In this document: positions 1-48,946 of the stretch, one piece after another | Numbering within the stretch: position 1 is the first letter of the stretch | Layout of the letters: every line of letters starts with the position of its first letter | Source: Propionicimonas sp. | Lineage (GTDB): Bacteria; Actinomycetota; Actinomycetes; Propionibacteriales; Propionibacteriaceae | DNA length: 48,946 bases | Direction: 5' to 3' | NCBI GenBank assembly: GCA_013791955.1 | Contig: VMSW01000009.1 | Span: 1 to 48,946 of the forward strand | Position numbers and translations under genes: made by a program | The notes under the pieces: model-generated | Told to the model about the DNA's origin: nothing | The model's database searches: none | Seen by the model: only the letters and a program-made list of their open reading frames with translations

Positions 1-122
1 ACCGACGGCGACGGAGACAAAGTGGGCAACACCGACACCGACGGCGACGGAGACAAAGTGGGCAACACCGACACCGACGGCGACGGAGACAAAGTGGGCA
101 ACACCGACACCGACGGCGACGG
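1..122. repeat. 36-bp tandem repeat, about 3.4 copies
   Basis: Near-perfect 36-bp units start at 16, 52 and 88, with a partial copy at 1-15. On the minus strand they encode the SPSPSVSVLPTL tail of the sigma-factor fusion. On the plus strand the same bases read as Asp-rich NTDTDGDGDKVG repeats like calcium-binding motifs, but no supported gene uses that frame. The unit is a multiple of 3, so copy-number changes keep frame. Confidence 0.9.
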
Positions 123-1193
123 TCTGGGCGGCGTGAGCGGCCTCCGCGTCGGCGTCGGCTCGGTCAGGACCACCGATCGGCGTGTCGACGACGGGCTAGC
201 GTGCGGTTCTGCTGCGGCCGACCCCGGTGGATGAGGGGCCCCGACCGTGGCTGTTTCTGCCACCGAGGCACTCGACGTCACTGGCGGCGTCCGCCACCCG
301 GCTGCCCCCGCCCAGGCGAGTGTCGCCAGACCACAGGCGGTGATCACTGCTGCTCCGATCAGGGCTCCACTTCGGAGGCTCAAAATTCGCTGACCCGGGG
401 CCCCTCCACCCGAGCCCGGTACCGCCCAACTCAGCCCGAGAATCGCGCCGCTCGCGGCGATCAACGCGCCACCATTGAGATAGCGGGTGATCGACCCCAT
501 TTCGATCACGATCTCGTAACAGGCCTCACAGTTGTTCACATGCTCACGCACGATTGCATCGTCCGCGGCGTTCAGCTTGCCCAACACGAACTGTGGCAGC
601 AACGAGGCGACATCACGACACTCATCGGGAACCAGACGCGCGTACTGAGCGAGGTAGGCGGCCCGAAAGCCCTCTCGCGCTCGAAGCGCGAGTTGCGATA
701 CCGCTCCGGGGCGGATGCCGAGCTCCTCGGCCACTTCATGACGGTCAGCCTGTTCAACATGCAGCATCCACAAGACTTGCTGCCAGCGCGGCGGCAGCGA
801 ACTCAACGCACGCCGAACCAGCTGAGCTCGCAAGACCGGCTCCGAGGCATCCGGCGTCGATTCCTCAACACCATCGCCCACCGTCTGTTGGCCGGCGACA
901 CGGCCCCGATACACGTCGATTGCCCGATTTCGGATTGCTCGAAACAAATAGGGTTGCACTCGTCCGGTGGGTCCACCGCCCGCGCGCAACACCGCGAAGA
1001 GCCGTGCGAACACCTCACTCACTAAGTCGTCAACCTCGCTACCGGCCACCAGGCTTCGAGCGAATCGCCTTGCGTCCCCGCCGAACTCCTGGACCAACTC
1101 ACCGAACGCCGTCGGGTCGCCAGAACGAACCAGCTCCAGGACGTCACCTTCCCACGCAGCATCATGCACCCGAGCGCCATCTTCAACGGCCAT
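1..1193 (-). CDS. ECF-type sigma factor fused to a zinc-finger anti-sigma-like domain, membrane segment(s) and a repeat tail (3' end beyond window)
   Basis: The minus-strand frame is open from ATG at 1193 to the window edge (397 codons, no stop). An AGAGGGGGA ribosome site lies just upstream. Residues 20-100 look like sigma region 2 (EVDDLVSEVFARLF, then YLFRAIRNRAIDVYRG). Residues 122-180 look like region 4 with a helix-turn-helix (ALSSLPPRWQQVLWM, EVAEELGIRPGAVSQL). A zinc-type anti-sigma motif H-x3-C-x2-C follows (HVNNCEAC, 218-225). There are two hydrophobic stretches at about 241-258 and 275-297, then a Pro/Ser/Thr tail ending in 12-residue repeats SPSPSVSVLPTL. Known: some ECF groups carry C-terminal anti-sigma-like extensions. 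Inferred: a membrane-tethered, self-inhibited sigma factor. The number of membrane crossings, and so the side on which the tail lies, is unclear. Confidence 0.85.
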   Translation of the reverse strand, partial: MAVEDGARVHDAAWEGDVLELVRSGDPTAFGELVQEFGGDARRFARSLVAGSEVDDLVSEVFARLFAVLRAGGGPTGRVQPYLFRAIRNRAIDVYRGRVAGQQTVGDGVEESTPDASEPVLRAQLVRRALSSLPPRWQQVLWMLHVEQADRHEVAEELGIRPGAVSQLALRAREGFRAAYLAQYARLVPDECRDVASLLPQFVLGKLNAADDAIVREHVNNCEACYEIVIEMGSITRYLNGGALIAASGAILGLSWAVPGSGGGAPGQRILSLRSGALIGAAVITACGLATLAWAGAAGWRTPPVTSSASVAETATVGAPHPPGSAAAEPHASPSSTRRSVVLTEPTPTRRPLTPPRPSPSVSVLPTLSPSPSVSVLPTLSPSPSVSVLPTLSPSPS

Positions 1194-1882
1194 ATCGATC
1201 CCCCTCTGGGTGGTCCGAACGCCGCTCCAGCAACGAGGGACCAACCCTGCTAGCACCGGAGCTGGCAGCGTCGCCCTACCACCGGTCCGTTTTAGAAGAC
1301 GTGCAACTGCCACCCCCATCACGCCCGGTCGGGGAGGGAGCCCCGAGTCGAACGGTCAGCCCTCCACACTCCCTCGACCTCGGCCCGTCTTGTGAGTCGG
1401 GTGAACCGAGTGTGCCGCTCCCAAGACGAGCGAGATGTCAACGTCTCCAGGCACATATGTCGCGCAGGCACGTAATAGTGCCCAGCGGAGAGTTCCCGGC
1501 GTAACCAGCCAGGCTTTCGGGCGTCATCTTTGTCGAAGGGCTGCAAGAGACGGGTAATCAACGGCGGCTCCCTCGCGGCGGCGAAGTGCATCCCCCTGCA
1601 GCAAGCCGACGGTGCAGTGTGACGGCGTCCCTTGACCCGCCGACCCCCAAGGCGAGTCAGGGGGCGCCGTTCGACACCACTCACTCATTGACCTATGGGA
1701 ACGCCCACCGCGCCGCGCCAACGTGATCGTCCCGGCTCCTTCCCGTCTACCGAGGGAAAGATCGGAGTAAGCCAGGGATCCCGACGACGGGTCCGCAGGC
1801 CCCGCCCTCGCCGCCAGTCGAGAAGGCACGGAGATTTGCGAGTCGGTAGACGTCAAACGTCTGCTGCCCACAGGAGGAACCG
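1194..1882. other. Gap of about 690 bases without a supported gene
   Basis: This lies between the divergent sigma-factor fusion and the 206-residue gene. Open frames here have no ribosome site, no family motif and poor codon pattern. It presumably holds the two divergent promoters, but I cannot fix a convincing -35/-10 pair. An AGGAGG site at 1872-1877 belongs to the next gene. Confidence 0.4.
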
Positions 1883-2503
1883 GTGAACAGGTGTATCGGA
1901 ACCAGCTCTGAGATCGGCAGTGGACCGAGCCCGCTCGACATAGCCTTCGAGGAACTGGAGGCCAAGATCCTGAGCGATCGTCTCGCACTACTGAAGCGAC
2001 ACGAGGGCACTTCCGCCATCGACTGGACTGAGCTAGCGGTGTTCGGAACGCTGCCCGCTCACTATCGCGACGCCTACAACGGGGTGTTCGTCGAGAAGCT
2101 CACCGTCACAGCGCTGCAGATGTGCATCAACTGGCGAATCGGCCAACTGCGGGGGTCAACCCTGGCGGAGTTCGTGCTGAGTCGATGGGTTCTCGATGCC
2201 GCAGATGCCGTCGGACGACGCGGCCCCACCGCCTTCGTCGCGCAGCGGCATCTCAACGCGATTGAGCTCGGGCTCGTCGACTGCCATCACCGGCGGCAGG
2301 ACCACCCATCCCTCCGCTGCGACCCGTGGGACGAGTGGGACATCAACGAGATCGCGCTGCCACCGCGGTTGTGGTTCGACCACCCCTCGGAATCTCAGCG
2401 CAAGTCACCTAGTGCTCCCGTGCTGGCAGCTGCCCCAATGACACACCTACGTCCGCGCGATCGGAGCGGCCTGGTGTTCTCGACCCGTTGGTTTCGGCAT
2501 TGA
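1883..2503 (+). CDS. Hypothetical protein, 206 aa
   Basis: GTG start at 1883 with a full AGGAGG site 5 nt upstream, which makes translation from here likely. I do not recognise the family. The first 160 residues look like a soluble, mostly helical protein (FEELEAKILSDRLALLKRHE, then TALQMCINWRIGQL) with an acidic patch (DPWDEWDINEIALPP) near 150-165. The last 35 residues are Arg/Ser/Pro-rich and look like out-of-frame sequence, so the original reading frame may have been lost near 2390. It stands alone in a region with signs of gene decay. Confidence 0.6.
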   Translation: MNRCIGTSSEIGSGPSPLDIAFEELEAKILSDRLALLKRHEGTSAIDWTELAVFGTLPAHYRDAYNGVFVEKLTVTALQMCINWRIGQLRGSTLAEFVLSRWVLDAADAVGRRGPTAFVAQRHLNAIELGLVDCHHRRQDHPSLRCDPWDEWDINEIALPPRLWFDHPSESQRKSPSAPVLAAAPMTHLRPRDRSGLVFSTRWFRH

Positions 2504-2900
2504 TGACTTCCCATTCGCAAGGTTGGCCATGATCTAGGGCATTCCCTCGCAACCAGACCTTACGCCGACCGGCCCCCATCCGATGTGTTCTGAGAGCAGG
2601 CAGGGTGTGGAGAACTCGGAGTTGTCTTCGGCGTTCTCGGCCGGCAGCAGCGGGCCCGATGGGAGTCAGTCGGGCCGCCCATCGATCATCTTGGTCGGGT
2701 GAAACATCGAACCGACCGTGGCGGCGACGAGCCCGGTGATCGCAACAACCGCGGGCAAGCTGACCAAGAACCAAGCTGTCTGTCCCGGATGCTGGCTTGG
2801 CCTTCAGTGTCATCGCGTGACGAGTGGCGGGGTGTGGAGTCTGGTCGTTTGAACGCTCGCGTGCTGCGACCTTGGCTCGATATCACCGAAGGAGACCGAC
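2504..2900. other. Gap of about 400 bases; possible gene remnant on the minus strand
   Basis: No complete gene is supported. The minus strand has a 46-codon open stretch (2666-2803) that reads like the end of a small membrane protein (AWFLVSLPAVVAITGLVAA ... GSMFHPTKMIDGRPD) but has no start codon or ribosome site. A possible hairpin with 7-bp arms lies at 2657-2663 and 2678-2684. The last bases hold the ribosome site AAGGAG for the reading frame at 2901. Confidence 0.35.
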
Positions 2901-3570
2901 GTGCACCTGCCCACCTCCATCAGAGGCGGCTTAATCGGAATCGTCTCACTGGCCTTTTTGCTTGACAGCAGCCAGATCGCCACGCCCGCTCAGGCCCCCC
3001 AAAGATGCCCACCCCACCGGTAGCCGCCGCCGAGGCGACGACATCGGCTGACAGGGGCGTATCCAGCGACACCCAATCCATCACCCAGGCGGCCGACGAC
3101 TACCAGGCCGGCGACCCATCGGCGGCAGCTGACCTCGCCGAGGCTGCTTCGGCTACCGACGCCGTACCCATGATCAAGACCAAGGCCGACATGACAGCCA
3201 CGACCGAGGACGGGGCCACCATCACCGTCGCCAAGGACGGCGACGTCACGGTTGGCGGGTCGGGCGCACTGAAAGTCGGGATCAGCGTTGACGGCACGGC
3301 AGACACCACCAAAGTGAGCGGCAGGGTAGGCAAGTATCTTTCCAGTACAACGGCTCTTGCTCTGTCAGCCTTCGCAGCTTCCGGGCTTGCCCTTCTTGGG
3401 GACGCACTTGGAATCGGAAGCTGCGCGTCACTGCTGCCAGCGGGTCCTTCGGGTCGGCAAGGGTTGCTGAGGACGCAGCTACAACACACCAGTCGTCACA
3501 CCCAGGGAGCCCTACGCTCAGCACCGCAAACCGCGTGATGCGGAGCCGCCGCGCGCGTCCTCCTGAGTGA
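2901..3570 (+). pseudogene. Secreted protein of unknown function, frame broken after the signal peptide
   Basis: GTG at 2901 follows a good AAGGAG site (6-nt spacing) and encodes a signal-peptide-like start: basic/polar, then GGLIGIVSLAFLL, then an Ala/Pro-rich segment. That frame stops at 3021-3023. A second frame carries on from the run of six C at 2995-3000 and encodes an Ala/Asp-rich mature-like region (SADRGVSSDTQSITQAADDY; later GATITVAKDGDVTVGG) to a stop at 3538. One extra C in the run would join the two frames. Past about 3330 a third frame (QYNGSCSVSLRSF, to 3570) looks at least as protein-like, so a second shift is possible. It could be a decayed gene, a sequencing indel in the C run, or programmed slippage. 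The extracellular role is unknown. Confidence 0.5.
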
Positions 3571-3909
3571 ACACGACGCTTCGGCCGACTTTGGCAAAGA
3601 ATCCCCTGTGAAGCGTCCGTTCGCGGAGCGATTTGCGTCTGGCGAGATTCGCCGCGCGAGTTGGCTTCACGCGAGCATCGCGCGAAGCTCCGACCCGGCG
3701 CCCTGGCGGTGGAGCAGGGTCGGGCTCACGGCCCATACACGCATCGCGGCGTGCATGTCGCTTCGAGACAGCACCGCCCCCGACCCGAGGGCCACCATGA
3801 CAGCGACAAACGCAACACCCCCGCCCAACAACGCGTGCGCGACACGGCGTCAGGCTGACTCTCCCGGCCTACTGGTCCGCAGCCTATCCTCGCCGAACTC
3901 CGTAGGCCG
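3571..3909. other. Gap of about 340 bases; possible minus-strand coding remnant
   Basis: No supported gene. The minus strand between about 3849 and 3670 is open and reads as a hydrophobic, actinobacterial-looking peptide (GGGVAFVAVMVALGSGAVL) ending at a proper stop. An in-frame stop lies just upstream and there is no ribosome site or good start, so it looks like the 3' part of a broken small membrane protein gene. Confidence 0.3.
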
Positions 3910-4053
3910 ATGAACCAGGAAGGCATGTTGGTGGCCGCGACGCTCATGGTCATGATGCTCTCCACCCTCGCCGTCACAACCAGCGCCTTGATCGCGACGA
4001 CCGTCTTCGTGGTCCGGCGCTATCTCAGGTCCGGCCGGCTCTCACGCGAGTGA
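3910..4053 (+). CDS. Possible small single-pass membrane protein, 47 aa
   Basis: ATG at 3910 opens a 47-codon frame with GC-ending codons. It has a short polar start (MNQEG), one long hydrophobic helix (residues 6-33, rich in Val, Leu, Ala, Thr and Met) and a basic tail (VVRRYLRSGRLSRE), as expected for a membrane peptide with its C-terminus in the cytoplasm. The ribosome site is weak (GTAGG). No family is recognised. It sits 160 bases before the response regulator. It could be chance. Confidence 0.4.
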   Translation: MNQEGMLVAATLMVMMLSTLAVTTSALIATTVFVVRRYLRSGRLSRE

Positions 4054-4213
4054 TCCTCCTGCGCCACGACACAACCCTCGCATTTGGTGCTTCCCCAGCA
4101 AACGACACCCACCATCCCTACATCGAATCAGCCTCCACCCACCCACCCCAAGACATAGGCTTTACACAGCTAACTGCCAGTCGGCCCTAACCCAGCGCTG
4201 AGAGAGTCCAACC

Positions 4214-4954
4214 ATGGCGATCACTGCACGCAGCGGACTTCAGGCGCTCACCCGCCCGGACGGCACCGCAATCCGCGTTCTCACTGTTGATGACGAAACC
4301 AGCCTCACCGAACTGCTAAGCATGGCGCTGCGCTATGAGGGCTGGGAGGTCACCACGGCCACCTCCGGGCTGGCTGCGGTGAAGGCCGCCAGGGAGAGCC
4401 GTCCGGACGCGATCGTGCTCGACATGATGCTGCCCGACTTCGACGGTATGGAGGTGATGCGGCGCATTCGTGCTGAACAGCCCGATGTGCCGGTGATCTT
4501 CCTGACTGCCAAGGACGGCCTGGAGGACCGTATCGCTGGCCTGACCGCTGGCGGGGACGATTACGTCACCAAGCCGTTCAGCCTGGAGGAGTTGGTGGCT
4601 CGGCTGCGAGCGCTGCTGCGCCGCTCGGGAGCCACGCTGGCCCGCCCCGATTCGACCCTGGTGGTCGGCGATCTCACCTTGGACGAAGACAGCCACGAAG
4701 TCACCCGCGGCGGCGACGTGATCAACCTGACCGCCACCGAGTTTGAACTGCTGCGCTACCTGATGCGCAATCCGCGCCGGGTGTTGAGCAAGGCGCAGAT
4801 TCTGGATCGGGTGTGGAACTACGACTTCGGCGGCCAGGCCAATGTGGTGGAGCTGTACATCTCTTATTTGCGCAAGAAGATCGACGCCGATCGTCCGGCA
4901 ATGATTCACACCATGCGTGGCGCGGGCTACGTGCTCAAGCCGGCGGTGGAATGA
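4214..4954 (+). CDS. OmpR/PhoB-family response regulator
   Basis: DNA-binding regulator, 246 aa, phosphorylated by the histidine kinase that follows it. The receiver domain spans residues 20-133, with acidic pocket D26-D27, phospho-acceptor D70 (IVLDMMLPDFDG), switch T98 and conserved K120 (YVTKPF). The C-terminal winged helix (about 150-243) has the family signatures TEFELLRYLMRNP and VELYISYLRKKID. The N-terminus is about 18 residues longer than in typical members. The ATG is preceded by GAGAGAG. The gene overlaps the kinase by 4 nt (ATGA), so the pair is translationally coupled. The closest well-known relatives are actinobacterial MprA/TcrA-type regulators. The signal and targets cannot be read from the sequence. 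Confidence 0.95.
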   Translation: MAITARSGLQALTRPDGTAIRVLTVDDETSLTELLSMALRYEGWEVTTATSGLAAVKAARESRPDAIVLDMMLPDFDGMEVMRRIRAEQPDVPVIFLTAKDGLEDRIAGLTAGGDDYVTKPFSLEELVARLRALLRRSGATLARPDSTLVVGDLTLDEDSHEVTRGGDVINLTATEFELLRYLMRNPRRVLSKAQILDRVWNYDFGGQANVVELYISYLRKKIDADRPAMIHTMRGAGYVLKPAVE

Positions 4955-6369
4955 CCCTCGCTAACCCGACCGTCCCGCCAACCCCATCGCCAATGGGCAA
5001 GGGAACGCTGAGTCGGCAACTGGTGCTGCGGGTGACCGCGCTGGTTGCCCTGTTGACGGTGGCGCTGGGCCTGTTCACCAGCCTGGCCAGCTTCCAGATT
5101 TTGCAGCGGGAGCTGGACGATCGGCTGCAGACCGCCATTGATCGCCGCTTCCCCGACGGTGACAACCGCCGCCCCGGAGATCTCACCGGCTCAGGCGTCA
5201 TTCGCATCGACACCATCGATGGACAGAAGCTGCTAACCAGCAGCTTGGCGGTCACCGATGAGGCCGCGCAGCAACTGCTCGCCCTGCCTGCCAGCCCTGA
5301 CCCGGTGAACGTCCGCCTCGACGATCTGGGCCTGTACCGGGTGCTGGTTCGCGATCGCCCCAGCTACACCCTGGTGGCACTGCCGTTGAGCGAGGTAACC
5401 AAACCGCTGACCAGCCAGCTAGTGATGACTGCCCTGCTGACCGCGGCGATGATTCTGGCCACCTATCTGGCCACCCGCCGGGTGGTCGAGACCAGCTTGC
5501 GGCCACTGAATCGGTTGACGGCCACCGCCACTCAGGTTTCGAACCTGCCGCTGGAACGCGGTGAGGGCCAGGTGCCGATTCGGGTGGCACCGGCCGATGC
5601 GAACCCCACCAGCGAAGTGGGCCGAGTCGGGCTCGCCTTCAACCACATGCTCGACAACGTGGAAGGCGCGCTGGCCGCCCGGCATCGCAGCGAGACCAAA
5701 GTGCGTCAGTTTGTGGCTGACGCCTCCCATGAACTGCGCAACCCCTTGGCTTCGATTCGGGGCTACGCCGAGCTGACCCGCCGCGGCAGCGACGAGTTGC
5801 CTGAGGATTCCGCTTACGCCCTGAGCCGGATCGAGTCGGAATCTGATCGAATGTCGGCTCTGGTCGAAGACCTGCTGTTGTTGGCCAGGCTGGATTCGCA
5901 GCCGACGCTGGATCTGCAACCGGTGGACGTGACCGAGATCGTGCTGAATACGGTCAGTGATGCCCGGGCTGCCGACTCTGAGCACAAGTGGTCGCTCGAT
6001 CTCCCCGAAGACGTGATCACCGCGATGGCCGATCCGCATCGCCTGCATCAGGTGGTGGCCAATCTGCTGGCCAACGCCCGCACCCATACCCCGGCCGGGA
6101 CGGCGGTGGAGACGACCCTTCGCGCCGCCGACGGGTTCGCCGAGGTTTCGGTTACCGACAACGGGCCGGGCGTACCGACCGAGATTCAGAGCTCGGTGTT
6201 CGAGCGTTTCACCAGGGCTGATGTCAGTCGGGTCCGCCAGCAGGGCGGCTCCTCCACCGGCCTGGGGTTGGCAATCGTCGCCGCAGTGATGAAGGCCCAC
6301 GGTGGCGAGGTGCGGCTGGATTCCCGTCCGGGCTATACCCGCTTCACCGTCCGCGTCCCGCTGGCCTAA
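4951..6369 (+). CDS. Membrane sensor histidine kinase
   Basis: Partner of the upstream regulator, 472 aa. The start is the ATG at 4951, which overlaps the regulator stop; the longer open frame upstream is antisense-like sequence. Order: cytoplasmic N-terminus, TM1 (about 25-47), a short extracytoplasmic sensor region (48-153), TM2 (about 155-175), HAMP (176-243), then HisKA with phospho-acceptor H260 (DASHELRNPLASIRGY). The ATP-binding domain has the N box (NLLANARTHT, 371-380), G1 (DNGPGVP, 403-409), F box (FERFTRAD) and G2 (GLGLAIV). All key residues are present. The sensor region is not a family I can name. Confidence 0.95.
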   Translation: MTLANPTVPPTPSPMGKGTLSRQLVLRVTALVALLTVALGLFTSLASFQILQRELDDRLQTAIDRRFPDGDNRRPGDLTGSGVIRIDTIDGQKLLTSSLAVTDEAAQQLLALPASPDPVNVRLDDLGLYRVLVRDRPSYTLVALPLSEVTKPLTSQLVMTALLTAAMILATYLATRRVVETSLRPLNRLTATATQVSNLPLERGEGQVPIRVAPADANPTSEVGRVGLAFNHMLDNVEGALAARHRSETKVRQFVADASHELRNPLASIRGYAELTRRGSDELPEDSAYALSRIESESDRMSALVEDLLLLARLDSQPTLDLQPVDVTEIVLNTVSDARAADSEHKWSLDLPEDVITAMADPHRLHQVVANLLANARTHTPAGTAVETTLRAADGFAEVSVTDNGPGVPTEIQSSVFERFTRADVSRVRQQGGSSTGLGLAIVAAVMKAHGGEVRLDSRPGYTRFTVRVPLA

Positions 6370-6374
6370 GCCCG

Positions 6375-6470
6375 CTGCTCATATTGGGGACGGTTCCTCC
6401 GCGCAGCTCACGGGGACGGACCCTGCTCATATTGGGGACGGTTCCTCCGCGCAGCTCACGGGGACGGACC
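6375..6470. repeat. Two tandem 48-bp units carrying the 26-bp GGGGACGGTTCC element
   Basis: Perfect 48-bp units at 6375-6422 and 6423-6470 in the gap between the converging kinase and ribH genes. Each contains the 26-bp core that begins GGGGACGGTTCC and ends GCAGCTCAC (6386-6411 and 6434-6459). The same core occurs four times at 40501-40604. The location suggests a mobile or REP-like intergenic element; a role in transcription termination is possible but unproven. Confidence 0.9.
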
Positions 6471-6490
6471 CTGTTCGCGTACCGCCATTC

Positions 6491-6979
6491 CTAAACCGGC
6501 CACGGGTGCTCGGCTTGGCGAAGCGCTGCGACAGCATGGACGGCGGCCAACGCAGCCTCGCCGCCTTTATCCTCTTCGGAGTCAGGCAGCCCGGCGCGGG
6601 CCCAGGCTTGCGCCAGATCATCACAAGTCAACAGGCCGAACCCCACCGGGACGCCGGTACTCAGCCCGACCTGCATCAATCCGGCGCTGACGGCCTGGCA
6701 GACATAGTCGAAGTGCGGCGTCCCACCGCGAATCACCACCCCCAGCGCCACCACTGCGTCAGCGCCGGACTGGGCGGCAGCAGCAGCCACCACCGGGAGC
6801 TCGAAGCTGCCTGGTACCCGGATCAACCGGGGCTCGCCGACGCCAACCTCAGCCAGGGCCCGACTGGCGCCAGCGATCAGCGCCGCCATCAGCGGCTCAT
6901 GCCACTGCGCAGCCACCACCACTACCCGCAACCCTGACCCATCAATGCGGTCCAGCCCTGGTGCTCCCTGGCCGCTCAT
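6491..6979 (-). CDS. ribH: 6,7-dimethyl-8-ribityllumazine synthase
   Basis: Condenses 5-amino-6-ribitylaminouracil with 3,4-dihydroxy-2-butanone 4-phosphate, the penultimate step of riboflavin synthesis. 162 aa, the usual length. Family signatures are visible: [12 protein letters not shown] near the start, the substrate loop [11 protein letters not shown], then [24 protein letters not shown] with the catalytic His, and [11 protein letters not shown]. It is last in the rib operon; its ATG overlaps the ribBA stop by 4 nt. The start region MSGQGAPG is short and variable, as is normal. Confidence 0.97.
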
Positions 6980-8220
6980 CGGGCCACCTCTCCCAAGCGG
7001 AGCGAATGCCCCAACTGGTCCCGTTTGGCCCTGAGGTAGCCCAGGTTGTGTTGATTGGCTCCGGTCTCCAATGGCTCAACCGAAGCCACTTCGATCCCAT
7101 CGGCCCGCAGCCCCAACACCTTGTCGGGGTTGTTGGTCAGCAGTCGCACCGAGTCAACCCCGAGGTCATGCAGGATCGCTGCGGCCGCGCCGTATTCGCG
7201 GCCATCGACGGGGTAGCCGAGCTCAAGATTGGCCTGCACCGTGTCCCGCCCTTCGTCCTGCAGGGCGTAGGCCGCCAGCTTGCCCAACAGCCCGATCCCT
7301 CGGCCTTCGTGGCCACCTAGATAGATCACCAACCCACCTTCGGCAGCCGCGATCGCCAGGCCGGCCCGCAGCTGAGGCCCGCAGTCGCAACGCAGCGAAC
7401 CGAGACCGTCCCCAGTTAGGCATTCGGAGTGGACGCGCACCGGCGGGGTTGCCGACAGCCCAGCACCACAAAGCAACGCAACGTGCACCGCGCCGGTCCC
7501 GAGGTCTTGGTAGCCCCGAAGTTCGAAGTCGCCCCATTCAGTCGGCAGCACCACTGCGGCCCCCTCGCGGACCACCCTGGCCTGACCGGGCGCAGGCTCC
7601 TCCGGTGCCAGCGATGGTGGGGTGGCCGAACTAAGGCCAGCCTCTAGTTCAGCGATAGTGATCAGGCTCAACCGGTGTCGTTCGGCCAATGCGCCAGCTT
7701 GGGCAAGCCGCATCATCGAACCGTCGGAGTTCACCAACTCCGCAATGGCCGCGACCGGCTGCAACCCAGCCAATCGACACAACTCCACCCCCGCCTCAGT
7801 ATGCCCAGCGCGCTGCGCGACTCCCCCAGCCACCGCCCGCAGCGGCAGTACGTGGCCGGGACGGATCAAATCGCCCGGCCCGCTTGTCGGATCGGCCAGC
7901 ACCCGCAGCGTCCGGGCTCGATCAGCAGCCGATATCCCGGTAGTCACCCCACTCGCGGCGTCCACCGAGACGGTATAGGCGGTGCGCCGGGAGTCCTGAC
8001 TGTCGGCGACCATCAGCGGCAGCTCTAGGGCCACCGCGCGCTCGACTGGCAACGGTGCACACACGTAGCCCGAGGTGTGCTGAATCATCCAGCCAAGCCA
8101 TTCGGGGCTGGCATGCTCGGCCGCCAGCACCACGTCCACCTCGTCTTCCCGGTCAGCCGAATCCGCCACCAACACCGGCCGCCCGGCGCGCAAGTCGGCC
8201 AGCGCCGCGGACAATCTCAT
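6976..8220 (-). CDS. ribBA: Bifunctional 3,4-dihydroxy-2-butanone 4-phosphate synthase / GTP cyclohydrolase II
   Basis: Makes both precursors of the lumazine ring, from ribulose 5-phosphate (N-terminal half) and GTP (C-terminal half). 414 aa. The DHBP synthase domain is about 1-200, with the acidic loop DREDEVD (23-29), the catalytic-region TTGISAADR (93-101) and RPGHVLPL (120-127). The GTP cyclohydrolase II domain is about 215-410, with zinc ligands C267, C278 and C280 ([17 protein letters not shown]) and the [10 protein letters not shown] loop. The acidic loop usually reads DRENEGD or DREDEGD; here Val replaces Gly. Start and stop overlap ribE and ribH by 4 nt each. Confidence 0.96.
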
Positions 8221-8816
8221 CGGGCCATCTCCGCCAGCAGTCGCTCGGTGTACTTGGCCAACACGTCGACTTCCAGATTCACTGGGTCACCGACCGTCAA
8301 CTGGCCCAGCGTGGTGTGGGCCAACGTCGTCGGAATCAGCGACACCGCGAAACGTCCCGGGGCCAGCCCAGACACCGTAAGTGATACCCCCGCCACCGCG
8401 ATCGAGCCCTTTTCGACCACATACCTGGACAGGGCTTCGGGTAACTCGATCCACACTTCATCCCAGCGCTCGCCGGGGTTGCGGGAGGCGATCCGTCCCA
8501 CCCCGTCCACGTGACCCTGGACGATGTGGCCGTCGAGCCTTCCGGTGGCCAGCAGGGCGCGTTCCAGGTTCACGGCCTCACCTACGCTCAGCGCGCCCAG
8601 CGTGCTGCGTCGCAGGGTCTCGGGCATCAGATCCACCGCGAACCGTCCCTGGGCTTCGTCGGCGGTGACGGTTAGACACACTCCACTCACCGCGATCGAG
8701 GAACCGATGGGTGGTTCGGCACCCACCACCGGAGCCTCAATCACCATTTTGGCGTCGGCGCCGTAAAGCTCCATCGAGACCACAGTGCCGACTTCTTCGA
8801 CTATTCCGGTAAACAC
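8217..8816 (-). CDS. ribE: Riboflavin synthase, alpha chain type
   Basis: Dismutates two lumazine molecules into riboflavin and the pyrimidine precursor. 199 aa with the diagnostic start MFTGIVEEVGTV and two repeated lumazine-binding barrels (about 1-95 and 97-190). The repeats show matching motifs: GSSIAVSGVCLTV and KGSIAVAGVSLTV, and NLERAL and NLEVDV. Each repeat also has a GH-hVQGHVDG-type segment (DGHIVQGHVDGVG in the first half-junction). The gene overlaps ribD by 16 nt and ribBA by 4 nt in the same operon. Confidence 0.96.
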   Translation of the reverse strand: MFTGIVEEVGTVVSMELYGADAKMVIEAPVVGAEPPIGSSIAVSGVCLTVTADEAQGRFAVDLMPETLRRSTLGALSVGEAVNLERALLATGRLDGHIVQGHVDGVGRIASRNPGERWDEVWIELPEALSRYVVEKGSIAVAGVSLTVSGLAPGRFAVSLIPTTLAHTTLGQLTVGDPVNLEVDVLAKYTERLLAEMAR

Positions 8817-9874
8817 GACTTCTCCTTCAGAGGGTTGGCGATCAGTAACAGGTCAGGATCAAGGAGGTGGGTGCTGCTGATTTGCCAGCGCTGCGCCTGC
8901 GCCAAGGTGGCAATGCCCAGGTTGGACACCGCCGACGTGCCCGCGCCCAGCAGAAGCGGGGCCAAATAGCAGTGCAGCTCATCAACGACACCGGCTTGAA
9001 GGAAGGCTGAGGCCAGCGTCGGCCCGCCTTCCACCAACACCTGGCGATGCCCCCGGGCAGCCAACCTGTCCAGCACTTCGGCCGGATCGTGGGTGGGCAG
9101 GCGCATCAAGGCGCCACCGGTGCCGCGAACTGCCGCCGAGGCTGGCACCTCGCGGCGCCCAACCACGATGCGCTCTGGCTGACGAGCAGCCAATGCCCCA
9201 TCTGCGGTGCGCGCAGTCAGCGCAGGATTGTCGGCCAACACAGTGCCGATGCCAACCACGATTGCGTCCACTTCGGCGCGGATCCCATGAGCGTGGACGC
9301 GCGCCGCCGCGCCAGTGATCCACCGGCTGGTGCCATCAGCGGCGGCCACCCTGGCATCCAGGCTCTGGGCGATTTTGAGAATCACATAAGGCCGGACGGG
9401 CTGGAAGCCAGCCAACCAGGCCTGCAACAACTGCCGACCTTGAGCGGCCAGCACGTCGCCGACTACTTCGATTCCGGCCTGGCGCAGCTGTTCGGCACCT
9501 CCTGCGGCGCTCGGGTTCGGGTCGGCCACCGCGTAGACCACTCGTCGCACCCCGGCCTTGACCAACGCCTGGCTGCACGGGCCGGTCCGGCCAGTGTGGT
9601 TACACGGCTCAAGGCTGACCACCGCGGTCGCCCCGAGCGCGTTTCGGCCATCGGCTTGGGCTGCGGCCAGGGCAACGACTTCGGCGTGCGCCGTGCCCGC
9701 GCCCTGATGCCAGCCTTCAGCGAGCGGTTGCCCATCGGGAGCCAGTAGCACCGCGCCAACTTGTGGGTTCGACCCTTGCGGCCCGCGTCTGGCCAACTCG
9801 AATGCCCGGCCCATCGCCTGCAGCTCCGCAGCCGAGACCCGCCCGTGGTCGTTTTGGTTTTGCGTCCTGCTCAC
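8801..9874 (-). CDS. ribD: Bifunctional riboflavin deaminase/reductase
   Basis: Second and third riboflavin steps: deamination, then reduction of the pyrimidine ribose. The open frame runs back to 9991, but that part is the FMN riboswitch, so I place the start at GTG 9874 (357 aa, close to the usual 360). GGGAG directly abuts this GTG, which is tighter than normal; ATG at 9814 (337 aa) is the alternative. The deaminase domain has zinc ligands in HAEV (63-66) and PCNHTGRTGPC (90-100). The reductase domain has the ILKIAQSLDARVA, GIGTVLADNP and EGGPTLASAFL signatures. First gene of the operon. Confidence 0.93.
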   Translation of the reverse strand: MSRTQNQNDHGRVSAAELQAMGRAFELARRGPQGSNPQVGAVLLAPDGQPLAEGWHQGAGTAHAEVVALAAAQADGRNALGATAVVSLEPCNHTGRTGPCSQALVKAGVRRVVYAVADPNPSAAGGAEQLRQAGIEVVGDVLAAQGRQLLQAWLAGFQPVRPYVILKIAQSLDARVAAADGTSRWITGAAARVHAHGIRAEVDAIVVGIGTVLADNPALTARTADGALAARQPERIVVGRREVPASAAVRGTGGALMRLPTHDPAEVLDRLAARGHRQVLVEGGPTLASAFLQAGVVDELHCYLAPLLLGAGTSAVSNLGIATLAQAQRWQISSTHLLDPDLLLIANPLKEKSCLPE

Positions 9875-9966
9875 CTCCCGGAATACCTGACGGCACCGGG
9901 GGTCGGGAAAAGCGGGCGCGAAAGCGCGCACGCAACGGCACCGCGCCAAGGCAGCGCAGGCCGCTT

Positions 9967-10089
9967 CGTCTCCTCCCATCCGGACTTTCACCGTCGGCCC
10001 TGGAGTTCCACCAGATCAACCGCTCAGCCGAAGCTTTGCGGGTCGCGGACTATTACCGCCGGTTCGGAATTACACCGACCCCGGAAACG
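9967..10089 (-). promoter_or_regulatory. FMN riboswitch (RFN element)
   Basis: On the minus strand the conserved blocks appear in order: TCCGGGGTCGGTGTAATTCC, ACCGGCGGTAATAGTCCGCG, the closing CCGACGGTGAAAGTCCGGAT, and GGGAGGAGACG. Known: this RNA binds FMN and shuts off rib gene expression. Downstream of it (about 9905-9935) a GCGCG-CTTT-CGCGC hairpin followed by a short T-run may be the off-state terminator. Confidence 0.95.
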
Positions 10090-10199
10090 TGCTTGCCCGC
10101 CATTGTGCCCCATCACCGCCTCCCGCTTCGAGATCGGCGTCTCAAAGCGAGGGGGCGGGGGTAGTAGCACTGCCCCTGCAACCCAGGACGCTGCGCTGT

Positions 10200-10205
10200 T
10201 AGCCT
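10200..10205 (+). promoter_or_regulatory. -10 box TAGCCT of a leaderless promoter
   Basis: TAGCCT ends exactly 6 nt before the ATG at 10212 and there is no ribosome site, so transcription should start at or next to the start codon. Confidence 0.6.
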
Positions 10206-10211
10206 CGCTGG

Positions 10212-10946
10212 ATGATCGATCCAAAGCCACTGTGGAATTTCAACGACCCGGTCGGTTCCGAAGCCCGCTTCCGTAGCGAGCTCGCGGCCGCCTCGCCGGT
10301 CGACGCGGCCGTCCTGCAGACCCAGATTGCTCGGGCGCTGGGCTTGCAGGAGCGCTACGTCGACGCCCTGGCAGTACTGGCCGCAGTGGATTCAACAGAG
10401 GTCGCGGTGCGCGTCCGGGTGCTACTCGAACGCGGCCGGTTGGTGCGGTCCAGTGGCGAGCCGGAGCAGGCGCGCCAGTTGTTCCGCGACGCGGTTGACC
10501 TCGCCGACCGGTCCGGGCTCGACGAGCTGGCGGTGGACGCAATGCACATGGTCGCCCTCACTTTGGACGGCACCGACCAGATCAACTACACCTTGGCGAC
10601 CCTGACGCGCGCCGAGAACTCCGCTGAGTTGGCCGCCCGCAATTGGGTGCCCGCGATCCTGCACAACCTTGGGATGGCCTACAGCGACAACAATCAGTGG
10701 ACGCTGGCGCTGAACGCCTTCGAGCAGGCGCTGGCTCTGCGTTCGCAGACCAGCGAAGCCGGACCCCACCGGATTGCGCGCTGGACGGTCGGCTGGACGC
10801 TGCGGAACCTCGGCCAGCATCAGCAGGCCAAGGTCGTGCAACGTTCGCTGAAGGCCGACCTTGATGCGGCTGGCCTGGCCGATTCCTATGTTGATGCCGA
10901 GCTCGCCCTGCTCGAGTCGGCCCACCAACCGCTGCCAACCCACTAG
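10212..10946 (+). CDS. Tetratricopeptide-repeat protein
   Basis: 244 aa, all helical, with several degenerate TPR-type helix pairs. Examples are ALGLQERYVDALAVLAAVD (about 41-59), ERGRLVRSSGEPEQARQLFR (73-92), HNLGMAYSDNNQWTLALNAF (153-172) and WTLRNLGQHQQAKVVQRSL (193-211). There is no signal peptide or enzymatic motif, so it is probably a cytoplasmic scaffold or interaction protein. It diverges from the riboflavin operon and seems to be transcribed alone from a leaderless promoter. Partner unknown. Confidence 0.8.
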   Translation: MIDPKPLWNFNDPVGSEARFRSELAAASPVDAAVLQTQIARALGLQERYVDALAVLAAVDSTEVAVRVRVLLERGRLVRSSGEPEQARQLFRDAVDLADRSGLDELAVDAMHMVALTLDGTDQINYTLATLTRAENSAELAARNWVPAILHNLGMAYSDNNQWTLALNAFEQALALRSQTSEAGPHRIARWTVGWTLRNLGQHQQAKVVQRSLKADLDAAGLADSYVDAELALLESAHQPLPTH

Positions 10947-11017
10947 CTCGGGAGTCTCACAAGAGGCTCACAGGCTGCGCAGGAGGGCACCTCAGGCCGA
11001 GGGGTTTTGCTGAGTGC

Positions 11018-13072
11018 ATGACCCTTACCGAAATCAAGGCTCCGGCTGAGGCCAAATCCGATGGCCAATCGCCCGCACCGCACTACGGCTACGTGGCCGA
11101 CCGTCCCGACTGGCTAGCACGCGGCAGTGTGCTAGCCCTGTTGGTTGCGGTCGGCTTCCTCTACCTCTGGGGGCTGTCGGCGTCGGGGTATGCGAACTCC
11201 TTCTACTCCGCCGCCGCGCAAGCCGGGGCCGACAACTGGGTGGCCTGGTTCTTCGGCTCGTTGGACGGCGGCAACTCGATCACCGTCGACAAGCCACCCG
11301 CCGCCATCTGGCTGATGGCACTTTCGGTGCGGCTGTTCGGGCTGAGCTCCTGGAGCATCCTGGTGCCCGAAGCCCTGCTCGGTGTGGCCAGCGTCGGGGT
11401 GCTCTATGCCACCGTGCGCCGCAGCGTGCTGAGCTGGCGCGGCCAGGGCACCCATCCGCTGACCGCACGCAACGCCCATTGGGCAGCGCTGGCTGGCGCG
11501 GTCGTCTTCGCGCTGACCCCGGTGGCCACCTTGATGTTCCGCTTCAACAACCCTGACGCGCTGCTGGTGTTCACCATGATGGCGGCCAGCTACTTCACCG
11601 TCCGCGCCGCCGAGCACGCTGGCCGCGGCTGGTTGGCCTTGGCCGGGGTCGCCATCGGTCTCGGTTTCCTGACCAAAATGATACAGGCCTTCCTGGTGCT
11701 GCCGGCGCTGGTGGTGGCCTACTGGTTCGCCGCACCGGCGAGTTGGAAGAAGAAGATCCTCGACCTGCTGGTGGCCTTCGTCGCCATGATCGCCTCCTTC
11801 GGCTGGTATCTGGCCGCAGTCGAACTGACCCCGGCGTCTTTACGTCCCTACATCGGCGGTTCGCAGAACAACTCGATCATTGAACTGATCCTGAGCTACA
11901 ACGGCCTCGGCCGGCTCACCGGCAACGAAACCGGCTCGGTCGGCGGCGGTAACGGGGGCAACTGGGGCACCACCAGCATCCTGCGCATGTTTGAAGGTGT
12001 CTCCGGCGGCATGGTCTCCTGGTTGATCCCGGCCGCGCTGATCCTGGCCACCGGCGCGATCACTGTCGCGGTGCTGAACTGGAGGCGACAGCCCGGCGAG
12101 GAACGCACCCAAAGCCCGTCGCAGGCCCTGATCGCTGGCGCGATCATTTGGCTGGGCTGGCTGAGCGTCACAGCGCTGGTGTTCAGCTTCATGGCCGGGA
12201 TCTACCACGACTACTACACCGTGGCGCTGGCCCCGGCCATCGGCGGCGCGGTCGCCATCGGCGGGGCAGCTCTGTGGGCCAACCGTGGGCATTGGGCCGC
12301 TCGGGTCACCCTCGGCGTGACCAGCCTCGGCACCGGCGTGTGGGCCTTGGTGCTGCTGCTCCAGGCTGGCAGTTGGTATACCTACCTGGGCTGGACGGCC
12401 TTCGCGCTGGGCACTGTGAGTGGCCTGGCGATGATCTGGGCCGATCAGTTGCCCAAGCGGATCGCCGCCGCTGTGCTGGCGGTAGCCCTTGGTGCTGGCC
12501 TGATCGGCCCACTGGCCTACTCGATCAACACCGCAGCCACCGCACATACCGGCTCAATCGTCACCGCCGGCCCGGTGAGTGGCACCGGTGCTGGCATGGG
12601 TGGTGGCCCCGGTGGCCAGGGTGATGGTGGTCAGGGTGGTCCTGGCGGTGGCCAGCCTCCGGCCCAAACCGGCCAGACCGGCACCCAGACTGGTCAGGAC
12701 GGCGGCATGGGCGGCCTGCTGAACGGCGCGAACGTCTCCGAGGAGATGCTTGCTCTGCTCACCGCGAACGCCTCCGATTACACCTGGGTGGCTGCGACCA
12801 CCGGCTCGCAGAACGCCGCCAGCTATCAGCTGGCCAGCAATGCAGCGGTGATGGCCATCGGCGGTTTCAACGGCTCCGATCCGTCCCCAACGCTGGAGGA
12901 GTTCAAGGCCTACGTCGCGGCCGGGAAGATCCACTACTACGTGGCCGGCTCGATCGGCCAGTCCAGTGGTGGCTCCGATTCGGCCAGCCAGATCGCCGAA
13001 TGGGTGGCGAGCAACTTCACCGCCCAGACCGTCGACAGCACCACCATCTACGACCTGACTGCCCAGAAGTGA
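11018..13072 (+). CDS. GT-C fold glycosyltransferase of the PMT/ArnT type
   Basis: 684 aa polytopic membrane enzyme that most likely transfers a sugar from a polyprenyl-phosphate donor on the outer face of the membrane. After a soluble start there are about 12 hydrophobic helices (residues 33-510). The first outer loop has the acidic and basic motif typical of the group (AQAGADNWVAW ... GGNSITVDKPPAAIWL). A Gly/Gln-rich linker (about 525-570) leads to an outer C-terminal domain (575-684) without transmembrane segments. The next gene, a GT2 synthase that could make the polyprenyl-phosphate sugar, starts 10 nt later, so the two probably form a donor/transferase pair. The acceptor is unknown. 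Confidence 0.88.
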   Translation: MTLTEIKAPAEAKSDGQSPAPHYGYVADRPDWLARGSVLALLVAVGFLYLWGLSASGYANSFYSAAAQAGADNWVAWFFGSLDGGNSITVDKPPAAIWLMALSVRLFGLSSWSILVPEALLGVASVGVLYATVRRSVLSWRGQGTHPLTARNAHWAALAGAVVFALTPVATLMFRFNNPDALLVFTMMAASYFTVRAAEHAGRGWLALAGVAIGLGFLTKMIQAFLVLPALVVAYWFAAPASWKKKILDLLVAFVAMIASFGWYLAAVELTPASLRPYIGGSQNNSIIELILSYNGLGRLTGNETGSVGGGNGGNWGTTSILRMFEGVSGGMVSWLIPAALILATGAITVAVLNWRRQPGEERTQSPSQALIAGAIIWLGWLSVTALVFSFMAGIYHDYYTVALAPAIGGAVAIGGAALWANRGHWAARVTLGVTSLGTGVWALVLLLQAGSWYTYLGWTAFALGTVSGLAMIWADQLPKRIAAAVLAVALGAGLIGPLAYSINTAATAHTGSIVTAGPVSGTGAGMGGGPGGQGDGGQGGPGGGQPPAQTGQTGTQTGQDGGMGGLLNGANVSEEMLALLTANASDYTWVAATTGSQNAASYQLASNAAVMAIGGFNGSDPSPTLEEFKAYVAAGKIHYYVAGSIGQSSGGSDSASQIAEWVASNFTAQTVDSTTIYDLTAQK

Positions 13073-13082
13073 GGTGGGACCA

Positions 13083-14297
13083 ATGAGCGCACTACTGCCA
13101 CTGATCGCAGCCAACCCGCAAACCCTGCGGACGGCGACCGTCGACGTGATCATCCCGGTCTACAACGAGGAACAGGATCTGGCCGCCTCGGTACTACGCC
13201 TGGACAACTTCCTGGCCCGCACCTTCCCTTACGACTATCGCGTGGTGATCGCCGACAACGCCTCGACTGACGCCACCTTCGAAATTGCGCAACGGTTGGC
13301 CGATCGCCACGATCACCTCCGGGCCGTGCATCTGGAGGCGAAGGGACGCGGCCGCGCCCTGCGCCAGGTTTGGCTGGCCTCGGACGCCGATGTGGTGGCC
13401 TACATGGACGTCGATCTGTCGACTGATCTGAAGGCCCTGCTGCCGCTGGTGGCGCCGCTGATTTCGGGGCATTCAGATGTCGCCATCGGCTCCCGGCTCA
13501 CTCGCGGATCCCGGGTGGTTCGGGGTCCGAAGCGGGAGTTCATTTCGCGGTCTTACAACCTGATCCTGAAGGCCAGCCTTGGGGCATCGTTCAGCGATGC
13601 CCAGTGCGGCTTCAAGGCGATGCGGCGCGACGTCGCCGACCAGCTGTTGCCGCTGATTGAAGACAACAACTGGTTCTTCGACACCGAGTTGCTGGTGTTG
13701 GCCGAGCGAGCGGGCCTGCGCATCCACGAGGTGCCGGTGGATTGGGTCGACGATCCGGGCACCACGGTCGACATCGTGGCCACCGCCCTCGAAGACCTAA
13801 AGGGGGTTTGGCGGCTGCTGCGAGGCTTCGCCACTGGCCGCATTCGGCTGGATCGGGTGCGTACCGAGCTCACTCGCGACCAGGTTCCGGCACCTGTACC
13901 TGGAGTGCCTGCGGGCCTGTTGAACCAACTGCTGCGCTTCGCTGCGGTGGGCGTGGCCAGCACCTTGGCCTATTTCGTCCTCTACCTGATGCTGCGCGGC
14001 TTCGGCCCTCAGGCGGCGAACCTGGCAGCTCTGCTGATCACTGCGGTGCTAAACACCGCAGTCAACCGCCGCTTCACCTTTGGCATCTCCGGCAGCGAAG
14101 GCGCGGTGAAACACCACCTCGGCGGCCTGGTGGCTTTCGGCTTGGCGCTCGGGCTGACGTCCGGCTCCTTGTGGGCCCTGCAGACCTGGTTGCCGAGCGC
14201 GGGACGCCTGGTCGAGGTGGTGGTGTTGGTATTTGCCAACGCGGCCGCGACGCTACTTCGCTTCGTCTCGCTGCGCCTGTTGATGCATCGTCGGTAG
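13083..14297 (+). CDS. GT2 dolichyl/polyprenyl-phosphate sugar synthase fused to a GtrA-type membrane domain
   Basis: 404 aa. I chose the ATG at 13083, which has GAGGTGGG upstream, over the GTG at 13074. The N-terminal GT2 domain (about 20-250) has VIIPVYNEEQDL, the DxD-type metal site YMDVDLSTD, GSRLTRGS and CGFKAMRR, close to DPM1-like polyprenyl-phosphate glycosyltransferases. Residues about 280-400 are four membrane helices with the GtrA signature (LLRFAAVGVASTLAYFVLY, NTAVNRRFTF). GtrA domains are thought to help flip lipid-linked sugars. This would supply the donor for the GT-C enzyme upstream. Sugar identity unknown. Confidence 0.92.
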   Translation: MSALLPLIAANPQTLRTATVDVIIPVYNEEQDLAASVLRLDNFLARTFPYDYRVVIADNASTDATFEIAQRLADRHDHLRAVHLEAKGRGRALRQVWLASDADVVAYMDVDLSTDLKALLPLVAPLISGHSDVAIGSRLTRGSRVVRGPKREFISRSYNLILKASLGASFSDAQCGFKAMRRDVADQLLPLIEDNNWFFDTELLVLAERAGLRIHEVPVDWVDDPGTTVDIVATALEDLKGVWRLLRGFATGRIRLDRVRTELTRDQVPAPVPGVPAGLLNQLLRFAAVGVASTLAYFVLYLMLRGFGPQAANLAALLITAVLNTAVNRRFTFGISGSEGAVKHHLGGLVAFGLALGLTSGSLWALQTWLPSAGRLVEVVVLVFANAAATLLRFVSLRLLMHRR

Positions 14298-14298
14298 G

Positions 14299-14547
14299 TC
14301 AGGCCGCCGTACGCGTGATCAGTCTGGCGTCGGTTGTGGCCCAACGAGGAGCAGTCTGGTCGACGCGGGATTCCTCGTTGGACGACCGCTGCTCGACCGC
14401 CAGAAGGTCGTCCTCGAGGCGAGCGAGGTCGCGGTCGTTGCGGGTGTCGATGCCGGGTCGCCAGCGGATGACGGTGCGACGATGCGCCCGCTGGAGCGCC
14501 AGCACTATCAGCAAGAACATGGCGATGAGGATGAGTAGTCCGCTCAT
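14299..14547 (-). CDS. Small single-pass membrane protein, 82 aa
   Basis: ATG at 14547 with AAGGA 9 nt upstream. The first 18 residues form one hydrophobic helix (SGLLILIAMFLLIVLAL) followed by a basic stop (QRAHRRTVIRWRP) and a charged tail (RNDRDLARLEDDLLAVEQ) that could form a short coiled coil. This suggests an outside N-terminus and a cytoplasmic tail. No family recognised. It lies tail to tail with the GT2-GtrA gene (1 nt apart) and diverges from the GlxA-type regulator. Confidence 0.65.
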   Translation of the reverse strand: MSGLLILIAMFLLIVLALQRAHRRTVIRWRPGIDTRNDRDLARLEDDLLAVEQRSSNEESRVDQTAPRWATTDARLITRTAA

Positions 14548-14620
14548 GGCAGCAATCCTTCTATCGAAGCTTGAGTGCCACCAGTGGCTGGAAAGTCACA
14601 CATCGAAGGATTAGTGCCAT

Positions 14621-14626
14621 TATGCT
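14621..14626 (+). promoter_or_regulatory. -10 box TATGCT of a leaderless promoter
   Basis: TATGCT is followed by exactly 6 nt and then the ATG at 14633; no ribosome site is present. Confidence 0.65.
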
Positions 14627-14632
14627 GGCGGC

Positions 14633-15604
14633 ATGGCTTTGAAGCGGGTGAGCGTGGTGCTCGTCGAACCGGTGGCCGTCTTTGAGTTCGGCGTCCCAGT
14701 CGAGGTGTTCGGTGTCGACCGCACCGAAGATGGCCTGCCGCGCTTCGACTTCCGCATCTGCGCTCTCGACCCCAGCCGTCCGCTGGCCGCTGGCCACGTC
14801 CCTGGGCTGAGCATCACCGCAACCCACGGCCTGGACGGGATCGTCGGCAGCGATTTGGTGGTCGTTGCGGCCACTCCGCGAGTGCGCGATCAGGACTATC
14901 CACCCCAGGTGCTGGCCGCGCTGCGGGCCGCACATCGCGACGGCAGCACCCTGCTCAGCCTTTGCTCGGGCGCCTTCATCCTCGGCGCGGCCGGGCTGCT
15001 GGACGATCTGGATTGCACCACTCACTGGAAGTACACCGACGACCTCCAGCGGCGCCACCCCACAGCCCGGGTTGACCCTGGGGTGTTGTTTGTCGACGCC
15101 GGCAGCATCATCACCAGCGCTGGCACCGCCGCCGGGATCGATGCCTGCCTGCATCTGGTCCGGCGCGAACTTGGGTCGGCCGCAGCCACCAAGATCGCCC
15201 GGCGAATGGTCGTGCCGCCGCAACGTGATGGCGGCCAGCAGCAATACCTCGACTACCCCGAGGTCGAGTGCTGCACCGGCGGCCTGGCCGAAGTGCTTGA
15301 TTGGGCCATCGCCAACCTCGACCAGCCACACTCCGTGGCCTCCTTGGCGGCCCGAGCCCATCTGAGCGAGCGCACCTTCGCCCGTCGTTTCCTGGCCGAG
15401 ACCGGCACCACCCCCCACCAGTGGCTCACCGGACAGCGAGTACTGGCCGCCCGGCAACTATTGGAGGACAGCGAGGAGAGCGTCGAGCGGGTGGCAGCCC
15501 TGGTCGGCTTCAACTCCGCCGTCGTGCTGCGCGACCACTTCCGGCGCAATACCGGAGTCGCCCCGTCCTCCTACCGTCGGCAGTTCTCCCTTCGCGAAGC
15601 CTGA
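14633..15604 (+). CDS. GlxA-family transcriptional regulator (DJ-1/PfpI domain plus AraC helix-turn-helix)
   Basis: 323 aa. Residues 1-190 form a DJ-1/PfpI-like domain with the nucleophile-elbow Cys C111 ([17 protein letters not shown]) and the family stretch [16 protein letters not shown]. Residues 220-318 hold the two AraC helix-turn-helix units ([40 protein letters not shown]). The domain order matches regulators such as GlxA/FtrA. The ligand is not predictable. deoC starts 31 nt downstream in the same direction but may have its own promoter. Confidence 0.93.
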
Positions 15605-15621
15605 CCCGACGGGCAAGCCGC

Positions 15622-15627
15622 TAAAGT
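15622..15627 (+). promoter_or_regulatory. Possible -10 box TAAAGT for deoC
   Basis: TAAAGT lies 8 nt before the GTG start of deoC, and there is no ribosome site, which fits a leaderless or near-leaderless transcript. Confidence 0.45.
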
Positions 15628-15635
15628 CGGGTGCT

Positions 15636-16307
15636 GTGACTATCACTCCTGCTGAACTGGCCCGCTACGTTGATCACACGCTGCTATCGCCGACCGCAAC
15701 TGATGCCGACGTCGCCACCCTGGCTGCCGAAGCCGTCGGCCTGGGCACCTACTCGATCTGCATCTCCCCGGCAATGCTGCCGGTGGTTGCCGAGCACGGA
15801 GCAGTGAAGGTAGCCACCGTGTGCGGCTTCCCTTCCGGCAAGCACACCCCTGGCGCCAAGGCGCATGAAGCTGCCGAGTCGGTCGCCCGGGGTGCGGACG
15901 AGGTGGACATGGTGATCGACCTGGGCCTGCTGAAAGCCGGACGCCCCGAGGCCACCCAAGCCGAGATCGCCGCCGTCCGCGCTGCCGTCCCGGCCGGAAA
16001 GGTGCTGAAGGTAATCATCGAGTCAGCTGCCCTGACCGACGAAGAAATCGTGGCCGCCTGCCAGGCTGCTGAAGCGGCTGGCGCCGACTTCGTCAAGACC
16101 TCCACCGGTTACCACCCCGCAGGCGGGGCCTCAGTGCACGCAGTGGCCCTGATGGCAGCCACTGTTGGTGGCCGCCTCGGCGTCAAAGCCTCCGGTGGCA
16201 TCCGAGATTGGGAGACTGCGGTAGCCATGATCGAAGCTGGCGCAACCCGCCTTGGCCTTTCTGGCACCGCCGCGGTGCTGGCCGGCGGCACGAGTACCGG
16301 CTACTGA
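15636..16307 (+). CDS. deoC: Deoxyribose-phosphate aldolase
   Basis: Class I aldolase that splits 2-deoxyribose 5-phosphate into glyceraldehyde 3-phosphate and acetaldehyde during deoxynucleoside catabolism. 223 aa, normal for the short bacterial form. The Schiff-base lysine is K154 in [13 protein letters not shown]. The supporting residues are D91 ([11 protein letters not shown]) and K184 ([13 protein letters not shown]). The N-terminal [12 protein letters not shown] is diagnostic. GTG start. No other nucleoside genes are nearby. It converges on the lipoprotein gene with only 7 nt between the stops. Confidence 0.97.
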
Positions 16308-16314
16308 GCCTCAG

Positions 16315-17235
16315 CTAGCCCAACCCTCGGGGCTGCAGCCAGGCGCGAGCGATTTCGGTTAGCTGGCCACCCTGAGCCACCTGCTGCTGCAAGGCAATGA
16401 GTTCGGTATTGGTGAGTGCCTGGATCACCGCGTTCATTGCCAGCGCCTGATCGGGCCGCTGTTCCACGAAGGCGGCGTTAACCAACAGCGCCAGCGGATC
16501 GGCCTGACACATTTGATCGGGATCGATGAGTTCGACCAGCCCAGTCACGCCCAGATTGTCGGTGCGCCGGAAGGCGCCGATCCCGGCCTGCCCACCCAGC
16601 AACCACTGAGCGCGGACTCCCGGATCCTCCTGGGAGAGCGTGCCGAAGTTGGTGCGATAGATGGCGTTCAGGGCCGCCACTCCATCGCTGCGTTCGATCG
16701 CCATCGCGGGCACAGCCGCACCCTTGCCTTGCGAATAGGCGCTGAGATCTTCCATGGATTTGATCCCGGTTGAGGCCGCCACCATCCACACCAGCCCGCC
16801 ATCGACCAACCCTGGGGTCATCAAACTCACCGTCGGTTCGACCAAGCCGGCCAGCTCAGCGAGCACGTCCTCAGGTAGTTCCTCAGCATCACTGAGACCG
16901 GCCCACACGGTGGTCGCCCACACGGGCGCGGCCACCAGCGTCCCGGCACCAAGGCCAGCCAACCAGTCAACTGGAGAAGGCTGGACGGTAGCTGCACTGC
17001 CCAGTTTCGCCAAGGCTCCGACCAGTACCGCGCCAAGGATCGCGCCGGTAGTTGAGCTCTCCACGGCGATAGTGAGCGGGGCCACGGACGGGCTCGGCGT
17101 CGGGCTTGGACTGGCCGGACCTGGCTCGGCTCGCGCACAACCGGCCAGCAACACTGCGCCAGCGCCGATCAGGAATGCTCGTCGATCCACCCAAGCAGTC
17201 TCGCCCCAAGGCTGGCCCCATTCACGCAGCGACAC
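16315..17235 (-). CDS. Substrate-binding lipoprotein of the glycine betaine/osmoprotectant (OpuAC-like) type
   Basis: 306 aa from GTG 17235; a GTG at 17190 (291 aa) is equally possible, as neither has a good ribosome site. The signal has a twin-arginine-like DRRAFLIGAGAV followed by the lipobox LLAGC and then a Pro/Ser linker, so it should be lipid-anchored outside the cell. The mature part resembles type II solute-binding proteins for quaternary amines (TIAVESSTTGAILGAVLVGAL near the start, VWMVAASTG, a C-terminal helix that begins TNTELIALQQQVA). No permease or ATPase gene lies next to it, so it may serve a transporter encoded elsewhere. Ligand assignment is tentative. Confidence 0.7.
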   Translation of the reverse strand: MSLREWGQPWGETAWVDRRAFLIGAGAVLLAGCARAEPGPASPSPTPSPSVAPLTIAVESSTTGAILGAVLVGALAKLGSAATVQPSPVDWLAGLGAGTLVAAPVWATTVWAGLSDAEELPEDVLAELAGLVEPTVSLMTPGLVDGGLVWMVAASTGIKSMEDLSAYSQGKGAAVPAMAIERSDGVAALNAIYRTNFGTLSQEDPGVRAQWLLGGQAGIGAFRRTDNLGVTGLVELIDPDQMCQADPLALLVNAAFVEQRPDQALAMNAVIQALTNTELIALQQQVAQGGQLTEIARAWLQPRGLG

Positions 17236-17374
17236 CGCGCAGAGCCAACTTCTGGCCTAGGCAAGAACCTGATCGATGCCCACCCAGCGGCCTTGAACGC
17301 TGCACCTAAGCTCGCTAGAAAGTACGTCGTTCTCGTTTCGCATTGCCCGCTATCCACCGCAGATAAGGAGCAAC

Positions 17375-18088
17375 ATGAACAGGAAGATCACGGCAACCGG
17401 CATCACCATCGCCGCAGCCCTCGCCATCAGTCTCGTCGGCACCCCCAGCCCGGCCACCGCGCTTCCCACCGGGCCGACGCCACAGGCCGCCAAGTTGAAG
17501 CAGACCAAGCACGCCGATGTCGACGGCGACGGCCGTCGCGACACCGTCCGCATCTACAACGCCGGCACCAAGGGTGACCTCACCATCTGGAAGGTGAAGG
17601 TCACCACCGCGTCCGGCAAGGTGAGCTCGGTCAAGTTCCCGATCCCCACCTACCAGACCAACAAGCCCTGGTACGGCTGGGCCAAACTCGACGGGGGCAA
17701 AGGCGCCGACCTGCTCTTCCAGACCCACTCCGACGATGGCCTCGGCTTGGAAGTGCTCACCTGGCGCGGCGGCAAGCTGCGCAGGGAGGCAGCGCCGATC
17801 AGCCCCAGCGACCCCACCCCGAAGGCCGGGGAATGGCTCGCCATGACTGATTGGTATTTCCCCAGCGGCTATCGCTTCTACACCGTGACGGGCAAGCGGT
17901 ACGTCAACGCCTGGGAGGCCAGCTGCGACACCCCTGGCGAGCCGACCAGTCTCTGCACGGTGAAGACCGTCAAGTCAGTTTGGCGCTCTGGCGCTTGGCA
18001 CAAGGTCGCCGTCCTGCCCACCGCGCAGATCACCGCCAAGGCCGTTCAAAGCCGCGGCACCTTGGGCGCCCTGAAGATTCATCGCTGA
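17375..18088 (+). CDS. Secreted protein of unknown function with one DxDGDG motif
   Basis: 237 aa. AAGGAG precedes the ATG by 5 nt. A clear signal peptide (basic start, AATGI-type hydrophobic core, ATALP cleavage region near 30) gives an exported protein. The mature N-terminus has DVDGDGRRDTVRI, like a single FG-GAP/calcium-loop repeat, followed by a beta-rich domain with many Trp and Lys residues. Two Cys (in SCDTPGEPTSLC, about 186-197) are spaced to form a disulphide. No enzyme motif. It is a single gene with a strong terminator behind it. Confidence 0.75.
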   Translation: MNRKITATGITIAAALAISLVGTPSPATALPTGPTPQAAKLKQTKHADVDGDGRRDTVRIYNAGTKGDLTIWKVKVTTASGKVSSVKFPIPTYQTNKPWYGWAKLDGGKGADLLFQTHSDDGLGLEVLTWRGGKLRREAAPISPSDPTPKAGEWLAMTDWYFPSGYRFYTVTGKRYVNAWEASCDTPGEPTSLCTVKTVKSVWRSGAWHKVAVLPTAQITAKAVQSRGTLGALKIHR

Positions 18089-18109
18089 GCTCTGCATCAG
18101 TTGAGAAAG

Positions 18110-18143
18110 CGCAGGGGCCCGGTCAACAGACCGGGCCCCTGCG
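18110..18143. terminator. Strong bidirectional hairpin between converging genes
   Basis: Perfect 15-bp inverted repeat (arms 18110-18124 and 18129-18143) with a 4-nt AACA loop. It sits between the secreted-protein gene and ppdK, which converge here, and can serve both. The T-run is weak on either side. Confidence 0.85.
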
Positions 18144-18161
18144 TTGTGCTGTTGCTACGCC

Positions 18162-20798
18162 TCAGGCCTGCTGAGCCTTCAGCGCCGACTGCGCGGCAGC
18201 CAGGCGCGCGATCGGCACCCGGAACGGCGAGCAGGACACGTAGTTCAACCCCACCTGCTGGCAGAACTCGATGGACGACGGGTCGCCACCGTGTTCACCA
18301 CAGATGCCCAGCTTGATGTCGGGACGGGTGGACTTGCCCAACTCCACGGCAGTCTTGACCAACTTGCCGACTCCGATCTGATCCAACCGGGCGAAGGGGT
18401 CGTTCTCGTAGATCTTCTTGTCGTAGTAGGCATCTAGGAACATGCCAGCGTCGTCCCGGCTGAAGCCGAAAGTCATCTGGGTCAGGTCGTTGGTGCCAAA
18501 GGAGAAGAACTCCGCTTCCTTGGCGATCTCGTCGGCGGTGAGAGCGGCCCGCGGGATCTCAATCATGGTGCCGACCAGGTACTTCAGGTCGATGCCAGAC
18601 TCGGCGATGATCGCATCAGCGGTGCTGGTGATGATGTTCTTGACGAACACGAACTCCTTCACCTCACCGACCAGCGGCACCATGATCTCGGGAACCAGGT
18701 TCCACTCGGGATGACGCTTCTGGACGTTGATCGCGGCTTCGATGATCGCCCGGGTCTGCATAGCGCCAATCTCGGGGTAAGTCACATCTAGGCGGCAGCC
18801 GCGGTGACCCATCATCGGGTTGAACTCGTGCAGCGAGGCGATTACGGCTTTCAGGTCATCGACGGCGAGATTCATCTCCGCGGCCAGGGCGACGATGTCG
18901 TCCTCATCGTGGGGCAGGAACTCATGCAGCGGCGGGTCGAGCAGGCGAATGGTGACCGGGAAGCCTTCCATCGCTTCGTAGATGCCCTCGAAGTCACCAC
19001 GCTGCATCGGCAGCAGCTTGGCCAAGGCGGCCTCGCGCTGCTCAACGGTCTTGGAGACGATCATCTCCCGAATCGCGGCGATCCGATCACCTTCGAAGAA
19101 CATGTGCTCGGTGCGGCACAGCCCAATGCCCTCGGCGCCGAACTCACGGGCCTGGCGGGCGTCAGCCGGGGTATCGGCGTTGGTGCGAACCTTCATCGTG
19201 CGCACTTCGTCGGCCCAGCCGATGATCCGACCGAAGTAGCCGCTGATCTCGGCCGGGACGGTGCCGATCTGCTCCCCGTAGACCGCGCCGGTGGCGCCGT
19301 CGAGGCTGATCCAGTCATCGGAGGTGAAGGTCTTGCCACCGAGAGTGAAGGACTGGCCGCCCGGCGCAAACGAAACGTCGCCAAGGCCGGAGACGCAGCA
19401 GGTGCCCATGCCTCGGGCCACCACAGCGGCGTGGGAGGTCATGCCGCCACGGGCGGTCAGAATGCCCTTGGCGTAGTGCATGCCCTCAATATCTTCCGGA
19501 GTGGTCTCCAGCCGGACGAGGATGACGTCCTCGCCCTTCTTGCCCCGAGCCGCGGCGTCCTCGGCGGTGAAGGACACCTTGCCGCAAGCCGCGCCCGGAG
19601 AAGCCGGCAGGCCTTTGCCGATCGGGGTGGCGGCAGCCAGGCCGGCCACATCAAACTGCGGGTGCAGCAGCGCGTCGATCTGCTTGGGATCAATCATCGC
19701 CACCGCCTGGGTGGAGGTGATCTGGCCCTCATCGACCAGATCGCAGGCGATCTTGAACGCTGCGGCGGCGGTGCGCTTGCCGTTGCGGGTCTGGAGCATG
19801 AAGAGTTTGCCCTCTTCGATGGTGAACTCCATGTCCTGCATGTCGTGGTAGTGGTTTTCCAGCTTGTCGACGATCGCGACGAACTGGTTGTAGACCTCGG
19901 GGTTCTCATCGCGCAGTTGATCGATGGTCTCCGGGGTACGGATGCCGGCGACGACGTCCTCGCCCTGGGCGTTCATCAGGAACTCGCCGTAGAGGCCCTT
20001 TTCGCCGGTGGCCGGGTTGCGCGAGAACGCCACGCCGGTGCCGGAGGTGTCGCCGGTGTTGCCGAACACCATCGACTGGACGTTGACCGCAGTGCCCCAG
20101 GAGCCCGGGATGTCGTTCATCCGGCGGTAGTAGACCGCGCGCGGGTTGTCCCAGGAGCGGAAGACGGCCTTGATCGCGCCGAACAACTGCTCAACCGGGT
20201 CGGTGGGGAAGTCCTGGCCAACCTTGGCCTTGTACTGGGCCTTGAACTCCACGGCCAGTTCTTTGAGATCCTCGGCGGTCAGGTCGGTGTCCTGAATGAC
20301 GCCGCGGGCCTCTTTCATCTCATCAATGAGCTTCTCGAAGTGGGACTTGCCCACCTCCATGACCACGTCGGAGTACATCTGGATGAACCGACGGTAGGAG
20401 TCGTAGGCGAAACGCGGGTTGTTGGTCTTCTCGGCGAACCGCTCGGCCACCTCGTCGTTCATGCCCAGGTTGAGGATCGTGTCCATCATGCCGGGCATCG
20501 AAGCGCGGGCACCGGAGCGCACCGATACCAGCAGCGGGTTGTCCAGGTCGCCGAACTTCTTGCCGGTGAGCGCTTCGAGTTTGGCGACATAGCCGAGAAT
20601 TTCGGCCTTGATCGAGTCGTTGATGGCTTCGCCATCTACGTAGTACTGAGTGCAGGCCTCGGTGGTGATGGTGAAGCCCTGTGGTACTGGCATCCCCAGC
20701 CCGGTCATCTCCGCCAGGTTGGCGCCCTTGCCACCCAGCAGGTTCTTCATCGAGGCGTCGCCCTCGCTGAACTCATAGACGTACTTGTGATCGGTCAT
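18162..20798 (-). CDS. ppdK: Pyruvate, phosphate dikinase
   Basis: Interconverts pyruvate, ATP and phosphate with phosphoenolpyruvate, AMP and pyrophosphate. 878 aa from the ATG at 20798 (MTDHKYVYEFSEG), the usual length; the open frame continues upstream but only the inner start has a ribosome site (CAGGAGA) and the family N-terminus. The N-terminal ATP-grasp part includes LLGGKGANLAEM and VSVRSGARASMPGMMDT. The swivelling phospho-His domain has H456 in GGMTSHAAVVARGMGTCCVSG. The C-terminal PEP barrel has GLCRTEHMFF and GICGEHGGDP with the catalytic Cys. Known to serve PEP supply in propionate-forming actinobacteria; that use here is inference. Confidence 0.98.
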   Translation of the reverse strand: MTDHKYVYEFSEGDASMKNLLGGKGANLAEMTGLGMPVPQGFTITTEACTQYYVDGEAINDSIKAEILGYVAKLEALTGKKFGDLDNPLLVSVRSGARASMPGMMDTILNLGMNDEVAERFAEKTNNPRFAYDSYRRFIQMYSDVVMEVGKSHFEKLIDEMKEARGVIQDTDLTAEDLKELAVEFKAQYKAKVGQDFPTDPVEQLFGAIKAVFRSWDNPRAVYYRRMNDIPGSWGTAVNVQSMVFGNTGDTSGTGVAFSRNPATGEKGLYGEFLMNAQGEDVVAGIRTPETIDQLRDENPEVYNQFVAIVDKLENHYHDMQDMEFTIEEGKLFMLQTRNGKRTAAAAFKIACDLVDEGQITSTQAVAMIDPKQIDALLHPQFDVAGLAAATPIGKGLPASPGAACGKVSFTAEDAAARGKKGEDVILVRLETTPEDIEGMHYAKGILTARGGMTSHAAVVARGMGTCCVSGLGDVSFAPGGQSFTLGGKTFTSDDWISLDGATGAVYGEQIGTVPAEISGYFGRIIGWADEVRTMKVRTNADTPADARQAREFGAEGIGLCRTEHMFFEGDRIAAIREMIVSKTVEQREAALAKLLPMQRGDFEGIYEAMEGFPVTIRLLDPPLHEFLPHDEDDIVALAAEMNLAVDDLKAVIASLHEFNPMMGHRGCRLDVTYPEIGAMQTRAIIEAAINVQKRHPEWNLVPEIMVPLVGEVKEFVFVKNIITSTADAIIAESGIDLKYLVGTMIEIPRAALTADEIAKEAEFFSFGTNDLTQMTFGFSRDDAGMFLDAYYDKKIYENDPFARLDQIGVGKLVKTAVELGKSTRPDIKLGICGEHGGDPSSIEFCQQVGLNYVSCSPFRVPIARLAAAQSALKAQQA

Positions 20799-21301
20799 CG
20801 TGACTCTGAGTCTCCTGTTCATGGCTCCAGTTCTGGCTGGCGACGGTCGTGATCGAGATCGACTGTGACCTAGTCCCACACGTGTCGGGTGGAGCGCAAC
20901 CGACGCGCGAACGCCTAGCCAAGAGGTTACCCGCTGAACGCCGCCCGCTGAGCATGCAGGCCCACCGGCCCACAGACTGGACGCCAGTGCCCAAACTGTG
21001 GTCGCCCGGGCCCAACCGAGACTGAGAAGTTGGTTCCCGGCCGCTCACGCAAGCCCGGCTGGGAGAATCCCCCAATTGTCGAAATTTGGGCCCTAATGCG
21101 GCGAATCCCGCACTGACTACGGGTCACCCTTTTGGGGGACTAATTCGCGGGCATCTCGGAGATCATCAATTCAAGTAGAAAGAATACTCATCCGGTGATA
21201 CCGTGAGGGGCATACCCGTTCGGGGGGAACGGCGGGCTACCTACCCGTCATTCGCGGGTCGTATGACCACATGTATACGACCGCACCTAAGGCAGGAAGC
21301 C
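20799..21301. other. Divergent intergenic region with a structured leader before the GH71-like gene
   Basis: About 500 bases between ppdK (leftward) and the glycanase gene (rightward). The half next to ppdK shows nothing I can name. Near the glycanase three short inverted repeats follow each other: CCGTTC/GAACGG (21216-21232), ACCCG/CGGGT (21243-21259) and GGTCGTAT/ATACGACC (21257-21282). A GCAGGAAG ribosome site follows before the ATG at 21302. Confidence 0.5.
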
Positions 21302-23257
21302 ATGCCCCCCACGCTTGGCGGAACCCGCATTCGTCGTTCCCTAACGGCGTTTGCCTCCGCACTGGCAGTCCTGACGCTCACGTTCGTGGGCGCTCTGCCC
21401 ACAGCCACGCGCAGTTCTGCGTCCCCCCTGGTCACGCGCAACACCAACGTCGGCGTGGCAGCCAACGCCTACACCGACAGCAAGCATCGCAAAACCAGCC
21501 ACCGCAACGTCAGCACCCCTCGGGTGAACAAGTCGCGCTACGCCAGCTACTTCGCCTTCCCAGCCGTCCCACTGAACCCCGGCGAGGCCATCAGTCGCGC
21601 AGCCGTGGTCGTCAACATCCGCTCCGCCAGCCACCCCAGCCAGGGCGTTTTCACAGTCCGTGCGGTGACCTCCGGCTGGAACGGTGGCAAGCTCAGCTAC
21701 AAGAACCGGCCGAAGCTCGGCCCGGTCCTTGGCACCGCCCGAATCAAGGCAAAAGGCCTCCTCACCATCACCTTGGACGCCAAGGTGGCCGCCCCGTACC
21801 TGGCCAAAGGCGCCCGGCTCCAGATCACCCGCACCGGGTCGAAGTACCTGGTCAAGCTGGCCAGCAAGCCCACCTATCTCAAGCTCAGCATCGGTGACGC
21901 GCAAGCCGTAGCAAGCGAACAGGCCAAGCAACCCCAACAGACAGCCGCTGACGCGAAGATCACTGGCAAGCCCGTTTTCGCCCATTACTTCCCGCCCTAC
22001 CCGATCTCACTAGACAATCAGTTGGGCACCAAGGACTACTACGCCGTCAACTACCTGAGCCCGACCGGCGAGAACAGCAAGTTCGCCTGGTGCGGCGGCC
22101 TCCTGCGGGATCGTCCATTGACCCGTTCGCCATTGTCAGGAGACTTCTGGCTTGCCGATCTGCGCACCGAGGTAGCCCAGGCCAAGAAGGCAGGGCTCAG
22201 CGGTTTCGCCGTCGACATCCTCACCTTCAACACCTCCGACCGCAACTGGGTTTTGGTCGAAAAGCTGCTGCAGGCCGCTCAAGAGGCCGGTGACTTCAAG
22301 ATCATGCTGCAGCCCGACATGTCCGCCCTCAGTGGGGTCAGCACCACCCAGTTCGCCACCGCCATTGCTTCCTTGGCCAAATACGGTTCGGCTTACCGAC
22401 TCGGCTCCGGCGCCGTCGTGGTCTCGCCGTTCTTGGCCGAGAACAAGACGCCCTCCTGGTATAGCGACGCGCTAGCGAAGCTGAAGTCAACCCACAAAGT
22501 CTCCGTGGCGCTCCTGCCCCTGTTCCTGGACGCCTCCAACATGAACAGCTACAAAGATGTGAGCATCGGCTTCGGGAACTGGGGCGTCCGGAACGTGGCC
22601 GCAGCCACCACCTGGCCCAACTGGACATCGAAGGCACATGCCTTGGGCAAGATGTGGATGGAGCCGGTCTCAGTTCAGGACGTCCGCCCGAACCAGTCGA
22701 TCTATGACGAGGCCAGCAACACTGGGACCCTCGCCGCGACCTGGAACCGTGCCATCAGCCAGGGCGCTGACCTAGTCCTGCTAACCACTTGGAACGACTA
22801 CTCGGAATCGACCAGCTTCGCCCCCTCGTCCGATCATGGTTGGGCGTTTCTGAACCTGAACCGGTACTTCGTCAAGAAGTTCCAAACCGGCTCAGGTCAG
22901 ATCGGGACCGAACAGGTAATCATCAGTCACCGGATTCAGCGAGCCACTACCGCCGTTAGTTACTCCGGCACCATGAAGCTGCGCTCGGGATCCACCGCCG
23001 CTCGCGACAAGATCGAAGTTGTCACCATGCTCGCCGCCGCGAGCACGGTCTCGGTCGTCATCGCTGGCGAGACCCACACCTACCAGGCCGCTGCTGGCCT
23101 CTACACCAAACTGTTTGACCTGCAGGCTGGCACCTTCACTGCCACCGTAACCAGGTCTGGCGCGACGGTAGCCACCGTCACCACCAAAGACGCGGTCAGC
23201 TTCGCCACCACGGCGCAGCAGGATCTCAGCTATCACGCTGTGACCAGTGACCGCTAG
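21302..23257 (+). CDS. Secreted GH71-like glycoside hydrolase (putative alpha-1,3-glucanase) with N-terminal carbohydrate-binding-like domain
   Basis: 651 aa from the ATG at 21302, chosen because GCAGGAAG precedes it and a signal peptide begins there (RIRRSLTAFASALAVLTLTF). Residues about 42-198 form a beta-sandwich like DNRLRE/CBM96 modules (SRYASYFAFPAVPLNPGEAI; VTSGWNGG). Residues about 222-535 resemble GH71: KPVFAHYFPPYPIS, AGLSGFAVDILTF, FKIMLQPDMSAL, LLTTWNDYSESTS. GH71 enzymes cut alpha-1,3-glucan in fungi and some bacteria. A final beta domain spans about 540-651. The polysaccharide locus begins just after it, so a role in remodelling the cell's own polymer is an alternative to feeding. 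Substrate is inference. Confidence 0.8.
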   Translation: MPPTLGGTRIRRSLTAFASALAVLTLTFVGALPTATRSSASPLVTRNTNVGVAANAYTDSKHRKTSHRNVSTPRVNKSRYASYFAFPAVPLNPGEAISRAAVVVNIRSASHPSQGVFTVRAVTSGWNGGKLSYKNRPKLGPVLGTARIKAKGLLTITLDAKVAAPYLAKGARLQITRTGSKYLVKLASKPTYLKLSIGDAQAVASEQAKQPQQTAADAKITGKPVFAHYFPPYPISLDNQLGTKDYYAVNYLSPTGENSKFAWCGGLLRDRPLTRSPLSGDFWLADLRTEVAQAKKAGLSGFAVDILTFNTSDRNWVLVEKLLQAAQEAGDFKIMLQPDMSALSGVSTTQFATAIASLAKYGSAYRLGSGAVVVSPFLAENKTPSWYSDALAKLKSTHKVSVALLPLFLDASNMNSYKDVSIGFGNWGVRNVAAATTWPNWTSKAHALGKMWMEPVSVQDVRPNQSIYDEASNTGTLAATWNRAISQGADLVLLTTWNDYSESTSFAPSSDHGWAFLNLNRYFVKKFQTGSGQIGTEQVIISHRIQRATTAVSYSGTMKLRSGSTAARDKIEVVTMLAAASTVSVVIAGETHTYQAAAGLYTKLFDLQAGTFTATVTRSGATVATVTTKDAVSFATTAQQDLSYHAVTSDR

Positions 23258-23271
23258 CCGGGGGATAATGC

Positions 23272-23306
23272 GGGTCCGGGGGTCAGAACACTTGGCCCCC
23301 GGACCC
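23272..23306. terminator. Bidirectional hairpin terminator
   Basis: Perfect 11-bp arms (23272-23282 and 23296-23306, GGGTCCGGGGG with its complement) around a 13-nt loop. It lies between the converging glycanase and flippase genes. Confidence 0.8.
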
Positions 23307-23331
23307 TCTCTGCCGCTAGCGTGAAGACGCC

Positions 23332-24591
23332 TCAGGTGATCTCGTCCGGGCCCATTACCGGTGCCGATGCCGATGCCGGAATCGGTTGCCCCAAACAGCG
23401 GATCGCGACGGTCAAGCTGATCACCAACTGAACCAGCAACCCCACGACGATCGCCACCAGCGCACCCATCACTCCCCAGCCCCAGGCACCTACGGCCACC
23501 AACGGCATGGCCACCACAGTTCCGGTCAGGGTAGAGACCGCCAGTGCGCGCATCTTCCGGTACGTGGCCAGCACAGCGTGCCCAAGACTGGAGACGTAGA
23601 AGCTCAGCCCCAACACAACCGCCATCAGGGCCACCACTGGGGTGGGTGGGGTCAGTTGTCCGTCGCCGAGCAGGTGCAGCGCCCACCCGCCGAGGGCGAA
23701 GGTCACTGCGGCGATGAGGATGGCAAGACCAGCAGCCCCCACCATGACTTTGCGCGCTCGTGCTGCGGGATCTTCGGCCTGCGGCACCCAGCCCTGCATC
23801 ACCGCCACGATGGGGCTCAGCGATACCTGGAGTTGGCGCTGAAGTTTGTCTACCAGCGCGAATACCGGCTGAGCCGTCGGCGCCGTCATCGTCACGATCG
23901 CCAGCGGCAGCGCCGTGAACAGCGAGCCGCCCAGGTTCGAAGCCACCCCACTGCGGTAGTCACGCAGCAGCTGACCCAAGCCAGGCAAGGCCGGGCGATT
24001 ACCGCGCCCGTAGCCGAGGGACTGCAAAATCCAGGCGGCAGAAAACCCAAAGGCAATAACCTGCCCGATGCCCTGCCAGGCGAGGCCGATGACAGCGTCA
24101 GAACCGGTCTCCATCGCCGCGATCCCGACAACCGTGAACGCCACCCGGGGCAGCGTTTCGACCAGCATCAACACATATGGCCTAGACAGCCCGATGAAGA
24201 ACCAGTTTGAGGTGAGTCCCGGCAAGACAGCCACCAATGCCCCCACCACAGCGAGATCCGGGCGATAGTTGGCCAGCAACACCGAGGGCACGATCACCGC
24301 CAACCCCACCGGAAGAACCAAGAAGGCGCGCACTTTCACCGAGCTGAGGAACTCGAGCAGGCGGGCAGCGGTATCGCCGCGAGCGATCTCAGCCGGACCG
24401 GAAATGCCCCAACCGTAGGCAACCACCATCGCGCCGATTGCCCCGAAATTCTGACCAAGCACGATCATGCCGAACGCGCCTGCCCCGCTGGAGCGCACCA
24501 TCGCCGGAATCGCCACGAGCGCTGCCAGCGCTAACAGCGCCATAGACAGCCCGAAGCCGAGGAGCTTATTCAGCCCGGACAGCCCTCGCAT
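23332..24591 (-). CDS. Wzx-like polysaccharide flippase (oligosaccharide repeat-unit exporter family)
   Basis: 419 aa from the ATG at 24591 (MRGLSGLNKLLGFG, with GGGAAGGG upstream); the long open frame beyond it is the shadow of the acetyltransferase gene on the other strand. It has about 12 hydrophobic helices and the arrangement of MOP-superfamily flippases: an early LLALAALVAIPAMVRSSGAGAFG, a middle FALVDKLQRQLQVSLSPIVAVM, and paired helices near the end. It would move lipid-linked repeat units from the inner to the outer face of the membrane. It sits at the left end of the surface-polysaccharide locus and diverges from the acetyltransferase gene. Confidence 0.85.
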   Translation of the reverse strand: MRGLSGLNKLLGFGLSMALLALAALVAIPAMVRSSGAGAFGMIVLGQNFGAIGAMVVAYGWGISGPAEIARGDTAARLLEFLSSVKVRAFLVLPVGLAVIVPSVLLANYRPDLAVVGALVAVLPGLTSNWFFIGLSRPYVLMLVETLPRVAFTVVGIAAMETGSDAVIGLAWQGIGQVIAFGFSAAWILQSLGYGRGNRPALPGLGQLLRDYRSGVASNLGGSLFTALPLAIVTMTAPTAQPVFALVDKLQRQLQVSLSPIVAVMQGWVPQAEDPAARARKVMVGAAGLAILIAAVTFALGGWALHLLGDGQLTPPTPVVALMAVVLGLSFYVSSLGHAVLATYRKMRALAVSTLTGTVVAMPLVAVGAWGWGVMGALVAIVVGLLVQLVISLTVAIRCLGQPIPASASAPVMGPDEIT

Positions 24592-24753
24592 AGCTTCGCC
24601 CTTCCCCACAATGCCCAGTGAAGGCGTGGCCCCAGACCCTGGACGGCGGTGGCTCGATCTTCCCACACCGGAATCAGCAAACCCTGGGCAATCGGTCGAC
24701 ACCAAAACGGGCTGCGCATCCTTACCGCTAACCCTCCAGCCAACCCACCGGCC

Positions 24754-24759
24754 TAAGAT
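24754..24759 (+). promoter_or_regulatory. -10 box TAAGAT of a leaderless promoter
   Basis: TAAGAT ends 6 nt before the ATG at 24766 and there is no ribosome site. It would drive the acetyltransferase and GT4 pair. Confidence 0.65.
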
Positions 24760-24765
24760 GTCGCC

Positions 24766-25317
24766 ATGGCGGCGCGATTCGACCTGGCCGGCTTCACCGG
24801 GGCCGGGTACTCCCGAGGCGGTTCGGCGATCAAACAGGTGGCGTGGTTGTTGACGTCCGGACTGATAACCAGCCACTGGTGGTGCCCGCCGTCGGTTCGA
24901 GCGAAGCTGCTGAGCGCTTTCGGTGCAGCCCTGGGCCGCAATGTCCTGATCCGGCATCGAGTGCGGATCCACTGGCCTTGGAAGCTCACCGTTGGCGACA
25001 ACTCCTGGATCGGTGAGGGCACCTGGATCCTCAACCTTGAACCGGTCCACATCGGCGCCAACACCTGCATCTCTCAAGACGTCTTCATCTGCACCGGCAG
25101 CCATGATCACAACTCGCCTACCTTCGAGTTCGACAATGCGCCGATAACCATCGGCGACGGCGCCTGGGTGGCGGCCCGGGCCACCGTGCTGCGCGGGGTA
25201 CGGATCGGCGACAACGCCACCGTGGGCGCCAACGCCCTGGTGGTCAAAGACGTGCCCGACGACCAGGTGGTGTTGGCCCCGGTGGCCCGCGATGTTCGGC
25301 GCGAAGAACGCGGCTGA
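24766..25317 (+). CDS. WcaF-like hexapeptide-repeat acetyltransferase
   Basis: 183 aa. The left-handed beta-helix repeats are obvious from about residue 58: GRNVLIRHRVRIHWP, LTVGDNSWIGEG, VHIGANTCISQDVFICTGSHDH, ITIGDGAWVAARATVLRGVRIGDNATVGANALVV. The CTGSHDHNSPTF block with the catalytic His matches colanic-acid WcaF-type O-acetyltransferases. It probably acetylates a sugar of the surface polymer using acetyl-CoA. The next gene starts on the base after its stop codon, so they form an operon. Confidence 0.93.
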   Translation: MAARFDLAGFTGAGYSRGGSAIKQVAWLLTSGLITSHWWCPPSVRAKLLSAFGAALGRNVLIRHRVRIHWPWKLTVGDNSWIGEGTWILNLEPVHIGANTCISQDVFICTGSHDHNSPTFEFDNAPITIGDGAWVAARATVLRGVRIGDNATVGANALVVKDVPDDQVVLAPVARDVRREERG

Positions 25318-26433
25318 ATGCGGATCATCTCGGTCGTCAGCCTGATTACTCCCGATGGCGCTTACGGCGGCCCCGTTCGGGTAGCTGTCAACCAGGCCAA
25401 GGCACTGATCGCGCTAGGCCATGACGTGCGGATTGCCGCAGCCACCAGGGGTTTTGATCAGCCACCGACCGAACTGGATCAGGTGCCGTTGCACCTGTTC
25501 GACGCCCGAACAGTCCTGCCCGGCACCGGTTTCGCCGGGATCACCTCCCCTGGCCTGCTGCGCTGGCTCCCTACCGCACTGCCCAGCGCCGATGTGGTTC
25601 ACCTGCACGCCGCCCGGGATCTGATCACCTTGCCAGCCGCCGCCTTGGCGCGGCGGGCGAAGGTGCCCTATTTCCTGCAAACTCACGGAATGATCGACCC
25701 GTCAACCAACCCGCTGGCCAAACCTCTGGACGCTTTCCTCACCAAAGGCTTGCTGCACGATGCTGCCGGCGTTTTCCACCTCACCGATCTCGAACGGGCC
25801 CAACTGCTGGAGGTTGCCGGTGAGCTCAACTTCCTGCCGCTGGCCAACGGCGTACCGGTGGCGGACTACACCGCAGCCCCCCAACCGCCTGAGGTGCTCT
25901 ATCTGGCCCGCCTGGCACCTCGGAAGCGGCCGCTGGTCTTCATCGAAGCGGCCCGCAGACTCCAGCCGGACTTCCCGACCGCCCGCTTCAGCCTGGTCGG
26001 ACCGGACGAGGGCGAGGGCCCCGCGGTGCGCGCCGCGATTGATGCTGCTCGCGCCGAGGGCGTGGCAATCGAGTGGAGCGGCGGCCTTTCACCGGAACTG
26101 ACCCTTGACCGGCTGCGGGATTGCTCGATCTACGTGCTGCCGAGTGTGAACGAGCCGTATCCGATGTCGGTTCTAGAGGCGCTAAGCGTTGGGCGTCCGG
26201 TGGTCATTACTGACACCTGCGGCTTGGCTGACCTCGTGAAACGCCACCAGGCCGGTGCGGTGGTTGATCACGGCGTCGACTCCCTGGTAACGGCGATCTC
26301 CCAACTCCTCAGCGATCCGAGCGCCGCCGTGACCAGCGGTGAACGCGGCCGGGCAGCCGTCGGCAAAGAACTCAGTATGGCTGCGATCGCAGCCCAGCTT
26401 GCAGCCCACTATTCGGCGGCTCTGTCTTCCTGA
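25318..26433 (+). CDS. GT4-family glycosyltransferase
   Basis: 371 aa. It begins directly after the acetyltransferase stop codon. The N-terminal Rossmann domain has the loop DGAYGGPVRVAVNQAKAL and HLHAARDLITLPAA; FLQTHGMIDPSTNP is typical of GT4 enzymes that build O-antigen or exopolysaccharide. The C-terminal donor domain has YLARLAPRKRPLVFIEAA and the nucleotide-sugar site NEPYPMSVLEALSVGRPVV (E-x7-E type). It adds one sugar to the lipid-linked repeat unit in the cytoplasm. Donor and linkage unknown. Its last 62 bases overlap the 3' end of the opposing polymerase gene. Confidence 0.92.
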   Translation: MRIISVVSLITPDGAYGGPVRVAVNQAKALIALGHDVRIAAATRGFDQPPTELDQVPLHLFDARTVLPGTGFAGITSPGLLRWLPTALPSADVVHLHAARDLITLPAAALARRAKVPYFLQTHGMIDPSTNPLAKPLDAFLTKGLLHDAAGVFHLTDLERAQLLEVAGELNFLPLANGVPVADYTAAPQPPEVLYLARLAPRKRPLVFIEAARRLQPDFPTARFSLVGPDEGEGPAVRAAIDAARAEGVAIEWSGGLSPELTLDRLRDCSIYVLPSVNEPYPMSVLEALSVGRPVVITDTCGLADLVKRHQAGAVVDHGVDSLVTAISQLLSDPSAAVTSGERGRAAVGKELSMAAIAAQLAAHYSAALSS

Positions 26434-27823
26434 CCCAGAACAGGCACCCCAGGGCCACCACCAGTGCGCCGGTGGCCTGCAGCAGCGAGCCCCGCATCAG
26501 AATCAGCGTGTACACCGGGAGAATCGCGCCGAGCAGGCCCCACCAGCCACCGTGGTAATGAGCCGGCACCATCCGCCGGTCCATCGAAGCCAACAGCGGC
26601 CCCAGCAGCAGGAAGCCAACCCCAACCGCGATCACGCCAGCGTTGACCAGCAGTTCGGCCCAAATGGGGGCCGAGAGGTTACCGAAGGAATAGCCACGGA
26701 AGTCGGCCAGCATGATGCCGGTGTCGGTTGGCTTGTCCGGCCAGATCGAGCGGGGCACCCAGAACAGCAAGCTGCCAAGGATCTGCCGGAACGGCTGCAT
26801 CGAATCGCTGATGCTGAACGAATATGCATTGGCGATCTGCCAGAACGAGTCATAGTCGGCGTTGCCAGCGTATTCGCTGAAGAACCCCGAGCGCGGGTCA
26901 AGATCCACCACGTCACGGCGAAAGGCGTCGGCGATCGGAAAGAGGAAGAGCATCGCCGCGATCATCCCGCCCATGGCCATCCGGGCCCGAGCTCGAGTGC
27001 GGGTGATGCCAGCGTAGACAAGGATCGCGAAGGCGACCGTGCCGAAGGTATAACGAGCTGACGAGATGGGGCTGGCCACGACCATCAGGATCATGATTCC
27101 CGCCAGCACCAACAGCCCCAGACCGGCCCGTCCAGGGTCGCCCTTCGGTAACCCGCGACGCAACTGCCCGATTGCCCCGGTTGCTACCAGGATTGGGTAG
27201 ATGGACAGGGCCCCGATCAGTGCCCGGACTGCAGGTTCCCCCCAAGCCGCGGTGACGATCTGGTCGGCTGAATCGCGGCTGACGAAGGCGACTCCCAGCC
27301 CCACCTTGCTTAGGTAGTAGCCAGCCAGCCCGATCCCGGCCAGAAAGAGCAGCCCGGCCCGGACGCCACTGATCCCACTTGGTCGAAGTCGAGTCTCGGT
27401 ATGTCGCTGGCCGAAGAACATCCACAAACCACGGCCAACCTCATAACAAACCACCCCGAGCAGCACGATGTAGGCGGTTGGGAGATCCAAGCTAGGACTC
27501 ATCCCTGGAGTGGTGCCGGCGATATCGTTTGAGCGCATCTGAACGCTCGCGGCCACTCCCATGAATATGTAGGTGTAGAGCCAGAAGAAGAAGTCAAATA
27601 GTTTGGGGATCCCGCTCACCCAAAGTGCCGAAAGCCTGACTCCGCCCCAGCAGGCGATCAGTATGGTGATCGTCCAGCCCTGACTCCGACCGGTGTCGGA
27701 AACTGCAAGTAGCAGTGCCCCAGGCAGGCCAACTGCGAGCACAGCGACAGAAAACACCATCGCCAGGATCCGCCAACCAGCTCCCCAGGTGTCCTCATCC
27801 TCGGAAGCCACGGCATCCTGCAC
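26372..27823 (-). CDS. Wzy-like polysaccharide polymerase, polytopic membrane protein
   Basis: 483 aa from the GTG at 27823, 8 nt after AGGGAGG; the open frame extends a few codons further to a TTG that overlaps that site. It has about 12 hydrophobic helices and a large soluble loop in the second half (about 310-380, with DPRSGFFSEYAGNADYDSFW and FWVPRSIWPDKPTDTG). The PRSIWPDKP-type loop and the overall layout match O-antigen polymerases/EpsG-like proteins. Polymerases have low sequence identity, so the assignment leans on topology and place in the locus. The C-terminal 20 residues are encoded antisense to the end of the GT4 gene. Confidence 0.75.
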   Translation of the reverse strand: MQDAVASEDEDTWGAGWRILAMVFSVAVLAVGLPGALLLAVSDTGRSQGWTITILIACWGGVRLSALWVSGIPKLFDFFFWLYTYIFMGVAASVQMRSNDIAGTTPGMSPSLDLPTAYIVLLGVVCYEVGRGLWMFFGQRHTETRLRPSGISGVRAGLLFLAGIGLAGYYLSKVGLGVAFVSRDSADQIVTAAWGEPAVRALIGALSIYPILVATGAIGQLRRGLPKGDPGRAGLGLLVLAGIMILMVVASPISSARYTFGTVAFAILVYAGITRTRARARMAMGGMIAAMLFLFPIADAFRRDVVDLDPRSGFFSEYAGNADYDSFWQIANAYSFSISDSMQPFRQILGSLLFWVPRSIWPDKPTDTGIMLADFRGYSFGNLSAPIWAELLVNAGVIAVGVGFLLLGPLLASMDRRMVPAHYHGGWWGLLGAILPVYTLILMRGSLLQATGALVVALGCLFWVRKTEPPNSGLQAGLRSQPY

Positions 27824-27917
27824 CAAGTCAGCCTCCCTCAACTACTGGCATTGGGTTCGGTCAGCGTACCGCCGAACCGCTATTCTTGGGCGTCAGGTTC
27901 CGGCAAAGGGGGATTCA

Positions 27918-30011
27918 ATGGGGAGCCAGGAAGTCCTTCGCATGCTCCGAAGGCGATGGCTACTCATCGTCCTCGCTGGCCTGCTCGGCACGACCCTCGC
28001 CCTGATCGTGGCCGGGGTGCAGCCGCCGAAGTACACCGCCTCGGTTGATGTCTTCGTCACCGTAACCAGCGGCCAGTCCACCGGCGATCTGGCCCAGGGC
28101 AGCGCTTTCTCCCAGGATCAAGCCCGCAACTTCGCCGCAGTTGTGCCCAAGGAGATCGTTCTCGGCCCGGTGATTAAGCAGTACGGGCTGAACATTTCCC
28201 TGGACGACATGCGCAAGAACGTCGATGTGGACGTTCAGTTGAACACGTCAGTGATCACGATCAAGGTCACTGATCACGACCCGGCACTTTCGGCCGCTTT
28301 GGCAAATGCGGTGGCAAGTCAGCTGTCAGCGGCCGTGCTCCAACTAAGCCCGACCGTCAGCGACCTCAAGGGCGCACCAGTTCGCGCCGAGGTGATCGAA
28401 GCGGCTGGCGTTCCGGTCAAGCCCTCCTCACCCAATATTCCCCTTTACGCGATGATGGGCATGCTGGCTGGCCTGGTGCTTTCGATCGGGTACCTGGTGA
28501 TTGTTGAACTGGTCGTGGCCCGGGTCGATTCGACCGAACAAGTTGAGGCCCTCACCGGCTCGGTGGTCCTGGCCAGCGTCCCCCGGGATCGCAAGGTGGC
28601 CCGACATCCGATCGCAGTCACCGCGCTGCCGCTATCGCTGCGGGCTGAGTCCATCCGCCACGTCCGCACCGCTTTGAAATTCCTGCCCGGCGAGGCGAAC
28701 CAGACTTTCGTAATCACTTCCTCGGTTAGCGGTGAGGGCAAGAGCACCACCGCCGCCAACATCGCGGCCGCTTTCGCCGCCGAAGGCCTGTCCACCTGCC
28801 TGGTCGAAGCCGATCTCCGCCGTCCCCGACTCGAGGGGCTACTGGATCTCACCGGCGGCCCCGGCCTCAGCGACATCGTCGTCGGCCAATCCCAGATTGA
28901 GGACACCGTCCAAACCTGGGGTCCGGATCAGCTCCAGGTGATCCTGGTGGGGACCGTCCCGCCGAATGCCAGCGAACTGCTCGGCTCCACCCGCGGTCAG
29001 GAGGCGCTGCGATCGATCACCGAGAAATTTGAAGTCACCATCATCGACACTCCACCGCTGACCGCAGTGACCGATGCTGCGATCATCGGCCGGATGTTCG
29101 GTGGCGTGGTGATGGTCGTGGGCGGCGGCAAGGTGCGTACCAGCGAACTGCGGCAGGCCATGGGTGCCCTCGCCGTGGCCGATGTGCCGATTCGGGGCAC
29201 CGTGATGAACCTGGCCAAGGACGATGCCTCTCGCCCTTACGCCTACACCTATTCCGACCGGGCCCGCCAAACCAAGCTGGCCGATCTGCTGCCACAGGGC
29301 TGGCGGCCGGTGATCAAAGCTGCTGCCGTCGTCGTGGCCACTATTGCGGTGGCCCTGACTGCGGTCGTGATGACCAACCGGCAGGTGTCGGCACAGCCGA
29401 CAGCTGGCACCACCCCCACCGCAGCGATCCTCAGCCCGACGCCCAGCCAGGCCAGCCCGAAGGCCGTTTTCATCGGGGATTCGCTGGTAGCCGGAGTGGA
29501 AGTCACCGAGAAGCAGCGCTGGACGACGCTCGTGGCAGCGTCCATGGGGTGGGAAGAGGTGAACCTTGGCCGCGGCGACACTGGCTACGTCACCTCCTCG
29601 GATGTAGCTGGTTGCGGCCTCCAGTACTGCCCGACTTTCGTCGAGATGGCCGAGCAGGCCATTGCGACCAACCCGGACATCGTGGTCATCTCCGGTGGTC
29701 AAAATGACGGCACCAAAGCCGTCCGCAGCGCGGCCAACAAGCTGTTCGCCGCCCTGCGCAAGGCGCTACCGAATGCTCGAATCTACGTGATCTCGCCGTT
29801 GTGGCAATCCACTCAGGTCCCGCCGTCCAGCCTCCAACAGATCGGTGCTGAAGTTAAAGCGGCAGCTGCGGCCACTGGAGTCACCTACGTCGAGGTTGGC
29901 AATCCGCTCCAAGATCAACCAGAGCTCTTCACCGCCGACGGCACCCGCCCAACGGCGGCCGGGTACAAGAAGCTCGCCACCGTGATCACCGCTGCGATCA
30001 GGAAGAGCTGA
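27918..30011 (+). CDS. Wzz/BY-kinase (chain-length regulator and tyrosine autokinase) fused to an extracytoplasmic SGNH-hydrolase-like domain
   Basis: 697 aa from the ATG at 27918, behind AAGGGGGA. TM1 (about 14-33) and TM2 (179-200) bracket a Wzz-type outer loop. The cytoplasmic tyrosine kinase has Walker A SGEGKST (271-277), Walker A' VEADLRRPRL (296-305) and Walker B IIDTPP (375-380); Y441, Y443 and Y445 (PYAYTYSD) are likely autophosphorylation sites. Then come TM3 (about 466-487), a Thr/Pro linker and an SGNH-like domain (514-697) with G-D-S (520-522), GRGDTGY (551-557), GGQND (593-597) and D674. Where these enzymes have DGxHP, this protein has DGTRP, so the catalytic His is Arg677. Kinase domains normally end the protein; the extra domain is unusual. 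It controls polymer length; the extra domain might bind or de-acylate polymer. Confidence 0.9.
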   Translation: MGSQEVLRMLRRRWLLIVLAGLLGTTLALIVAGVQPPKYTASVDVFVTVTSGQSTGDLAQGSAFSQDQARNFAAVVPKEIVLGPVIKQYGLNISLDDMRKNVDVDVQLNTSVITIKVTDHDPALSAALANAVASQLSAAVLQLSPTVSDLKGAPVRAEVIEAAGVPVKPSSPNIPLYAMMGMLAGLVLSIGYLVIVELVVARVDSTEQVEALTGSVVLASVPRDRKVARHPIAVTALPLSLRAESIRHVRTALKFLPGEANQTFVITSSVSGEGKSTTAANIAAAFAAEGLSTCLVEADLRRPRLEGLLDLTGGPGLSDIVVGQSQIEDTVQTWGPDQLQVILVGTVPPNASELLGSTRGQEALRSITEKFEVTIIDTPPLTAVTDAAIIGRMFGGVVMVVGGGKVRTSELRQAMGALAVADVPIRGTVMNLAKDDASRPYAYTYSDRARQTKLADLLPQGWRPVIKAAAVVVATIAVALTAVVMTNRQVSAQPTAGTTPTAAILSPTPSQASPKAVFIGDSLVAGVEVTEKQRWTTLVAASMGWEEVNLGRGDTGYVTSSDVAGCGLQYCPTFVEMAEQAIATNPDIVVISGGQNDGTKAVRSAANKLFAALRKALPNARIYVISPLWQSTQVPPSSLQQIGAEVKAAAAATGVTYVEVGNPLQDQPELFTADGTRPTAAGYKKLATVITAAIRKS

Positions 30012-30013
30012 GC

Positions 30014-30619
30014 ATGAAGAACTTCCAAGCCAACAGCCCGGGAATCTTGTTCGTCTGCACCGGCAACATCGCCCGGTCGCCGTTCATGGCGCTCACCCTG
30101 GCCAATCGACTCGCTGGCACTTCGGCAGTGGGGCTTCCGGTGACCTCAGCCGGCACCTACGCGGTTACCGGTTCGCGAATCCACCCGGAGGTGGCCGCCG
30201 AACTGCAGGCTCGAGGCATCGAGACCAGCGATTTTGTGGCGACTCAACTCACCGCTGAACGCGTCCTCAAAGCTGGGCTGATTCTCACTGCCTGCCGCGA
30301 GCATCGCCGCCTGGTAGCCAGACTGGCCCCGCAACGCCGCAACGTGACCTTCACGCTGCGGCAGTTCGCCCGGCTGATTCAGCTCGATCCGGTGGGTGAG
30401 ATTCGGATGGCCACCGACGGGCCACTGGAAGCGCTGGCCCAACTGGCCAACCGAAACCGCGGACTCTCCAGCGGCAGCCAGGACGACGACGACATCATCG
30501 ATCCAGTGAACGCACCGCGGCGGCAGTTCGCTACCGCCTTCGCAGCGATGGATCCGGCAATCAGCCTGGTAGGCGACCTGGTCTCCGGGCTGCGAGATCA
30601 GCCCCGCCGGCCCGCCTGA
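30014..30619 (+). CDS. Low-molecular-weight protein tyrosine phosphatase
   Basis: 201 aa. The P-loop FVCTGNIARSPF gives catalytic C15 and R21, and the general acid is probably D163 in DDDDIIDP. It starts 2 nt after the BY-kinase stop, behind AGGAAGAG, so the two are co-transcribed. By analogy with Wzb/Wzc it should dephosphorylate the tyrosine cluster of the kinase and so switch polymerisation. It is somewhat longer than the 150-residue norm, with a loop rich in Gln, Ser and Asp (about 150-160). Confidence 0.94.
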   Translation: MKNFQANSPGILFVCTGNIARSPFMALTLANRLAGTSAVGLPVTSAGTYAVTGSRIHPEVAAELQARGIETSDFVATQLTAERVLKAGLILTACREHRRLVARLAPQRRNVTFTLRQFARLIQLDPVGEIRMATDGPLEALAQLANRNRGLSSGSQDDDDIIDPVNAPRRQFATAFAAMDPAISLVGDLVSGLRDQPRRPA

Positions 30620-30622
30620 GCC

Positions 30623-31837
30623 GTGCGCATCACCGTCATCGGGATCAACTACCTTCCCGAGCCCACCGGCATCGCGCCCTACACCACCGGCGCGGTGGAT
30701 GGCCTGGCCGAAGCCGGCGAACAGCTGATGGTGATCACTGGCTACCCCCACTACCCCCAGTGGCGGATCGCGGAGGGCTACCAGGGAACCACCCGCAGGG
30801 AGGTCATCAACGGCACCCGGGTGCTGCGCCTGCGTCACCCGGTGCCCACCGACGGCAGCGTCGTGGGCAGATCCCTGATGGAAGTCGGATTCGGCCTGCG
30901 CGCCTGTTGGTCGTCATGGTTCAACGCTGAGGTGGTCCTTGCGATCACCCCGGCGCTGCTGAGTACAGCCGCGGTGGTCGCCAAGGCTCGGCTCTCCCGT
31001 CAGCCAGTGGTGGTGTGGGTCCAGGACATCTACACCCTCAGCGCCGCCGAAACGGGGCTGGCCGCCAAAGCCGCCGGGCTGATCCGCCGGGTGGAGTCGT
31101 GGACCCTGCGGCATGCCACTCGCGTGATCGTGATCCACGACCGCTTTGCCGCTTTCGTCAGTGGGACGCTCGGAGTGGATCCTGAGCGGATTGATGTCGT
31201 GCGCAACTGGACCCATCTGGCTGAAACCGGCGCAATCGCCACCGCGGAAGTCCGAGCCAGCCACGGCTGGGCAGAAGAGGAGACCGTCGTACTGCACGCG
31301 GGAAACATGGGCGCCAAGCAGAACCTCGAAAGCGTCGTCCGGGCTTCGGCCCTGGCTGCTGCGCGCGGCAGCCGCGTGCGCTTTGTGCTGCTCGGCGACG
31401 GCCATCGCCGCAACGCCCTGGAGGCGATGGGTGGCAATGCCAACCTGCAGTTCATCGACCCGCTGCCCGAAGCCGAGTTCGCCGCAGCCTTGGCCAGCGC
31501 CGACGTCCTGCTGGTCAACGAACTCCCCGGGATGACTGAGATGTCGGTGCCAAGCAAACTGACTTCCTATTTCAACACCGGGCTGCCGGTGCTCGCCGCG
31601 GTGGACGCCGGCAGCGTCACCGCCGCCGAAGTAGCAGCAGCCGGGGGTGGTCTTCGGGTGGATCCTGACGAGCCAGCAGCCCTGCTGGCCGCTGCGGAGA
31701 AACTGGGCTCGGACGCCGGACTCGCCGGTCGACTCGGAGCCGCTGGGCTGTTGTATCGACGCGAGACCCTAGCCGCGCCGGCAGCCATCCGAGCCTTGCG
31801 TGGCAGCCTGCACCGCGCCACCGGAGCAGGCCGGTAA
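30623..31837 (+). CDS. GT4-family glycosyltransferase, WcaI/WbuB-like
   Basis: 404 aa from the GTG at 30623, 3 nt after the phosphatase stop. N-terminal signatures ITVIGINYLPEPTGIAPYT and ITGYPHYPQWRI are those of WcaI/WbuB-type enzymes, which often add fucose or N-acetylated sugars in exopolysaccharide units. The donor domain contains VVLHAGNMGAKQNLE, FVLLGDGHRR and the stretch ELPGMTEMSVPSKLTSYFN. A cytoplasmic or membrane-associated step of repeat-unit assembly. Last gene of the kinase-phosphatase-transferase operon, followed by a terminator. With gmd and fcl nearby, fucose transfer is possible but unproven. Confidence 0.93.
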   Translation: MRITVIGINYLPEPTGIAPYTTGAVDGLAEAGEQLMVITGYPHYPQWRIAEGYQGTTRREVINGTRVLRLRHPVPTDGSVVGRSLMEVGFGLRACWSSWFNAEVVLAITPALLSTAAVVAKARLSRQPVVVWVQDIYTLSAAETGLAAKAAGLIRRVESWTLRHATRVIVIHDRFAAFVSGTLGVDPERIDVVRNWTHLAETGAIATAEVRASHGWAEEETVVLHAGNMGAKQNLESVVRASALAAARGSRVRFVLLGDGHRRNALEAMGGNANLQFIDPLPEAEFAAALASADVLLVNELPGMTEMSVPSKLTSYFNTGLPVLAAVDAGSVTAAEVAAAGGGLRVDPDEPAALLAAAEKLGSDAGLAGRLGAAGLLYRRETLAAPAAIRALRGSLHRATGAGR

Positions 31838-31853
31838 CCCACCACAAAGGAAC

Positions 31854-31881
31854 GAAGGGGCACCCTTTCGGGTGCCCCTTC
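31854..31881 (+). terminator. Hairpin terminator
   Basis: Perfect 12-bp arms (31854-31865 and 31870-31881) around a TTTC loop, 17 nt after the GT4 stop. There is no clear T-run. Confidence 0.8.
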
Positions 31882-32259
31882 AAACTCAAGCCCTTGTCAC
31901 CAGCGGCGACCCCGGTCGATCTTTCGTGATGTCCCCCGATCGGTGCACCCCAAGGACGCAGCTAGTGCGCCTATCCCGTTACCTGTGGTACCCCGAATGA
32001 CATCGATCTGACCTACGCGAGACCCAGCTTCCCCCCGAAAGCGAGCCACGCATCGGGCTGACGAGTCCATTATGGCCGCCGCGCTCAGGCATTTCCAGCT
32101 ACGTCGCCATCCATTCCAAACTCAGGACAACTGCGCAGCCAGGTTGCACCATCAGGCCCGGCAGGCCAGACTAGTCAGCGGTGTCACCCGGCCGGGGGGC
32201 AGGGGCACCTCAGTCATCCGGGGGGTTTGACTGAACCGGAGGTCAGAGCCGGGGGGATC
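31882..32259. other. Gap of about 380 bases upstream of the initiating sugar transferase
   Basis: No gene is supported. The part near the downstream gene is G-rich and has an inverted repeat TCAGTCA/TGACTGA (32210-32216 and 32228-32234) that could act as an operator or 5'-leader hairpin. No convincing promoter boxes seen. The size suggests a regulated promoter. Confidence 0.4.
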
Positions 32260-33729
32260 ATGACCACTATTTCGGGGCACTTGGATTCTGTTGCTAGCGC
32301 AGCAGCCAAGTCTCGGCTTCCAGCCGTTGTGCTGTCGAAGCGACTGCAATTGACGTTTCTTTACTCCGCCGACTTCATCGTCATCGCCATCGCGTTGTTC
32401 ATTGCCGTAGTGACCCGTGGGCTGTTGCCCTTCCCGGGCCAGCCGGACACTGAACAGATCATGCGCACCACCGGCCCGCTGATCGCGGTGGCTTGGCTGG
32501 TCATGCTTCGCGTATTTAGCGCTGACGCCCTGCGCCATCTACGCGCCGGCGTCACCGAATACAAGCGAGTGATCATGGCCTCTTCGGCCATGGCAGCAAC
32601 CGTAGGCATCACCTGCTACCTGCTGAAGTTCGACTTTCCGCGGGCCGCGTTCGTGCTGATGTTCGCTTTCGGCACCCTCGGCCTGCTAGCGGCGCGCTGG
32701 TCGCGGCGCAAGGTGATGGGTGCCATTCATAGCCGCGGCGCCCTGACCACGCCGTTGCTGGTCGCTGGCGACAGTGGCCACGTTGACGCGATCGCCAAGG
32801 TGTTACGGCGGGAGTCCTGGCTTGGCTACCGGGTGATTGGTGCGATTACCAGCGACCGGGTCCGCTACACCCCGGCCGGGCTACCGGTACTGGGTGCGCT
32901 CACCAACACCGTCGAGGTGATTGAGGAGCACGAGGCGTCCGCGGTGATCTTCGCTGAGGGTTCCTTCGCCTCACCGGCAGAGTTCCGCCGGATGGCCTGG
33001 CAGCTGGAGGAGCACGACATTCAGATGATCGTGGTCCCGGCGATCACCGACACCAGCGCCCAGCGGCTTGAGGTTCGTCCGGTCGCCGGTCTGCCCCTGG
33101 TGGACGTCGAGCGCCCCCAGGCCCTGGCCTCGCTGCGTTGGATCAAGCGGACCGCTGACGCGATCGGGGCAGCTCTGCTGCTGCTCGCCGCGGCCCCGGT
33201 GATGGCACTGGTGGCCCTGGCGATCAAGCTCGAAGACGGCGGTCCGGTTCTTTTCAAGCAGACCCGGGTTGGCCGCAAAGGCGAGCTGTTCGAATGCCTG
33301 AAGTTCCGCAGCATGGCGATGGACGCTGAAGAGCGCCTGGCCGAGTTGCAGCACTTGAACGAGGCCGCTGGGCCACTGTTCAAAATGACTGATGATCCCC
33401 GAATCACTCGGGTCGGCCGATTCATCCGCCGGTTCTCGATCGACGAGTTGCCTCAGTTCTGGAACGCCCTTGTTGGCGACATGAGTCTCGTTGGGCCGCG
33501 TCCGGCGCTTCCCGACGAAGTTGCCCGCTACGATTTCGACGCACGTCGTCGTCTCGATGCTCGCCCCGGACTCACCGGCCTGTGGCAGGTTTCGGGACGC
33601 TCCGATTTGTCCTGGGAGGACTCCGTCCGACTGGACATTTACTACGTGGACAACTGGTCAGTAGTGCAAGACCTGATGATCTTGGCAAAAACCGCTCGAG
33701 CGGTGTTGCTGCCATCCGGCGCCTACTGA
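32260..33729 (+). CDS. Polyprenyl glycosylphosphotransferase (initiating sugar transferase, WbaP/WcaJ type)
   Basis: 489 aa from the ATG at 32260, preferred over an in-frame TTG at 32227. It starts the repeat unit by moving a sugar 1-phosphate onto undecaprenyl phosphate. Four N-terminal helices (about 28-145) are followed by a CoA-binding-like domain (about 160-280). The catalytic part has the re-entrant helix IGAALLLLAAAPVMALVALAI, KLEDGGPVLFKQTRVGRKG, FECLKFRSM, and the DE motif RFSIDELPQFWNALVGDMSLV followed by GPRP. A strong terminator follows it, so it is probably a single-gene transcript within the locus. Confidence 0.95.
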   Translation: MTTISGHLDSVASAAAKSRLPAVVLSKRLQLTFLYSADFIVIAIALFIAVVTRGLLPFPGQPDTEQIMRTTGPLIAVAWLVMLRVFSADALRHLRAGVTEYKRVIMASSAMAATVGITCYLLKFDFPRAAFVLMFAFGTLGLLAARWSRRKVMGAIHSRGALTTPLLVAGDSGHVDAIAKVLRRESWLGYRVIGAITSDRVRYTPAGLPVLGALTNTVEVIEEHEASAVIFAEGSFASPAEFRRMAWQLEEHDIQMIVVPAITDTSAQRLEVRPVAGLPLVDVERPQALASLRWIKRTADAIGAALLLLAAAPVMALVALAIKLEDGGPVLFKQTRVGRKGELFECLKFRSMAMDAEERLAELQHLNEAAGPLFKMTDDPRITRVGRFIRRFSIDELPQFWNALVGDMSLVGPRPALPDEVARYDFDARRRLDARPGLTGLWQVSGRSDLSWEDSVRLDIYYVDNWSVVQDLMILAKTARAVLLPSGAY

Positions 33730-33742
33730 TTCGCCCCTGATC

Positions 33743-33784
33743 CTCGGTGGCGTCGGTCCCGATCCCCCGACCGACGCCACCGAG
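33743..33784 (+). terminator. Rho-independent terminator
   Basis: Perfect 16-bp arms (33743-33758 and 33769-33784) with a 10-nt loop, followed by CCCTTTT. It ends the sugar-transferase transcript. Confidence 0.92.
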
Positions 33785-33795
33785 CCCTTTTCGGC

Positions 33796-33801
33796 TACCG
33801 T
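33796..33801 (+). promoter_or_regulatory. -10 box TACCGT before a leaderless mini-ORF
   Basis: TACCGT lies 7 nt before an ATG (33809) that opens a 7-codon reading frame leading into the next gene. It sits only 11 nt after the terminator stem. Confidence 0.5.
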
Positions 33802-33808
33802 TGCCCCC

Positions 33809-33832
33809 ATGTTGAGGCGAGGGGCCCGATGA
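33809..33832 (+). CDS. Seven-codon leader ORF, overlapping the next gene
   Basis: ATG TTG AGG CGA GGG GCC CGA TGA encodes MLRRGAR. Its stop overlaps the ATG of the downstream membrane-protein gene (ATGA), and GAGGGG, the ribosome site for that gene, lies inside it. This arrangement would let ribosomes that load on a leaderless RNA re-initiate on the main gene. Coding status is inference. Confidence 0.4.
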   Translation: MLRRGAR

Positions 33833-34980
33833 GGGTAGAACGACCGCTGCCAATAGCGCGGATGTTCGTGGCGTTCGCCGTCCTCGCTATCAGCGCCTAC
33901 GTGGCCATCGATGCCTACGCCACAACGATCGCCCGCGGCGGTAACGATCATCAGACCGGCGACTGGCTGATCAGCTACCCGGGCATGTTCGTCCGCCGGG
34001 GCATGTTCGGCGAGCTGCTGTTCGGCATCGCTCCGCCGGGGCAGGCAACCTTATGGGTGCTGTTTGCGATCCAGGTGGCCTTGTACGTGCCGTTGATCGC
34101 CTTCTTCATCGAGTACCTATTCCGGGCCAACTTCTCCTGGTCAGCGATCGCGCTGGCATGTTCGCCAGCCGCGCTGGGTTTCATCGGCTGGGATCCGCTA
34201 GGCGGCTTCCGCAAGGAGACCCTCGGATTCCTAGCCCTGGTCCTGCTGGCGCTGGCTCGCCGCCGGGTGAGCTCCCCGCTGCGCGGGCTACTGCTTGCTT
34301 CCTCGCTGGCGATCTGGACCATCGGGGTGTTCTCGTGGGAATCGCTGGCCTTTCTGCTGCCTGGCGTCGGCTTCCTGCTGCTAGCCGATCGGGAGCTGCC
34401 GCTGCGGCGCACCCTGGCTTCGGTCTACGCGCTGATCGGGTTGGCCGCCTTCGGCAGCTCGGTGCTCTTCCACGGCAACAAGGACACGCCAGGGTTGCTT
34501 TGCGGGGCGATCGTCCAGCAGGGCTTGGGGACGAATCTGTGTACCGGCGCCATCGCCTGGATTGGCCGAGATCTAAGCGCGAGCCTGGAGTTGGTCGACA
34601 AGTACGTCCCCGTACACAGTGGCTATCTGGTGATGCTGGCCCTAGCGGTGCTGCCGATCGCGCTTAGCCCGTGGCTGCGCCGCTACTGGGCCTGGGGTCT
34701 GGCCGCGCTAATCGGAATGGCGCCGCTGTTCGTCCTTGGCATCGACTATGGCCGCTGGATTCACATCCTGGTGATCGAGCTGGCCATTTGCATGATCGCC
34801 GGGAACCGCGCCCTGATCGAATCAAAGCTGTGGAATCCGCTCTCGGTCGCCCTTTTCGTCAGCCTCTGGGGTATTCCCCACGCCGCCCCCACCGTGCCCT
34901 GGGCAGCCGGCTGGCCGTTCAAGGGTCTGGCGGCGACGCTGATCAACTGGGCCCAATCCGGCCTGCTGAGGGTCTGGTAG
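33829..34980 (+). CDS. Polytopic membrane protein of unknown function in the polysaccharide locus
   Basis: 383 aa, with about ten hydrophobic helices spread over the length and short loops. Notable loops are [20 protein letters not shown] followed by [16 protein letters not shown] (about 30-65), the conserved-looking [15 protein letters not shown] (about 119-133), [15 protein letters not shown] (213-227) and [10 protein letters not shown] near 304. The charged GRWIH and RKE positions recall GT-C or polymerase-like membrane enzymes, but I recognise no family. It could be a second polymerase or a lipid-linked sugar transferase. Its start is coupled to the 7-codon leader. Confidence 0.7.
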
Positions 34981-35004
34981 CCGCCGTCAATGGCTGGTTC
35001 GGCC

Positions 35005-35040
35005 TAGTCTTGGAAAGTCTGGGCCCCATACCGGGGGCCC
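35005..35040 (+). promoter_or_regulatory. Possible gmd promoter (TAGTCT) followed by a GGGCCCC hairpin
   Basis: TAGTCT at 35005-35010 resembles a -10 box. Just downstream, GGGCCCC (35021-35027) and GGGGCCC (35034-35040) form a 7-bp hairpin followed by TTT, 13 nt before the gmd ATG. It may be a terminator for the previous gene or a leader attenuator. Confidence 0.4.
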
Positions 35041-35053
35041 TTTAGGAGTGAAG

Positions 35054-36175
35054 ATGCGAAAACGTGCCCTGATCACCGGGATCACCGGCCAGGACGGGTC
35101 CTACCTCGCCGAGCTGTTGCTGGAAAAGGGCTACGAGGTTCACGGCATCAAGCGGCGCGCCTCGCAGCTGAACACTCAGCGCATCGATCACATCTACGAA
35201 GACCCCCACCAACGCGACGCCCGCCTCTTTCTGCACTACGGCGATCTGACCGATTCGACCTCACTTACTCGCATCATCGGTGCGGTCGAACCCGACGAGA
35301 TCTACAACCTCGGCGCCCAGTCGCATGTGGCCGTGAGCTTCGAGGCCCCCGAGTACACCGCCGACGTGGACGCCCTGGGCACGCTGCGCATTCTGGAGTC
35401 GATTCGGCTACTCAAACGCACCGACCAAGTGCGCTTCTACCAAGCCTCGACCTCAGAACTGTTCGGGCTGGTCCAGGAATCCCCCCAAACCGAGCGAACC
35501 CCCTTCTATCCACGATCGCCGTATGGCGTGGCCAAGCTCTACGCCTACTGGATCACGGTGAATTACCGGGAGTCCTACGGCATGTTCGCCTGCAACGGAA
35601 TCCTGTTCAACCACGAGTCCCCCCGGCGCGGAGAGACCTTCGTCACCCGAAAGATCACCCGCGGCCTGGCCCGAGTAGTCACTGGGCTCGACGAGTGCCT
35701 GTTCCTTGGCAACCTGAACGCGCTGCGCGACTGGGGCCACGCCAAGGACTACGTCCAGTTGCAGTGGTTGATGCTGCAACAGGACACCCCCACCGACTAC
35801 GTGATCGCCACCGGCGAGCAGTATTCGGTGCGCCAGTTCGTGGCCTGGACGGCACAGGCACTGGGTTTGACGTTGCGTTTCGAGGGCAATGGCCCTGAGG
35901 AGCAGGGCATTGTCGAAGCCGTAGCTGACGGCGCGCCGACCGCTCTGAAGCCCGGCGATGTGGTGGTGCGGGTTGACCCGCGCTACTTCCGTCCAGCTGA
36001 AGTGGAGACGCTGCTGGGTGATTCGAGCAAGGCCGCAGCCGATCTGGGCTGGGTGCCGCAGATCGGGGTTGCCGAACTGGTCGCGGAGATGGCCAAAGCA
36101 GATCTGGCCGAGGCCAGCCGATTGGCCTTCTTGAAGCAGCACGGCTACGACGTGCCGCCCCAGGCGGCGAACTGA
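35054..36175 (+). CDS. gmd: GDP-mannose 4,6-dehydratase
   Basis: 373 aa. Converts GDP-D-mannose to GDP-4-keto-6-deoxy-D-mannose with bound NADP. The start is the ATG at 35054, with AGGAG 5 nt upstream; the GTG at 35048 is too close to that site. Short-chain dehydrogenase features: GITGQDG (9-15), NLGAQSHV, the catalytic T133 and E135 (ASTSELFG), and Y157/K161 ([12 protein letters not shown]). [18 protein letters not shown] is a diagnostic Gmd block. Its last base overlaps the fcl start codon, so the pair makes GDP-L-fucose for the polymer. Confidence 0.98.
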
Positions 36176-37137
36176 TGCGCCGGGTTTTCGTTGCCGGCCA
36201 TCGCGGCATGGTGGGCTCGGCGATCGTCCGACTGCTGGGGCAGGACCCTGAGGTGAGCGTGGTCACGGCGGGGCGGGATCAACTAGATCTGATCGAGCAG
36301 AGCCAGGTGCGGGCCTTCTTCGCTGCCAACCAGGTTGACGAGGTGTATCTGGCTGCCGCCAAGGTGGGCGGCATCGGCGCCAATAACGCCTATCCGGCCG
36401 AGTTCCTCTACGAGAACCTGATGATCGAGGCCAACATCATCGCCGCAGCGCACGCTAGCGATGTGAACAGGTTGATGTTCCTCGGCTCCTCCTGCATCTA
36501 CCCGCGGCTGGCCGACCAGCCGATGCGCGAAGACAGTCTGCTCACCGGTCCGCTCGAACTCACCAATGAGCCGTATGCGATCGCCAAGATCGCTGGCATC
36601 AAGCTGTGCGAGAGCTACCACCGCCAGTACGGACGGGACTACCGCTCGGTGATGCCGACCAACCTCTACGGCCCCGGCGACAACTTCCATCCGGCCAACT
36701 CCCACGTGTTGCCGGCGCTGCTGCGACGCTTCCACGAGGCCAAAGTCAGCGGTGCCGAAGAAGTGGTGATCTGGGGTACCGGAACGCCCCTGCGGGAGTT
36801 CCTGCACGTTGACGACATGGCCGCGGCCTCGGTGTTCGTGGCTGGCCTGCCCACTGAGTCGTACTGGACGCCGGCCACCGAGCGGCTGTCGCACTTAAAC
36901 GTGGGCAGTGGCGCCGAAGTGAGCATCGGCGAGTTGGCTCGGCTGGTGGCCGAAGCCGTCGGCTACCCCGGACGCATCACTCAAGACCCGACCAAGCCGG
37001 ACGGCACCCCCCGCAAACTGCTGGACACCTCCGCCCTGACCGCCTTGGGCTGGCAAGCCAGCGTTGACCTGCGCGAGGGGCTGGCCGAGACCTACACCTG
37101 GTTCCTGGCCAACGCTGAGCACCTCCGCCAAGCCTGA
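36175..37137 (+). CDS. fcl: GDP-L-fucose synthase (epimerase/reductase)
   Basis: 320 aa. Epimerises C3 and C5 and then reduces the Gmd product to GDP-L-fucose using NADPH. The NADP fold has GHRGMVG (8-14). The catalytic set is S106/C107 (GSSCIYP), Y134 and K138 ([18 protein letters not shown]). [20 protein letters not shown] and [14 protein letters not shown] are family signatures. The ATG overlaps the gmd stop. It closes the polysaccharide locus; a repeat array follows 4 nt after its stop. Confidence 0.98.
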
Positions 37138-37141
37138 GCCG

Positions 37142-37302
37142 ACCCTTCGACCCTTCGACCCTTCGACAGGCTCAGGGAACTGGGCCCAGTTGGCTGAGCC
37201 CGTCGAAGCCCCAGTTGGCTGAGCCCGTCGAAGCCCCAGTTGGCTGAGCCTGTCGAAGCCCCAGTTGGCCGACCCTTCGACAGGCTCAGGGAACTGGCAC
37301 CA
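37142..37302. repeat. Palindrome-forming 25-bp repeat array (CCCTTCGACAGGCTCAGGGA family)
   Basis: CCCTTCGAC repeats at the left lead into one copy of CTTCGACAGGCTCAGGGAAC. Then a 25-bp unit beginning CAGTTGGCTGAGCC recurs with starts at 37187, 37212, 37237 and 37262, and an opposite-facing copy closes the array at 37272-37296. Left and right arms are complementary, so long hairpins can form. Similar TTCGACAGGCTCAGG sequences are common between genes in actinobacterial genomes. Confidence 0.85.
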
Positions 37303-37355
37303 CGTCGAAGCCGCTCGCGCCGAGCTCGGCGAACTGAATGCGGACGGTTCTCCGC

Positions 37356-37361
37356 TAGCGT
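37356..37361 (+). promoter_or_regulatory. -10 box TAGCGT of a leaderless promoter
   Basis: TAGCGT, then TTCCTC (6 nt), then the ATG at 37368. There is no ribosome site. Confidence 0.6.
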
Positions 37362-37367
37362 TTCCTC

Positions 37368-38558
37368 ATGCCGAAGATCGCGCCGTTCAATGCCATCCGT
37401 TATGCCCCCGGAACTGACCTGCAGGCCGTGATCGCGCCCCCCTACGACGTGCTCTCCGGCGAGGACGTGGCCGCGCTCGGCGCCCGTGATCGGCACAACA
37501 TCGTGCACGTCGACGTCCCGGTCGGCGGTGCGGACCGCTACGAGGTGGCCGCGGCCAAGCTGAACGACTGGCTAGTTGAAGGGGTGCTGGTCCTCGACGA
37601 GCAGCCATCGGTGACGATCTACCGAATGAGCTTCACCGATGCCACTGGCAGCCCACGCGCCATCGTCGGGGTCCTGACCGGGCTGGAGGTCGTCGATGCC
37701 GATGCTGGCGGGGTATTGCCGCATGAGCGCACCACCCCCAAGGCGGTCACTGATCGGTTCGACCTAACCCGCGCCACCGCCACCAACCTCTCGCCGGTCT
37801 GGGGCCTTTCCCTGGCCTCCGGGCTGACCGCAGCTCTGGCCGCCCCGGGCGAAAAGCTCGGCGAAATGACGGCGGATGGGGTGGTGCACAGCGTTGAGCG
37901 AGTCACCGACCCAGCCAGGATCGCCGAGATCACCGCAATCCTGGCCAGCGACGACGTGCTCATCGCCGACGGTCACCACCGCTATTCGATTTCGCGCACC
38001 TACCGCGATGAAGTCCGCGAAGCCAGGGGCAGCAACGAAACCGAAGCCGAGTTCACGCTGGCTTTCATCAACGAGTTGGTGGCCGATCAGCTCAGTATCG
38101 AGGCGATCCATCGGGTTTACACCGGGATCACCATCGAGCAACTCCAGGCGGACCTGGCCGGCTGCTTCGACTTCGTGCCGGCGACTCCCCCGACACCGGC
38201 CACGCTCACCGAGATGGTCGAACTCGGGCGCTTGATGCTGTTGTCTCCCGATGGCAGCGCCACCTGGCTGATCCCCAAGGACGCGGCCCTGGCCGGGGTC
38301 CGGGCACTGGACGGCGCTTTCCTCGAGCACGCCCTGGCGGCCTCAACAGCCGAGGTCAGCTATCAGCACGGGCTAACCGAAATGCTCGAACTGGTGGCGA
38401 GCGGCACCGTGGCGGCGGGCGTCCTGATTCGGCCCACCTCGCTGGCTGAGATCCAGCGCACCGCCCGCGAAGGGTTACTGATGCCGCCGAAGTCGACCTT
38501 CTTCACCCCGAAGCTGCGCACCGGCCTGGTGATTCGTCCCACCGCGGCTTTGGCCTGA
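37368..38558 (+). CDS. DUF1015-family protein
   Basis: 396 aa. Recognised by the N-terminal IAPFNAIRYAP ... IAPPYDVLS, the central LIADGHHRYSISRTYRDE, and the C-terminal MPPKSTFFTPKLRTGLV block, which are the hallmarks of this conserved family. The His-His of DGHHRY and the PPKSTFF Lys suggest a nucleotide- or phosphate-binding site, but no activity is established that I know of. No signal peptide, so it is cytoplasmic. Probably a single gene with its own leaderless promoter just after the repeat array. Confidence 0.93.
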   Translation: MPKIAPFNAIRYAPGTDLQAVIAPPYDVLSGEDVAALGARDRHNIVHVDVPVGGADRYEVAAAKLNDWLVEGVLVLDEQPSVTIYRMSFTDATGSPRAIVGVLTGLEVVDADAGGVLPHERTTPKAVTDRFDLTRATATNLSPVWGLSLASGLTAALAAPGEKLGEMTADGVVHSVERVTDPARIAEITAILASDDVLIADGHHRYSISRTYRDEVREARGSNETEAEFTLAFINELVADQLSIEAIHRVYTGITIEQLQADLAGCFDFVPATPPTPATLTEMVELGRLMLLSPDGSATWLIPKDAALAGVRALDGAFLEHALAASTAEVSYQHGLTEMLELVASGTVAAGVLIRPTSLAEIQRTAREGLLMPPKSTFFTPKLRTGLVIRPTAALA

Positions 38559-38927
38559 GTCCCCCGCATGGGGATAGCCGCACTCCTGCGGGCGGGCGCA
38601 GCTTGGCCAGTGCGATGATGTGGGAAGTGGATAGCCATTTCCGCGGCTCCATTTGCCATCTGCGGGCGGGTGCTCGATTCGGGGTCGGGCACCCGCGGGC
38701 CGCAGCCAACATGGCCACCTCCTCAACTCAATTTCTCTTGCCGGATTGCCGTGCGTCCCTGGCTTCTCGCCGCCACCGGTTGGCCAAAATGGGCCGGGAG
38801 AGCGCATCACCCCTTGATAGGACAATTACGAGACTGCGAACAATCGCGGACAAAAGCTGGCCATCGCCCCCGCAGGGGCCCCAGAATCTGTACCCTGTGC
38901 CTGTTCCAACCAGTGTCGAGGAGTGAC
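38559..38927. other. Gap of about 370 bases upstream of the CoA transferase
   Basis: Holds a hairpin with 8-bp arms GCGGGTGC/GCACCCGC (38666-38673 and 38689-38696), about 110 nt after the DUF1015 stop, which might be its terminator though no T-run follows. TACCCT at 38891-38896 is a possible -10 box for the CoA transferase, with a leader of about 25 nt. No gene seen. Confidence 0.4.
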
Positions 38928-40436
38928 ATGTCGCGTATCGCGAACGCGGAGTTCCGCAGCAAAGTCTGTAGCGCGGAAGACGCAGCCAAGATCATCAAGA
39001 ACGGCATGAACGTCGGATTTTCCGGCTTCACCGGCGCCGGCTACCCCAAAGCCGTGCCGATTGCCTTGGCAGCCCAGATCAAGGAGGCCCACGAGCGGGG
39101 CGAAGAGTTCATGATCGGCTGCCTCACCGGTGCTTCCACCGCCCCGGAGATGGACGGGGTGCTCGCCGAGGTCGATGGCATCAGCTACCGAATGCCGTAC
39201 CAGTCCGACCCGATCATGCGAAACAAGATCAACGCCGGCATCTCCGGCTACCAGGACATTCACCTGTCGCATTCGGGCCCGCAGGCCTGGGCTGGCTTCA
39301 TGGGCAAGATGGACGTCGCCCTGATCGAGGTCACGGCCATCACCGAGACCGGCGAGCTCGTGCCGTCCTCCTCGATGGGCAACAACACCCTGTGGCTGGA
39401 AGCGGCCGACAAGGTCATCCTGGAGGTCAACTCCTGGCAGAGCATCGACCTGTACGGCATGCACGACGTGTACCAGCACAATGCGCTGCCCCCGAACCGG
39501 ATCCCGTACCCGCTGGTTTCCGCCTCCGACCGCATCGGCACCCCGACCATCAAGATTGACCCGGCCAAGGTGGTCGCGGTGGTCGAGACCGACGCCGAAG
39601 ACCGCAACACCCCGTTCAAGCCGTTGGACGATGAGTCCCGGATGATCGCGGGCCACCTGCTGGACTTCCTGTCCAACGAGGTCAAGCAGGGCCGCCTGCC
39701 CAAGAACCTGCTGCCCATGCAGTCTGGGGTGGGCAATATCGCCAACGCGGTGCTGGCCGGTCTGATGGAGGGTCCGTTCGAGAACCTCACCTCCTACACC
39801 GAGGTGATCCAGGACGGCATGGTCGACCTGCTCGACTCGGGCAAGATGACCATCGCTTCGGCCACGGCCTTCTCGCTCAGCCCCGAGTACGCGAACAAGA
39901 TGAACGACAACGCGGCTCACTACCGCGACAAGATCATCCTTCGCTCGCAGGACATCTCCAACAACCCCGAAATGATCCGTCGCCTCGGGGTGATCTCCTG
40001 CAACGGTCTGATCGAAGCCGACATCTACGGCAACGTGAACTCCACCCACATCATGGGCTCGAAGATGCAGAACGGCATCGGCGGCTCGGGCGACTTCACT
40101 CGCAATGCCTACATCTCCACCTTCGTCACCCCCTCGACGGCCAAGGGTGGGGCGATCTCCTCGATCGTGCCGATGGTCTCCCACCACGACCACACCGAGC
40201 ATGACGTGATGGTGGTTATCACCGAGCAGGGTCTGGCTGACCTGCGCGGTCTGTCGCCGGCCAAGCGGGCCAAGGTTGTCATCGACAACTGCGCTCACCC
40301 CGACTACAAGCCAATGCTGGAGGAGTACGTCGCGGCCGCCGCCAAGGCGTCCAACAGCGCTCACACCCCGCACGATCTGAACAAGGCGCTGAGCTGGCAT
40401 GCCCGGTTCCTTGAGACCGGCACGATGAAGGCCTGA
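38928..40436 (+). CDS. Acetyl-CoA hydrolase/transferase family: succinyl-CoA:acetate or propionate CoA-transferase
   Basis: 502 aa from the ATG at 38928, behind GAGGAG. The class I CoA-transferase fold is seen in NVGFSGFTGAGYPKAVP, GCLTGASTAPEMDGVL, PSSSMGNNTLWL and the CoA site MQSGVGNIANAVLAGL; the catalytic glutamate is E292 in SYTEVIQDGMVDLL. The VSHHDHTEHDVMVVITEQGLADLRGL block is typical of succinyl-CoA transferases (AarC, Cat1 and the propionibacterial propionyl-CoA:succinate enzyme). In propionate fermenters this enzyme frees propionate and recycles succinyl-CoA. Exact acceptor unproven. Single gene with a strong terminator. Confidence 0.93.
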   Translation: MSRIANAEFRSKVCSAEDAAKIIKNGMNVGFSGFTGAGYPKAVPIALAAQIKEAHERGEEFMIGCLTGASTAPEMDGVLAEVDGISYRMPYQSDPIMRNKINAGISGYQDIHLSHSGPQAWAGFMGKMDVALIEVTAITETGELVPSSSMGNNTLWLEAADKVILEVNSWQSIDLYGMHDVYQHNALPPNRIPYPLVSASDRIGTPTIKIDPAKVVAVVETDAEDRNTPFKPLDDESRMIAGHLLDFLSNEVKQGRLPKNLLPMQSGVGNIANAVLAGLMEGPFENLTSYTEVIQDGMVDLLDSGKMTIASATAFSLSPEYANKMNDNAAHYRDKIILRSQDISNNPEMIRRLGVISCNGLIEADIYGNVNSTHIMGSKMQNGIGGSGDFTRNAYISTFVTPSTAKGGAISSIVPMVSHHDHTEHDVMVVITEQGLADLRGLSPAKRAKVVIDNCAHPDYKPMLEEYVAAAAKASNSAHTPHDLNKALSWHARFLETGTMKA

Positions 40437-40449
40437 ATAAGTTCTACCC

Positions 40450-40485
40450 AACGCGGTCGGTCTCCCCTAGGAGGCCGACCGCGTT
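40450..40485 (+). terminator. Rho-independent terminator
   Basis: Arms of 16 bp (40450-40465 and 40470-40485, one G-U pair) with a CCTA loop, followed by GTTTTC, 13 nt after the CoA-transferase stop. Confidence 0.92.
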
Positions 40486-40500
40486 GTTTTCTCACCCCCT

Positions 40501-40617
40501 GGGGACGGTTCCTCCGCGCAGCTCACGGGGACGGTTCCTCCGCGCAGCTCACGGGGACGGTTCCTCCGCGCAGCTCACGGGGACGGTTCCTCCGCGCAGC
40601 TCACGGGAACCGTCCCC
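40501..40617. repeat. Four tandem copies of the 26-bp GGGGACGGTTCC element, closed by an inverted arm
   Basis: Identical head-to-tail 26-bp units start at 40501, 40527, 40553 and 40579. At the right end GGAACCGTCCCC (40606-40617) is the exact reverse complement of the first 12 bases of each unit, so the array can fold with any copy. The flanks ACCCCCT and AGGGGGT are also inverted. The same core occurs at 6386 and 6434. It lies between the CoA-transferase terminator and the end of the converging HAD gene. Confidence 0.93.
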
Positions 40618-40629
40618 AGGCGCAGGGGG

Positions 40630-41271
40630 TCAGGGAAGCAGTAAGGCGCGCAGTTCGGCGACGGTATCGAGGACAGCGGTCGGTTCAGCAGCGGTCAGCT
40701 CATCGCGGCGACCGGCGCCCCAGGTGACGGCGATCACCGCCATCCCGGCAGCTTTTGCAGCTTGTACGTCCACCACGGCATCGCCGATGTACACCGACTC
40801 GGCAGCCTCAGCCCCCAGGCGGTCCAGGGCCAACCGCAGGGGTGCCGGATCGGGCTTGTGCACTGCGGTGTCCTCCATTGCCACCGTGACCGGAATGGCC
40901 CCAGCCAGCCCGGCCACCGACAGGGTGCGCTCGGCGGAATGGCGCCGTTTCGAAGTGGCAATCCCCAGGCCGATCCCGGTTGCCGCCAGGTCGGCCAGCA
41001 GCTCGGGTAGCTGGGGATAGCGCTCAATCAATTTCGGCATCTCCCGCAGGTTGAACTCAACGTAGGCATCGATCAAAGCGTGCGCATGTTCGGGATGGCG
41101 GGCCTGGAAGGTGTGATAGAGGGTTTGCCCGATCCAGCTCCGAGCCTCAACCGGATCGGTATGTTCACCCAAGATGGCCCACATCGCATGGTCATAGGAG
41201 GCGATAATGAGGGGAATTGTGTTGACGACGGTGCCGTCGAGATCAAAGACAACCCATCGCCAACCAGCCAT
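40630..41271 (-). CDS. HAD-superfamily phosphatase (phosphoglycolate phosphatase/PpaX-like)
   Basis: 213 aa. HAD motif I is FDLDGTVVN (D10 nucleophile, D12 acid), motif II is IATSKRR, motif III Lys lies in VHKPDPAPL, and motif IV is YIGDAVVDVQAAKAAGM. The helical cap between motifs I and II puts it in subclass IA with Gph/PpaX-like enzymes that remove phosphate from small metabolites. The substrate cannot be set. TAAGCT ends 7 nt before the ATG, so it is probably leaderless. It diverges from the TetR regulator gene, with start codons 42 nt apart. Confidence 0.92.
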   Translation of the reverse strand: MAGWRWVVFDLDGTVVNTIPLIIASYDHAMWAILGEHTDPVEARSWIGQTLYHTFQARHPEHAHALIDAYVEFNLREMPKLIERYPQLPELLADLAATGIGLGIATSKRRHSAERTLSVAGLAGAIPVTVAMEDTAVHKPDPAPLRLALDRLGAEAAESVYIGDAVVDVQAAKAAGMAVIAVTWGAGRRDELTAAEPTAVLDTVAELRALLLP

Positions 41272-41278
41272 AGGGCCG

Positions 41279-41284
41279 AGCTTA
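41279..41284 (-). promoter_or_regulatory. -10 box TAAGCT of a leaderless promoter for the HAD gene
   Basis: On the minus strand TAAGCT is followed by 7 nt and the ATG at 41271; no ribosome site lies between. Confidence 0.5.
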
Positions 41285-41313
41285 GGGGTCGGCCATCGAG
41301 GAGGCGCACAACC

Positions 41314-41913
41314 TTGACCACCAGTCGTCCGCGGGGTCGCAGGCCGGGACGTGCCGACACTCGCAGCGAAATCCTCACTGCAGCTCTAGCCCTCTTCTCC
41401 GAGGTCGGCTACGAGAAGGTGTCTCTGCGAGCGATTGCGCGGGCTGCGGACGTCGACCCGGCCCTCATTCACCACTACTTCGACTCCAAACCCGAGCTGT
41501 TCGCCGAAGCTGTCCTGGCGTTGCCGGTGGGCGACCCGGCTGAAGTGGTCGCCCAGATTTTGGACGGCCCGGTGAGCGGAGTGGGTGAGCGAGCCGTGGA
41601 ATTCCTACTGGCCACCTGGGAGTTGCCGACCGCCCGGGAGCGCTTCACCGCGATGCTGCGGGCGGCGGTCGGTGAACCGGGTGCTCAGCGCCCGCTTAGT
41701 GAGTTCCTGGCCAAGGAGATCTACACCAAGGTCGCCGAATCACTGGGCCACCCCAACGCCAAGCAGCGCGGGCAACTGGCCGTAACCCTGATCCTGGGCT
41801 TCGCGCTTGGCCGCGACGTTCTGCAGCTGCCTACCCTGGCCAGGCTCTCCAGAGCCCAGCTGACCGCAGCGCTCGGGCGAACGATGCAGGTCTACTTGGC
41901 TGACCAGTGGTGA
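41314..41913 (+). CDS. TetR-family transcriptional regulator
   Basis: 199 aa. I chose the TTG at 41314, which lies 9 nt after a strong GAGGAGG site; open sequence further upstream is the shadow of the HAD gene. The helix-turn-helix is at about 18-64 (TRSEILTAALALFSEVGYEKVSLRAIARAADVDPALIHHYFDSKPELF), the classic TetR form. The ligand-binding domain has a QRPLSEFLAKEI motif seen in several actinobacterial regulators. It may control the HAD gene or the membrane protein that follows 38 nt downstream. Confidence 0.93.
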   Translation: MTTSRPRGRRPGRADTRSEILTAALALFSEVGYEKVSLRAIARAADVDPALIHHYFDSKPELFAEAVLALPVGDPAEVVAQILDGPVSGVGERAVEFLLATWELPTARERFTAMLRAAVGEPGAQRPLSEFLAKEIYTKVAESLGHPNAKQRGQLAVTLILGFALGRDVLQLPTLARLSRAQLTAALGRTMQVYLADQW

Positions 41914-41951
41914 CATAGGCTGGACAGGCCAACGATTGCCTTGGAGGTGTG

Positions 41952-42566
41952 ATGACGGCCGAGTCCCCGGCGCCGGTTGTTGAGTTGCCGTCACCAGATC
42001 CGGGCGGCGCGACCGAAATCGCCACCCTGCCGCCGAGTACCAACGATTCCGGCGTTAGCATCAACGTCCGCACCGGCGAACCGCGCCGCAGCTGGCTGAT
42101 CCGCCTGGTGACCGTTGCCACCTGGCTGGCTGCAGGTTTCGCCACCGCATCATTGTTGTGGTTCTACTGGATCGCAGTCACCGACTTCTACCACGCCAGC
42201 TGGCTTACCGCTCAGTTCGGCAAGGTGCAGAAGCTGTACGGGGTGCTGCTGGTGGTGGGGCTGACTTCGGCCGCGCTGCTGGTCGCCATCAGCAGCATCA
42301 TCACCGGCTACTACGCCTGGTTCGGCTACCGCTGGACGCGAGTTGCTGGCATCATCGCCGCCGCCCTGAGCCCACTAACCCTGCTGCTGAACCCCGTCGG
42401 CTGGGCCGCTATCCCGCTGGCCGTGCTCGGTGCTGGCCTGTTGTGGCTCCCGGCAGCCACCGCCCACTTCCAGGCGTGGCAGGATCACCGCCACCCGTCG
42501 ACGCAGTTCGCTGCACCGGTTACCTCGGTGCTCTACGGCCCGCTGCCGCGCTACCGGCGCGACTGA
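41952..42566 (+). CDS. Membrane protein of unknown function, 204 aa
   Basis: ATG at 41952 with GGAGG 4 nt upstream (an in-frame GTG at 41949 is too close). A proline-rich soluble start of about 45 residues is followed by four hydrophobic helices (about 49-72, 92-117, 125-140, 143-163) and a short polar tail (HFQAWQDHRHPSTQF). Helices hold YYAWFGYRWTRVAG. No family recognised. It follows the TetR gene in the same direction and might be its target. Confidence 0.75.
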   Translation: MTAESPAPVVELPSPDPGGATEIATLPPSTNDSGVSINVRTGEPRRSWLIRLVTVATWLAAGFATASLLWFYWIAVTDFYHASWLTAQFGKVQKLYGVLLVVGLTSAALLVAISSIITGYYAWFGYRWTRVAGIIAAALSPLTLLLNPVGWAAIPLAVLGAGLLWLPAATAHFQAWQDHRHPSTQFAAPVTSVLYGPLPRYRRD

Positions 42567-42583
42567 CGCACCAGTTGACCAGC

Positions 42584-45500
42584 TCACTGCTCCAAAGGCA
42601 GCAGTAGCGCACCAGCGTGCGGCGGCAACACCACCACGCTGCCTTCGGCTTGCGCGCCAGCCGGGCTGGCCCAGCGCAGCAGGTGCGGTCCGCCCAACTC
42701 CACGGTGACCTCTCGATCGGAGAAGTTCACCACCACGGCCAGGCCACCACGCCGCATCAGGAACCAACCGGCGTCATCGTCGTACTCGCACCTGGTCCGG
42801 GCCATCACCGGGTTGGTCAGTTCGGAGTACTGCCGCCGCAATGCGATGAGGTGGCGGTGGACGTTCAACATCACCGCATGCTCGCCGTCGGTCACTTCGG
42901 ACCAGCGCAGCTTGGCCGACTCGAAAGTGGCCACCGCTTGCGGATCTGGGATGTCGGTCGGGTCCCAGCCGAGCGCGGCGAACTCCGCCAACCGCCCCTG
43001 CGTCACGGCCGCCCCCACCTGCGGATCGGCGTAGTCACAGAAGTAGGGGAAGGGCGTACTGGCTCCCCACTCTTGCCCCATGAACAGCATCGGGGTGTAG
43101 CCGCTGGTCAAAGTGAGCAGCGCAGCACAGGCCAACTGGTCAACGTCCAATACTTCTTCGGGACGATCTCCGCGAGCCCGGTTGCCGATCTGGTCGTGGT
43201 TGGCCGAGCACACCACCAACCGCCAGGACGGCACCCTGGCGGTGTCCAACGGGTGGCCGTGCCGCCGCCCGCGGAAGCTCGACCAGGCGCCGTCGAGGAC
43301 GAACCCGTGCTCGCAGGTTTTGGCCAACGCAGCCAAGCCGACGAAGTCGGCATAGTAGCCGCCGGTTTCGCCGGTGAGCGCGGCGTGTAGGGCGTGGTGG
43401 AAGTCGTCACTCCACATGGCGTCCACCCCCTCGCCGCCAGCCTGGCGGGAGGTGATGATCTGCGGATCGTTGGCGTCGGTTTCGGCAATCACGGTCAGCG
43501 GCCGGTGCAGATGGGCGGCCAGATCACCAGTCACCATCGCCAACTCTTCCAGCAGATGGGTGGGTGAGTTGTCGCTTAGGGTGTGCACCGCGTCCAGCCG
43601 CAATGCGTCCACCCGCGCGTCGTCGAACCAGTAGCGCAGATTGTCGGCGATCATTCGGCGCACCTCGGTGCTGCCGGGACCATCCAGGTTCACCTGGGCG
43701 CCCCAGGTGCCGTCGGCGGTGGCCAGATACGGCCCGAACTTGGTCAGATAGTTCCCCACCGATCCAAAGTGGTTGTAGACCACGTCCTGAATCACGCCTA
43801 AGCCCGCCGCGTGGGCGGCGTCAACGAAACGCCGGTAGGCGTCGGGGCCGCCGTAAGGCTCATGGACGGCGAACCAGCCCACGCCGTCGTAGCCCCAGCC
43901 GTGGGCGCCTTCAAAGCTGTTGACCGGCATCAACTCGACGAAATCCACGCCTAGCTCGGCCAGATGCCCCAGCTTGCTGATGGCAGCGTCCAAAGTGCCC
44001 TCAGCGGTGAATGTGCCTAGATGCAGCTCGTAGATCACCCCGCCGGCCAAGGAGCGACCCGTCCAGCCGGTCGTCCGCCAGCCGAAAGCCTCCGGGTCAT
44101 AGCTGCGCGAGAGCCCGTGGACGCCGTAGGGCTGCCAGCGGCTGCGCGGATCCGGCCAGGGGCGCGGATCGTCATCAAGCAAATAGCCATAGTCGACCCG
44201 GCCCAGCGGTTCCGGCTCGGACGGCGTCCACCAAGCGTCGATGCCCCGGGTCATCGGCACCACCCGGTCACCGACTTGGAGCCGAACCTGCTGCGGTATT
44301 GGCGCCCACACATCGAAGCGGCCACGTTCGCCGGCTCGGCGTTGCTCGCGAACCAGCAGCGCCACCGGGTAGCGGTCCAGCAGGAGGGCCAAGGAGACAT
44401 TGCGCTGATCATCGGCGACCACTACTCGCCCCGATATCAGGTCGCGCCAGCGTCCCTCCGGCAGGCCGAGAGCCGTGTCGCCCCAACCGCCGCGCTCGGC
44501 CAGGCCGACTGGCAGCCGAGTGACCACGGTGATCGCTCCCCCACGCGAAAACGCCAACACATGCTCCGCGGCTGGCCCCGAAGCAGGCAGCGGCCGGTAG
44601 CGGGTGAACCAGTCCGGGTGATCGCGGCGCAGGGTGAGCGCCTGGTGGGTGACCAGCAGCTTCACTTCACCAGGATCATCCAAGGCTGTGGATGGCTCCG
44701 GACGGGCCCCCAAGCGCACCCTGGAGAGCACCTGCCCTCTGGCTTCGAAATCGACCGGATGGCGGTTGTCAGGGTCGACCAACGTGTGATCCCACAACTC
44801 GGTGCCCTGGTAGAGGTCGGGCACCCCGGGAATGGTCATCGACAACAACTTGGCCGCCAACGAGTTACTGCGCCCGGGCACGACCACCTTCGCCAACACC
44901 CGCTCCAAGACCGCAGCCACCGCCGGATCATCGAAAGCGGCGTCAACACAGGCGGTGATCGCGGCTTCATAGGTCGCATCGGGGGCGGTCCACCAGGTGT
45001 GCTCCCCAGCTTCGCGCATCGCCTTGATCGCATAGGCGTGCAGCCGCTCCCGCTCGGCTGGCCAGACTCCGATGACCGCCTGCCAAAGCAGGTTTGCGAA
45101 ACCGGGGTCGGGCACTGGTACCAACCGCAGCAGCTCGCTCAGCGACTCGTCCCACAGTTGGGGCACCTCGGACAGCACGCTGATTCGGGCCCGGGTACCC
45201 TCGCCACGTTTGGTGTCATGGGTGGTGCCGGCCACCATCGCGTCCGCCCATTGCTGCTGGCGCAGTCCCATCAGTTCGTGGAATTGCTCTGGACTGATCG
45301 AGAACAGGGACGGGTTGCCACCGACCTCGTTCAGCGAGGTGAGCCTGGCGGTGCGATAGAAGGCGCCGTCCTCTACGCCTTTGGCCATCACCATGCCGGA
45401 GGTCTGCTGGAATCGCAGTGCGGCCGGGGAAGCCCCATCTGAGAGCACCGTGTAGACCTGATTCAGCACCGGGCCGAGATCGGGGCGATGTTCCCAGGCG

Positions 45501-46717
45501 AAGCCGAAGGCCTGCTCCAGGTATTCCCGCCCCTCAGGCAGGTAGGAGCGGTACACCTCGAAGTCGGCCAGCAGCTCGGCCACCGCATCAGCCACCTCGC
45601 CAAGATCCGGACGCTGGCTGGGTTCGATCGCCACCAGTACTTCGCGGGCGATTCGATTGACCTCCGAGGCCAAAATGCTGTGGGCGACAGCGAGTTTGCC
45701 GTCATGCACCAACCGGGCCCAGTCGAACTCACGCCCGCGCAGTCGCTCTTCCAGTTCGGTCAGCGGCTCCTGCCCGGCGGAATCGACTAACACCCGATCA
45801 ATCAGCGCCAACGCGTCGTAACCGGTGGTACCAGCGGTGATCCAGGACGACGGCAGTTCTTCCACCACAATGTGGCCGGTCGAGTCAGCGCGGGTGGCCA
45901 GGATCTTCTCCACCAGCACATAGGCGCCGCCGGTAAGGGCAGCCAGATCGGCCAGATACTTGCTCGGGTCGCGAAGTCCGTCGGGATGGTCGACCCGCAG
46001 CCCGTCGACCAGGCCTTCTTCGAACCAGCGCTGGATTTCGGCATGCGAGCGAGCGAACCAGATCGGTTCCTCTACCCGGATGGCCACCAGGGTGTTCACA
46101 GCAAAGAAGCGTCGGTAGTTGAGGGTGCGGTCGGCCTCGTGCCAATTCACCAGCTGGTAGTGCTGGCGGGAGTGCACCAAATCAGGGTCATCGTCGCTGC
46201 CATGGACAGTTTCCGGGGCCAGCGGGAATCGCTGCTCGCGGTAGTGCAGCTCGCCGCCGATCACCTGCAGGGCTTTGATGTGCCCGTCCGGGGTGATGTC
46301 GGCTTCATCGACTACCGGCAGTCGCAGCTTGCCCTCGCCGAAAGCCCAATCGATATCGAAGGCGTCAGCGTAGGCCGAGGACTGGCCGTGGGTAAGCACG
46401 TGCCACCACCAGTCGTTCTCCCAGGGCCTGGCCACTCCGACGTGGTTGGGGACGATGTCGACCAGCACGCCCATACCAAGGCGGCGGGCCTCGGTGACCA
46501 GCGTGGACAGCCCCGCCGCGCGACCTCTGGAAGCATCAATTGAACTGTGATCGGCCACGTCGTAGCCGTGCTCACTACCCGACTCTGAAGACAGCAATGG
46601 CGAGAGGTAGACCCAGTCGACGCCGAGTTCGTGCAAATAGGCCAGGGTTTTAGCCGCAGCAACCAGGTCAAAATCTTCGGTGATCTGGAGTCGGTAAGTG
46701 CTCTTGGGGGTGCGCAT
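42584..46717 (-). CDS. treYZ: Fused maltooligosyl trehalose synthase (TreY) and maltooligosyl trehalose trehalohydrolase (TreZ)
   Basis: 1377 aa, one uninterrupted frame. Residues 1-790 are TreY, a GH13 enzyme that turns the reducing end of maltodextrin into a trehalose unit: STYRLQI, VDIVPNHVGVA, nucleophile D243 (DGLRVDHPDGLRDP), E270 (YVLVEKIL), GTTHDTKRGEGTRAR and PGVPDLYQGTEL. Residues about 797-1377 are TreZ, which releases trehalose: FDVWAPIPQQVRLQV, GVIYELHLGTFTAEGT, DVVYNHFG, D1042 (ALRLDAVHTL), E1079 (VIAETDANDP), SANHDQIGNR and LFMGQEWG. The pair is normally two adjacent genes; here the junction is near 44330 with almost no linker. Start ATG 46717 behind GAGGA. No treX next to it. 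Confidence 0.95.
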   Translation of the reverse strand: MRTPKSTYRLQITEDFDLVAAAKTLAYLHELGVDWVYLSPLLSSESGSEHGYDVADHSSIDASRGRAAGLSTLVTEARRLGMGVLVDIVPNHVGVARPWENDWWWHVLTHGQSSAYADAFDIDWAFGEGKLRLPVVDEADITPDGHIKALQVIGGELHYREQRFPLAPETVHGSDDDPDLVHSRQHYQLVNWHEADRTLNYRRFFAVNTLVAIRVEEPIWFARSHAEIQRWFEEGLVDGLRVDHPDGLRDPSKYLADLAALTGGAYVLVEKILATRADSTGHIVVEELPSSWITAGTTGYDALALIDRVLVDSAGQEPLTELEERLRGREFDWARLVHDGKLAVAHSILASEVNRIAREVLVAIEPSQRPDLGEVADAVAELLADFEVYRSYLPEGREYLEQAFGFAWEHRPDLGPVLNQVYTVLSDGASPAALRFQQTSGMVMAKGVEDGAFYRTARLTSLNEVGGNPSLFSISPEQFHELMGLRQQQWADAMVAGTTHDTKRGEGTRARISVLSEVPQLWDESLSELLRLVPVPDPGFANLLWQAVIGVWPAERERLHAYAIKAMREAGEHTWWTAPDATYEAAITACVDAAFDDPAVAAVLERVLAKVVVPGRSNSLAAKLLSMTIPGVPDLYQGTELWDHTLVDPDNRHPVDFEARGQVLSRVRLGARPEPSTALDDPGEVKLLVTHQALTLRRDHPDWFTRYRPLPASGPAAEHVLAFSRGGAITVVTRLPVGLAERGGWGDTALGLPEGRWRDLISGRVVVADDQRNVSLALLLDRYPVALLVREQRRAGERGRFDVWAPIPQQVRLQVGDRVVPMTRGIDAWWTPSEPEPLGRVDYGYLLDDDPRPWPDPRSRWQPYGVHGLSRSYDPEAFGWRTTGWTGRSLAGGVIYELHLGTFTAEGTLDAAISKLGHLAELGVDFVELMPVNSFEGAHGWGYDGVGWFAVHEPYGGPDAYRRFVDAAHAAGLGVIQDVVYNHFGSVGNYLTKFGPYLATADGTWGAQVNLDGPGSTEVRRMIADNLRYWFDDARVDALRLDAVHTLSDNSPTHLLEELAMVTGDLAAHLHRPLTVIAETDANDPQIITSRQAGGEGVDAMWSDDFHHALHAALTGETGGYYADFVGLAALAKTCEHGFVLDGAWSSFRGRRHGHPLDTARVPSWRLVVCSANHDQIGNRARGDRPEEVLDVDQLACAALLTLTSGYTPMLFMGQEWGASTPFPYFCDYADPQVGAAVTQGRLAEFAALGWDPTDIPDPQAVATFESAKLRWSEVTDGEHAVMLNVHRHLIALRRQYSELTNPVMARTRCEYDDDAGWFLMRRGGLAVVVNFSDREVTVELGGPHLLRWASPAGAQAEGSVVVLPPHAGALLLPLEQ

Positions 46718-46897
46718 AAGCAGTCCTCAGCCGCCCGTGGGATCGACAGGCAACCGCAGCAGTGCTGGGCGCTGCGGCCGGGGCAAAGCGGTAGCGGGGA
46801 AGTTCGACGATGCGGGCTGGGACGGCACTGATCCTCCTCGTTGTCCGACCCCCAGAGTAGCGATCTCATCGAGGTGGATTTGCCGTGCTCCCCTGGC

Positions 46898-46903
46898 TAG
46901 CCT
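46898..46903 (+). promoter_or_regulatory. -10 box TAGCCT of a leaderless promoter
   Basis: TAGCCT, 6 nt, then the GTG at 46910. There is no ribosome site. Confidence 0.6.
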
Positions 46904-46909
46904 TGCCCA

Positions 46910-48187
46910 GTGACTCCAACCAGCAGCGAACCCAGCGTGGCGCTGCCCCGACTGGGGGTCCTTTATAACCCCCGGACGGTCGAGATCCTCTCGTTGGCCC
47001 GGGTCTCCCCCGGCCGCTGGCGCACGGTCTGGTTGGTGGACCGCGAGCTCAACGCTCAGGTCGGGGCGCGTCGCCTGCTGCGCCGCTTCGGCGAAGTGAT
47101 CGACATCACTGGGTTGAGCATGGCCGAAGCGGCGACCTGCATCACTGAGCCGCTGGACGGGATTCTGGCCACCAACGATCCCGATTTGGTGCGGGCCGCC
47201 GAACTCGCCGAGCAGCTGGGCCTGCCGCATTTCTGTCCTGCGCAGGTGGCCCGGCTCAACGACAAGTTCCTCCAACGCCAGGCATTGCAGGCCGCCGGGC
47301 TACCTACCCCCGGCTGCGTCCGGATTCCCGCCGGAATGAGCCTCGATGCTGCCGTGGCTGCGGTTGCGGGCCTGAGCTACCCGGCGATTCTGAAACCAGC
47401 CCACGGCGCCAGTAGCCGGGCCACCTACGCGGTCAGCAACGCCGACGAGGTGGGTCAGCGCTTCGCTGAGCGGCTTGACTACCCAAGCGAAGACTTTGTG
47501 GTCGAGGAGCGAATCCCCGATGGCTGGGCTCCGGCGGACTCGCCCTGGGCCGACTACCTATCGGTGGAATCGCTGGCGGTTGACGGTGAGATCACCCACT
47601 TCGGCATCACCGGGCGCGGCCAGTTGGCGGAGGGTTTCCGCGAGACCGCGTCAATCATGCCGCCCGCGTTGGCGCCGGCTGAGTGGCCGGCGTTGTACGG
47701 GCTGGCCGCGGCCGCGATCCGTGGCTTGGAGCTGAGTTCTGGGGTGTTCCACACCGAAATCAAGCTTTCGGCCGATGGTCCTCGCGTGCTGGAGGTGAAT
47801 GGTCGCCTCGGTGGTGGCAGTATCTCTTGGCTGGCTGAACGCGTCAGCGGTTATTCGCTGCTCGCTGCGGCTGGCCTGGTCAACCTCGGCCGACCACCAG
47901 CGCCAGTGCCAGTGCCAGCAAACACCAATGGGGTCGGCTTCGCCGTTTACGTCCAGCCCCCTTATGAGGCTCGCGAGGTGGTCGACATCACCGGTGCGGA
48001 CGAGGTTCGCGCGATCCCCGAGGTCGACGAGCTGGTCTTGACCCGCCGCCCGGGCGATCAGGTGAATCCGCCCGAGGAGGGCTCCCAGAGTGTGGTGGCA
48101 ATCATCCGGGGCCTGGCCGCAGACCACGTCCGGGTGGCCGAGCTGTTGGCGCAGATCGAGAAGAGCTTGCAGTTCAGCTATCGCTAG
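46910..48187 (+). CDS. ATP-grasp domain protein
   Basis: 425 aa from the GTG at 46910. An N-terminal domain (about 1-115, with DGILATNDPDLVRAAELAEQ) precedes an ATP-grasp fold. In it are LNDKFLQRQALQAAGLPTP, the nucleotide-binding lysine in YPAILKPAHGASSRATY, FVVEERIPDGW, FHTEIKLSADGPRVLEVNGRLGGG (the metal-binding E and N), and a C-terminal domain. The layout resembles carboxylate-amine ligases of the biotin-carboxylase-like/BacD group that join amino acids or small acids. The substrate is unknown and no biosynthetic partner lies next to it. It converges on the GNAT gene with a 14-nt overlap. Confidence 0.88.
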   Translation: MTPTSSEPSVALPRLGVLYNPRTVEILSLARVSPGRWRTVWLVDRELNAQVGARRLLRRFGEVIDITGLSMAEAATCITEPLDGILATNDPDLVRAAELAEQLGLPHFCPAQVARLNDKFLQRQALQAAGLPTPGCVRIPAGMSLDAAVAAVAGLSYPAILKPAHGASSRATYAVSNADEVGQRFAERLDYPSEDFVVEERIPDGWAPADSPWADYLSVESLAVDGEITHFGITGRGQLAEGFRETASIMPPALAPAEWPALYGLAAAAIRGLELSSGVFHTEIKLSADGPRVLEVNGRLGGGSISWLAERVSGYSLLAAAGLVNLGRPPAPVPVPANTNGVGFAVYVQPPYEAREVVDITGADEVRAIPEVDELVLTRRPGDQVNPPEEGSQSVVAIIRGLAADHVRVAELLAQIEKSLQFSYR

Positions 48188-48749
48188 CTCGCTGCTGTGC
48201 CCATTCCGAGGCCAGCATCGCGTAGCAGTAGGTGTCGTACCAGCGGCCATCCCGGTGCAGGGAGTCGGCGCGGAAGTGCGCTTCGCGACGCATCCCGGCC
48301 TTCTCCATCACCCGCGCCGAGGCAGCGTTGTCGGCAAAGCAGATGCCCACCACACGGTGCAGCCCCAGGCCGTCGAAGCAGATGGCCAGCAGGCTGACGG
48401 CGAGCTCAGTGCCGTACCCCTGCCCGTGGATGGACGGATCCAGCGCCCAGCCGATTTCGGCTTCGGCGCCAGCCGCCTGGGTGACCACTTCCTCCTGGGA
48501 CCAAGCGTTCTGCACCGATACCTTCGCCGATCCGATCAGCCGACCCCCTTGGGCGACTACCAGCGTTCGGTCGAGGTGTTTGACCCAGTGGTCGGTGAAG
48601 GCCTCCAGGCTTGCCAATTGGCGCGGCGTCCACTGGATCACTTCGGGGAGCTGCTGCCAGCCCCAGATTTCGGCTGCGTCGCTGGCCCGGGCCGGACGTA
48701 GGGTCAGCCGAGCGGTCAGCAGCGGCCAGTCCAGGCGCTCAAATGACAT
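48174..48749 (-). CDS. GNAT-family N-acetyltransferase, RimJ/RimL-like
   Basis: 191 aa. Acetyl-CoA-dependent acetyltransferase with the order typical of RimJ/RimL-like proteins: LTARLTLRPARASDAAEIW at the start, EAEIGWALDPSIHGQGYGTELAV (the CoA pyrophosphate loop, QGYGTE), then HRVVGICFADNAASARVMEKAGMRREAHF near the end. It could acetylate a ribosomal protein N-terminus or a small amine. The upstream gap of about 160 bases leads to the next gene, transcribed the other way. Confidence 0.92.
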   Translation of the reverse strand: MSFERLDWPLLTARLTLRPARASDAAEIWGWQQLPEVIQWTPRQLASLEAFTDHWVKHLDRTLVVAQGGRLIGSAKVSVQNAWSQEEVVTQAAGAEAEIGWALDPSIHGQGYGTELAVSLLAICFDGLGLHRVVGICFADNAASARVMEKAGMRREAHFRADSLHRDGRWYDTYCYAMLASEWAQQRASDS

Positions 48750-48830
48750 GCCGCCATCCTTCCACTCTGACTCACGGGCTCAGCTGATCTTGGCTGTGGT
48801 CAGTTTGGGCTCTCGTCCGGGTTCTTCGGA

Positions 48831-48858
48831 ATTTGTGGATAACTGAAGTGTTGTCCAC
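48831..48858. repeat. Inverted repeat TGTGGATAAC/GTTGTCCACA
   Basis: Ten-base arms with one mismatch around a 6-nt spacer, about 50 nt upstream of the last reading frame. It resembles a DnaA-box-like palindrome, and similar GTGGATAAC elements are often seen next to DUF222/HNH endonuclease genes in actinobacteria. Function unknown. Confidence 0.6.
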
Positions 48859-48910
48859 AGATTCGTATTTGTGTTCGATTTAGGCTGGGTTTGTGCGGGA
48901 GAATGGGGGC

Positions 48911-48946
48911 ATGACTTCAAGTAGCGGGTTGGTCTCGGCCGGGGTA
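48911..48946 (+). CDS. Start of a further gene, cut by the window edge
   Basis: ATG at 48911 follows a G-rich ribosome-site-like stretch (GGGAGAATGGGGGC) and the TAGGCT -10-like box at 48881-48886. Only 12 codons are present (MTSSSGLVSAGV). The upstream GTGGATAAC palindrome hints at a DUF222/HNH-type gene, but the protein cannot be identified from so little. Confidence 0.4.
   Translation, partial: MTSSSGLVSAGV

What the first reader, a model, noticed from the sequence alone, without database searches (positions are those of the whole stretch)
27918..30011. Tyrosine autokinase/chain-length regulator with an outer SGNH domain whose catalytic His is Arg
BY-kinases normally end soon after the tyrosine cluster. 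This one adds a third membrane helix and an outward SGNH-hydrolase-like domain. The domain keeps the GDS nucleophile motif, the GRGD Gly, the GGQND Asn and D674, but the His of DGxHP is Arg677 (a CAC to CGC single-base change would do it). One protein would thus link cytoplasmic phosphorylation to a polymer-binding or polymer-modifying domain outside. If the Arg is fixed, the domain may be a sensor or lectin; if not, it is a hydrolase coupled to chain-length control. The acetyltransferase WcaF-like gene in the same locus makes removal of acetyl groups a natural guess for the ancestral activity.
Basis: partly seen in the sequence, partly recalled or inferred. Interest (0 to 1): 0.75.

Follow-up and report, generated by a model that had tools for sequence, protein, structure and literature searches.

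The report
Capsule kinase with a fading-enzyme outer arm
A bacterial kinase of a sugar-coat gene cluster carries an extra outer domain descended from an ester-cutting enzyme; in this family the catalytic histidine has changed several times while the fold is kept, which suggests the arm may now bind something outside the cell rather than cut it.

Summary
Window 27918-30011 encodes one 697-aa protein: Wzz-type outer loop, tyrosine autokinase, Tyr cluster, third membrane helix, and an outer SGNH domain with Ser522, Gly553, Asn596 and Asp674 but Arg677 for the catalytic His. Ten genomes carry the fusion in one polysaccharide locus, each followed by a tyrosine phosphatase gene. The Arg is not fixed: residue 677 is His in 4 of 10, Arg 2, Thr 2, Ala 2, with at least five changes. 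Of 33 columns conserved in intact stand-alone relatives, His677 changed most; Ser522 and a Cys pair never changed. Of 31 free-standing relatives in the family, 15 are encoded divergently within 3 kb of an autokinase gene; a 15-member clade has lost the block II Gly throughout, Asn in 14, and His in all 14 readable. Against this, one kinase inside the fused clade lacks the domain, and a relatedness-aware test found no link between kinase neighbourhood and lost catalysis. Best reading: an outer arm kept mainly for binding, its esterase activity dispensable. Ligand and signalling are inferred. My searches found no paper on this pairing.

The parts
27918..30011 (+). fused BY-kinase / chain-length regulator / SGNH protein, 697 aa
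   Evidence: same frame in nine other genomes
27963..28019 (+). membrane helix 1 (about residues 16-34)
   Evidence: hydropathy
28020..28451 (+). outer Wzz-type loop (about residues 35-178)
   Evidence: PF02706 on residues 5-87; limits from the helices
28461..28517 (+). membrane helix 2 (about residues 182-200)
   Evidence: hydropathy
28518..29255 (+). cytoplasmic tyrosine autokinase domain with P-loop SGEGKSTT (residues 271-278) and DTPP (377-380)
   Evidence: TIGR01007 on residues 245-443; conserved columns
29238..29252 (+). tyrosine cluster YAYTY (residues 441-445); Tyr443 and Tyr445 invariant in all ten fused proteins
29319..29375 (+). third membrane helix (about residues 468-486)
   Evidence: helix 460-487 in the low-confidence full-length model
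29376..29462 (+). low-complexity outer linker (about residues 487-515)
   Evidence: alignment; pLDDT about 60-65 in its first 20 residues
29463..30008 (+). outer SGNH domain (residues 516-697)
   Evidence: PF13472; model with mean pLDDT 89.5; Foldseek GDSL hits
29481..29483 (+). Ser522, block I nucleophile position, kept in 10 of 10 fused proteins
29574..29576 (+). Gly553, block II oxyanion position, kept in 8 of 10
29613..29630 (+). Cys566 and Cys571, probable disulfide; present in all 13 intact, 10 fused and 14 degenerate rows (the pair was a condition for entering the tree set)
   Evidence: bond not seen directly
29703..29705 (+). Asn596, block III oxyanion position, kept in 7 of 10
29937..29939 (+). 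Asp674, block V acid position, kept in 9 of 10
29946..29948 (+). Arg677 (CGC) at the catalytic His position; His in 4 of 10 fused proteins
30014..30619 (+). low-molecular-weight tyrosine phosphatase gene directly downstream
   Evidence: PF01451 67.6 bits; present in 10 of 10 fused loci
26372..27841 (-). Wzy-like multi-pass membrane protein, divergent neighbour; no Pfam or NCBIfam match; the name is by position and hydropathy only
   Evidence: matched in all ten fused loci
24766..25317 (+). WcaF-like O-acetyltransferase gene
   Evidence: matched in all ten fused loci
32227..33729 (+). WbaP-type sugar transferase gene of the same locus
   Evidence: PF02397 226.5 bits

Best explanation
The protein is the chain-length regulator and tyrosine autokinase of a Wzx/Wzy-type polysaccharide locus. 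It has gained a third membrane helix shortly behind its tyrosine cluster, which carries an SGNH-fold domain outside the membrane. Shown by sequence: the architecture, its conservation in ten genomes, repeated change of the catalytic His with fold positions and the Cys pair kept, and free-standing relatives beside other autokinase genes. Inferred: (1) the window's copy is catalytically dead or nearly so, because the block V His is the general base of SGNH enzymes (general knowledge); (2) the pocket, or another face of the domain, is kept to bind the growing glycan or lipid-linked repeat unit near the polymerase, as an outer recognition arm; (3) since the arm hangs on the helix that follows the tyrosine cluster, binding could change how that tail reaches a neighbouring kinase, and so the phosphorylation cycle set against the phosphatase next door. 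In His-bearing sister species the same arm may still deacylate what it binds. Step 3 is speculation.
For: Fusion in ten genomes, with 65-93% identity to the window in seven of the genus and 49% in two of another genus. Residue 677: H 4, R 2, T 2, A 2 of ten; four His/not-His and five residue-level changes on a tree built without the catalytic columns. Of 33 columns at least 90% identical in 13 intact stand-alone relatives, His677 has most changes in the fused clade (5); Ser522, Trp545, Asn549, Gly556, Tyr557, Cys566, Cys571, Gly593, Gly594 and Asp597 have none. dN/dS of the SGNH part is 0.115, 0.126 and 0.154 in three sister pairs, each with one His and one non-His member, and about 0.20-0.25 in four other fused pairs tried; kinase part 0.017-0.042 in the three sister pairs (ratios). 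The domain lies beside an autokinase without fusion too: 16 of 31 stand-alone matches in the family are within 3 kb of one, 15 of them divergent. The nearest kin of the fused kinases (L035, L073, L209) have a separate divergent SGNH gene. A second kinase lineage is paired with a 15-member SGNH clade that lacks the His in 14 of 14 readable rows and has the block II Gly replaced in 15 of 15. Precedents: in CtCE2 one SGNH active site both cuts esters and binds cellulose (PMC2661963, abstract and passages), and CtCE2 structures 2wao and 2wab are among the Foldseek hits; Wzc has an outer capsule-binding domain (PMC12881504, abstract).
Against: No ligand, binding or phosphorylation data. The independent-pairs test gives no support that linkage to a kinase goes with loss of catalysis (2 usable pairs on supported branches, 9 on all): 23 of 30 linked and 10 of 21 unlinked rows are broken, and 14 of the 23 belong to one clade. 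The SGNH part evolves several times faster than the kinase, and four pairs of the degenerate stand-alone clade show dN/dS of 0.32-0.62, so relaxed constraint is plausible. G074 (L034/L060) has the kinase, the third helix and most of the same locus but no SGNH domain, nested in the fused clade, so the arm is dispensable there. In CtCE2 the His itself aids binding: H791A weakened it about 20-fold. Six of ten copies lack the His, but all ten keep Ser522, which a pure binder need not.
Confidence: 0.5

Rival explanations
1. The domain is an ordinary secreted esterase that was fused by chance and is now decaying; His loss is the first step of neutral loss, and G074 shows the end point.
For: SGNH part evolves faster than the kinase; five residue-level changes at the His; domain absent in G074 inside the fused clade; degenerate stand-alone clade with dN/dS 0.32-0.62 in four pairs; the branch to the His-less L066 has 12 SGNH changes against 4 on its His-bearing sister.
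Against: dN/dS 0.115-0.154 in sister pairs that include a His-less copy; Cys pair, GDS, GG and N549/L550/G556/Y557 positions unchanged in ten of ten; frames intact in all ten; the degenerate stand-alone clade is spread over 15 rows from 14 genomes and keeps a GGxAD-type motif in 14 of 15.
Confidence: 0.25
2. The domain is a protein-protein docking or assembly part: it meets the polymerase or another outer partner and does not bind glycan.
For: A fold kept without its catalytic base; fixed association with one locus and with the Wzy-like neighbour in all ten fused genomes.
Against: Ser522 kept in ten of ten and Asn596 in seven of ten suggest that the pocket still matters; no partner was identified.
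Confidence: 0.15
3. The window's domain is still a hydrolase or acyltransferase by a non-canonical route.
For: Ser522, Gly553, Asn596 and Asp674 all present. SGNH enzymes without the block V Asp are known (review PMC9487903, passages).
Against: Changing the His to Ala abolished activity in SrL (PMC10779480, abstract) and CtCE2 (PMC2661963, passages). Arg, Thr and Ala share no general-base chemistry.
Confidence: 0.08

Closest known systems
Wzc-type BY-kinases (E. coli Wzc; polysaccharide co-polymerase with C-terminal kinase)
   Same: Wzz-type loop, P-loop autokinase, tyrosine cluster, phosphatase neighbour, Wzx/Wzy-type locus. [quoted passage not shown]
   Different: Wzc's tyrosine-rich segment is its C-terminus; here a third helix and a 180-aa outer SGNH domain follow it, so the tail is held at both ends.
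CtCE2 (Clostridium thermocellum, carbohydrate esterase family 2)
   Same: SGNH active site used for non-catalytic glycan binding next to another enzyme module (PMC2661963, abstract and passages); among the Foldseek hits.
   Different: CtCE2 keeps Ser and His and is an active esterase; it is joined to a cellulase, not to a kinase.
SGNH-acyltransferase-3 fusions such as OatA (family named in a section heading of PMC9487903; OatA from recall)
   Same: SGNH domain tethered outside the membrane by a polytopic partner (recalled).
   Different: No acyltransferase-3 domain was reported by the Pfam scan of this protein.
Free-standing SGNH proteins with the same Cys pair (such as L050-L054, L067, L069-L079, L110-L122, L124)
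   Same: Same domain, 24-43% identical to the window's in the rows aligned; many lie beside a BY-kinase gene.
   Different: Separate genes; some with an intact site, some wholly degenerate.

Membership tests
BY-kinase / tyrosine autokinase (TIGR01007) | profile match over the kinase domain | tested here: met
   144.5 bits against a cut-off of 108.05
BY-kinase / tyrosine autokinase (TIGR01007) | P-loop, second Walker motif and DTPP | tested here: met
   SGEGKSTT, VEADLRRP and DTPP, most positions invariant; that these define the family is recalled
BY-kinase / tyrosine autokinase (TIGR01007) | tyrosine cluster after the kinase domain | tested here: met
   YAYTY 441-445; Tyr443 and Tyr445 invariant in ten of ten
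BY-kinase / tyrosine autokinase (TIGR01007) | protein ends soon after the cluster | tested here: not met
   about 250 more residues, with a helix and an SGNH domain; no such helix in 47 of 57 autokinases. I treat this as a typical, not a defining, feature
BY-kinase / tyrosine autokinase (TIGR01007) | autophosphorylation | not testable with these tools
   needs protein
SGNH/GDSL hydrolase fold | profile and fold | tested here: met
   PF13472 65.2 bits; Foldseek hits with E down to 6.6e-9
SGNH/GDSL hydrolase, catalytic residues | block I Ser, block II Gly, block III Asn, block V Asp | tested here: met
   Ser522, Gly553, Asn596, Asp674
SGNH/GDSL hydrolase, catalytic residues | block V His | tested here: not met
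   Arg677; so it has the fold but is not filed as an SGNH hydrolase
SGNH/GDSL hydrolase, catalytic residues | ester hydrolysis | not testable with these tools
   needs assay

The most novel reading that the evidence does not exclude
In Propionibacteriaceae and some other actinobacteria, SGNH-fold proteins that have lost catalysis serve as the outside ligand-binding subunit of BY-kinases, recruited in at least two kinase lineages, once as a fusion and once as a divergently encoded partner, so that the kinase and phosphatase cycle can read the polymer or its precursor outside the membrane.
Probability: 0.3. Interest if true: 0.75.

Novelty: new variant of a known kind. Interest (0 to 1): 0.55.

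Why it matters
What BY-kinases sense outside the cell, if anything, is to my knowledge an open question. A kinase whose third helix links its tyrosine tail to an outer pocket-bearing domain would make that testable. The family also shows an enzyme site losing its catalytic base between sister species while the fold stays constrained, with His-bearing and His-less natural pairs ready for comparison.

Tried and rejected
Frameshift or joined genes: rejected, one open frame in ten genomes. One-off sequencing error at 677: cannot be excluded for this one base, but five residue-level changes in the family make it immaterial to the main point. Link between kinase neighbourhood and loss of catalysis: 23 of 30 against 10 of 21 rows broken, not supported once relatedness is counted. 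Faster evolution on His-less branches: mixed; changes in the SGNH part, His-bearing against His-less sister, were 3 against 5, 7 against 7 and 4 against 12. A fused form elsewhere: none in 393 other genomes of a class sample at E up to 1e-90 (two candidates a genome were scored; 19 of the 393 had a kinase match); eight long SGNH frames outside the family (L203, L205, L210-L215) held no kinase match; other long frames were not all checked. Coordinates of the models were not available to me, so active-site geometry and the disulfide were not measured. Literature, numbers of papers holding the terms: 'BY-kinase' with 'SGNH' 0; 'bacterial tyrosine kinase', 'GDSL', 'exopolysaccharide' 0; 'BY-kinases', 'domain architecture', 'Actinobacteria', 'Wzz', three of four, 4; 'Wzc' with 'SGNH' 3; 'tyrosine autokinase' with 'GDSL' 1; these were seen as listings with abstract openings only and none is about such a fusion by title. 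'SGNH' with 'pseudoenzyme' 2, one of which I saw as abstract. PMC11556721 (a capsule esterase of Klebsiella; abstract) was looked at and not used.

Full report
WHAT IS THERE. Window 27918-30011 is one open frame of 697 aa. Pfam finds Wzz (residues 5-87), P-loop families (262-433) and Lipase_GDSL_2 (518-684, 65.2 bits against a cut-off of 32.9); NCBIfam gives the polysaccharide tyrosine autokinase profile at 144.5 bits against 108.05. Hydropathy puts membrane segments near residues 16, 182 and 468. The kinase should therefore face the cytoplasm and the SGNH domain the outside (inferred); an invariant Cys pair (566, 571) fits that. A tyrosine phosphatase gene follows at once (30014-30619). The window is contig C7 of a 3.1-Mb genome that is 99% complete. 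That it belongs to Propionibacteriaceae is inferred: contigs of its nearest kin have the lengths of contigs whose record titles name Propionibacteriaceae MAGs (two of these titles say only Actinobacteria or Propionibacteriales).

THE FUSION IS REAL AND OLD. Nine other genomes carry it: seven of the same genus (65-93% identity) and two of another genus of the family (49%). In the genus search 30 genomes were examined, the window's included; 23 had some match at E up to 1e-3, eight of them fused, the rest kinases alone, pieces of kinases or distant P-loop proteins. In the family 198 genomes were examined and 129 had a match at E up to 1e-10, ten of them fused, the window's included (weak matches were not all listed). 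Around the gene, WcaF-like, two glycosyltransferase and Wzy-like genes are matched in all ten; WbaP in eight (not seen in the two of the other genus), GDP-mannose dehydratase in eight (two contigs end before it) and GH71 in nine (not reached in G007) (on the stretches). The phosphatase follows in ten of ten. A class sample showed no other fused form in 393 further genomes, with two candidates scored per genome.

RESIDUE 677. It is Arg in the window and L009/L068, His in L003/L061, L005/L062, L006/L065 and L008/L064, Thr in L004/L063 and L007/L066, Ala in L032/L056 and L033/L135. In L009 the Asp and Asn are changed too (T and D); in L032 and L033 the Asn is Tyr and the block II Gly is Ala. On a tree of 51 SGNH domains built without the catalytic columns, the fused clade is one group (100/99) with four His/not-His changes and five by residue. 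Parsimony cannot tell gain from loss; I read them as losses because four fused copies have a complete site and regaining one seems less likely than losing it. The closest stand-alone group in that tree holds one intact (L050) and two broken (L051, L053) members, so the state at the root of the fused clade is not certain. Three sister pairs each contain one His-bearing and one His-less copy, with SGNH dN/dS of 0.115, 0.126 and 0.154, against 0.017-0.042 for the kinase; four other fused pairs gave 0.20-0.25 for SGNH (ratios). Of 33 columns at least 90% identical among 13 intact stand-alone proteins, His677 changed most in the fused clade (5), then residue 528 (3), 554 and 596 (2 each); seven changed once and 22 not at all. 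The intact set was chosen for having the His and the Cys pair, so their conservation there is by construction; the ranking of the His inside the fused clade is not.

STAND-ALONE RELATIVES. The same domain occurs as a separate protein, with a hydrophobic stretch in front in the complete rows printed (not scored for all). Of 31 such matches in the family at E up to 1e-12, 16 lie within 3 kb of an autokinase gene, 15 of them divergent (my count from those tables). Among 51 domains with the Cys pair, 18 have Ser, Asn, Asp and His all canonical; linked (fused or adjacent) 7 intact and 23 broken, unlinked 11 intact and 10 broken. Flanks of about 6-9 kb were seen where contigs allowed; some contigs are shorter, so 'unlinked' is less sure there. 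One clade of 15 (96/95) is degenerate: block II Gly is Pro in 14 and Gln in one, Asn is Ala in 14, the His is absent in all 14 that reach it, and Ser is kept in 9 of 15. Fourteen of these 15 sit beside an autokinase gene, and 13 have a phosphatase gene on the SGNH side. Their dN/dS is 0.32, 0.33 and 0.47 in three pairs and 0.62 in a fourth, short one, which is weaker constraint than in the fused clade. The independent-pairs test does not support a general link between kinase neighbourhood and loss of catalysis. Degenerate members without a kinase match in the stretch seen exist (L051, L053, L123, L129, L200).

KINASE TREE. The fused kinases form a group with L034 (quick method, SH-aLRT only, several long branches flagged elsewhere in it). 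Their nearest relatives, L035, L073 and L209, are autokinases with a separate divergent SGNH gene (that beside L035 is in L054); the site is intact beside L073 and L209 and degenerate in L054. The kinases paired with the degenerate SGNH clade form a second, separate group of 13. L034 (genome G074) has the third helix but no SGNH domain and groups with the fused L085 (95), so the domain was probably lost there. The third helix occurs in nine fused rows and L034, and in none of the other 47 of 57.

STRUCTURE. The SGNH domain alone is predicted well (mean pLDDT 89.5, 20-row alignment) and matches GDSL lipases, acetyl esterases, thioesterases and CE2 enzymes, 66 matches at E up to 1e-3. By sequence profile 27 PDB sequences match at E up to 1e-3. 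The full-length model is poor.

MECHANISM. The block V His is the general base of SGNH enzymes (general knowledge); in SrL (PMC10779480, abstract) and CtCE2 (PMC2661963, passages) changing it to Ala abolished activity. So the window's copy is most likely inactive; this is inference. CtCE2 shows that such a site can bind glycan without cutting it, though there the His helps binding. The recent Wza-Wzc structure reports an outer capsule-binding domain in Wzc (PMC12881504, abstract), so an outer binding part on this kind of kinase has a precedent. I therefore favour an outer recognition arm for polymer or repeat unit, placed so that it could act on the tyrosine tail through the third helix. The SGNH identity and the repeated change of the His are shown; the ligand and the signalling are not. 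The main rival is slow decay of a dispensable domain, which G074 and the faster evolution of the domain keep alive.

NOVELTY. The parts are known kinds; their combination and the degenerate partner clade are, as far as the searches go, not described in the open-access library searched. Most subscription papers are not in it.

Noticed in passing
L111:6047-8155 (-), and L110, L112-L115, L117-L119, L121, L122: Single stop-to-stop frames of 649-816 aa in 11 genomes join RmlC, RmlD and a tyrosine phosphatase (Pfam run on L111 only; the rest by BLAST and profile), next to the degenerate SGNH gene. A phosphatase fused to dTDP-rhamnose enzymes is, to my knowledge, unusual.
   Followed up: partly
L060:7807-9609 / L034 (genome G074): Autokinase with the third membrane helix and a short outer tail but no SGNH domain, in a largely matching locus; probably a secondary loss of the domain.
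   Followed up: partly
window 23332-25107 (-), 26375-27841 (-), 33829-34977 (+): Multi-pass membrane proteins of the locus, the first two Wzx-like and Wzy-like by position and hydropathy, with no Pfam or NCBIfam match. The first overlaps the WcaF-like gene, so its true start is probably further in.
   Followed up: no
L051:8141-8857 and L053:8054-8803: Stand-alone SGNH proteins with Ser changed to Ala as well as Asn and His lost, with no kinase gene within about 8 kb: degenerate members exist without a kinase neighbour.
   Followed up: partly
L204:1001-8811: Three SGNH genes around a distant autokinase-like gene in one genome of the class.
   Followed up: no
window 21203-23254 (+): A GH71-type glycoside hydrolase lies at one end of the conserved locus and is matched in nine of ten fused genomes, the window included, the tenth stretch not reaching it; its target might be the same polymer.
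   Followed up: no
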